Source: Synechococcales cyanobacterium bin31.maxbin.ball.101 (lineage in GTDB: Bacteria > Cyanobacteriota > Cyanobacteriia > Leptolyngbyales > Leptolyngbyaceae). From it: a stretch of 33,619 bases of DNA. The position numbers and the translations under genes are program-made. Positions 1-33,619 of the stretch are shown here, piece after piece. Location of the stretch: NCBI GenBank assembly GCA_013298165.1, contig JAAFJU010000041.1, forward strand, positions 1 to 33,619. Reading direction: 5' to 3'. Below the pieces are notes generated by a model. That model saw only the letters and a list, made by a program, of their open reading frames with translations, had not been told where the DNA came from and searched no databases. How positions within the stretch are numbered: the first letter of the stretch is position 1; each line of letters starts with the position of its first letter.

Positions 1-519
1 GGCTTTGGCGTTGAGGGCTTTTTGCTCTGGGGTGAGCTTGGAGGGATCGACGGGGATGAGGGGTGGTGGGGTGGCGACGGTGAGGCTGGGGCTGACTTTG
101 GGGAGTGGGGTGGCGCTGAGGGGTTGGGTGGGGCTGACTTTGGTGGGGGCGATGGTTAGGGAGGAGTTGGGGGATGGGGTGGTGGGTGATGGGGTGGGAG
201 CTTGGGGGATGGTGCTCCAGGCGATCGCAGGGAAAATGCCCAGGAGTGGGACCAGTAGCCAGGGGCGTTGTTTGAGAAATCCTTTGGCTTGGGTCTTGAG
301 GGGTTGAGGGGGAAGCTCGGGGATGGGAGGAGCGGTGAGTTCGCTGAAGGCTTGGGCGATCGTTTCGTCGGAGGGATAGTCGGCTTCGGGGAGTTGGGCG
401 GGGGCGACTGGCTCGACTGGACTGGACTCAAGAGACTCACGATCGGACGATTCTTCGAGGCGGTTTTGCATCGAATCGTGGATCGTTTTTTTGAAAGGAT
501 TCTGTTGGAGCCAGGTCAT
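1..519 (-). CDS. Membrane-anchored Pro/Ser/Thr-rich protein, N-terminal part (cut by left edge)
   Basis: The reading frame is open from an ATG at 519-517 to the left edge: 173 codons with no stop, so the C-terminus lies outside the window. Residues 1-80 are polar and acidic (cytoplasmic side). A single hydrophobic segment follows at about 86-104 (starting RPWLLVPLLG). A long linker rich in Pro, Ser and Thr then runs to the edge and ends in KLTPEQKALNAKA. This is the plan of a type II membrane protein whose periplasmic domain is off-window. The family cannot be named from this part. It lies 198 bp downstream of the histidine kinase on the same strand; co-transcription is possible but not shown. 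Frames on the other strand here are low-complexity shadows of the proline-rich linker. Confidence 0.6.
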   Translation of the reverse strand, partial: MTWLQQNPFKKTIHDSMQNRLEESSDRESLESSPVEPVAPAQLPEADYPSDETIAQAFSELTAPPIPELPPQPLKTQAKGFLKQRPWLLVPLLGIFPAIAWSTIPQAPTPSPTTPSPNSSLTIAPTKVSPTQPLSATPLPKVSPSLTVATPPPLIPVDPSKLTPEQKALNAKA

Positions 520-717
520 GGGACGTTACGATCGGGAGGACTGGAGGAGAGACTTGAAAGAGAGACAGAAATCAGTGTATCGGATTCTGTTGGGGATACC
601 CGGATCGGATTGGCGAACGGTGGTCCGATCGGTTTCCGTTCAGTTTCATTATTCACGGGACATCATGGGAAATCCTGACATTATTCCAAAATGTCCGATC
701 GCACGTCCTTCAAAGAC

Positions 718-2943
718 TTAATACATCGCTCCTACTGCTTGGCGAATCGGAATCTCGATCGTAAACTGACTGCCTTCTCCGATCGTTGATTCACAGGACA
801 GCTTCCCGTGATGTTTTTCTTGGATAATTTGATAACTGATGGACAGTCCTAAGCCCGTGCCTTTGCCCACTGTTTTCGTCGTGAAAAATGGATCGAAAAT
901 GCGGGATTGGACCTCAAATGGAATCCCGTCTCCTGTATCGCGGACGCAGACTCTCACCCAGTCTGGGTCAATCTGTTCCGTCACGATCGTAATTTGCTTC
1001 ATCTCTAACTTAGCGGGAGATTCTTCAAGAGCATCGATCGCATTACTCAATAGATTCATTAAGACCTGATTGAATTGACCTGCATAACAGTCTACCAATG
1101 GCAGTTCCCCATAGGATTTAATGATGTGGATGGGAGATTGTGCTTTGGATTCTTGTAGACGATGCTGGAGGACTAACAGCGTACTATCAATGCCCTCATG
1201 GAGATTGACGGATTTGAACTCCGCTTCGTCGAGGCGCGAGAAGTTGCGGAGGGACAGGACAATCTCCCGAATCCGATCGGTGCCCACTTTCATCGATCGC
1301 ATGATCTTTCCGAGATCCTCTTGAAGGAATTCAAGATCCACCGATTCAATTTGTTCCTGTAGAGCCAGTGGAGGCTGCGGGAAATGGTCCTCATAGGCTG
1401 CTACCAAGCTCAACAAGTCTTGGGTGTATTCATCCACATGCTTGAGATTGCCATGAATAAAATTGACCGGATTATTAATCTCGTGGGCGACGCCCGCGAC
1501 CATTTGACCCAATGCCGACATTTTTTCAGCCTGAATCATTTGGGCTTGAGTTTGGTTAAGATCGCTGAGAGCCGTCTTCAGTTGGACATTTTTGGCGCTG
1601 ATTTCCTGGGTCCGATCGCGCACTCGATCTTCCAGTTCTAAATTGCTTTGTGCTAGGGCTGCAAATGAATTTCGTAATTGTCTGGCCATTTCGTTAAAGG
1701 ACTGACCGACGCTATTTAATTCTCGGATTCGACTACGACCAATCTGTCTGTCCAATTTACCCGTGGCGATCGCTTGGGTCGCTTGGGTCAGATCGGCGAT
1801 CGGACGGGTAATCCAACGCGAAGTAAATAGCCCCAAGATCAATGCCCCCACCAATGCGGCAAAGCATAGCCCGATCGTCATTCGTGTATTCACATGAATC
1901 TGTTCCATAAACTCCGACTCTGGCACCACCACCACAATCAACCAATCCAAGCCATACGGGTCTTTCCAGGGCGTGATATTGACATACTGCACCTGACCTT
2001 CGATCGTTGATTTAAAGCTTGCTGCGCGTTGAATTGACTGGAGGTTGGTGAATTGGGTTTGAATGCTTTGATGGATCGATCGGAGAATGGGGTCGGGACT
2101 ATTGGTTATGCTATATCGTTTGATTTTGTTTTGCTCTTTATCTTTAAAGGTGACAGGCTGCTGGGCTGAATTAGCAATCAATGTGCCATTGCGCTCTAGG
2201 ACATAGGCTTTGCCTGAGGTGCCGATCGTGGTTTCGTGCAGTACTCGACTAATATCAGACAGCAGTAAATCCGTGCCCAAAACGCCCATCAGCCGCTTAT
2301 TTTTGTCATAGATCGGGGTGTTAGCCGAGGCTGCTACATAGTTCTCATAGCCCTCCGCCACATACACCCGACTCCAAATCGGCTTCCCCGCCTTTACGGT
2401 CTCCTGGTACCAACTATCTTTTGTGGCATTGTAAGAGGCCGAATCCACGAGTGTTGTCAGGTTTCCTTGGGCGTCCGTGGCGTAGGTATAGTCTTGGGAT
2501 TGGTTTTTGGGATGCAGTGTTGTCACAATTCCCTGGCCTTGTAACCACCGCCCAGCCCCGCTTCCCGTTTGGTCTGGTAATGAATACCCCATGTAACTAA
2601 TCTGAGGAAAGACCTGTGATTGCTTCCAAAAATAGCGTCCTGAGGCTTTGATGTCTTTGAGATTGATCAATCCTCGTTCGATCGCGTCTCGATTGAGTTC
2701 ATTGATTTGGTGTGGCGTTGCTAGAAAGTGATCGAGATGTTGGTCAATGCGATTGGCAGTTTCTTGTTCTAGTTTTTGAGCTAGGTCATCGATCGCATGT
2801 TGACCATTGTTGACAGAGAGATATCCCACCAATCCCGCAGCGGCAAAAATTTGCAGCACAAAAGGAACCACTAAAATGACGGGTAGAGAGATTCCGAGTG
2901 GGGTCCGTGGGGTCCGACGATTTGAGCGCATTGCATCGTTCAT
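718..2943 (-). CDS. Sensor histidine kinase (dCache - HAMP - HisKA - HATPase)
   Basis: A 741-residue membrane sensor kinase. It has a first membrane helix at about 17-44, then a ~300-residue extracytoplasmic sensor with dCache features (for example GVLGTDLLLSDIS and YVAASANTPIYD). The second membrane helix is near 352-376. A HAMP domain follows (ITRPIADLTQATQAIATG), then a coiled coil ending in a HisKA box. The phospho-acceptor His is in VAHEINNP, near residue 487. The HATPase domain shows the N box (LMNLLSNAIDAL), G1 (DTGDGIP) and G2 (GKGTGLGLS). All catalytic motifs are present. Cache sensors usually bind small molecules such as amino acids or organic acids; the ligand here is unknown. No response regulator is adjacent in the window, so it is an orphan kinase here. 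The ATG at 2943 fits the short basic N-terminus before helix 1. Confidence 0.93.
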   Translation of the reverse strand: MNDAMRSNRRTPRTPLGISLPVILVVPFVLQIFAAAGLVGYLSVNNGQHAIDDLAQKLEQETANRIDQHLDHFLATPHQINELNRDAIERGLINLKDIKASGRYFWKQSQVFPQISYMGYSLPDQTGSGAGRWLQGQGIVTTLHPKNQSQDYTYATDAQGNLTTLVDSASYNATKDSWYQETVKAGKPIWSRVYVAEGYENYVAASANTPIYDKNKRLMGVLGTDLLLSDISRVLHETTIGTSGKAYVLERNGTLIANSAQQPVTFKDKEQNKIKRYSITNSPDPILRSIHQSIQTQFTNLQSIQRAASFKSTIEGQVQYVNITPWKDPYGLDWLIVVVVPESEFMEQIHVNTRMTIGLCFAALVGALILGLFTSRWITRPIADLTQATQAIATGKLDRQIGRSRIRELNSVGQSFNEMARQLRNSFAALAQSNLELEDRVRDRTQEISAKNVQLKTALSDLNQTQAQMIQAEKMSALGQMVAGVAHEINNPVNFIHGNLKHVDEYTQDLLSLVAAYEDHFPQPPLALQEQIESVDLEFLQEDLGKIMRSMKVGTDRIREIVLSLRNFSRLDEAEFKSVNLHEGIDSTLLVLQHRLQESKAQSPIHIIKSYGELPLVDCYAGQFNQVLMNLLSNAIDALEESPAKLEMKQITIVTEQIDPDWVRVCVRDTGDGIPFEVQSRIFDPFFTTKTVGKGTGLGLSISYQIIQEKHHGKLSCESTIGEGSQFTIEIPIRQAVGAMY

Positions 2944-3058
2944 TTTAGGTCGGCCTATTGTTCCCTAACTGGATGGAATTTCACATTTTCTTTCTAATTC
3001 GTTACTTCATGACTTAATCCTCACTTGGTCTACAGGCGTGTTGTCGATAGGAATCATT

Positions 3059-3109
3059 GTTCTGGTCTGATTCAGGTTCTGGTCTGATTCGGGTTCTGGT
3101 CTGATTCAG
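3059..3109. repeat. Three tandem copies of a 17-bp unit
   Basis: Three head-to-tail copies of GTTCTGGTCTGATTCAG (the middle copy has one A to G change) at 3059-3075, 3076-3092 and 3093-3109. They lie between the histidine kinase and the divergent ATPase gene, so they are in the 5' region of both. This type of short tandem repeat is common in filamentous cyanobacteria. No function is evident. Confidence 0.9.
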
Positions 3110-3156
3110 AAATTAGGCTTCTAGTTCTGAAAAATTGAGCTACACTAAACCACTGC

Positions 3157-4545
3157 ATGACATCACCGCACCGTCCGCCTTTACGAGGAATTCCCTTGAG
3201 CGCGATCGCCCCTCCCCAGCTAAAACTCCCGAAACGAATTTCCACCGCCCTACTCAATGCCCTTGCCTCTGGCGTTGTGCCCCGGACAGGTGTGGAACAT
3301 CTCAGCGTCGGTCGTGATGCTGAACTTGCGACCCTGCAACAGGACTTGGATCACGTCGCAGCGGGGGGCGGGGCGTTTCGTCTGGTGATCGGGCGTTATG
3401 GAGCCGGGAAAAGCTTTTTGTTGCAGTCGATTCGATCGCAGGCCATGGAGCAGGGCTTTGTGGTGGCGGATGCGGATATTACGCCAGAGCGGCGGCTGGT
3501 GGGTTCCAATGGTGAAGCGCGGGCGACCTATCGGGAGTTGCTTCATAATCTTGCAACCAAAAGCCGTCCGGATGGTGGGGCGTTGCCGATTATTTTAGAA
3601 CGGTGGATTGCGGGTATTCAATCTCAAGTGATCGCAGAAAGTGAAAAGACACCTCAAGATGAGGGGTTTGATCTCTTAGTTGAAGACAAGATCCGATCGG
3701 TGATCCAAACGATCGCAGATCTAGTCAACGGGTTTGAATTTTCCAATGTGATCATTGCCTATTGGAAAGCTTATCGAGCCGATGACGATCGGACCAAGGA
3801 ATCGGTACTGCGCTGGTTACGGGGTGAGTTTTCGACGAAGACGGAGTCTAGACAGGCGATCGGGGTGCGCGTCATTATTGATGATGACAGTTGGTATGAC
3901 TATATTAAATTGATTGGTAAGTTTGTGGCGGATATTGGCTATAAGGGACTGCTGATCATTTTAGATGAAGCGATTCATTTAACCAAAATCACCACCAGCA
4001 TTTCGAGACAAAACAATTACGACAAATTGCTGGCAATGTTCAATGACACGTTGCAAGGTCGAGTGAATCATTTAGGCATCTTCATTGGTGGCACTCCGCA
4101 ATTCCTTGAAGATCCGCGTCGGGGTCTATTCAGTGACCCCGCATGGCAACGCCGGACGCAACAAAACCGTTTGCTTTCGACGGCCAATGTGACGGATTCG
4201 ATCGCGCCTGTAGTGCGGCTGGAGCCGTTGAGTGATGAGAGTTTGCTGGGGTTGATGGAGCGGCTTGGGAGCATTCATCAATGTCACTATGGCTATGAAA
4301 AGCGATTAAACAAATCGGAGTTGCAGCAGGTGTTGCAGGTGATGCGATCGCGCATTGGTGGCGGCACGGGATCTGCATCATTGCTGACGCCTGGAGAATT
4401 GGTTCGCGACTTTACAGGGGTATTGAATGTGCTGCAACAAAACCCGACGATCGCTCTAGATGCAGTGCTTCAGCAGGAACCTGTGGTGGCGCGATCGGCT
4501 GGGGCTGAAGCGGTTTCGGCGGAGTTTGCGGAGTTTACGCTGTAG
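3157..4545 (+). CDS. P-loop ATPase of the BrxC/BrxD (DUF2791) type, solitary
   Basis: 462 residues. Walker A is GRYGAGKS at about 79-86 and Walker B is GLLIILDEA at about 264-272. The family-like N-terminal segment (RISTALLNALASGVVPRTG, then HLSVGR) and the phrase ITPERRL after the P-loop match my memory of the DUF2791/BrxD ATP-binding family. That family occurs in BREX phage-defence loci and in other clusters, for instance with TerB-like proteins. No BREX partner (PglX methylase, PglZ phosphatase, BrxL, helicase) is present in this window, so a defence role is not supported by context. It may work alone or with distant partners. The chosen ATG leaves about 26 residues before the conserved block. 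No clear ribosome-binding site precedes it, so a later start is possible. It is divergent from the histidine kinase. Confidence 0.75.
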   Translation: MTSPHRPPLRGIPLSAIAPPQLKLPKRISTALLNALASGVVPRTGVEHLSVGRDAELATLQQDLDHVAAGGGAFRLVIGRYGAGKSFLLQSIRSQAMEQGFVVADADITPERRLVGSNGEARATYRELLHNLATKSRPDGGALPIILERWIAGIQSQVIAESEKTPQDEGFDLLVEDKIRSVIQTIADLVNGFEFSNVIIAYWKAYRADDDRTKESVLRWLRGEFSTKTESRQAIGVRVIIDDDSWYDYIKLIGKFVADIGYKGLLIILDEAIHLTKITTSISRQNNYDKLLAMFNDTLQGRVNHLGIFIGGTPQFLEDPRRGLFSDPAWQRRTQQNRLLSTANVTDSIAPVVRLEPLSDESLLGLMERLGSIHQCHYGYEKRLNKSELQQVLQVMRSRIGGGTGSASLLTPGELVRDFTGVLNVLQQNPTIALDAVLQQEPVVARSAGAEAVSAEFAEFTL

Positions 4546-4554
4546 CGATCGGGT

Positions 4555-4686
4555 TTAGCTGGGTGATGGGATTCTGCTGTTGGTAAACCGCATTCGTCCA
4601 TGAAGAATGACTTCGGAATCCGGGTGATAGTCGATGGTCCACGACCGATCGTAGGTCATCGCCGTTCCAAAGTCTTGCTGATGCAT
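4555..4686 (-). CDS. Small hypothetical ORF (43 aa), uncertain
   Basis: A 43-codon frame on the minus strand starts at ATG 4686 and ends at TAA 4555 (begins MHQQDFGTAMTYDRSW, ends TNSRIPSPS). It lies just downstream of the toxin gene, after the palindrome at 4695-4729, and tail to tail with the ATPase gene. The composition looks protein-like (acidic and aromatic residues, no low complexity), so it could be a short gene or a degraded fragment of a larger one. I do not recognise a family, and no ribosome-binding site is evident. Confidence 0.25.
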   Translation of the reverse strand: MHQQDFGTAMTYDRSWTIDYHPDSEVILHGRMRFTNSRIPSPS

Positions 4687-4694
4687 TGTAAGAA

Positions 4695-4729
4695 ATATCG
4701 CAAACACATTGCTAATGTGTTTGCGATAT
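4695..4729. terminator. Perfect 16-bp palindrome with 3-nt loop after the toxin gene
   Basis: ATATCGCAAACACATT (4695-4710), loop GCT, then the exact reverse complement at 4714-4729. It starts five bases beyond the toxin stop codon, so it probably ends or stabilises the toxin-antitoxin mRNA. There is no real U-run on either side, so it may instead act as a 3' stability hairpin or be a small mobile palindrome. Confidence 0.6.
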
Positions 4730-4733
4730 CCAG

Positions 4734-5021
4734 CTAGAAAAGTGCCGTGAGATCACGATCGCCTCTTACGACCCGTGCGATCGTAACGGCTTCATCGGTG
4801 ACTTGATAGAAAATGATATAGCGATCGAGCAAGATGCCACGGAGTCCAGGGTCTAAATCAGCGTAGGATTTTCCAATCCATGGAAAACTCACAAGATATC
4901 GGCATTTCTGAGTAAACTTTTTTAGGAACTGTTCTCCAGAATCAAATCCTCGATCGCTTAAGTAATCGACAATTTCTTCCAAGTCATAGCTTGCTGTCCG
5001 AGCGATTTCGTACCGTCTCAT
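4734..5021 (-). CDS. RelE/ParE-superfamily toxin
   Basis: A 95-residue basic protein with the ParE layout: an N-terminal strand (YEIARTASYDLEEIVDYL), two helices, FPWIGKSYADLDPGLRGILLDRYIIFYQV, and a final VTIARVVRGDRDL strand. The hydrophobic strands and the C-terminal arginine motif are typical of the ParE branch, which poisons DNA gyrase; RelE-type mRNA cleavage is the alternative. Its ATG overlaps the antitoxin stop by four bases (ATGA), so the two are translationally coupled, as expected for a type II module. The length is normal and the frame intact, so it is probably functional. Confidence 0.85.
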   Translation of the reverse strand: MRRYEIARTASYDLEEIVDYLSDRGFDSGEQFLKKFTQKCRYLVSFPWIGKSYADLDPGLRGILLDRYIIFYQVTDEAVTIARVVRGDRDLTALF

Positions 5022-5287
5022 AGAGATTGTGTGCGTTTCTGTGCAAGTCGTTGTTGAAGCCGATCGATGACCATTTCACCATCTAGGACATCTCCACGGG
5101 CAATATCATCTAAACCGACACGAACCTTGATCCGTGCTGCTTCTAACCAGACTGGATCATGGGCTTCTCTCGAACTTGCCATCATCTCTAAGGCGATCGC
5201 AATAACTTCTTCAGGACTTGAGAACTGACCGCTTTCGAGTTGGGTCTGGACAAAATCAGTTTGGTCAACAGTTAGCAGGATATTCAT
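5018..5287 (-). CDS. ParD-like antitoxin
   Basis: 89 residues. The N-terminus (MNILLTVDQTDFVQTQLESGQFSSPEEVIAIALEMM in two parts) has the ribbon-helix-helix pattern of ParD/CopG antitoxins: a short strand, then helices with the spacing 'F...QLESGQFSSPEEVIA'. The C-terminal half is charged and likely disordered until it wraps the toxin. It is the first gene of the two-gene operon, overlaps the toxin by four bases, and probably represses its own promoter with the toxin as co-repressor. No operator was recognised in the 240 bp upstream. Confidence 0.82.
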   Translation of the reverse strand: MNILLTVDQTDFVQTQLESGQFSSPEEVIAIALEMMASSREAHDPVWLEAARIKVRVGLDDIARGDVLDGEMVIDRLQQRLAQKRTQSL

Positions 5288-5530
5288 GGTGGAAATCTCG
5301 CTGATTGATTGCTTTGACGATGGTTGCCACTACTTTACCACGATCGCATATCACCGAATCGCACGTTCGACCTTCATCATTCTCAATTGCCCCAACCGTT
5401 TTCTATAAATTTTTCCGAAGAAATTTCAAACTCTCTTTAGACGTTTCATGAACCACACCTGGGTTCGCTGCATAAGTCAAAAAAATGCGTCATAGTGATA
5501 AGCATCCTGATGTTCCCTAGGGTTTCTAGT

Positions 5531-5761
5531 ATGCATACCGATCGTAGCCCCAACGCCCCTGACCTCAGACCTTTCCCTTGGAGAATGCTGCTCACATTAG
5601 TCATTGGGATTCCAGCAGCGGTCTTCGGGTTGCTGGTAGGTGGGTTCGGATTGTTATTTTTAGTCTTTGGTGGAATGGATTGTGGAGGTGGTGGTTCTTC
5701 TAGTTCAGCCCCTCAACAACAACCAATCGCCAAACCCGCTCAACCGACCTCGCCCCGATGA
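5531..5761 (+). CDS. Small single-pass membrane protein, hypothetical
   Basis: 76 residues from the ATG at 5531 (MHTDRSPNAPDLRPF...). A strongly hydrophobic segment (about residues 20-46, LLTLVIGIPAAVFGLLVGGF) is followed by DCGGGGSSSSAPQQQP and a short Pro-rich tail. An ATG at 5510 or GTG at 5495 in the same frame would add up to 12 residues; no ribosome-binding site separates them. It lies 70 bp upstream of the rhodanese gene on the same strand and may be co-transcribed. I do not recognise a family. Confidence 0.5.
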   Translation: MHTDRSPNAPDLRPFPWRMLLTLVIGIPAAVFGLLVGGFGLLFLVFGGMDCGGGGSSSSAPQQQPIAKPAQPTSPR

Positions 5762-5831
5762 CCGTTGACGACGCCTCTCTTGGCCCGATCGCAGACCATC
5801 GTAATCCCATCCCCGTTGATGAGTCAGCCCT

Positions 5832-6350
5832 ATGAAACTTACCTCCCGCACGATCGCCTTGAGTATCCTTGGACTAACGGCCACCAGCGCCGCCCTCACC
5901 AGCACCGCACTTTTTTATCCCCCCTTTCTAAAACCCTTAATCGCCCTAGGACTCCCGACAAAACCATTGAACTCGGTGCCCTTCCTAGGCAATGCCATCC
6001 TCGCCGCCCAAGCGCCTCAAATTACCGCCACCGATCTCAAAGCGCTGAAGGAGCGTGAAGACATTTTGTTGATCGATGTGCGAACCACGGCTGAATTCGA
6101 TCGCAGTCACATTCCCGGTGCCATTCATATTCCCCTTCGCGATATTGAAGACGGATCTGGCATCAAAACCATTCAAGCACTGCAACAAAAGCAATCTAAA
6201 AAGATTGTCACCTACTGTCATTCCGGGGGGCGTTCCCATCGGGCGATCGATCGTCTCACAAAATCCGGCATCACCGCTACCAACCTCACAGGTGGCATTG
6301 TCAAATGGCGCGACACCGTAGACCCAGATTTAAAACTTCCCGCCTCCTAA
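5832..6350 (+). CDS. Membrane-anchored rhodanese-domain protein
   Basis: 172 residues. Residues 5-35 form a hydrophobic signal or anchor segment, so the domain probably faces the periplasm or lumen. The rhodanese domain (about 63-168) shows LIDVRTTAEFDRSHIPGAIHIPL and the active loop YCHSGGRSHRAI with the catalytic Cys, then LTGGIVKWRD near the end. Such proteins transfer or bind sulfane sulfur; the substrate is not predictable. The next gene begins 12 bases after the stop, so the two are likely one operon. Confidence 0.9.
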   Translation: MKLTSRTIALSILGLTATSAALTSTALFYPPFLKPLIALGLPTKPLNSVPFLGNAILAAQAPQITATDLKALKEREDILLIDVRTTAEFDRSHIPGAIHIPLRDIEDGSGIKTIQALQQKQSKKIVTYCHSGGRSHRAIDRLTKSGITATNLTGGIVKWRDTVDPDLKLPAS

Positions 6351-6362
6351 CCGATTCAATTT

Positions 6363-7070
6363 ATGCTCATTCCACCCAAAACGATCGTTATTGGATTTGG
6401 GTTGGTTCTGTTTGGCGTTTTAGAATACCTGATGCCATTCTTCGAGCCATCCCGCAAACCGCTTCGCAATCTCAGCCTTAATTTTGGTCTAGGTCTGTTC
6501 AATGCGATCGTCATTAGCAGCACGATTCTTTTGTTATTAAATGCAGGCTGGGAAATCCGATCGGCCCATCCTGAATGGATTGGATTAGGGGCATTGCCAG
6601 AACCGATCGCATTGATTACATCATTTTTGCTTTTAGACTTATATCTCTATCTGTGGCATCGCGCCATGCATCGCTGGGGCTGGGGGATTCATCGTTTGCA
6701 CCACACCGATCGGCATCTCAATTTATCCACCGCCTATCGATTCAATCCGATCGAGGTTTTGCTATCCCAACTTTTACGAGTGATGCTAATTGCATTGTTT
6801 GGAATAACGCCAATTCAATTGCTAATCTATGAAAGCTGTTTTAGCCTCAGTTTGATTTTTCACCATAGCAATTGGTCATTACCTCAACGCCTCGATCGGC
6901 TCCTCAGCTCCCTCATCATCACCCCAAACCTCCACCGTCTGCACCACAGCCAATCCACTGATGCCCACCCCTGCAACTTCTCCAGCCTCCTCACCCTGTG
7001 GGATTTTCTAGGCCACACCCACCACTACCCAAGGTACCCGAAGTCTCTCCGTTCAGGCACCCGATCGTAA
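6363..7070 (+). CDS. Fatty acid hydroxylase / sterol desaturase family membrane protein
   Basis: 235 residues with several membrane helices (about 5-25, 37-60, 80-100, 135-165). It carries the histidine clusters of the di-iron hydroxylase superfamily: WHRAMHR, HRLHHTDRH, HHSNW and HRLHHSQ. These bind two irons and hydroxylate or desaturate a lipid or carotenoid-like substrate in the membrane. The spacing matches the PF04116 family. The substrate is unknown; cyanobacterial relatives are mostly uncharacterised. It starts 12 bases after the rhodanese gene, and its tail is only 4 bases from the convergent membrane-protein gene, with no room for a terminator. Confidence 0.9.
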   Translation: MLIPPKTIVIGFGLVLFGVLEYLMPFFEPSRKPLRNLSLNFGLGLFNAIVISSTILLLLNAGWEIRSAHPEWIGLGALPEPIALITSFLLLDLYLYLWHRAMHRWGWGIHRLHHTDRHLNLSTAYRFNPIEVLLSQLLRVMLIALFGITPIQLLIYESCFSLSLIFHHSNWSLPQRLDRLLSSLIITPNLHRLHHSQSTDAHPCNFSSLLTLWDFLGHTHHYPRYPKSLRSGTRS

Positions 7071-7074
7071 TCCC

Positions 7075-7698
7075 TCAGCACTCTGCCGCCTGAAAAATAT
7101 ACCAATTTCCCCAAATCCGATCGTAACTCCGCTCAGAAACAAAGCCATAGGGCATTCTTTCTTTTTTCAGATTGGGGCGGTAGGAGAGACCGTAGTTTGA
7201 GGTGGCTCCGCTCCAGGTCGATAAAAGCTGAAAGTGAACGCCCTCTTTCCCGTTTTTAGAGGGATACGTCACAGACTGAATGCGAAACAATCCCACATGA
7301 TTTCCGGATTGAACGGCATCCGGGACGATCGCCCGCTGAAACTGTGGATAAGAAACCACAAACGCAAGCTTCGTCGGCACATGAACGCTGATTGCAAAAC
7401 AGGTGACGATTACCATCAACACTGAAATCAGTGGCAAATAGACGCGCTTTGTCCAAAACTTAACCTTACGACGAACTAGTTGTACAACAGTCCAGCAGAA
7501 CCATCCGATCGTTAAAAGGATTAGGCTGATAATTACGATCGCGATCGCAACTAGGATTACACCTGGCGCTTCAAGCAATAGAGTAATCACCTTCCCCGGA
7601 ACGATATCCACGAGCAATAGCAACACACAAAGCGTTCCAATAAAAAACGGCGACCACAGCAAATTAAGAGACGGAAGAGAATTGAATTTAGCGTTCAT
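7075..7698 (-). CDS. Hypothetical membrane protein with C-terminal soluble domain
   Basis: 207 residues. There are three or four hydrophobic helices in the N-terminal half (about 14-30, 40-70, 85-103), then a ~95-residue soluble part ending WGNWYIFQAAEC. The soluble part contains GLFRIQSVTYPSKNGKEGVHF and YDRIWGNWYIF and is probably extracytoplasmic. I do not recognise the family. The frame is intact with a clear ATG at 7698. It is convergent with the hydroxylase gene. Confidence 0.6.
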   Translation of the reverse strand: MNAKFNSLPSLNLLWSPFFIGTLCVLLLLVDIVPGKVITLLLEAPGVILVAIAIVIISLILLTIGWFCWTVVQLVRRKVKFWTKRVYLPLISVLMVIVTCFAISVHVPTKLAFVVSYPQFQRAIVPDAVQSGNHVGLFRIQSVTYPSKNGKEGVHFQLLSTWSGATSNYGLSYRPNLKKERMPYGFVSERSYDRIWGNWYIFQAAEC

Positions 7699-7773
7699 AA
7701 AACCTCAAGAGACTTTTTTCAATGCTTCATCCTAATGCTTCAAACTTATGCGTGACTTCCAAAAATAGCCGCT

Positions 7774-7809
7774 AAAAAAGCCCTGAATCTTAGACTCAGG
7801 GCTTTTTTT
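7774..7809 (-). terminator. Rho-independent terminator of hetR
   Basis: The stem GCCCTGA / TCAGGGC is flanked by A6 on the left and T7 on the right, with the loop ATCTTAGAC. Read on the minus strand it lies 15 bases beyond the hetR stop and ends in a U-run. The symmetry means it could stop transcription in either direction. Confidence 0.9.
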
Positions 7810-7823
7810 AAGACCAATTAATT

Positions 7824-9091
<1,268 letters not shown>

Positions 9092-9337
9092 CTAGCCGAT
9101 CGACATACGTCCACTGCCACGATAGGCGGTTTCGATTCGACCGCTGCCGCGATAGGCCGTTTCAACTCGTCCACTGCCGCGATAGGCGAGTTCGACTCGA
9201 CCGCTGCCGCGATAGGCCGTTTCAACTCGACCGCTGCCGCGATAGGCGAGTTCAGAGAGATCTGCTTTAGGGACAGCGTTGAGAACGGGGACGATTGCAA
9301 GGAGTGTAGACAGAAAGAGAATGGATTGAGCGCGCAT
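9092..9337 (-). CDS. patX: PatX-like secreted peptide precursor with five RGSGR motifs
   Basis: 81 residues from the ATG at 9337. Residues 1-21 (MRAQSILFLSTLLAIVPVLNA) form a signal peptide with a likely cleavage after Ala21. A short spacer (VPKADLS) follows, then five exact 10-residue units of the form E-(L/T)-A-Y-R-G-S-G-R-(V/I/M), ending SIG. RGSGR occurs at 33-37, 43-47, 53-57, 63-67 and 73-77. RGSGR is the inhibitory pentapeptide of PatS and HetN; PatX proteins are exported, carry RG(S/T)GR and lie beside hetR in many filamentous cyanobacteria. Location, signal peptide and motif all fit patX. Unusual points are the five copies and a Tyr before each motif, where PatS and HetN have Glu. 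The start has no strong ribosome-binding site. The inference is that processing releases several HetR-inhibiting peptides per precursor. Confidence 0.92.
   Translation of the reverse strand: MRAQSILFLSTLLAIVPVLNAVPKADLSELAYRGSGRVETAYRGSGRVELAYRGSGRVETAYRGSGRIETAYRGSGRMSIG
9104..9253 (-). repeat. Five 30-bp tandem repeats encoding ExAYRGSGRx
   Basis: Exactly 150 bp, 5 x 30, in frame with the peptide gene. The unit is GAA-(CTC/ACG/ACC)-GCC-TAT-CGC-GGC, followed by codons for Ser-Gly-Arg and one hydrophobic residue. Within the RGSGR codons every difference is synonymous (AGC/AGT, GGT/GGA, CGA/CGT, CGC/CGT). The order Leu-Thr-Leu-Thr-Thr at the second position suggests a 60-bp duplication plus a further unit. 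Confidence 0.95.
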
Positions 9338-9419
9338 AATAGTCTATTGGGTATGTAACTATTCACTCATACAGACTCTCCGTAGTGAGATCAGGAAACA
9401 TTCCAGGATTTCTCGATAT

Positions 9420-9459
9420 TTTTCCAAAAATCATCCGATCGGCTAGGCGTTTTGGAAAA
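9420..9459. promoter_or_regulatory. 10-bp inverted repeat around a CCGATCGG core, upstream of patX
   Basis: TTTTCCAAAA (9420-9429) and its exact reverse complement TTTTGGAAAA (9450-9459) flank 20 bp that contain the palindrome CCGATCGG. It lies 83-122 bp upstream of the peptide gene ATG and 34 bp beyond the oxidoreductase stop. It could be an operator for the peptide gene or a weak terminator of the upstream gene; no strong U-run follows. Confidence 0.4.
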
Positions 9460-9492
9460 TTGATCAATCGACAGACATGGCGCTCAACTTCC

Positions 9493-11340
9493 TTAATCAA
9501 AGGAGTCTGCAATGCTGGGATGGATGGTTTCAACCAAGATCCACTCACCGGACAGGTTCAGTTGACCCTCAAAAGAAAGGTCGCTATGGTTAGGGGAATT
9601 TCTAAGTATCTGATCAACAGATGTGTCGATCGTAACCAGCTTATACACACGATTCGCTAATTCTACAGGAATATGTATTTTGATCTCATAGAAATATTCA
9701 TGGAAAACTGTAATTTTCCCGCAGAAAGTTAAGTTTTTCTTATTTTGTAGGGAGAAATCTTTGACTTTCTTGGGGATTGGGGAGCCAACTTGTGGAGCGT
9801 TGCCTGCGCGAGGGTAGGCTTCGGGGTGGTCCAGGTAGTAGTTTTGCCAAAAGTGCCATTGGGGATCTTGGGGCGAAAGGTTATAGAGGGGGATCAGGGC
9901 GGTGGGGGCGATCGGGTCGGTGATTAAGGCATTTTGAAGTAGACGGACGGGAAGGTGGCGAGGTTCCATCTGGTGTTGAATGCAGAGGGCGGCGGCCATG
10001 CCTGCGGCTTGTCCGAGGTTGAGGACGACGGGTTGGAGGCGGGTTGCGCCGTTGGCCATGTGGGTGACGGATATATTTTTTTCGCAGGAGAGGAAGCCGT
10101 CGAGTTGTTCGGGGATGAGGGCGGTGAAGGGGATAGTGAAGGGGGTGCCTGTCCAGCGTCCGCCCCAGGGGATGGATTTGGGGGCGAGGGGGATGTCACC
10201 GCTGGGGTAGTGGTGGTCGTTGGCGTAGTTGCCGATGACGATCGCGGTGCAGCAGAGGTCTACTTGGTCGCAGCCCATGGCGCTGATGTGGAAGGGGAGT
10301 GGAGCGGTGGTTTGGCCTGTGGGGAGGAGGTCTTGTTCGCGGACGGTGGTGATGCCTTTTAGGCGACGGCTTTCGCGGTGGTAGGGATGAAGGGCGAGTG
10401 CAGGGTGGAGGCGTGCGGGGCTGTCGGGAAAAACGTTTTCAGCCAGTCCGTAGCGGTTTCCGAGTTTTTGTTGGATCCAGTAGGCGAAGGCGAGGCTGTG
10501 GCGTTGGGCTTCGAGGGCGTAGGCGGCGCGATCGGATTCTGTCCCGATCAGCCGATCGACTCCTTCGCCGTAGTCGTTGCCGTGGATCGGCCAGTTGATC
10601 ATGAACCGATCGCCGGGGAGTCTGCCGTAGTTGAGGAATTTTTCACCGCCGTAGTTTTCCCAGGCACGTTTAAAGCAGGTGAAGTCGAAGTCTTCGGGTT
10701 TGGGAATGGCTGGGGCGCTGTTGCCGAGTCCGTAGTCTTGGAGGATGACGACCCAGGTGGGGACTTGAATAGGGTAGCGGTGCATCCAGTCTTGGTATTC
10801 GGTGGGGGCGCTGGGTTCGTTGAATTCATTTTGCAGTTCCCAGCCCCAGCGGTGGGGAATGTTCCCAAGGGCGAGCAGGTCGCCGAGTTCTGTGGCGTCG
10901 ATCGTGAGTTTGGCGGTGATGGAATAGTCTTGGGTGGTGACGCCTGTGATGTGGGTGGCCGATCGTTGGACGCTTTGGGCAGTTTGGTTTGGAATCCAGG
11001 TGAGGTTGGGGAGGTCTTTGACCCAGTTGGCAAAGATTTCTGCGCCGAGGCGGGGTTCGTAGGTGAAGAGGCTGACCCAGGCATTGTCCAGTCCGCCGGG
11101 TTGTTGCTGCTGAAGTTCTTGCAGGAATGCGCCCCAGAGTCCTGTCTGCCATGCCAGCAACTCGTTGCCGTCGGGGGCGGCGACCCCTGCGCTGGTCAGC
11201 ATTCCGCCGAGCCATTCGAATTCGCTGATGAGGATGACTTGAGTGCCTTGGGCTGCGCCTTGTCTGGCGGCTTGGATAGCGGCGGCTGTGCCGCTGGTGG
11301 TGCCGCCGATGATGAGAATGTCTGTGGTGAGGGATTGCAT
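9493..11340 (-). CDS. FAD-dependent oxidoreductase (FAD_oxidored type)
   Basis: 615 residues from the ATG at 11340 (MQSLTTDILIIGG). That start places the FAD-binding Rossmann motif DILIIGGTTSGTAAAIQAAR at residues 7-26, as is usual. A start at 11412 would leave only 21 bp to the divergent gene. Further family features are EFEWLGGMLTSAGVAAPDG, LTIDATELGDLLALG (the second FAD contact), and a C-terminal GFLSCEKNISVTHMANGATR then QAAGMAAALC. The last ~90 residues (after VGSPIPKKVKDF) are an extra domain whose role is unclear. Relatives are annotated as FAD-dependent oxidoreductases of unknown substrate. A coding-like frame antisense to it is a composition artefact. Confidence 0.85.
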   Translation of the reverse strand: MQSLTTDILIIGGTTSGTAAAIQAARQGAAQGTQVILISEFEWLGGMLTSAGVAAPDGNELLAWQTGLWGAFLQELQQQQPGGLDNAWVSLFTYEPRLGAEIFANWVKDLPNLTWIPNQTAQSVQRSATHITGVTTQDYSITAKLTIDATELGDLLALGNIPHRWGWELQNEFNEPSAPTEYQDWMHRYPIQVPTWVVILQDYGLGNSAPAIPKPEDFDFTCFKRAWENYGGEKFLNYGRLPGDRFMINWPIHGNDYGEGVDRLIGTESDRAAYALEAQRHSLAFAYWIQQKLGNRYGLAENVFPDSPARLHPALALHPYHRESRRLKGITTVREQDLLPTGQTTAPLPFHISAMGCDQVDLCCTAIVIGNYANDHHYPSGDIPLAPKSIPWGGRWTGTPFTIPFTALIPEQLDGFLSCEKNISVTHMANGATRLQPVVLNLGQAAGMAAALCIQHQMEPRHLPVRLLQNALITDPIAPTALIPLYNLSPQDPQWHFWQNYYLDHPEAYPRAGNAPQVGSPIPKKVKDFSLQNKKNLTFCGKITVFHEYFYEIKIHIPVELANRVYKLVTIDTSVDQILRNSPNHSDLSFEGQLNLSGEWILVETIHPSIADSFD

Positions 11341-11433
11341 GGTGGGGGGCGATCGATAGTTCGATTGGGTGATGTGCGGAATATACTTCTGTGACTGGGT
11401 AGTACTAGTCATCAGACCGAATACCTCAACACT

Positions 11434-12099
11434 ATGACATCAGCGATTGAACACAAGAAAGTTTTGCTTATTGATTTAGAAAATTGCCCCAGTCAATTGG
11501 ATCAGTTGCCGGAGGATCTGGTTCACTATCTGCAGGTGGTGATTTGCTATGCGACGAGTCATTCAAAACTTCCTTTGAATTGGCTAGTGCCCTTGTCCAC
11601 TGCAATTTCTGAAAATAAGCTCAAGATCGTCAAGATGGCCTGTGTGAGCAAAAATTCAGCGGATTTTGGGATTTGTTTTTTGGCGGGTGCTTTGATGCAG
11701 GAGATGCCTAAGGAAACCCATTTTGTGATTGTATCGAATGATAAGGATTTGGATCATGTGGTTCATTTGCTGAGGAGCCATGAACGATCGGCGGAACGAA
11801 TTGGTTCTCGCAAGGAAGAGCCGATCGAATCTTCGCAGAGTTCTTCGCCACAGATTGTCTCACCGCAGGCTTCTCAGCCGATTCCGATCGCTGTCTATTG
11901 TGCCCACTTAATTGCCCATCGAAAAAATCGCCCTGCCAAGGTAGACACGCTTCTGAATAGCATTAAAGCTAAGTTCAAAGATCAGCCATCGTTTGTAGAT
12001 CCTGTTTATCAAATGCTGATTTCCAGTGGATGTGTAAAAGTTGCGGTCAAAAGGGTAACTTACAATGACAAGAAGATTCAGGAGCTTGCAGGTCAGTGA
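11434..12099 (+). CDS. NYN/PIN-like nuclease domain protein with C-terminal helix-turn-helix-like domain
   Basis: 221 residues. The N-terminal half has the acidic pattern of PIN-like NYN domains: VLLIDLENC near residue 10, NSADFGICFLAGAL near 71, and FVIVSNDKDLDHVV near 97. These carboxylates would bind metal for RNA cleavage. A Ser/Gln-rich linker (about 130-150) leads to a ~70-residue C-terminal domain (IPIAVYCAHLIAHRKNRPAK to VTYNDKKIQEL) that looks like a winged-helix or LOTUS-type RNA-binding fold. The target is unknown. It is followed 30 bp later by the hydrolase gene in the same direction. Confidence 0.7.
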   Translation: MTSAIEHKKVLLIDLENCPSQLDQLPEDLVHYLQVVICYATSHSKLPLNWLVPLSTAISENKLKIVKMACVSKNSADFGICFLAGALMQEMPKETHFVIVSNDKDLDHVVHLLRSHERSAERIGSRKEEPIESSQSSSPQIVSPQASQPIPIAVYCAHLIAHRKNRPAKVDTLLNSIKAKFKDQPSFVDPVYQMLISSGCVKVAVKRVTYNDKKIQELAGQ

Positions 12100-12129
12100 T
12101 GAGTTGATCTAGCAGGTTATAATTTAAAT

Positions 12130-12999
12130 ATGGCTAGAAAACGATGTATCTTATTGGCATTACCCTTGGCATTACCCTTGGCATTAGGGTTTGCATTAGA
12201 TAACGGGTTGCCCTATGCCTTGATTGACCATGCCAATCGTCCTGTGGAAGCCCGATCGGCTCTTTGGAATGATGCCACCAAGGTAGAGGCATTAGAATTT
12301 AAGAATGCCGAAGGGACGAAATTAGCGGGGTGGTGGGTGCCGCAGTCGAATGCAAAACAAACAGTGATCCTGCTGCATACCTTGGGTGGAAATCGGGTTG
12401 ATTTATTGGAGTTTGCAGAACCGATTTGGAAGGCGGGATTTAATCTGGTGATGTTAGATTTGCGGAGTCATGGGATGAGTGAGGGGAAATACTTTACCTA
12501 TGGTTTTGATGAATGGAAAGATGTTATGGCTGCGATCGATGCCGTGAATACGAAACAATCCAACCAAACCTTCTCAATTCTCGGCGTATCTGCTGGGGGA
12601 ACGGTGGCGATTTCGGCAGCGGCGCGGGATGAACGGATTCGGAAGGTGGTGACGATCGGGACCTTTGCTGATTTAGGTGAGACGATCGAAACACAGACGA
12701 AATGGTTGCCAGAGTTTTGGCGTAAACGGGCGATCGGACGATCGGAGGAATTAGCAAATTTCAAAGTGGCAGAGACATCGGCTAAGCGATGGATTTCGCA
12801 GGTCCAGGTTCCGGTGATGATCGCTCATGGCGAAACAGATTCCTACATTCCCTTGAATAATGGCGAGCAATTATTTGCGGCGGCGCAGGAGCCAAAAGTC
12901 TTTTTTAAGATTGCTGGCGCGAACCATGATTCAATGCTGCGATCGATCGATTTGCAACGGGAAGTGATTCGGTTTTTGAATGATGGGAAGAACTACTAA
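12130..12999 (+). CDS. Secreted or anchored alpha/beta hydrolase
   Basis: 289 residues. A hydrophobic N-terminus (about 5-23) contains a Leu-Ala-Leu-Pro repeat encoded by 12-bp tandem repeats and acts as a signal or anchor. The fold is shown by LLHTLGGNR (oxyanion region), NLVMLDLRSHGMSEG, the nucleophile elbow GVSAGG, the acid in AHGETDSYIP and the His in GANHDSM. All three triad residues are present. The family is the serine aminopeptidase/BAAT-like group of hydrolases; the substrate is unknown. It is probably co-transcribed with the NYN gene. Confidence 0.85.
   Translation: MARKRCILLALPLALPLALGFALDNGLPYALIDHANRPVEARSALWNDATKVEALEFKNAEGTKLAGWWVPQSNAKQTVILLHTLGGNRVDLLEFAEPIWKAGFNLVMLDLRSHGMSEGKYFTYGFDEWKDVMAAIDAVNTKQSNQTFSILGVSAGGTVAISAAARDERIRKVVTIGTFADLGETIETQTKWLPEFWRKRAIGRSEELANFKVAETSAKRWISQVQVPVMIAHGETDSYIPLNNGEQLFAAAQEPKVFFKIAGANHDSMLRSIDLQREVIRFLNDGKNY
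12154..12186 (+). repeat. In-frame 12-bp tandem repeat in the signal sequence
   Basis: TTGGCATTACCC twice (12154-12165, 12166-12177) plus nine bases of a third copy. It encodes LALP-LALP-LAL in the hydrolase signal peptide. Copy-number change would lengthen or shorten the hydrophobic core by four residues without a frameshift. Confidence 0.9.
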
Positions 13000-13017
13000 T
13001 ACTGCACGGCGGAAGTA

Positions 13018-13168
13018 ATACCAAATCAATTACTCATTGCAATACATCAGGCCCCCTAACCCCCAATTCTGGAGGGACATGAGGCTCTTTCTAGCTCTAG
13101 CTCCCCCAGGATTGGGGGCTGGGGGGCGGTTCGCCAGTATTTGTTGTATTCATTACTAGATTTGGTAT
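13018..13168. repeat. Palindromic MITE-like element, family B (full copy)
   Basis: About 151 bp bounded by ATACCAAATC (13018-13027) and its exact complement GATTTGGTAT (13159-13168). Inside, two G/C-rich arms are near-complementary: GCCCCCTAACCCCCAATT near 13050 and ATTGGGGGCTGGGGGGC near 13112. It encodes no protein and fills most of the 292-bp gap between the hydrolase and Uma2 genes. A half copy of the inner part recurs at 30797-30836. It looks like a non-autonomous element moved by a transposase elsewhere. Confidence 0.75.
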
Positions 13169-13291
13169 GAGACTATGTATCGAAGTCAGTCAAAACGATC
13201 GGACTATTAACCTTCTGATCTAAATCTTCGATCGCTCTAAACGAATGATAAAATATGTAAAACTAGTCCCCGCAGATAGTTTGGAGGGTTT

Positions 13292-13939
13292 ATGACCGTT
13301 GCTACTGCCCTTACTGAGTTGATGCCTGATTCGATGCTCGAAGAGCGGTCTCAGACCATCGAACTTCAGCCGTTATTGTTGGATGTTAGTCGTGCCAAGA
13401 TCATGGTAACGCCCGAACACTTTGATCAACTTTGCATTGACAATCCAGATTTGCGTCTTGAGTTAACGAAAGAAGGAGAGTTGATTGTTATGCCTCCAAC
13501 AGGTGGTGAAAGTGGTGAACGAAATTTCGACTTAGCCATCGATGTTGGAATCTGGAATCGACAAAGTAATTTGGGGCGAACATTCGACTCGTCTACAGGC
13601 TATGACTTCGTTGCGATCGGGGGCGGGAAAATGTCACCCGATGTTTCTTGGATCGAAAAATCCCGGCTAGTCGGTGTAGAAATCGTTGGATTTATTTCGA
13701 TCGTGCCTGATTTTGTAATTGAGTTACGGTCGGCAACGGATAATTTGAAACCATTGCAGGAGAAGATGCAGGAATATCAGCGCTTAGGGGTGCAACTAGG
13801 GCTGCTAATCAATCCTAAGAACAAACAAATTGAGGTCTATCGACCCGGACAGTCGGCAATGGTATTAGACTCACCCAGCTCGATCGATTGTGGTGATGTG
13901 ATGCCGGGATTTGTATTGAGTATGAGTCGGATTTGGTGA
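13292..13939 (+). CDS. Uma2 family (DUF820) PD-(D/E)XK nuclease-like protein
   Basis: 215 residues with the Uma2 plan: ELTKEGELIVMPPTGGESGE, FDSSTGYDF, GGGKMSPDVSWIEKSRL (the D of SPDVSW is catalytic), and PDFVIELRSATDNLKPLQEKM with the E-x-R/K core, then GVQLGLLINPKNKQIEVYRPG. This family is greatly expanded in cyanobacteria and resembles restriction-type nucleases, but the role is unknown. Start and frame are clear, with GGAGG at 13283-13287 in front of the ATG. Not linked to neighbours. Confidence 0.92.
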   Translation: MTVATALTELMPDSMLEERSQTIELQPLLLDVSRAKIMVTPEHFDQLCIDNPDLRLELTKEGELIVMPPTGGESGERNFDLAIDVGIWNRQSNLGRTFDSSTGYDFVAIGGGKMSPDVSWIEKSRLVGVEIVGFISIVPDFVIELRSATDNLKPLQEKMQEYQRLGVQLGLLINPKNKQIEVYRPGQSAMVLDSPSSIDCGDVMPGFVLSMSRIW

Positions 13940-13966
13940 TCTTTCGAAGCAGCTATTGACTCATGA

Positions 13967-14003
13967 TTGACCCTACAGCCCACTTGAGGGTTTATGCTGT
14001 AGG
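13967..14003 (+). promoter_or_regulatory. MerR-type promoter/operator
   Basis: A -35-like TTGACC (13967-13972) and a -10-like TATGCT (13993-13998) are separated by 20 bp, the over-long spacer typical of MerR-activated promoters. A dyad ACCCT (13970-13974) / AGGGT (13987-13991) lies in the spacer, and an outer inverted repeat CCTACAGC (13972-13979) / GCTGTAGG (13996-14003) covers the region. It sits just upstream of the MerR ATG at 14029, so the gene is probably autoregulated. Confidence 0.55.
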
Positions 14004-14028
14004 CAGCACCTTCGCCCCAGCGTTTGCC

Positions 14029-14475
14029 ATGAACACCCAAACCCCGCTCCTCAAAATCGGAGACCTTGCCAAACGATCGCACCTCTCCGTCGGAACCTTG
14101 CGCTATTACGAAAGCCTGAATCTGATTAAACCCGTCGATCGGGCGGCCAATAATTATCGCTACTACAGTCCCGAAACCCTTCAGCAAGTTCAATTTATTA
14201 AAAAAGCGCAGGCCCTCAATTTCAGCCTCGCTGACATTCAGCGGATTTTAACCATTCGGAATGCGGGACAATCGCCCTGTGCATTGGTCGATGAATTGCT
14301 AGATGAGAAAATTCAACAATTAGACGTACAGATCAATAGCGCGATTGCCTTCAAACAAGAACTGGAAGAATTTCGCGATCGCACGGCCAAAATCCCACCT
14401 ACGCCTGCAAACGATCCGATCATTTGTCAGCATATTAGTGCCGTGTCCTTGGACTATGCTGAACAGGATGATTGA
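14029..14475 (+). CDS. MerR family transcriptional regulator
   Basis: 148 residues from the ATG at 14029. This start is preferred over one 66 bases upstream because that one would lie before the predicted promoter. The MerR DNA-binding domain is clear: LLKIGDLAKRSHLSVGTLRYYESLNLIKPVDRAAN in two parts, then YRYYSPETLQQVQFIKKAQALNFSLADIQRIL. A dimerisation helix follows (CALVDELLDEKIQQLDVQINS). Cys near 84 and in IICQHI near the C-terminus are placed as in metal- or redox-sensing MerR proteins, but the ligand is not certain. It forms an operon with the hydrolase 20 bp downstream. Confidence 0.9.
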   Translation: MNTQTPLLKIGDLAKRSHLSVGTLRYYESLNLIKPVDRAANNYRYYSPETLQQVQFIKKAQALNFSLADIQRILTIRNAGQSPCALVDELLDEKIQQLDVQINSAIAFKQELEEFRDRTAKIPPTPANDPIICQHISAVSLDYAEQDD

Positions 14476-14495
14476 TCAATGGAGACGGTTGAACG

Positions 14496-15344
14496 GTGAA
14501 AGCTAAAATTCGGGATACAGAACTCTTCTTCGATGTTGAAGGTGCCTCTGTGGTGGTCGAAGACGATCGAATTCGGGAGAAACCCGTGGCCTTCTTGCTC
14601 CACGGCGGTCCTGGCGCAGACCATACGAGTTATAAGCCGACCTTTAGCGCCTTGGCCGATCGATTGCAATTGGTTTACATTGACCATCGTGGACAGGGCC
14701 GATCGGCTCGGGGGGATCAATCCACCTACACCTTAGATAACAATGTTGAGGATTTAGAAGCCCTGCGACAATATTTAGGCTTGGATCAGATCATCGTGAT
14801 CGGCGGGTCCTATGGCGGAATGGTCGCCATGGCCTACGCAGCCCGCTATCCAAACGCGCTGTCCCATTTGATTGCTTACGCGACCGTTGCAAGCTACGAA
14901 TTTTTAGCCAAAGCTCAGCAAACCCTCAACGATCGCGGCACCCCAGACCAACTTGCGATCGCTCAAAAACTGTGGCAGGGCAGTTTTCAATCCAACCTAG
15001 AATTGCAATCCTACTTTGAAATCATGGCTCCCCTGTACAGCTATCGATCGACGGAGCAAACCAATCCCTCACCCGATCGGATTCTGTCCTTTGAAGCCAT
15101 TAATGAAGCCTTTGGGGGCTTTTTGCGAACCTATGATATTCGATCGGAATTGCCAAATATCATCGTGCCTAGTTTGATCTTAGCTGGACGGCATGATTGG
15201 ATCTGTGGGCCGGAATTTTCGGAAGAGATTGTGCGATTGATTCCGCGATCGGAGTTGCGAATGTTTGAAGAAAGTAGTCATATGCTCCGTACCGATGAAC
15301 CTGGAAAGCTGATCGAGGCGATCGCAGACTTCCTATCGATTTAA
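14496..15344 (+). CDS. Alpha/beta hydrolase, proline iminopeptidase-like
   Basis: 282 residues from a GTG start; the only nearby upstream ATG runs into a stop after six codons. It has HGGPGADH (the oxyanion-hole HGGPG of proline iminopeptidases), YIDHRGQGRS, the nucleophile elbow GGSYGG, the acid in LAGRHDWICGP and His in EESSHML. All catalytic residues are present. Enzymes of this type remove N-terminal proline or hydrolyse small esters and amides. It follows the MerR gene by 20 bp, so MerR-controlled detoxification of a small molecule is a reasonable inference. Confidence 0.87.
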   Translation: MKAKIRDTELFFDVEGASVVVEDDRIREKPVAFLLHGGPGADHTSYKPTFSALADRLQLVYIDHRGQGRSARGDQSTYTLDNNVEDLEALRQYLGLDQIIVIGGSYGGMVAMAYAARYPNALSHLIAYATVASYEFLAKAQQTLNDRGTPDQLAIAQKLWQGSFQSNLELQSYFEIMAPLYSYRSTEQTNPSPDRILSFEAINEAFGGFLRTYDIRSELPNIIVPSLILAGRHDWICGPEFSEEIVRLIPRSELRMFEESSHMLRTDEPGKLIEAIADFLSI

Positions 15345-15387
15345 ATCACCAAAACAAACGCTCCTTAAAACAAGCGCTCCTCAAAAC

Positions 15388-15419
15388 AAAAGCCACCGTT
15401 CGTTTAAAACGGTGGCTTT
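15388..15419. terminator. Bidirectional Rho-independent terminator
   Basis: AAAGCCACCGTT (15389-15400), loop CGTTTAA, AACGGTGGCTTT (15408-15419), flanked by A-runs and T-runs. It lies between the convergent hydrolase gene and the RGG-protein gene and serves both. Confidence 0.88.
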
Positions 15420-15463
15420 ATGCAGCTCTGCTCTGAAAGGATTGACAACTCTATTTTGACAAC

Positions 15464-16537
15464 CTACTCAATCGCATCGATCGCTTCCTTCTTCTTAATG
15501 ACGGGCTTAGCAGGTGCCGCTTCCCCTTCTTTACGGGTTGGGACCGCTGCGGGAGGACGACCTTCCCGATCGCCGCCCCCTCGGAACCCACCGCCGCCGC
15601 CATCGGGACGACGACCGCCGCCGCCCATGGGACGACGACCCATCGGTCTCTTCGGATATTTCTTCGGCATCACGAGGACGATGGAGGTGCCCCCGACGAT
15701 TTTGAGGTCTTGGCCGACGCGCTTGACATCGAGATCCCAGAAGTAACCCAAGACTTTACCGCGCAGGTTGCCTTCTAGATTCAGCTTGAAGTACTTCATA
15801 GAAGGTTCCTTCTCGCCCTTCTTCCGCAAGACCTGCTGGATCTTGACGGAGATCTTCTGGGTGTCCGGTTCATGGGAAATAATTTCCCCACGAATGGAGA
15901 AGGTGTCCGTATCGACTTCGTCTGAAGGCACGTACTGGGGTGGTTCTTCTTCGATCGAATCCTTAGCCGCTGCTTTAGCAGGAGGCGCTTCGATCGCAGA
16001 CTCATCCGCATCGGACTCTCCATCCAGTTCATCAGGCTGCGTCAGGTTTTCCGGTTCCCAGACCCCGACAATTTGGAGATGTAAGGTGGCCTCACGTTCG
16101 CGGGTGCGGGGATAGACGACCCACACATGCTCCTTGTCCAGTTCGAGGTGGTTTCGCACCAAGCTCATGACCCGACCTAGGAGCACGGCTTCCACGTTGG
16201 AGCCATCATGCATGACCATGTTGCCCCGCGTGAATTGCTCGTCGGACGGCTGGTAGGTTCCTCGCACGACACCGATCGCTCGGTATTGAGTCGGTTCGCT
16301 AGGGGGTGGAATCGGACGCAGCCGACCATCAGAGACTTCGACGGGCGCAGGAGGTTCAGGCACGACGACGGGTGGCGGCGCGACAGGTGGCTTCTCCACT
16401 GGAACGGGAGCGGGCCGTGAGGGGGGACGGACTAACTTCATAGGAGGGGAGGGATGTTCCTCTGCCGAGTGAGATGGCAGGTTCTCTTCAGCCGGGGCAG
16501 AAGGTTTAGATTTGAGAGACTCAGGTTGATTTGACAC
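15464..16537 (-). CDS. Proline-rich protein with arginine/glycine-rich tail, cyanobacterial hypothetical
   Basis: 357 residues from a GTG at 16537 (MSNQPESLKSK). Residues 1-75 are Pro/Ala/Glu-rich and disordered. A folded block follows at about 85-170 (YRAIGVVRGTYQPSDEQFTR, LELDKEHVWVVYPRTRE). An acidic linker comes next, then a second folded block at about 215-290 (FSIRGEIISHEPDTQKISVK, LRGKVLGYFWDLDVKRVG). Then KYPKRPMGRRPMGGGGRR and further RGG-like repeats, and a charged end. The R/G-rich tail suggests nucleic-acid binding. I recognise it only as a conserved cyanobacterial hypothetical. A long hairpin lies about 30-80 bases upstream of the start. Confidence 0.75.
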   Translation of the reverse strand: MSNQPESLKSKPSAPAEENLPSHSAEEHPSPPMKLVRPPSRPAPVPVEKPPVAPPPVVVPEPPAPVEVSDGRLRPIPPPSEPTQYRAIGVVRGTYQPSDEQFTRGNMVMHDGSNVEAVLLGRVMSLVRNHLELDKEHVWVVYPRTREREATLHLQIVGVWEPENLTQPDELDGESDADESAIEAPPAKAAAKDSIEEEPPQYVPSDEVDTDTFSIRGEIISHEPDTQKISVKIQQVLRKKGEKEPSMKYFKLNLEGNLRGKVLGYFWDLDVKRVGQDLKIVGGTSIVLVMPKKYPKRPMGRRPMGGGGRRPDGGGGGFRGGGDREGRPPAAVPTRKEGEAAPAKPVIKKKEAIDAIE

Positions 16538-16909
16538 GGGACTTAAGGGCTATTTCAGGCAGAGCAGCAGCCGCCTTGGTTGGAGTCAGCTATTACTGAA
16601 TCCAAGGGGGCTGCAAGACAATCCGTACGATTTTGAGCAGGACTCGAAATCATTTTGAACGGTCTTCCCTCCTATGATACTGATTTCTCGCAGGCTACTT
16701 GGGATTAGTTTGCTACAAATCTCTAAAAAGTTAGGATTTTTAGGGATTGAATCTTCCCTTTGACGGAAATAAATCGGGTTGGGAGGACTTCTGGGGTTGA
16801 GGGGCCTCCCGATCGCCCCTCTCGATAAAGCCATGCCCACAAAGGCGTAAAGCGCGTATTAAGATAGGTAACAGATTGCACTTAATTTCTTCTAACCCCC
16901 GATCGCGTT
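16538..16909. other. Divergent intergenic region with a long hairpin
   Basis: 372 bp between two divergent genes. The left part holds the hairpin 16567-16614 (separate entry). The rest shows no gene: the one 84-codon frame on the minus strand has no protein-like pattern. It must hold promoters for both sides, the exporter operon probably close to 16870-16900. Confidence 0.5.
16567..16614 (-). promoter_or_regulatory. Long imperfect hairpin in the 5' region of the RGG-protein gene
   Basis: GCAGCCGCCTTGG (16567-16579) pairs with CCAAGGGGGCTGC (16602-16614), 12 of 13 positions. After a TTGG bulge, AGTCAG pairs with CTGAAT (5 of 6) around the loop CTATTA. Nearly 18 bp of stem lie 30-77 bases before the GTG start. 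There is no U-run, so it is more likely a leader structure than a terminator. Confidence 0.45.
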
Positions 16910-18484
16910 ATGAAACTCCCCTCTCTACCCAAATTTATTCAATCTCGTAAAGGTCCGTTGCTGATTCTGGGAGGGGTGTTGGCGGCTGGGGCGATCGCGG
17001 TTCCAGTGGCAGGGCAGCTTGGCGTTTTGAAGGGCAATAATGCCTCCAACAAGGTCCTTGATGAGTTGACCGTCGCTGCCAAGCGCGAAAAACTGACGAT
17101 GAAAATCAAGTCTAGCGGTAGTATTACCCCCCGTCAGACGGTGAATGTCAGCCCTAAGAGTTCTGGGAAAGTGGTGGAAATGCTGGTGGAGCAAGGCGAT
17201 ACGGTGACGGAAGGGCAGGTGATTGCTCGAATGGATTCGTCGGATTTAGAGCAGGACCGTCAACGCGAGGAAGCCAATGTCCTGGCGGCGGAAGCTCGGC
17301 TCGCGCAATTCCGCAACCCGACTCGACCGGAAGCTGTCAATCAAGCGCGGAATGAGGTCGAACGATCGCAGGGGGATGTCTTCAACGCTGAGAGCGACAT
17401 CACCAGTGCGCAAAGTGAAATTACCCGAACCGAAGGACTCATCGGAGATGCGACTTCTCAACTCACCTTGGCTACTCGGCAATATGAACGGAATAAAATA
17501 CTGCGAGCTGAGGGAGGACTGTCCGAAAATGCCCTAGATGAATTTTTACGCAAAAAACAAGGTGCCGAACAAACCCTGCGCCAAACCACCGCTCAACGCG
17601 ATCAAGCGAAGGAAAAACTCAAACAGGCTTATGCCAAACGTGAGCAAGCTAGGATTCAAGTCGCTAGTCGAGAGGAGGGCTTGAGTCAGCAAAATCAATC
17701 TGGGAGTACTGGGGATATTGCGATCGGCGAAGCGCAACTCGGGTCTGCGATCGCCCAACTGAATGCCGTCAAACAAAGAATTGCGGATACCGAAGTTCGT
17801 GCCCCCTTTGCGGGACTTGTGACGCAGCGGTATGCCTCCGTCGGGGCCTTCGTGACCCCCACGACCCAGGCCTCTTCGACCACAGGCAGTGGGGCGACTT
17901 CGACCTCTTTGGTGGCGATCGCCAGTGATGTCGAAGTCCTCGCCAAAATCCCAGAGGTGGATATTGGTCAGGTCAAGGTGGGATTGACCGGAGACATGGT
18001 TGTCGATGCGTTTCCGGGCGAAACCTTCAAGGCGAAAGTGCGGCTGATTGCTCCAGAAGCGATCGAGGAACGGGATGTTCGATTTTTCCAGGTTCGGCTC
18101 AAACTCATCAGTGGCCAACGCAAACTGAAGTCTGGGATGAATGCCGATATTGAGTTCTCCGGTCCCGAGTCCGAAGCCTTGCTGGTGCCCACGGTGGCGA
18201 TCGTCACGAAAAAAGGCAAGCCCGGTGTGCTGGTTCCCGATGAAAAAGGCAATCCCAAATTCCAACCCGTGACGGCGGGAGCGGCCCAATCGGGTCGATC
18301 GCGTCGCGGTAAGAGCGAAGATGGTGGTGGGAGTTCGGGCGGCGCGGGTAAGAGCGGTGGCAAAACCCAAATTACAGAAGGTCTGAAAGAGGGCGATCGG
18401 GTGTTTATTAAGCTTCCAGATGGCAAAAAGCTGGATGAACTCCTGAAAGACGAAAAAGAAAAAGAAAAAGAGAAGAGCAAATAA
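16910..18484 (+). CDS. HlyD/MacA-type periplasmic adaptor of an ABC exporter
   Basis: 524 residues. A membrane anchor is at about 16-36. The first half of the lipoyl domain is at about 78-112 (NVSPKSSGKVVEMLVEQGD). A long coiled-coil hairpin spans about 115-280 (QARNEVERSQGDVFNAESD, KEKLKQAYAKREQARIQV). The second lipoyl half is DTEVRAPFAGLVTQRYASVG, followed by beta-barrel and membrane-proximal domains. The C-terminus is unusually Gly/Ser/Lys-rich and ends in repeated KEK. It is the first gene of an adaptor-permease-ATPase operon, with the permease 27 bp on. It would link the inner-membrane exporter to an outer-membrane channel, which is not encoded here. Confidence 0.93.
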   Translation: MKLPSLPKFIQSRKGPLLILGGVLAAGAIAVPVAGQLGVLKGNNASNKVLDELTVAAKREKLTMKIKSSGSITPRQTVNVSPKSSGKVVEMLVEQGDTVTEGQVIARMDSSDLEQDRQREEANVLAAEARLAQFRNPTRPEAVNQARNEVERSQGDVFNAESDITSAQSEITRTEGLIGDATSQLTLATRQYERNKILRAEGGLSENALDEFLRKKQGAEQTLRQTTAQRDQAKEKLKQAYAKREQARIQVASREEGLSQQNQSGSTGDIAIGEAQLGSAIAQLNAVKQRIADTEVRAPFAGLVTQRYASVGAFVTPTTQASSTTGSGATSTSLVAIASDVEVLAKIPEVDIGQVKVGLTGDMVVDAFPGETFKAKVRLIAPEAIEERDVRFFQVRLKLISGQRKLKSGMNADIEFSGPESEALLVPTVAIVTKKGKPGVLVPDEKGNPKFQPVTAGAAQSGRSRRGKSEDGGGSSGGAGKSGGKTQITEGLKEGDRVFIKLPDGKKLDELLKDEKEKEKEKSK

Positions 18485-18511
18485 CTCAATCACCCATTAG
18501 GAGAACGCATC

Positions 18512-19729
18512 ATGGATTGGATGGAAAGCACCAACATGGCCGTCAAAACCCTGACGTCCAACAAGCTGCGAACGGGATTGACCATGCTGGGCATGATCAT
18601 TGGTAATGCCTCGGTGATTGCGATGATCGGCATTGGACAAGGGGCGCAAAGACTGGCTTCGGAGCAGTTTGAATCCCTAGGTCCGAATGTTCTGTTTGTG
18701 ACGCCCGGTTCCCAAGGGGCGAGGCAGCGGACGACGTTTTTGCCGCGAAACTTGGTGTGGGATGATGCCAAGGCGATCGCTAACGAAGTGCCCAGCGTCA
18801 GCGGCGTCGCCCCCCAGCGCCAATCCCAAATTGCCATGACCTACGGTGGTAAAAACCGGACGACCTTGGTGATGGGCACGACGCCGTCCTATTTGACGGT
18901 GCGAGACTTCGACGTGGCGAAGGGGCGGTTTATTAATGATGTGGATCTTGAACGGAATACGCGGGTGGCGATTTTGGGTGCGGATGTGGCGACGCAGTTT
19001 TTTGAAGATAAGGATCCGATCGGTGAACGCATCAGAATTCGGAATACCAGCTTTGAAGTGGTGGGCGTGTTGCAGGCGAAGGGTTCATTCCTAGGAAGTA
19101 ACCAGGACGATGTGGTCTACGTGCCCTTGACGACAACGGCGACGCTGCTGACGGGTCGAACGTCCCCGTTTGGTCTAGACCTGACGTTTATTTCGATCTC
19201 GGCGATCGACGAAGCCAATATCCCCGCCGCCGAATTCCAAATCACCAATCTCCTGCGTCGTCGCCACAAGATTACAAATGAAGATGACTTCACAGTTCAG
19301 TCTCAAAAAGACATTCTCCGAATTGTCGGCACGATTACGGGTGGATTGACGGCTCTGCTGGCGGCGATCGCAGCGGTTTCTCTCTTGGTGGGCGGCATTG
19401 GCATCATGAATATTATGTTGGTCTCGGTGTCGGAGCGGACCCAGGAGATTGGGTTGAGAAAGGCGATCGGCGCATCAGAACAAGACATCTTGACCCAATT
19501 CATCATCGAAGCCGTCATGCTTTCCGCCGCAGGAGGCATTCTCGGCACAGGCGTGGGCATTGCCGGAATTTTGCTCGTTGCCGCCTTTTCGCCCTTGCAA
19601 GCGGTGGTATCACCCGTGGCGATCACCTTAGCGGTAACGGTTTCTGGCACGATCGGCCTCGTCTTCGGTGTGGTCCCAGCCCGTCAAGCCGCGAGATTGG
19701 ATCCGATCGTCGCTCTCCGTAGTGCTTAA
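18512..19729 (+). CDS. MacB/FtsX-type ABC transporter permease
   Basis: 405 residues with a ribosome-binding site AGGAG at 18499-18503. The N-terminal helix is preceded by MAVKTLTSNKLRTGLTMLG, the standard MacB_PCD opening. A periplasmic domain spans about residues 55-270 and three C-terminal helices form the FtsX domain (GGLTALLAAIAAVSLLVGGI, ERTQEIGLRKAIGASEQDIL, VVPARQAARLDPIVALR). There is no fused ATPase, which is on a separate gene downstream. It resembles MacB rather than DevC in its N-terminus. Exports lipids, peptides or glycolipid-like substrates in known relatives; the substrate here is unknown. Confidence 0.93.
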   Translation: MDWMESTNMAVKTLTSNKLRTGLTMLGMIIGNASVIAMIGIGQGAQRLASEQFESLGPNVLFVTPGSQGARQRTTFLPRNLVWDDAKAIANEVPSVSGVAPQRQSQIAMTYGGKNRTTLVMGTTPSYLTVRDFDVAKGRFINDVDLERNTRVAILGADVATQFFEDKDPIGERIRIRNTSFEVVGVLQAKGSFLGSNQDDVVYVPLTTTATLLTGRTSPFGLDLTFISISAIDEANIPAAEFQITNLLRRRHKITNEDDFTVQSQKDILRIVGTITGGLTALLAAIAAVSLLVGGIGIMNIMLVSVSERTQEIGLRKAIGASEQDILTQFIIEAVMLSAAGGILGTGVGIAGILLVAAFSPLQAVVSPVAITLAVTVSGTIGLVFGVVPARQAARLDPIVALRSA

Positions 19730-19734
19730 ATCCC

Positions 19735-19855
19735 CGATCCCCCTAAATCCCCCTTAAAAAGGGGGACTTTGAGAGACTGAAAGCTCTAAACACAGCGGGT
19801 TTAAGCCGACTTGCCCAGCTCATGTCCCCCCTTTTTAAGGGGGCTAGGGGGATCG
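19735..19855. repeat. Palindromic MITE-like element, family A, copy 1
   Basis: 121 bp with ~32-bp terminal inverted repeats. The left end reads CGATCCCCCTAAATCCCCC then TTAAAAAGGGGGAC. The right end reads GTCCCCCCTTTTTAAGGGGG then CTAGGGGGATCG. It lies between the permease and the ATPase genes of the exporter operon. The internal CCCCCTT/AAGGGGG hairpins could reduce read-through. Copies 2 and 3 are at 26636-26762 and 29935-30056. Confidence 0.85.
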
Positions 19856-19894
19856 CTTCCCTCAGCAACTTGCCCATCACTCCCCATCACCGCC

Positions 19895-20608
19895 ATGTCA
19901 ACGATCGTCAAACTCGAATCCATCACCAAGGTCTACGGCATCGGCGACATCATCGTCAACGCCCTCGCCGGAATCGAACTGTCCGTTGACGCAGGCGAAT
20001 ATTGCGCCATCATGGGCACGTCAGGGTCCGGCAAGTCCACCATGATGAACATCATCGGCTGCCTCGATCGCCCCACCCAAGGCCGCTACTACCTCGACGG
20101 CATCGAAGTAGACACCCTCCCCGACAACGACCTCGCCCGCATCCGCAACCAAAAGCTCGGCTTTGTCTTCCAGCAGTTTCACCTGCTCTCCCAACTCACC
20201 GCCCTGGAAAACGTCATGCTGCCCATGATCTACGCCGGAGTCCCGCCCCAGGAACGGCGCGATCGTGCCCGCGAAGCCCTCATCCGCGTTGGCCTAGAAC
20301 AGCGCCTCGAAAACAAGCCCACGCAACTCTCCGGGGGACAGCAGCAGCGGGTCGCCATTGCTCGGGCGATCGTCAACCGTCCCGTTCTCCTCTTAGCCGA
20401 CGAACCGACGGGCGCACTGGACTCTACGACCACTGACGAAATTCTCGATATCTTCGGCGAACTCAATGCCAGTGGGATGACCGTGGTGATGGTGACGCAT
20501 GAAGCTGAAGTAGCTAGACGGACCCGACGGGTGATTTGGTTTAAAGATGGGCGCGTTTTGGAAGCGAATATGGCCCCTCAAGATGTGGGACTAGTCGCTG
20601 CGGGTTAA
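19895..20608 (+). CDS. ABC transporter ATPase of the MacB/LolD type
   Basis: 237 residues from the ATG at 19895 (MSTIVKLESITKVYGIG); a longer frame upstream reads into the repeat element and is not coding. Walker A GTSGSGKS at about 41-48, Q-loop FVFQQFHLL, signature LSGGQQQR near 145, Walker B LLLADEPTGALD near 165, H-loop VMVTHE. These define the MacB/LolD/FtsE-like subfamily, whose members power substrate extrusion rather than import. It completes the exporter; the 165-bp gap from the permease is filled by a repeat, so its expression may depend on read-through. Confidence 0.95.
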   Translation: MSTIVKLESITKVYGIGDIIVNALAGIELSVDAGEYCAIMGTSGSGKSTMMNIIGCLDRPTQGRYYLDGIEVDTLPDNDLARIRNQKLGFVFQQFHLLSQLTALENVMLPMIYAGVPPQERRDRAREALIRVGLEQRLENKPTQLSGGQQQRVAIARAIVNRPVLLLADEPTGALDSTTTDEILDIFGELNASGMTVVMVTHEAEVARRTRRVIWFKDGRVLEANMAPQDVGLVAAG

Positions 20609-21056
20609 GACCCAAAATGCCTAAAACATATTTTTTTACAACCTTGAAAATACGGACGAGGGGCCGGACCCCTCAGCAATTGGAAGAAAAAAGCCGTATG
20701 TCCGACTATGCGAATTTTCTCCAATATATGAATAATATTTTTGTCCTGTGAGATGCGCTGATCGGATTGACACATTCCTGTGACTTCAAAGCGTGACTAG
20801 GCCATGATCCCCGAGATGTTAAGTCAGGGAATCATGACTTAAATTTTTCGGTCGCTAGAAGTTTTTAGCCTTTTGTCGATCGTGAAATTCACTGGTATTG
20901 CACCTTTTCGCCTTTTCGGAAAGGGATCGGTGAAACCACGGTTTTCCTAAGGTTTTGAGATCAAGACTTTACTTAGGATAGATGGCCCGTTCTTTATGCC
21001 ATCTTTATAATTTGAGAGTTGAAATTGTAGTGCATCTTACATTTTGAGTTTTACAT
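20609..21056. other. Structured intergenic region upstream of the RlpA-like gene
   Basis: 448 bp with no convincing gene but several hairpins. GAGGGG-CCGGA-CCCCTC at 20658-20674 lies inside an outer pair ATACGG (20650-20655) / CCGTAT (20694-20699). Then two overlapping stems occur at 20803-20842 (separate entry). The first pair probably ends the exporter mRNA. The rest should include the promoter and leader of the RlpA-like gene. Confidence 0.45.
20803..20842 (+). promoter_or_regulatory. Two overlapping, mutually exclusive stem-loops
   Basis: Stem 1: CATGATCCCC (20803-20812) with GGGAATCATG (20827-20836), 9 of 10 pairs. Stem 2: TTAAGTCA (20819-20826) with TGACTTAA (20835-20842), 8 of 8, followed by ATTTTT. 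They share bases 20835-20836 and cross each other, so they must compete or form a pseudoknot. Stem 2 with its U-run resembles a weak terminator. They lie ~215 bp before the RlpA-like gene. Confidence 0.35.
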
Positions 21057-22277
21057 ATGCCTAACCATAAATCGGTTGCAGTAATTTCGACGGCGGTAGC
21101 TGTACTGGCGATCGCTGCAAGACTGTCTTCGGTTGCTCAGCCATTCCCTGTATTGTCCTGGCTAAGTTCTTCAGCGATCGCGGTAGCTCCTCCGGAGGCG
21201 CTGAAACCATTAGAAAATCCTTTTTCTGTTTCTTCTGAGTCAGCCCCTTTGGCGGGAATGCTGGAGCAGGTTTTGTTTGTCGGGGCTAAGAATGATGCGT
21301 TGCCCCAAGCCACTCAACTCTCTTTTGGCTCTCTATCCCAATCCGAAGGTGTTTCTGCCGAGCCTTCCCTTGCTGTGGACGGACTGTTGAACCAAGCTGT
21401 TGGTAATTGGTTTGGTCCCATACAGCGGGCCTCTGAAAATTGGAATGCGGTCTTGCCAACGGTCATGGTGGTTGAGGAGAGCGATCGTTCCAGTAATGCC
21501 GCTCTGCCGCCTTCGATCGCCGAGCTTCGCAAAGAGTTTTGGCAATGTGCGCCTCGTCAGGGTGCGGAATCTCGCATTAAGGCGGTGAATGGTCTGTTCC
21601 AAGTTTGGGTCAGGGGTTGCCAAATTGCTGAATTCCCGACCCGTGAAGCTGCCAATACACTCTCTAAGCGGTTAACTGAGGTGTTGGCAGGCAACAATCT
21701 CGATTTCTCGAAGCTTCGTCCCGTCTACCAAGGTCAAGACCCTGCCGCAAAGCTGGGCAATGAGCTTCTGTTTGTGGTGACACCAGAGTTGGCACAGCAG
21801 TTGGGTCGCAATGCTGATTTGATTGCGGTGGAATGGACTAACCATCTCAGAGTTGCCCTCGGTCAGCCCGAGCTTGAACTGGCTAAGGCTCAAACCGAAA
21901 TGTATGGCCTGGAGGAAACCGGGCAAGTGTTGACGGGTGGTGCTTCCTGGTATGGTCCTTACTTCCATGGTCGAATCACGGCTACTGGAGAAGTTTACAA
22001 TCAGTACGATCTGACGGTTGCCTCTCGCACCTTGCCCTTTGATACCTACCTGAAGGTGACGAATCAGAAAAATGGTAAGAGCGTGGTGGTTCGAGTCAAC
22101 GATCGCGGTCCCTATGTGGATGAGAATTTCCGCATCTTAGATTTATCCTATCGTGCAGCAACTGAAATTGGTGGCGACCAGGTGGGTGTGGTGCCGATCG
22201 ATGTGGTGATTCTTAAGCCTGCTCCCGGTTCTGGACTTCGAGTCAACCAGAGAATCATCATGCACCCTGAATCTTAG
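21057..22277 (+). CDS. RlpA-like septal-ring family protein (double-psi beta-barrel)
   Basis: 406 residues. The N-terminus (VAVISTAVAVLAIAARLSSV) is a signal peptide or anchor. A ~270-residue middle part is mostly uncharacterised; it includes FWQCAPRQGAESRIKAVNGL, probably a small beta domain with paired Cys. The C-terminal RlpA domain is at about 295-395: GGASWYGPYFHGRITATGEV, LTVASRTLPFDTYLKVTN, VVRVNDRGPYVDENFRILDL. RlpA proteins act on or bind denuded peptidoglycan at septa. In a filamentous cyanobacterium this may concern cell separation or septal junctions (inference). The ATG at 21057 fits the signal peptide. Confidence 0.9.
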   Translation: MPNHKSVAVISTAVAVLAIAARLSSVAQPFPVLSWLSSSAIAVAPPEALKPLENPFSVSSESAPLAGMLEQVLFVGAKNDALPQATQLSFGSLSQSEGVSAEPSLAVDGLLNQAVGNWFGPIQRASENWNAVLPTVMVVEESDRSSNAALPPSIAELRKEFWQCAPRQGAESRIKAVNGLFQVWVRGCQIAEFPTREAANTLSKRLTEVLAGNNLDFSKLRPVYQGQDPAAKLGNELLFVVTPELAQQLGRNADLIAVEWTNHLRVALGQPELELAKAQTEMYGLEETGQVLTGGASWYGPYFHGRITATGEVYNQYDLTVASRTLPFDTYLKVTNQKNGKSVVVRVNDRGPYVDENFRILDLSYRAATEIGGDQVGVVPIDVVILKPAPGSGLRVNQRIIMHPES

Positions 22278-22468
22278 GAGACGAATCTGGAGATTCAGTG
22301 GAGAGGCTTAAGAAAAATCTTGAAGTCTGGGTCCCAGATGAAGTCTTAATCTGGTAGGATTGTAACAACAGGTTAAGTTGAACTGGGTATGACTTCGCCA
22401 TAAATGAAGGTCCTGTTCATTTTGACTTTACCTCAACTATCCTTACAGATTTTAGAGAGAACATTGGC

Positions 22469-23071
22469 ATGGCATTCGAACAAGCGCCCTTACCTTTTGC
22501 ATCTAATGCCTTAGAGTCCTATGGGATGAAGGCTGAAACCTTTGAATATCACTACGGCAAGCATCACAAGGCTTATGTTGACAACCTCAACAAGCTCGTG
22601 GAAGGCAAAAGTGAATTTGCTGGAAAATCTTTGGAAGACGTGATTCGGATGACGGCGGGTAAAGCGGACCAAGCAGGCATTTTTAACAATGCGGCTCAGG
22701 TTTGGAACCATTCATTTTTCTGGTCCAGTTTGAAAGCGGGTGGCGGTGGCGCACCTACGGGCGACCTTCTGGCGAAAATTGAAGCGGCTTTCGGTAGCTA
22801 CGACAACTTCAAGACTGAATTTGCTGCTGCTGCTGCAACTCAGTTCGGAAGCGGTTGGGCTTGGTTGGTGGAAGAAGCAGGTGCTTTGAAAATCACGAAG
22901 ACCGCGAATGCTGATAATCCTTTGACCCATGGCCAGAAGCCGTTGCTGACCTTGGATGTCTGGGAACATGCTTACTACATCGATTTCCGCAATGCTCGCC
23001 CTGGCTACATTGCGAACTACTTGGATAAGCTTGTGAACTGGGATTTTGTGGCTGCTAATCTGGCTGCGTAA
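22469..23071 (+). CDS. sodB: Iron superoxide dismutase
   Basis: 200 residues, full length. Metal ligands are visible: His28 (EYHYGKHHKAY), His81 (QVWNHSFFW), Asp163 and His167 (LDVWEHAYYIDF). Gln77 in NNAAQVWNH and FGSGWAWLV are marks of the iron form. It converts superoxide to peroxide and oxygen in the cytoplasm, with no signal peptide. It is monocistronic with its own terminator at 23101-23135. Confidence 0.96.
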   Translation: MAFEQAPLPFASNALESYGMKAETFEYHYGKHHKAYVDNLNKLVEGKSEFAGKSLEDVIRMTAGKADQAGIFNNAAQVWNHSFFWSSLKAGGGGAPTGDLLAKIEAAFGSYDNFKTEFAAAAATQFGSGWAWLVEEAGALKITKTANADNPLTHGQKPLLTLDVWEHAYYIDFRNARPGYIANYLDKLVNWDFVAANLAA

Positions 23072-23100
23072 TGCTCAATTGTTATAAGTTCTAGACCAAA

Positions 23101-23135
23101 AGAAGGACTGGGAGTGATTCCCGGTCCTTCTTTTT
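23101..23135 (+). terminator. Rho-independent terminator of sodB
   Basis: AGAAGGACTGGGA (23101-23113), loop GTGAT, TCCCGGTCCTTCT (23119-23131) with one G:U pair, then a T-run to 23135. The left arm is preceded by AAAA, so it can also serve the convergent regulator gene. Confidence 0.92.
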
Positions 23136-23192
23136 GACATTCAGTATTCTTTTTTACATTCAGTATTTAAGTCAGGGTTTTAAGACAGGGGT

Positions 23193-23834
23193 TTAGGGCA
23201 GGATGATGTGGCGGCTGTTGTCGAAATCCATCAACCCCCGATCGCGCAGTTGACCCAACAGGCGAGTGATGGTGACGCGAGTGGTGCCGATCGCATTCGC
23301 CAGATGTTGGTGAGTCAGGCGGATGTTGAGACGATGATGGCCGTCCACGGGGGAGCTGATTTCGCGTTTGAGCAAGTTGAGAAACTCGATCAGGCGATCT
23401 TCGACGCGACGATAGCTCGCGATCGCCAGCAGGCATTCACTCTGCTGAAGACGACGGGTCATTTGGCTGAAGAGGCATTCCATCAACTTGGGAGATTTTA
23501 AAACCTCTTGCCAGTTGAGGCGCATTAGATCCACATCTGACAAGGCCACCGCACTGTAGGGTTGAATCAAGCTGATAGGCTCACCAAAGGGCATCAAGGG
23601 AGAAATCAGTCCCAAAATGGATTCATCGCCATTGGGATAGAGGGTGCTGAGTTGAACAACGCCCCGATAAACCAACCAAATATCTTGCTCGTAGAGCGGA
23701 ATAGTCTGGCCTTTACGGAAGCTTTGGAGGCTTCGGCCTTGATATTGGGCTTCGAGAATTTGCTGAAGGTCAGTGAGAGATTGATCGCGAGATCCGTGAC
23801 CGGGGGAAAGCTGGAGAAGCTGAGACGACTGCAT
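23193..23834 (-). CDS. Crp/Fnr family transcriptional regulator (NtcA-related paralogue)
   Basis: 213 residues. The N-terminal cyclic-nucleotide-type beta roll (about 25-120) includes IWLVYRGVVQLSTLYPNGDE and PFGEPISLIQPYSA. A dimer helix is followed by the winged helix (about 160-213) with RLTHQHLANAIGTTRVTITR then LLGQLRDRGLM. The recognition helix is nearly that of NtcA (TRVTVTRLLG), so the binding site may also resemble GTA-N8-TAC. The rest differs enough that it is not NtcA itself; its ligand is unknown. GAGG precedes the ATG. It is divergent from the J-domain gene. Confidence 0.88.
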   Translation of the reverse strand: MQSSQLLQLSPGHGSRDQSLTDLQQILEAQYQGRSLQSFRKGQTIPLYEQDIWLVYRGVVQLSTLYPNGDESILGLISPLMPFGEPISLIQPYSAVALSDVDLMRLNWQEVLKSPKLMECLFSQMTRRLQQSECLLAIASYRRVEDRLIEFLNLLKREISSPVDGHHRLNIRLTHQHLANAIGTTRVTITRLLGQLRDRGLMDFDNSRHIILP

Positions 23835-24042
23835 AGAACGAACCTCAAGAGGGAATATTCAAGCTCTGGTGCTAAATCTAGAGCCTAAATCTCAAGGTGA
23901 GGTAATTGTCTCATTGAGTTTTGGTTAAATTTTGGGTTTATTTTGCAGGGGCAGAGAAGCTGCAAGATGGCTTGTGAGATGGGTTGCTAATCTGGGGGCA
24001 ACTCCCAATAATGATAGAGACCAGAGTTTTTGTGAGGATCGT

Positions 24043-24582
24043 ATGGGCGGACGGGAAGATTTTGAAGAGACCGCAGCCCAGGGTTCGCAATGTGACATAT
24101 TGGGGCGAAATCTGTCGGAACTGACGCATTATGCGTTGCTCGGGGTTTCGGTTTCAGCCTCGGGGAGCGAGATTAGGCGGGCTTATCGAGAGTTGAGCTT
24201 GCTTTACCATCCGGATACGACTCACCTGCCCCCTCCGATCGCGACGCGCCGTTTTCAAATCCTGAATGAAGCATACGCGACCCTCAGCAATCCAGAACGT
24301 CGTCTACATTACGATCGGACGATTGGCTATTCGTCGGTGTCGGTGGTGCGATCGATTCCGTCTTTACATCGCGAGTTTAGTCAAGGCTTCCAGACGCAAA
24401 ACCCGATGCAGAGATACCCACAAAGACAGCCGCACACCAAATTCGATCCGAAGTTTGGGGCCTATCTGGATCCGGAAGATCGGCCATTATCGTCTGGTGA
24501 GCAGTTTGCGTTGTTTTTGATGGGGATTACGTTTGTGGGTTGCATTGGATTAGCGATATTCTTAGGTCGGGTGCAATCTTGA
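24043..24582 (+). CDS. J-domain protein with C-terminal membrane helix
   Basis: 179 residues from the ATG at 24043, chosen because GAGGA lies five bases before it. A longer TTG-initiated frame is less likely. The J-domain (about 27-90) shows HYALLGVSVSASGSEIRRAY, the HPD motif at 56-58 (YHPDTTHL) and ILNEAYATLSNPERRLHYDR. There is no Gly/Phe or zinc region. A single membrane helix lies at about 155-175. It would recruit a DnaK to the membrane. It is followed by a DUF3143 gene 74 bp on, a pairing I associate with cyanobacteria. Confidence 0.9.
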   Translation: MGGREDFEETAAQGSQCDILGRNLSELTHYALLGVSVSASGSEIRRAYRELSLLYHPDTTHLPPPIATRRFQILNEAYATLSNPERRLHYDRTIGYSSVSVVRSIPSLHREFSQGFQTQNPMQRYPQRQPHTKFDPKFGAYLDPEDRPLSSGEQFALFLMGITFVGCIGLAIFLGRVQS

Positions 24583-24623
24583 TCGGGCAAGGGTTTACCT
24601 GAGCGTTTAGAGTTTTCAAACCA

Positions 24624-24651
24624 TTCAGAGTCATTACTTCAGAGTCATTAC
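24624..24651 (+). repeat. 14-bp direct repeat just before the DUF3143 gene
   Basis: TTCAGAGTCATTAC occurs twice head to tail (24624-24637, 24638-24651), ending five bases before the ATG. Copy-number change here would move the leader relative to the start codon. Confidence 0.85.
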
Positions 24652-24656
24652 TATTC

Positions 24657-24926
24657 ATGTTTCAACTTCCTCCTCCAACGACCGCTTTGTATAACCATCC
24701 CTTGCCCCATTTGGAGGCTTGGTTGATCTCTTTGGGATGTCGTCAAGACGATCGGCAGCTCAATCGCTGGACGGTGATGCGATCGGCTTGGCAGGCGGAG
24801 TTGCTGTTGGATACGGACCAGGTGATTGTGCGCTATGTCGGGAGTGGGGTGGAGAATGTGGTGCGATCGTTTAAGTATTCGTTGAGTCGTCAGGATGTGG
24901 AAGCGGCGATTTTTGCGGGACCGTGA
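24657..24926 (+). CDS. DUF3143 family protein
   Basis: 89 residues: LPPPTTALYNHPLPHLEAWL, LGCRQDDRQLNRWTVMRSAW, AELLLDTDQVIVRYVG and RSFKYSLSRQDVEAAIFAGP match the conserved pattern of DUF3143, a small family from cyanobacteria and plastid-bearing organisms as I recall it. Function unknown. It sits between the J-domain gene and cbiT in the same direction, so co-expression is likely. The whole domain is present. Confidence 0.88.
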   Translation: MFQLPPPTTALYNHPLPHLEAWLISLGCRQDDRQLNRWTVMRSAWQAELLLDTDQVIVRYVGSGVENVVRSFKYSLSRQDVEAAIFAGP

Positions 24927-24992
24927 GGGAATTGAGAATTGAGAATTTTGAGTTGATGCTTTTTTAAATCTTGTCCTTTTGAGTTGCCCGTC

Positions 24993-25592
24993 ATGCCTTC
25001 TCCCATCTGGTCTTATGTTACGCCGGGAATCCCGGATGACTATTTTGAAACGTTGCCGGGGATTCCGATCACGCAGCGAGAAGTGCGCCTGCTGATGCTG
25101 TCCTATTTGCGGCTGCAAATTGATTCGGTGCTGTGGGACATTGGGGCGGGGACGGGGACGATTCCGGTGGAGGCGGGGCTGTTTGCGACGCAGGGGAAGA
25201 TTGTGGCGGTGGAGCATGATGGGGAAGTGGCGAGTCTGATTCAGCGCAATTGCGATCGGTTTGGCGTGAAGAATGTGGAGGTGATCGAGGGCAGTGCGCC
25301 GGATTGTCTGGCGGCGTTGAAGATGGCCCCCGATCGGATTTGTTTAGAGGGGGGGAGGCCAATTAAGCCGATTTTGAGTGCGGTGTGGGAGCGGCTGAAG
25401 CCGGGTGGACGGATTGTGACGATCGCGCCGAGTTTGGAAAGTCTGTATCAGGTGTCGGAGAGTTTTGCACAGTTGCAGGTGCGAAATATTGAGATTGTGC
25501 AGTCGGCAATTAATCGCTTGGAAAAGCGGGGCAATCATCAGGTTTTTGCGGCGGTGGATCCGATGTTTGTATTAAGTGGTGAGAAGTTGTGA
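24993..25592 (+). CDS. cbiT: Cobalt-precorrin C15-methyltransferase/decarboxylase CbiT
   Basis: 199 residues from the ATG at 24993 (MPSPIWSYVTPGIPDDYF). GIPITQREVRLLMLSYL is the CbiT entry motif. The S-adenosylmethionine site is WDIGAGTGTIPVEAG at about 47-61, followed by IVAVEHDGEV. It then has IEGSAPDCLAAL and ERLKPGGRIVTIAPSLESL. It methylates C15 and decarboxylates C12 of the corrin ring in cobalamin synthesis. No other cobalamin genes are in the window, as is common in cyanobacteria where they are scattered. A TTG three codons earlier is a possible start. Confidence 0.92.
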   Translation: MPSPIWSYVTPGIPDDYFETLPGIPITQREVRLLMLSYLRLQIDSVLWDIGAGTGTIPVEAGLFATQGKIVAVEHDGEVASLIQRNCDRFGVKNVEVIEGSAPDCLAALKMAPDRICLEGGRPIKPILSAVWERLKPGGRIVTIAPSLESLYQVSESFAQLQVRNIEIVQSAINRLEKRGNHQVFAAVDPMFVLSGEKL

Positions 25593-25740
25593 GATTTGAA
25601 GCGGTCATGCTTGACGTTGTGAAGCGTTAACATGCCCTTTTTTCCGAGCTTTTTTCCAAGAATCCAGTACAGTTACTAGAGGTAGTTTTGGCTTTCTTAA
25701 CCTCTTAATTTAATTGTTTGATTATTGTCTTAATCTTCAG

Positions 25741-26616
25741 GTGACTGAGTTGCGATCGAAAACCCTAAAGCGAATTGTCAGCGGCGTGGTTGCGATCGCG
25801 GCGGCCCTCACGATGTTGTGCTTGGGGGGCTGGTATTTTACGATCGCGCTGGCGGTGTTGGTGTATTTGGGGCAGTTGGAATATTTTCGGATGGTGGCGG
25901 CGAAGGGAATGCTGCCTGCGGTGAAGACGACGATGATTTTGAGTCAGATGGTGATGCTGGGATCCCATGGTCATCCGATGTTGGCGGATGCGCTGTTGCC
26001 TGTGGCGGGGACGTTGATTTGTTTTTATTTGTTGTTTCAGCCGAAGTTGGCGACGATCGCGGATTTGTCGGCGTCGGTTATGGGGCTGTTTTATACGGGA
26101 TTTTTGCCGAGTTTTTGGGTGCGGTTGCGGGATTTGGGACAGGGGGCGCTGAGTAATTTGCCGTTGGATGGCTTTTGGATTGTGGGAGCGCAGCAGATTC
26201 CGGTGGGGTTGTGGTTGACCTTGTTGGCGTTTAGTTGCATTTGGGCGGCGGATATTGGGGCCTATGTGATGGGGCGGATGGTGGGGAAGACGCCGCTGTC
26301 GGAGATTAGTCCGAAGAAGACCTGGGAAGGGGCTTTTTTTGGGACGTTGGGGAGTATTTTGGTGGCGATCGTGGGGGCAAAGTTGCTGGGGTGGGGATTG
26401 TTTTGGCTGACGGGATCGGCGTTTGGGTTGATGATTGGGGTGGTGAGTTTGTTGGGGGATTTGACGGAGTCGTTGATGAAGCGAGATGCGGGGGTGAAGG
26501 ATTCGGGGGATTTGATCCCGGGTCATGGGGGCATTCTCGATCGGACGGATAGTTACTTGTTTACGGCTCCGTTGGTGTATTACTTTGTGACGTTGGTGTT
26601 GCCGTTGTTTCGGTAG
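25741..26616 (+). CDS. cdsA: Phosphatidate cytidylyltransferase CdsA
   Basis: 291 residues from a GTG at 25741 (reads VTELRSKTLKRIVSG). The TTG 27 bases upstream is less likely because CdsA usually starts just before RIVSG. There are about eight membrane helices. The family signature is complete near the C-terminus: SLMKRDAGVKDSGDLIPGHG then GILDRTDS. Also SPKKTWEGAFFG. It makes CDP-diacylglycerol from CTP and phosphatidate at the membrane. 148 bp separate it from cbiT. Family A repeat copy 2 follows it. The antisense strand looks open over its length because of base composition only. Confidence 0.95.
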   Translation: MTELRSKTLKRIVSGVVAIAAALTMLCLGGWYFTIALAVLVYLGQLEYFRMVAAKGMLPAVKTTMILSQMVMLGSHGHPMLADALLPVAGTLICFYLLFQPKLATIADLSASVMGLFYTGFLPSFWVRLRDLGQGALSNLPLDGFWIVGAQQIPVGLWLTLLAFSCIWAADIGAYVMGRMVGKTPLSEISPKKTWEGAFFGTLGSILVAIVGAKLLGWGLFWLTGSAFGLMIGVVSLLGDLTESLMKRDAGVKDSGDLIPGHGGILDRTDSYLFTAPLVYYFVTLVLPLFR

Positions 26617-26635
26617 ATCGGTTGCATTCACAACA

Positions 26636-26762
26636 CCCGATCCCCCTAAATCCCCCTTAAAAAGGGGGACTTTGAGTCTAGTAAGAGATTTTTACTGGAT
26701 CGTCTTTATAGATAGTCTTTACAGTCTAGTTCCCCCTTTTTAAGGGGGTTAGGGGGATCGGG
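26636..26762. repeat. Palindromic MITE-like element, family A, copy 2
   Basis: 127 bp bounded by CCCGATCCCCCTAAATCCCC and, at the right, TTAGGGGGATCGGG. Internal CCCCCTTAAAAAGGGGG and CCCCCTTTTTAAGGGGG hairpins are as in copy 1. It lies between the convergent cdsA and NYN genes and may act as their terminator. Confidence 0.87.
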
Positions 26763-26804
26763 ATTGTAGCAACAACGCATTGATTGGGTATTAACGTTAT
26801 TGAC

Positions 26805-27395
26805 TCAATCGTCCGATCGTCTATCCGTTGTTTTCCGAATCCGATCTTGAATGTCAGCGAGATCAATAAAACGATCGGCCAGATTAATCAGTTGATCATT
26901 GGTATTGGCGCGGAGACTGACGAGTTCAATTTTGACGCCGCGATAGGAGAGATCGTTGACGGCATAGCTTAAATCGCCTGTGCTAGTCAGGAGGACGATC
27001 GTGTCGCAGTAAGCGCCCAAGGTCATCATGTCAATGGCAATTTCGACATCCAAATTGGCCTTGCGACTGCCATCGGGTAAGGTGGTTAACTCCTTGCTAA
27101 TGACCCGATAGCCATTGCGCCGCATCCATAGGAGAAACCCTTGCTGTCGCTCATTGTTACGATCGCTTCCGGTATAAAAATAGGCGCGCAAGAGCTGCCG
27201 ATCGCCTTTGAGATAGGTCAAGAGCTTTGCATAATCAATCTCCAACTGCAATTGCAATGCCGCATAAAACAAACTCGCGCCATCAATGAGAATAACAATC
27301 CGATCGCGATTTCTGTCGGATGTTAAAGCGCCTATGGTGTCAGATGAGAGACGAGTAGGAGCAAACAAGTCGGTGGGCTGATCTTCTGACTGCAT
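26805..27395 (-). CDS. LabA-like NYN domain protein
   Basis: 196 residues with AGGAG seven bases before the ATG. It has the DUF88/NYN pattern: RIVILIDGASLFYAALQLQ, RAYFYTGSDRNNERQQGFL, RKANLDVEIAIDMMTLGAYC, TIVLLTSTGDLSYAVNDLSY. Three conserved aspartates (in LIDG, LDVEIAIDM, STGDLSY) would bind metal for RNA cleavage. LabA of Synechococcus is a clock-output member of this family, but this protein could be any of several paralogues. It is the second NYN-type protein in the window. Confidence 0.88.
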   Translation of the reverse strand: MQSEDQPTDLFAPTRLSSDTIGALTSDRNRDRIVILIDGASLFYAALQLQLEIDYAKLLTYLKGDRQLLRAYFYTGSDRNNERQQGFLLWMRRNGYRVISKELTTLPDGSRKANLDVEIAIDMMTLGAYCDTIVLLTSTGDLSYAVNDLSYRGVKIELVSLRANTNDQLINLADRFIDLADIQDRIRKTTDRRSDD

Positions 27396-27826
27396 AAACA
27401 GTCTCCTAAAAAAATATTAAAACGAACATTAAAGTGAGGATCTAAAAATCAGTTTCATAAATTGGTATCACAAACGAAATCTTAAATTAAGGATCGAAAC
27501 AAGCCCGAATTGATTGAAAGCAAAGATTCACTAGTATCGAACTGAATCGCGCTAGTCATCCTGATGCTATTAAAAATAAGGACTTGATCTAAAGGGGATG
27601 TTCTTAAACAGGTTTCTCTCTATTGTCTTGCTTAAAACAGAACAGCTTAAAACAAGACAGCAGAGAGAAGGTATACGATCGTTGTAAATTGAGGTTAATA
27701 AAAAGGTCTATATTATGTAACTGATGTTATCAATTGCATCAGCTACGGCTCATAAACGAGATAACTCTTTACGTATTGATAGATTAATTTACTGGGTTCT
27801 GATTAGACCCTATTTCTGGGGCCTTT
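27396..27826. other. AT-rich intergenic region with a strong inverted repeat
   Basis: 431 bp between two minus-strand genes, AT-rich and without a convincing gene. It contains the 17-bp inverted repeat at 27614-27669 (separate entry), a smaller CTGATG / CATCAG pair (27721-27726, 27737-27742) and GGGT-TCTGATTAG-ACCC near the DUF2993 stop, which may end that transcript. A small RNA gene is possible but not shown. Confidence 0.45.
27614..27669. other. 17-bp inverted repeat with a loop holding a direct repeat
   Basis: TTCTCTCTATTGTCTTG (27614-27630) and CAAGACAGCAGAGAGAA (27653-27669) are complementary at 15 of 17 positions. The 22-nt loop begins CTTAAAACA, and the same nine bases recur at 27645-27653. 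It could be the stem of a small RNA, a processing site or a degraded mobile palindrome. Confidence 0.5.
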
Positions 27827-28600
27827 CTAGGGTAGGACCATCAGTCGTCCGGTGCAGGAAATTTGGCCGGATTCGATCGTGAGAGAGTTGAGATGGGTCT
27901 CGCTTCCGAGGTCAAAGCGGTAGCCGTTGAGTTCTGCGATCGCCATGCCCCGCTTGGCTTTGGCATGGGGGAGCCAGACGGGATTTTCCAGTTGAATTTC
28001 GTTGGGTTGCGTCAGCTTGAGCGTTGTCCGAATGGCAATTTCGGTCGTATTGTCGCCACTAGAGGGCAGGTTTCCACAGAGAAGAAGGCTGTCCCCCTGT
28101 AACTGAGTGTGAAGATTTGTGATCGTCAAGGATTCTTGACTGTCTGAGCCTTGGGAGGGGTCTCGTCCTAAAAGATTGAGTAAAAAGGCCGTGACGGCGG
28201 CGCGAACGAGGGGTGCGGTGAGGGACTGGTTAAGGTTGTCCTCGGAGAGGACCATTTCCAGATCGATGGGAAAGGCGGCGAGGAGTTTTAGGGGTTTGCC
28301 GCGTAGGACTTGGCTGAAGTTGAGGCGGACAGCTTCACCTGTTGTCAAGTGGAGGTTGCTGAGGTGGATCCCTTGGTAGACGGCGTAGGCGGCGGAGACT
28401 TCAACTTTGGGGATGGTGCCGGAGAGGAGTTGCCGATCGCCTGCTTGAATGGACAGTTTTAGGTCGTCGAGCTGTTGGGTTTGGGATTTGAGCCAAAGTC
28501 GGATGGCGGGGACGAGGACTTTGCTGATCAGGCCCGATCGGGGCTGGGGTTCAGACATTACTTCAGAATTTACTTCAGAATTGGCCGCATCTTCAGACAT
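27827..28600 (-). CDS. DUF2993 (LmeA-like) lipid-binding protein
   Basis: 257 residues. It fits DUF2993, found widely in cyanobacteria and actinobacteria: GLISKVLVPAIRLWLKSQTQ, LDDLKLSIQAGDRQLLSGTI, VYQGIHLSNLHLTTGEAVRL, then a repeated beta-rich pattern to SLTIESGQISCTGRLMVLP. Relatives bind phospholipids and act in membrane or cell-envelope maintenance. No clear signal peptide, so it may be cytoplasmic or peripheral. The N-terminus has the repeat NSEV-NSEV, coded by two 12-bp copies (28558-28581). It is divergent from corA. Confidence 0.8.
   Translation of the reverse strand: MSEDAANSEVNSEVMSEPQPRSGLISKVLVPAIRLWLKSQTQQLDDLKLSIQAGDRQLLSGTIPKVEVSAAYAVYQGIHLSNLHLTTGEAVRLNFSQVLRGKPLKLLAAFPIDLEMVLSEDNLNQSLTAPLVRAAVTAFLLNLLGRDPSQGSDSQESLTITNLHTQLQGDSLLLCGNLPSSGDNTTEIAIRTTLKLTQPNEIQLENPVWLPHAKAKRGMAIAELNGYRFDLGSETHLNSLTIESGQISCTGRLMVLP
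28558..28581 (-). repeat. In-frame 12-bp tandem duplication in the DUF2993 gene
   Basis: TTACTTCAGAAT occurs twice on the plus strand (28558-28569, 28570-28581), encoding NSEV twice in the disordered N-terminus. Confidence 0.88.
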
Positions 28601-28646
28601 AGATCAGAGTTATGGTGGAGGGCGTAAGCATGATACAGGATAGGCT

Positions 28647-29915
28647 ATGGCGCACCCTCGTGTTCGATCGCAAAAATCTTCGCGATCTCGGAAATCGTCT
28701 CGATCGCATAAGGCTTCCCCTGCTTCAATGCCCGTTTCGACGCCTGCTTCCAAGCCAAAAGTGAAGCCCGAATATTTTCAGGAATCGATCGGCAGTATTC
28801 CTGGGACGTTGACGATTGATCCCGATTCTGCGCCGCCGGAGATTGTGCTGCTGGATTATTCGGAAGGCCAATGTGAGCGCCGATTGGATATTAAGCCGAT
28901 CGATATTCAGCCCTATTTAGATCATGACTCTGTGACTTGGATTGATTTGAAGGGCTTTGGTCATGAGGAGACGATTCGACAGATTGGGGATGTATTTCAG
29001 CTTCATCCGTTGTTTTTGGAAGATATTGTCAATGTGCCGCAGCGTCCGAAGGTGGAGGACGGGGAGAATCAATTGCTGTTGATTGCCTGCATGGTGGGAT
29101 TGGTTCCTGATGGGGAGCAGTTGGATGTGGTGGATACGACTCCGACGTTTATGACGGAGCAGGTGAGTTTTGTGTTGGGGGCGCAGTATGTGTTGACGGT
29201 GCAGGAGGAGCCGGATTATGACTGTTTTGATGTGGTGCGCGATCGGTTGCGGAGTGGGCGGGGCACGATTCGCAGGCGCGGGGCAGATTACCTCATGTAT
29301 GCGTTGTTGGATTCGATTATTGATGGATTTTTCCCGGTGTTAGAGGCGTATGGTGAGGCGTTGGAGCTATTAGAAGATGAGGTTGTGGCGAATCCCACGG
29401 TGCATACGCTGGAGAAGATTCATCGAATGAAGCGCGATTTGATCCGGTTACGGCGGGCGATTTGGCCACAGCGGGATGCGATTAATTCATTGATTCGGGA
29501 TGGCAATCCGCTGATTGGGGATGAGATTCGGATTCATTTGCGGGATTGCTATGACCATACGGTGCAGGTGATGGATATGGTGGAGACGTATCGGGAGGTG
29601 GCTTCTAGTTTGATGGATGTGTATTTGTCGTCCGTGAGTAATCGGATGAATGAAATTATGAAATTTCTGACGGTGATTTCTAGTATTTTTATCCCTTTGA
29701 CCTTCATTGCGGGGATTTATGGGATGAATTTCAGTACTGAAAAATCCCGTTTAAATATGCCTGAATTGAATCATCCCTATGGGTATGTGATTTGTCTGGG
29801 GGTGATGGGATGTATTGCGATCGGAATGGTGACGTTTTTTTGGAAGAAGGGTTGGTTTGAAAATTATGCAATGCAGCCGAGACGATCGGTGCAGGGACGA
29901 TCGGGCAGGCGTTAG
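28647..29915 (+). CDS. corA: CorA-type magnesium/cobalt transporter
   Basis: 422 residues. The N-terminus is basic (repeats of SRKSSRSHK) and followed by a Pro/Lys-rich linker. The cytoplasmic domain has VTWIDLKGFGHEETIRQIGD, FQLHPLFLEDIVNVPQRPKV. The long stalk helix precedes IPLTFIAGIYGMNF with the selectivity motif GMN at about 359-361. A second helix (YGYVICLGVMGCIAIGMVTF) and FFWKKGWF end the protein. This is the usual CorA pentamer subunit for magnesium uptake. The extended Ser/Arg/Lys N-terminus is longer than in typical CorA. Confidence 0.93.
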   Translation: MAHPRVRSQKSSRSRKSSRSHKASPASMPVSTPASKPKVKPEYFQESIGSIPGTLTIDPDSAPPEIVLLDYSEGQCERRLDIKPIDIQPYLDHDSVTWIDLKGFGHEETIRQIGDVFQLHPLFLEDIVNVPQRPKVEDGENQLLLIACMVGLVPDGEQLDVVDTTPTFMTEQVSFVLGAQYVLTVQEEPDYDCFDVVRDRLRSGRGTIRRRGADYLMYALLDSIIDGFFPVLEAYGEALELLEDEVVANPTVHTLEKIHRMKRDLIRLRRAIWPQRDAINSLIRDGNPLIGDEIRIHLRDCYDHTVQVMDMVETYREVASSLMDVYLSSVSNRMNEIMKFLTVISSIFIPLTFIAGIYGMNFSTEKSRLNMPELNHPYGYVICLGVMGCIAIGMVTFFWKKGWFENYAMQPRRSVQGRSGRR

Positions 29916-29934
29916 TTGGCTTCTAGCACCGAAA

Positions 29935-30056
29935 CCCGATCCCCCTAGCCCCCTTAAAAAGGGGGAATAAGAGAAAGAAGGAACAAAATATCTTTTCATA
30001 ATCTCGCTTTTTCTTCTCATAGTCCCCCTTTTTAAGGGGGATTTAGGGGGATCGGG
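29935..30056. repeat. Palindromic MITE-like element, family A, copy 3 (inverted)
   Basis: 122 bp bounded by CCCGATCCCCCTAGCCCCC and GGATTTAGGGGGATCGGG. The asymmetric tract AAATCC/GGATTT is on the right, opposite to copies 1 and 2, so this copy is inserted in reverse. It lies between the convergent corA and phosphopantetheinyl transferase genes. Confidence 0.87.
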
Positions 30057-30093
30057 CGCTTTGAGATCAACGCCAAGACTGTTTAAACATCTT

Positions 30094-30759
30094 CTAAACA
30101 ATCTCGATCGCCACCGCACCCATAAAGATTGAATCTGTTGTCTGGCTTGGTTGAATCTCCGGATGCAAAATCTGAGTCAATTCAAAACGCCGATCGCAAG
30201 GGCTTTTCAGAACCTTGACCTGCCCTGGATCAATCTGCAATTCTAGTTTGGAAATTTGACTGAGTCCTGTACCTGTTGCTTTGAGATAGGCTTCTTTACA
30301 GGTCCAATAAGCGAAGAACTTTTCCGGCTGTAATGTCTCCGGCAATGCTGCGATCGACTCATATTCAGAGACATTAAAAAAACGTTTGGCTAATGCGAGT
30401 AGTTTGGGTACGGGCCGCACTCTTTCGAGATCAACCCCGATCGCCGCGCTTTTGCAAACGACAATCAAAGCCCGTTCATGGGAATGGGCTAAATTGAAAT
30501 GCAGGTTTGGATCATCCACCAGTTTCGGTTTGCCATGAGTGCCGTAGTCGAACCGAAGTTCTTTGGGATGGCAGTTCAAATATTGGGCCAAATACGATCG
30601 CAATGCTCCCCGAGCCGCGACAAAATCCCGTTGATGTTGGGGACTTCTAAACCGCTCAACCCGATCGCACTCATCCGCCGAAAGCCAAGCATAATACTCC
30701 GCTTGGCTCTCCGGATCAATTGCTAAATCAACCGAATAACGATCGTAAGAAATGCCCAT
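30094..30759 (-). CDS. 4'-phosphopantetheinyl transferase, Sfp/HetI type
   Basis: 221 residues with the Sfp motifs FNLAHSHERALIVV, AAIGVDLERVRP (magnesium-binding Asp/Glu) and FFAYWTCKEAYLKATGTGLS. It moves phosphopantetheine from coenzyme A to acyl or peptidyl carrier proteins. Cyanobacteria often have one such enzyme (HetI in Anabaena) for fatty acid, polyketide and peptide synthases. Not located beside hetN or hgl genes here. It is the last gene of a likely operon, 36 bp after the membrane protein. Confidence 0.93.
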   Translation of the reverse strand: MGISYDRYSVDLAIDPESQAEYYAWLSADECDRVERFRSPQHQRDFVAARGALRSYLAQYLNCHPKELRFDYGTHGKPKLVDDPNLHFNLAHSHERALIVVCKSAAIGVDLERVRPVPKLLALAKRFFNVSEYESIAALPETLQPEKFFAYWTCKEAYLKATGTGLSQISKLELQIDPGQVKVLKSPCDRRFELTQILHPEIQPSQTTDSIFMGAVAIEIV

Positions 30760-30795
30760 CCCCCTTCACCCTTCCTCCTTCACCATTCCTCCTTC

Positions 30796-31524
30796 TCATG
30801 TCCCCCCAGAATTGGGGGCTAGAGGGCTTTCCGCCAGCGTCTCTGGCAATGTCTCTGGCAATGTCTCTGGCAACGAAGGCCGCAGGAGCAAATACACCAA
30901 TGGCCCAAACAACGGAATCAATGACACCGCGACAAAAACACGATCGTCCTCCCACCCGCGTCTACTCATGTCATCCTTAATCAACGTAGGAAACAAACAG
31001 GACAACATACAAAAATCCAAACTCATCACATGGATAAACCGACTCGATCGCCACTGCATCGCAAAATCAGCCCAATCCCCTCGCGTCAAACCCAAAAACA
31101 ATAAACTCAACGCCGCCACCGCAATCAAACTCGCCGTAATCTTGGAATCCCAAAGCTTAATCACCCAATTCTTTTTCCCGACAAACGTGGGATTGTCTCG
31201 ACGCAAGATCAAGTAAGGCAACAGAGCAAAGGCTCCCAACGCAAACGATCCGGCACTAAAGGCCCAAGCAGGGAGCTTCTGTCCCCGACCATCGCAATAC
31301 AACAGACAGCAATACATCAACGGCAAAACGCCCATGATATTAAACAAATTCGCCACTAAGGGATTTACCCCCTCGAACTTCCCGCTCGACAGGTTGATAA
31401 TCAAATCCAACGTATCCGGCGAATCCGGCGGCGCAAACACAAACGCATAGGTGCCAAATGCAATCCAAAGAAGGCCCAGAAAGACAGAGCGAAGTAAAGA
31501 AGAATTTAGCAAAGTTGAGTTCAC
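30796..31524 (-). CDS. Hypothetical multi-pass membrane protein with repeat-derived C-terminus
   Basis: 242 residues from a GTG at 31524. About five or six membrane helices (for example SVFLGLLWIAFGTYAFVFAP, LFNIMGVLPLMYCCLLYCDG, FVAVSLIPLFGPLVYLLLRP). I do not recognise a named family. The end is odd. After LLLRPS comes the sequence LPETLPETLPETLAE from 12-bp repeats, then SPLAPNSGGT, coded by a half copy of repeat family B. The original stop was probably lost and the tail extended. It follows the GT39 gene by 23 bp. Confidence 0.65.
   Translation of the reverse strand: MNSTLLNSSLLRSVFLGLLWIAFGTYAFVFAPPDSPDTLDLIINLSSGKFEGVNPLVANLFNIMGVLPLMYCCLLYCDGRGQKLPAWAFSAGSFALGAFALLPYLILRRDNPTFVGKKNWVIKLWDSKITASLIAVAALSLLFLGLTRGDWADFAMQWRSSRFIHVMSLDFCMLSCLFPTLIKDDMSRRGWEDDRVFVAVSLIPLFGPLVYLLLRPSLPETLPETLPETLAESPLAPNSGGT
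30797..30836. repeat. Half copy of palindromic family B
   Basis: GTCCCCCCAGAATTGGGGGC then TAGAGGGCTTTCCGCC corresponds to the inner right arm of the element at 13018-13168 (CCCCCAGGATTGGGGGCTGG). The rest of the element is absent. It overlaps the last codons of the membrane-protein gene. Confidence 0.7.
30841..30876 (-). repeat. In-frame 12-bp tandem repeats encoding PETL
   Basis: CTCTGGCAATGT occurs at 30841-30852 and 30853-30864, with a third partial copy from 30865. It encodes PETL repeats near the C-terminus of the membrane protein. Confidence 0.88.
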
Positions 31525-31547
31525 GGGGTTTCAAGAAATAGGTTTCT

Positions 31548-33317
31548 CTATTTTGCCACTCCCTGCCGCGTCAACAAAGCCCAAATCTGCGATCGGCCCT
31601 GAAATTGCACCCGCACCTGACTTAAAAACTTCACCTTCGATCGGGGCAACTTTCGAGCACTGTCCACATCCACCAGCAAAAAGGGACGCTCATCTTGGAC
31701 TAAATGCCGCTCCAACTCTGCCAAACTCGCTGGAATCACTTGCCGATCGCTATAAAAATCTAAGGACGATCGACGCACTTTGTGGGAGGTATAAATCGGT
31801 ATTTGTTCCGGCGTTCGCTTTGCAATCATCTGAGCCACAGGCTGCACGGGATAGTCATTCTTCGCATCCCACATCTCCTGCTCTGCACTGACAAACACCA
31901 GCAGCGCCACATAAGTTCCCCAAAATAGGACGGCGAGGGCTTCCGATCGGCGTCGCTGCCGACAAAGCACCATCACCACCGTACAACTCAGCGCCATCAG
32001 TCCCACACTACTCGCGGTCCAAACCCAGCCCTCCCCCAGACTCCAGCCCGCGCCACAGCTCAGTCCCACCGCCGCCACCGCAAAAATCCAGCCCCACTGC
32101 TTCATCTCACGGGGACTCATCGCTTGCACCTGTTGCCAGGATGACTCAGAAGACTCAGATAATGCCCAATTGGGACTCCAGTTTGAATTCCAATTTGAAC
32201 CCCAATCTGAATTCCAATGGGATAGCCAATGCTGTGCCAGATACACGCCCCCGATCAGCGACAACAGCGGATGGAGTCCCAAGCTCGAAACGGAAAGACT
32301 CGTTCGAGCACCTGCCCCTATCAGCAAGACGGACAAAAAGCTCCAACTCAACAAAAACTTAGCCCAGCTAAAATCCTGATTCCGCCACAGGTGCCGCAGC
32401 GCACTGGGCAAAAATAAGACGGCTGGAAAGCCAATCTGCATGGCGATCGTCCAGCCCCAAGAGGCCCGAAATCCACTGCCTGCGATCGGGGCTGCGATCG
32501 GGGCTGCGATCGAGGCTAGATCTCCCGGTCCTATCATTTGCCGCATCAAAGCAGGCCAACCCTGAGGCACATAGGTCCAGATTTCCCACATCCCCAAGGG
32601 CAACAATCCCAATCCCAATCCCCACCACAGATAGGGACATCGCAATAGGCGAGGCGTATCCCAAGCTAAAAAAGCCAGCCCAAACAGGCCCCAACCAATC
32701 CCCAGCCAGCCCTCGGTCAGACAGAGCAACCCCGTCACCAGCCCCAATCCCAGACTCCACCGGATATCCCGCCGCGATCGAAACACACAGAGCAACAACA
32801 ACAAAATCTCAAAGAACAAAGCCCCCGGCGGAGCCGCCAATCGTCCTAATCGCACCACAGGCAAGCAACTCAAGTACAGCACCGAACTCGTCACCGCCGC
32901 CAATCGCCCCACAAACAGCTCTCGGGCCAGCAGATACATCAAAGGCACCGAAGCAGCGGTCAAGAGCGCACTGGGTAAGCGACTCATGGTCTCATTAATC
33001 CCGCCTATCCCATAGCTTAGGACCAAGCTCCACAGCAGCAGGGGCGATCGGGAAAAATCTTTGGGAAGCGCGGTTCCGGTGAGCGTTAATAATCGGTTGA
33101 TGGTGTCATCCATGGTTTCTAGTGAATCCCAGGCTTGAAGCCACCGCCTTGCTTCCTGGGCGATCGTGCCTTCATAGCCATCCTGCAGGGGCAACAGTCC
33201 CAATTGCCACACCATGAGGATGAGCGACGCCAAGGTTAACCCGATCATCCAAGAGCGATCGACCCACCGAGCGGTTTCAGGTAAGATTTGGCGAAATCGC
33301 CCATCGATATTAATCAT
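31548..33317 (-). CDS. GT39-like membrane glycosyltransferase (ArnT/PMT superfamily)
   Basis: 589 residues. After a first helix comes LLPLQDGYEGTIAQEARRW, the catalytic-loop region of ArnT-like GT-C enzymes (acidic residue after helix 1). Then PKDFSRSPLLLWSLVL, RLPSALLTAASVPLMYLLAR and about ten further helices, ending with a soluble domain (IPIYTSHKVRRSSLDFYSDR). Such enzymes transfer sugars from lipid-phosphate donors to lipids or proteins on the outer side of the membrane. Two in-frame repeat tracts occur: W-x-S-N units at about 32182-32229 and IAAP units at 32481-32516. It heads a likely operon of three genes. Confidence 0.8.
   Translation of the reverse strand: MINIDGRFRQILPETARWVDRSWMIGLTLASLILMVWQLGLLPLQDGYEGTIAQEARRWLQAWDSLETMDDTINRLLTLTGTALPKDFSRSPLLLWSLVLSYGIGGINETMSRLPSALLTAASVPLMYLLARELFVGRLAAVTSSVLYLSCLPVVRLGRLAAPPGALFFEILLLLLCVFRSRRDIRWSLGLGLVTGLLCLTEGWLGIGWGLFGLAFLAWDTPRLLRCPYLWWGLGLGLLPLGMWEIWTYVPQGWPALMRQMIGPGDLASIAAPIAAPIAGSGFRASWGWTIAMQIGFPAVLFLPSALRHLWRNQDFSWAKFLLSWSFLSVLLIGAGARTSLSVSSLGLHPLLSLIGGVYLAQHWLSHWNSDWGSNWNSNWSPNWALSESSESSWQQVQAMSPREMKQWGWIFAVAAVGLSCGAGWSLGEGWVWTASSVGLMALSCTVVMVLCRQRRRSEALAVLFWGTYVALLVFVSAEQEMWDAKNDYPVQPVAQMIAKRTPEQIPIYTSHKVRRSSLDFYSDRQVIPASLAELERHLVQDERPFLLVDVDSARKLPRSKVKFLSQVRVQFQGRSQIWALLTRQGVAK
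32182..32229 (-). repeat. In-frame 12-bp repeats encoding Trp-x-x-Asn units
   Basis: Four adjacent 12-bp units (TTTGAATTCCAA, TTTGAACCCCAA, TCTGAATTCCAA, TGGGATAGCCAA) encode WNSD-, WGSN-, WNSN-, WSPN-like tetrapeptides in an extramembrane loop of the glycosyltransferase. Confidence 0.8.
32481..32516 (-). repeat. In-frame 12-bp repeats built on the HIP1 core
   Basis: TGCGATCGGGGC twice and TGCGATCGAGGC once. Each contains GCGATCG, the core of the HIP1 octamer. They encode IAAP-type tetrapeptides in the glycosyltransferase. Confidence 0.85.
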
Positions 33318-33428
33318 CCAGATCCCAATCCTCTGAGACTGCGGTTACAGAAGGGTTGTAGCTCACTCAATTCTCGTTAACCAGCCTTCAGCTAGACTCA
33401 AAACGCATTTACCACTTTAATGTCATTC

Positions 33429-33619
33429 TCAATCTAAATCCTCTTCTCGCCCATTAAATCTATCTGAAGAAATCTCTTCCAGCCATTTCATTCCACCTAG
33501 GGTCAAGAGCGTCAGCCCCGTGGCCATCACCCCCAATACCCAAAGTCCACAGCCCGCCACCATTCCCAAAGCCGCCGTGACCCACAGGGAAGCCGCCGAA
33601 GTCAATCCCGTCACACTGG
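33429..33619 (-). CDS. MgtC/SapB family membrane protein, C-terminal part (cut by right edge)
   Basis: The frame is open through the right edge. The last ~60 residues read VTGLTSAASLWVTAALGMVA, then GLWVLGVMATGLTLLTLGG and MKWLEEISSDRFNGREEDLD. GLTTAASIWVTAAIG-like is the hallmark of MgtC/SapB proteins, which in other bacteria relate to growth at low magnesium. A GTG near the edge could act as a start, but MgtC homology demands more protein upstream, so the gene begins outside the window. The MgtC membrane region ends here with a short acidic tail. Confidence 0.82.
   Translation of the reverse strand, partial: SVTGLTSAASLWVTAALGMVAGCGLWVLGVMATGLTLLTLGGMKWLEEISSDRFNGREEDLD

Follow-up and report, generated by a model that had tools for sequence, protein, structure and literature searches.

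The window, by which we mean the whole 33,619-nucleotide stretch of DNA analysed here, carries a small gene on its minus strand 362 bp upstream of hetR and in the same orientation. The features of this locus are listed below, each with the evidence by which it was recognised.

9092..9337, minus strand: patX, multi-copy form (ORF list; motif positions and codons; relatives with patX at the orthologous position and with a like promoter element and N-terminus)
9275..9337, minus strand: hydrophobic, signal-peptide-like N-terminus MRAQSILFLSTLLAIVPVLNA, about residues 1-21 (hydropathy)
9101..9253, minus strand: tandem array of five AYRGSGR units (residues 31-37, 41-47, 51-57, 61-67 and 71-77) with three-residue linkers VE[TL] or IET (TRF, codon table)
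9391..9396, minus strand: TCCTGA, a DIF1-like element at -59 of patX (motif search, shared by patX loci)
7824-8732, minus strand: hetR, the presumed receptor gene (NCBIfam NF009718: 550 bits, cut-off 489)

The patX ORF starts with ATG and encodes a product of 81 aa, MRAQSILFLSTLLAIVPVLNAVPKADLSELAYRGSGRVETAYRGSGRVELAYRGSGRVETAYRGSGRIETAYRGSGRMSIG. A sequence-only reading of this DNA had placed five copies of RGSGR in one small ORF at 9092-9337, and the translation and motif positions bear this out: the motifs begin at residues 33, 43, 53, 63 and 73, a period of exactly 10. Its description of five perfect 10-residue repeats was slightly overstated. All five cores read AYRGSGR, whereas the linker positions change: V/V/V/I/M follows the motif, and L or T stands two residues before Tyr. 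At the DNA level, TRF resolves the array (9108-9253) with a period of 30 and 83% matches, or a period of 60 and 93%. Kyte-Doolittle hydropathy over a 15-residue window peaks at 2.47 at residues 5-19, and the N-termini of other PatX proteins are of comparable hydrophobicity. No Pfam domain in the protein scores above cut-off; a match to Tudor_4 falls below it and reflects the repeat.

The six frames of the window contain six RG[ST]GR motifs, five of them in patX; 60 dinucleotide shuffles gave 0.45 on average and never more than 3. Two ORFs overlap patX in other frames (9071-9358 plus, 9064-9366 minus), and we read both as by-products of a stop-free 30-bp repeat. The non-patX frames of the relatives with eight, three, nine and five copies all contain stops; one antisense frame over the array is open too, in the window and in the two-copy relative L038. 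A chance or spurious ORF is thus ruled out by the shuffles, the stops in most relatives' other frames and the conserved upstream element. An assembly artefact is unlikely, since the copies differ in DNA and similar arrays occur in independent genomes.

To place the gene among its relatives, hetR neighbourhoods were read in 41 genomes of the same order, a class-wide sample and 80 named loci. After removal of identical HetRs, 112 distinct hetR loci had a linked upstream gene with an RG[ST]GR motif, so that the patX-hetR arrangement of the window recurs in 111 further loci. A class-wide degenerate-DNA scan for double motifs proved too noisy, control patterns matching equally often, and the hetR neighbourhoods were used instead.

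The TCCTGA at -59 of the window patX is one base off the canonical TCCGGA. Of 111 linked patX genes, 109 have TCC[G/T]GA no more than 130 nt ahead of the start, for the most part as TCCTGA at -56 to -65, compared with 165 of 2220 random 130-nt windows from the same loci (7%). Almost every surveyed locus with linked patX has the TCCTGA form. The 2018 PatX paper reportedly places a DIF1 motif no further than 69 nt from every patX gene. In Anabaena, patS, patX and hetR are driven by DIF1 (TCCGGA) promoters (PMC7377430), and a DIF1 promoter is predicted ahead of patX-hetR in Leptolyngbya BL0902 (PMC11298460). The upstream element is decisive for membership in PatX, and position, size, N-terminus and motif agree with it. 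Every testable mark of PatX is found in the window gene, namely small size, a hydrophobic N-terminus, RG[ST]GR, a position upstream of hetR on the same strand and a DIF1-type element; therefore we take it to be PatX in a multi-copy form, which upholds the original proposal of a PatX-type precursor of a HetR inhibitor beside hetR. The single motif of the usual PatX is absent here, the protein having five. Because 27 of the 112 linked patX genes carry two to nine motifs, however, a single motif is the usual rather than the defining state.

The motifs number one in 85 of the 112 linked patX genes, two in 3, three in 9, four in 10, five in 3, eight in 1 and nine in 1, and all multi-copy genes fall in two lineages. 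The idea of the five-copy form as an isolated oddity is therefore not supported, 26 other surveyed hetR loci having two to nine copies. In the window's own Alkalinema clade, AYRGSGR occurs once (L026, L028), twice (L038), three times (L040), five times (window) and eight times (L036), and a further member, L039, has one intact motif and one decayed copy, RGSDR. In the second family (f13), nearly every linked patX found has two to nine motifs; a named member is MAG.87 (L118/L227), and Leptolyngbyaceae MO_188.B28 (L243) groups with f13 in the HetR tree. With column 254 left out, this tree requires a minimum of three changes between single and multiple copies, the most natural reading being two gains and one loss of the multi-copy state. 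Grouping all multi-copy HetRs in one clade is rejected (AU p 0.0055). HetR alone would allow the second family to be sister to the Alkalinema clade with its single-copy members counted in (AU p 0.415); genome classification places the two apart. The survey shows multi-copy PatX to have emerged in two or more lineages of cyanobacteria.

Some further loci deserve mention. The PatX of L136 has two decayed motifs, HRGSDR and FRSTGR, and one intact HRGSGR, which suggests a former multi-copy state in another family. At L111, two separate single-motif patX-like genes (RRGSGR, ERGSGR) lie upstream of one hetR; there it is the gene that was duplicated, not the motif. Phage, plasmid and viral collections gave weak matches only, none shown beside hetR, and these were taken as chance. 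The viral contig L263, in which a 159-aa open frame contains ELAYRGSGRID and hetR is absent, is probably a chance match.

Arrays that differ so much in length raise the question of whether their copies do anything. Under neutral repeat instability a single motif would suffice, and slippage or unequal recombination would add and remove idle copies. The range of 1 to 8 copies among close relatives fits such an account, as do the decayed RGSDR in one of them and the window array itself, a young 30/60-bp tandem repeat. Within that array, however, four core codon positions vary and all four changes are synonymous, where the expected synonymous fraction is 0.30, whereas the linker positions include amino-acid changes. 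The probability of four synonymous core changes is about 0.008, an approximate value that ignores recombination between copies. The second family bears on the same question. Eight of its genomes (L143, L161, L165, L166, L169-L171 and L159), from diverged genera, keep H, Y, H and Y before their four RG[ST]GR motifs, and seven of the eight keep Thr in copy 2 (RGTGR), with linkers that have diverged until they are barely alignable. A D, F, Y order is likewise found in three closely related genomes and one deeper relative. As these residues are absent from the search pattern, they are not an artefact of motif finding, and their retention across diverged linkers makes the second-family copies look individually maintained. 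Decayed copies are also rare: of 193 surveyed PatX motifs, 190 are unaltered and 3 carry a single mismatch, a count that copies with at least two changes would escape. Synonymous cores, kept copy-specific residues and few decayed motifs together argue for selection on the copies, and we consider it unlikely that the arrays are neutral as a whole. Among the closest relatives the number of copies shifts readily, and therefore part of the variation may be neutral.

We next consider the presumed receptor. The window HetR aligns without gaps to Anabaena HetR (4hri/4yrv). In the HetR-PatS6 structure the ligand is XRGSGR, with its free amino end held by E254 and D256, its two arginines held by E253, D270 and D278, and R223 near its carboxyl end (PMC4649674). 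Five of these six residues (R223, E253, D256, D270 and D278) are kept in the window HetR, and only two of 177 HetRs deviate at any of them; the sixth, E254, is replaced by Ala. The E254A change in Anabaena HetR shifts the Kd for PatS6 from 12 to 91 nM, about eightfold weaker (PMC4649674), and hence the window HetR may bind its peptide more weakly. All five distinct HetRs that accompany a PatX of at least five copies lack E254 (Ala in 2, Ser in 3; two lineages), as do 8 of the 85 HetRs with a one-copy PatX, though the association between E254 loss and copy number rests on too few independent events for a test. Thr or Val replaces E254 elsewhere beside single-copy PatX. L026 and L028 combine Ala254 with one PatX copy, and therefore the loss of E254 came first in the window's clade.

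A hypothesis suggested by this pattern is that a weaker receptor has been matched by more ligand. The fixed copy-specific residues further raise the possibility that one second-family precursor may yield different peptides. Joined together, these ideas would make dose and affinity co-evolve, E254 having been lost alongside at least five copies in two lineages, and would make the second-family copies (H-, Y-, D- and F-RG[ST]GR) fixed different peptides that carry several messages. We regard this combined proposal as speculative and rather doubtful.

The initial reading had also raised the concern that Tyr, as the residue before the motif, might change binding. This concern is weakened. Changing residue X of XRGSGR leaves the affinity for HetR unaltered, the main-chain amine alone making contact (PMC4649674), so that Tyr is probably harmless; it is also the commonest pre-motif residue in multi-copy PatX (44 of 105 motifs). 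On the other side of the motif, the next residue is aliphatic or Phe (I, L, V, F) after 78 of 87 f13 motifs and 17 of 18 motifs from the Alkalinema group. In most other single-copy PatX proteins the motif forms the C-terminus or is followed by Arg or Cys. At this position I, V or F already occurs in the Alkalinema clade's single-copy sisters, and the residue is therefore a lead to a cleavage signal and not proof of one.

The best explanation, and one that we think probable, is that multi-copy patX encodes an exported precursor that is cut to YRGSGR hexapeptides, which inhibit HetR, and that more copies give more inhibitor per translation event. The gene would be transcribed from the DIF1-like promoter upstream of hetR. 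The precursor would be exported by Sec, and a PatP-type peptidase in the periplasm would cleave it to give as many as five identical hexapeptides, which would re-enter the cells or their neighbours, bind the hood cleft of HetR and release it from DNA. Copy number would have grown by tandem duplication of a single ancestral motif and its flanks, each extra copy raising the yield. What can be read directly in the sequences is the array and where it lies, a promoter-like element, a signal-like N-terminus, the retention of five of six HetR residues, the multi-copy relatives and the conservation of individual copies. Export, PatP-type cleavage, a hexapeptide ligand and inhibition of HetR in the window's host would follow by analogy with Nostoc PatX and PatS. 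Nostoc PatX needs export and is cut by PatP, and HRGTGR binds HetR with a Kd of 88 nM and removes it from DNA (PMC12756182). The optimal HetR ligand has its free N-terminus one residue before RGSGR, longer N-terminal extension weakening the binding (PMC4649674). Because that ligand is a free six-residue XRGSGR, internal copies need two cuts, one N-terminal and one C-terminal. PatP is listed as penicillin-binding protein 10 (PMC7766704), suggesting that it belongs to PF00144; the window genome has exactly one PF00144 serine hydrolase match, with a signal-like N-terminus, and this is a candidate PatP. Processing of the window PatX into several active peptides is plausible. The release of all five copies and selection on dose are steps that we only infer.

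Five identical motifs at a regular 10-residue spacing could also suit an uncut precursor, acting as a multivalent ligand that binds several HetR at once. N-terminal extension beyond six residues lowers the affinity for HetR, however (PMC4649674), and the spacing of motifs is irregular in the second family. Nostoc PatX without its signal shows no HetR interaction and does not block differentiation (PMC12756182), so that export and cutting are needed. We find a multivalent precursor highly improbable.

The genome that holds the window is 5.39 Mb in size, spread over 356 contigs and 96% complete. Among named genomes, the HetRs closest to that of the window belong to Alkalinema sp. CAN_BIN05, Alkalinema sp. 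RU_4_3 and two unclassified cyanobacterial MAGs, and because of the Alkalinema relatives we take the host to be an Alkalinema-like filamentous cyanobacterium. Elsewhere in the window, the region 4734-5287 encodes a ParE-type toxin (PF05016) with a small upstream ORF that overlaps it by 4 bp and is probably its antitoxin; at 30839-30873, a 12-bp perfect tandem repeat encodes LPETLPETLPETL, close to the C-terminal end of the product of the minus-strand ORF 30796-31524. A search of the window genome for nifH gave nothing above cut-off. The best match, at 220 bits, is probably a chlorophyll-synthesis relative, and nitrogen fixation and heterocysts are therefore not expected in this host.

The main uncertainty is function, as PatX effects in a non-heterocystous relative are largely independent of hetR. 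In that strain, Leptolyngbya BL0902, deletion of patX changed expression in a manner that owed little to hetR (PMC11298460). The target of multi-copy PatX might thus not be HetR, or not HetR only, and the peptide might act on filament growth or cell lysis through another receptor. Besides the BL0902 transcription effects, such a proposal can draw on the missing E254, a helper in peptide binding, and on the nifH result, from which it follows that the role is not heterocyst patterning. It has more difficulty with the patX-hetR linkage, kept in 112 loci, and with the near-invariance of the other five peptide-binding residues. We judge another target to be unlikely and retain HetR inhibition by peptides cut from the precursor as the preferred reading.

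PatS, HetN and the window PatX all carry the HetR-inhibiting RGSGR. PatS is a tiny cytosolic peptide with the motif at its C-terminus, not known to leave the cell by Sec, and HetN is a ketoacyl-reductase-like protein; the motifs of the window PatX are internal and repeated, in a protein where no Pfam domain reaches cut-off. Neither PatS nor HetN is known to lie upstream of hetR in non-heterocystous strains. PatX of Nostoc and Anabaena (asl2332 and orthologues; Elhai & Khudyakov 2018) is alike in being a small exported-type protein with RG[ST]GR and a DIF1-type element, and PatX stands beside hetR in non-heterocystous strains as it does in the window. The usual PatX has one motif preceded by His, whereas the window PatX has five in tandem, at a 10-residue period, preceded by Tyr. 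PatX with several motifs was not described in the literature searched; Elhai & Khudyakov 2018 may mention such forms.

Other multi-copy precursors are known. The RRNPPA propeptides (NprR, AimR, PlcR, Rap) have up to six peptide copies, and a similar processing puzzle has been discussed for them (PMC9765709). RRNPPA precursors share the presumed plan of the window PatX: a bacterial protein is exported with several copies of a short peptide whose target is an intracellular regulator encoded next door. Their receptors, however, are TPR proteins of Firmicutes and their peptide is unrelated; the neighbour of the window patX is HetR and not a TPR receptor, and the window gene would work alike without being a member. 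The precursor of yeast alpha-factor contains several copies of one secreted signal, but it is eukaryotic and has defined sites for processing proteases, none of which were identified in the window PatX. Taken together, the window gene most likely belongs to PatX and functions in the manner of a multi-copy prohormone; that reading, proposed at the outset, is the best supported, backed by the multi-copy relatives and the kept copies. HetR and PatX are the model peptide-inhibitor pair of bacterial multicellularity, and a natural series of 1, 2, 3, 4, 5, 8 and 9 copies allows one to ask whether precursor copy number sets signal dose. The series also bears on how internal copies are released and on the role of the peptide in filaments that never make heterocysts. 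It is a cyanobacterial addition to the few known bacterial multi-copy signal precursors, and bacteria seem to pack several copies of a developmental signal into one precursor, much in the way of certain hormone precursors.
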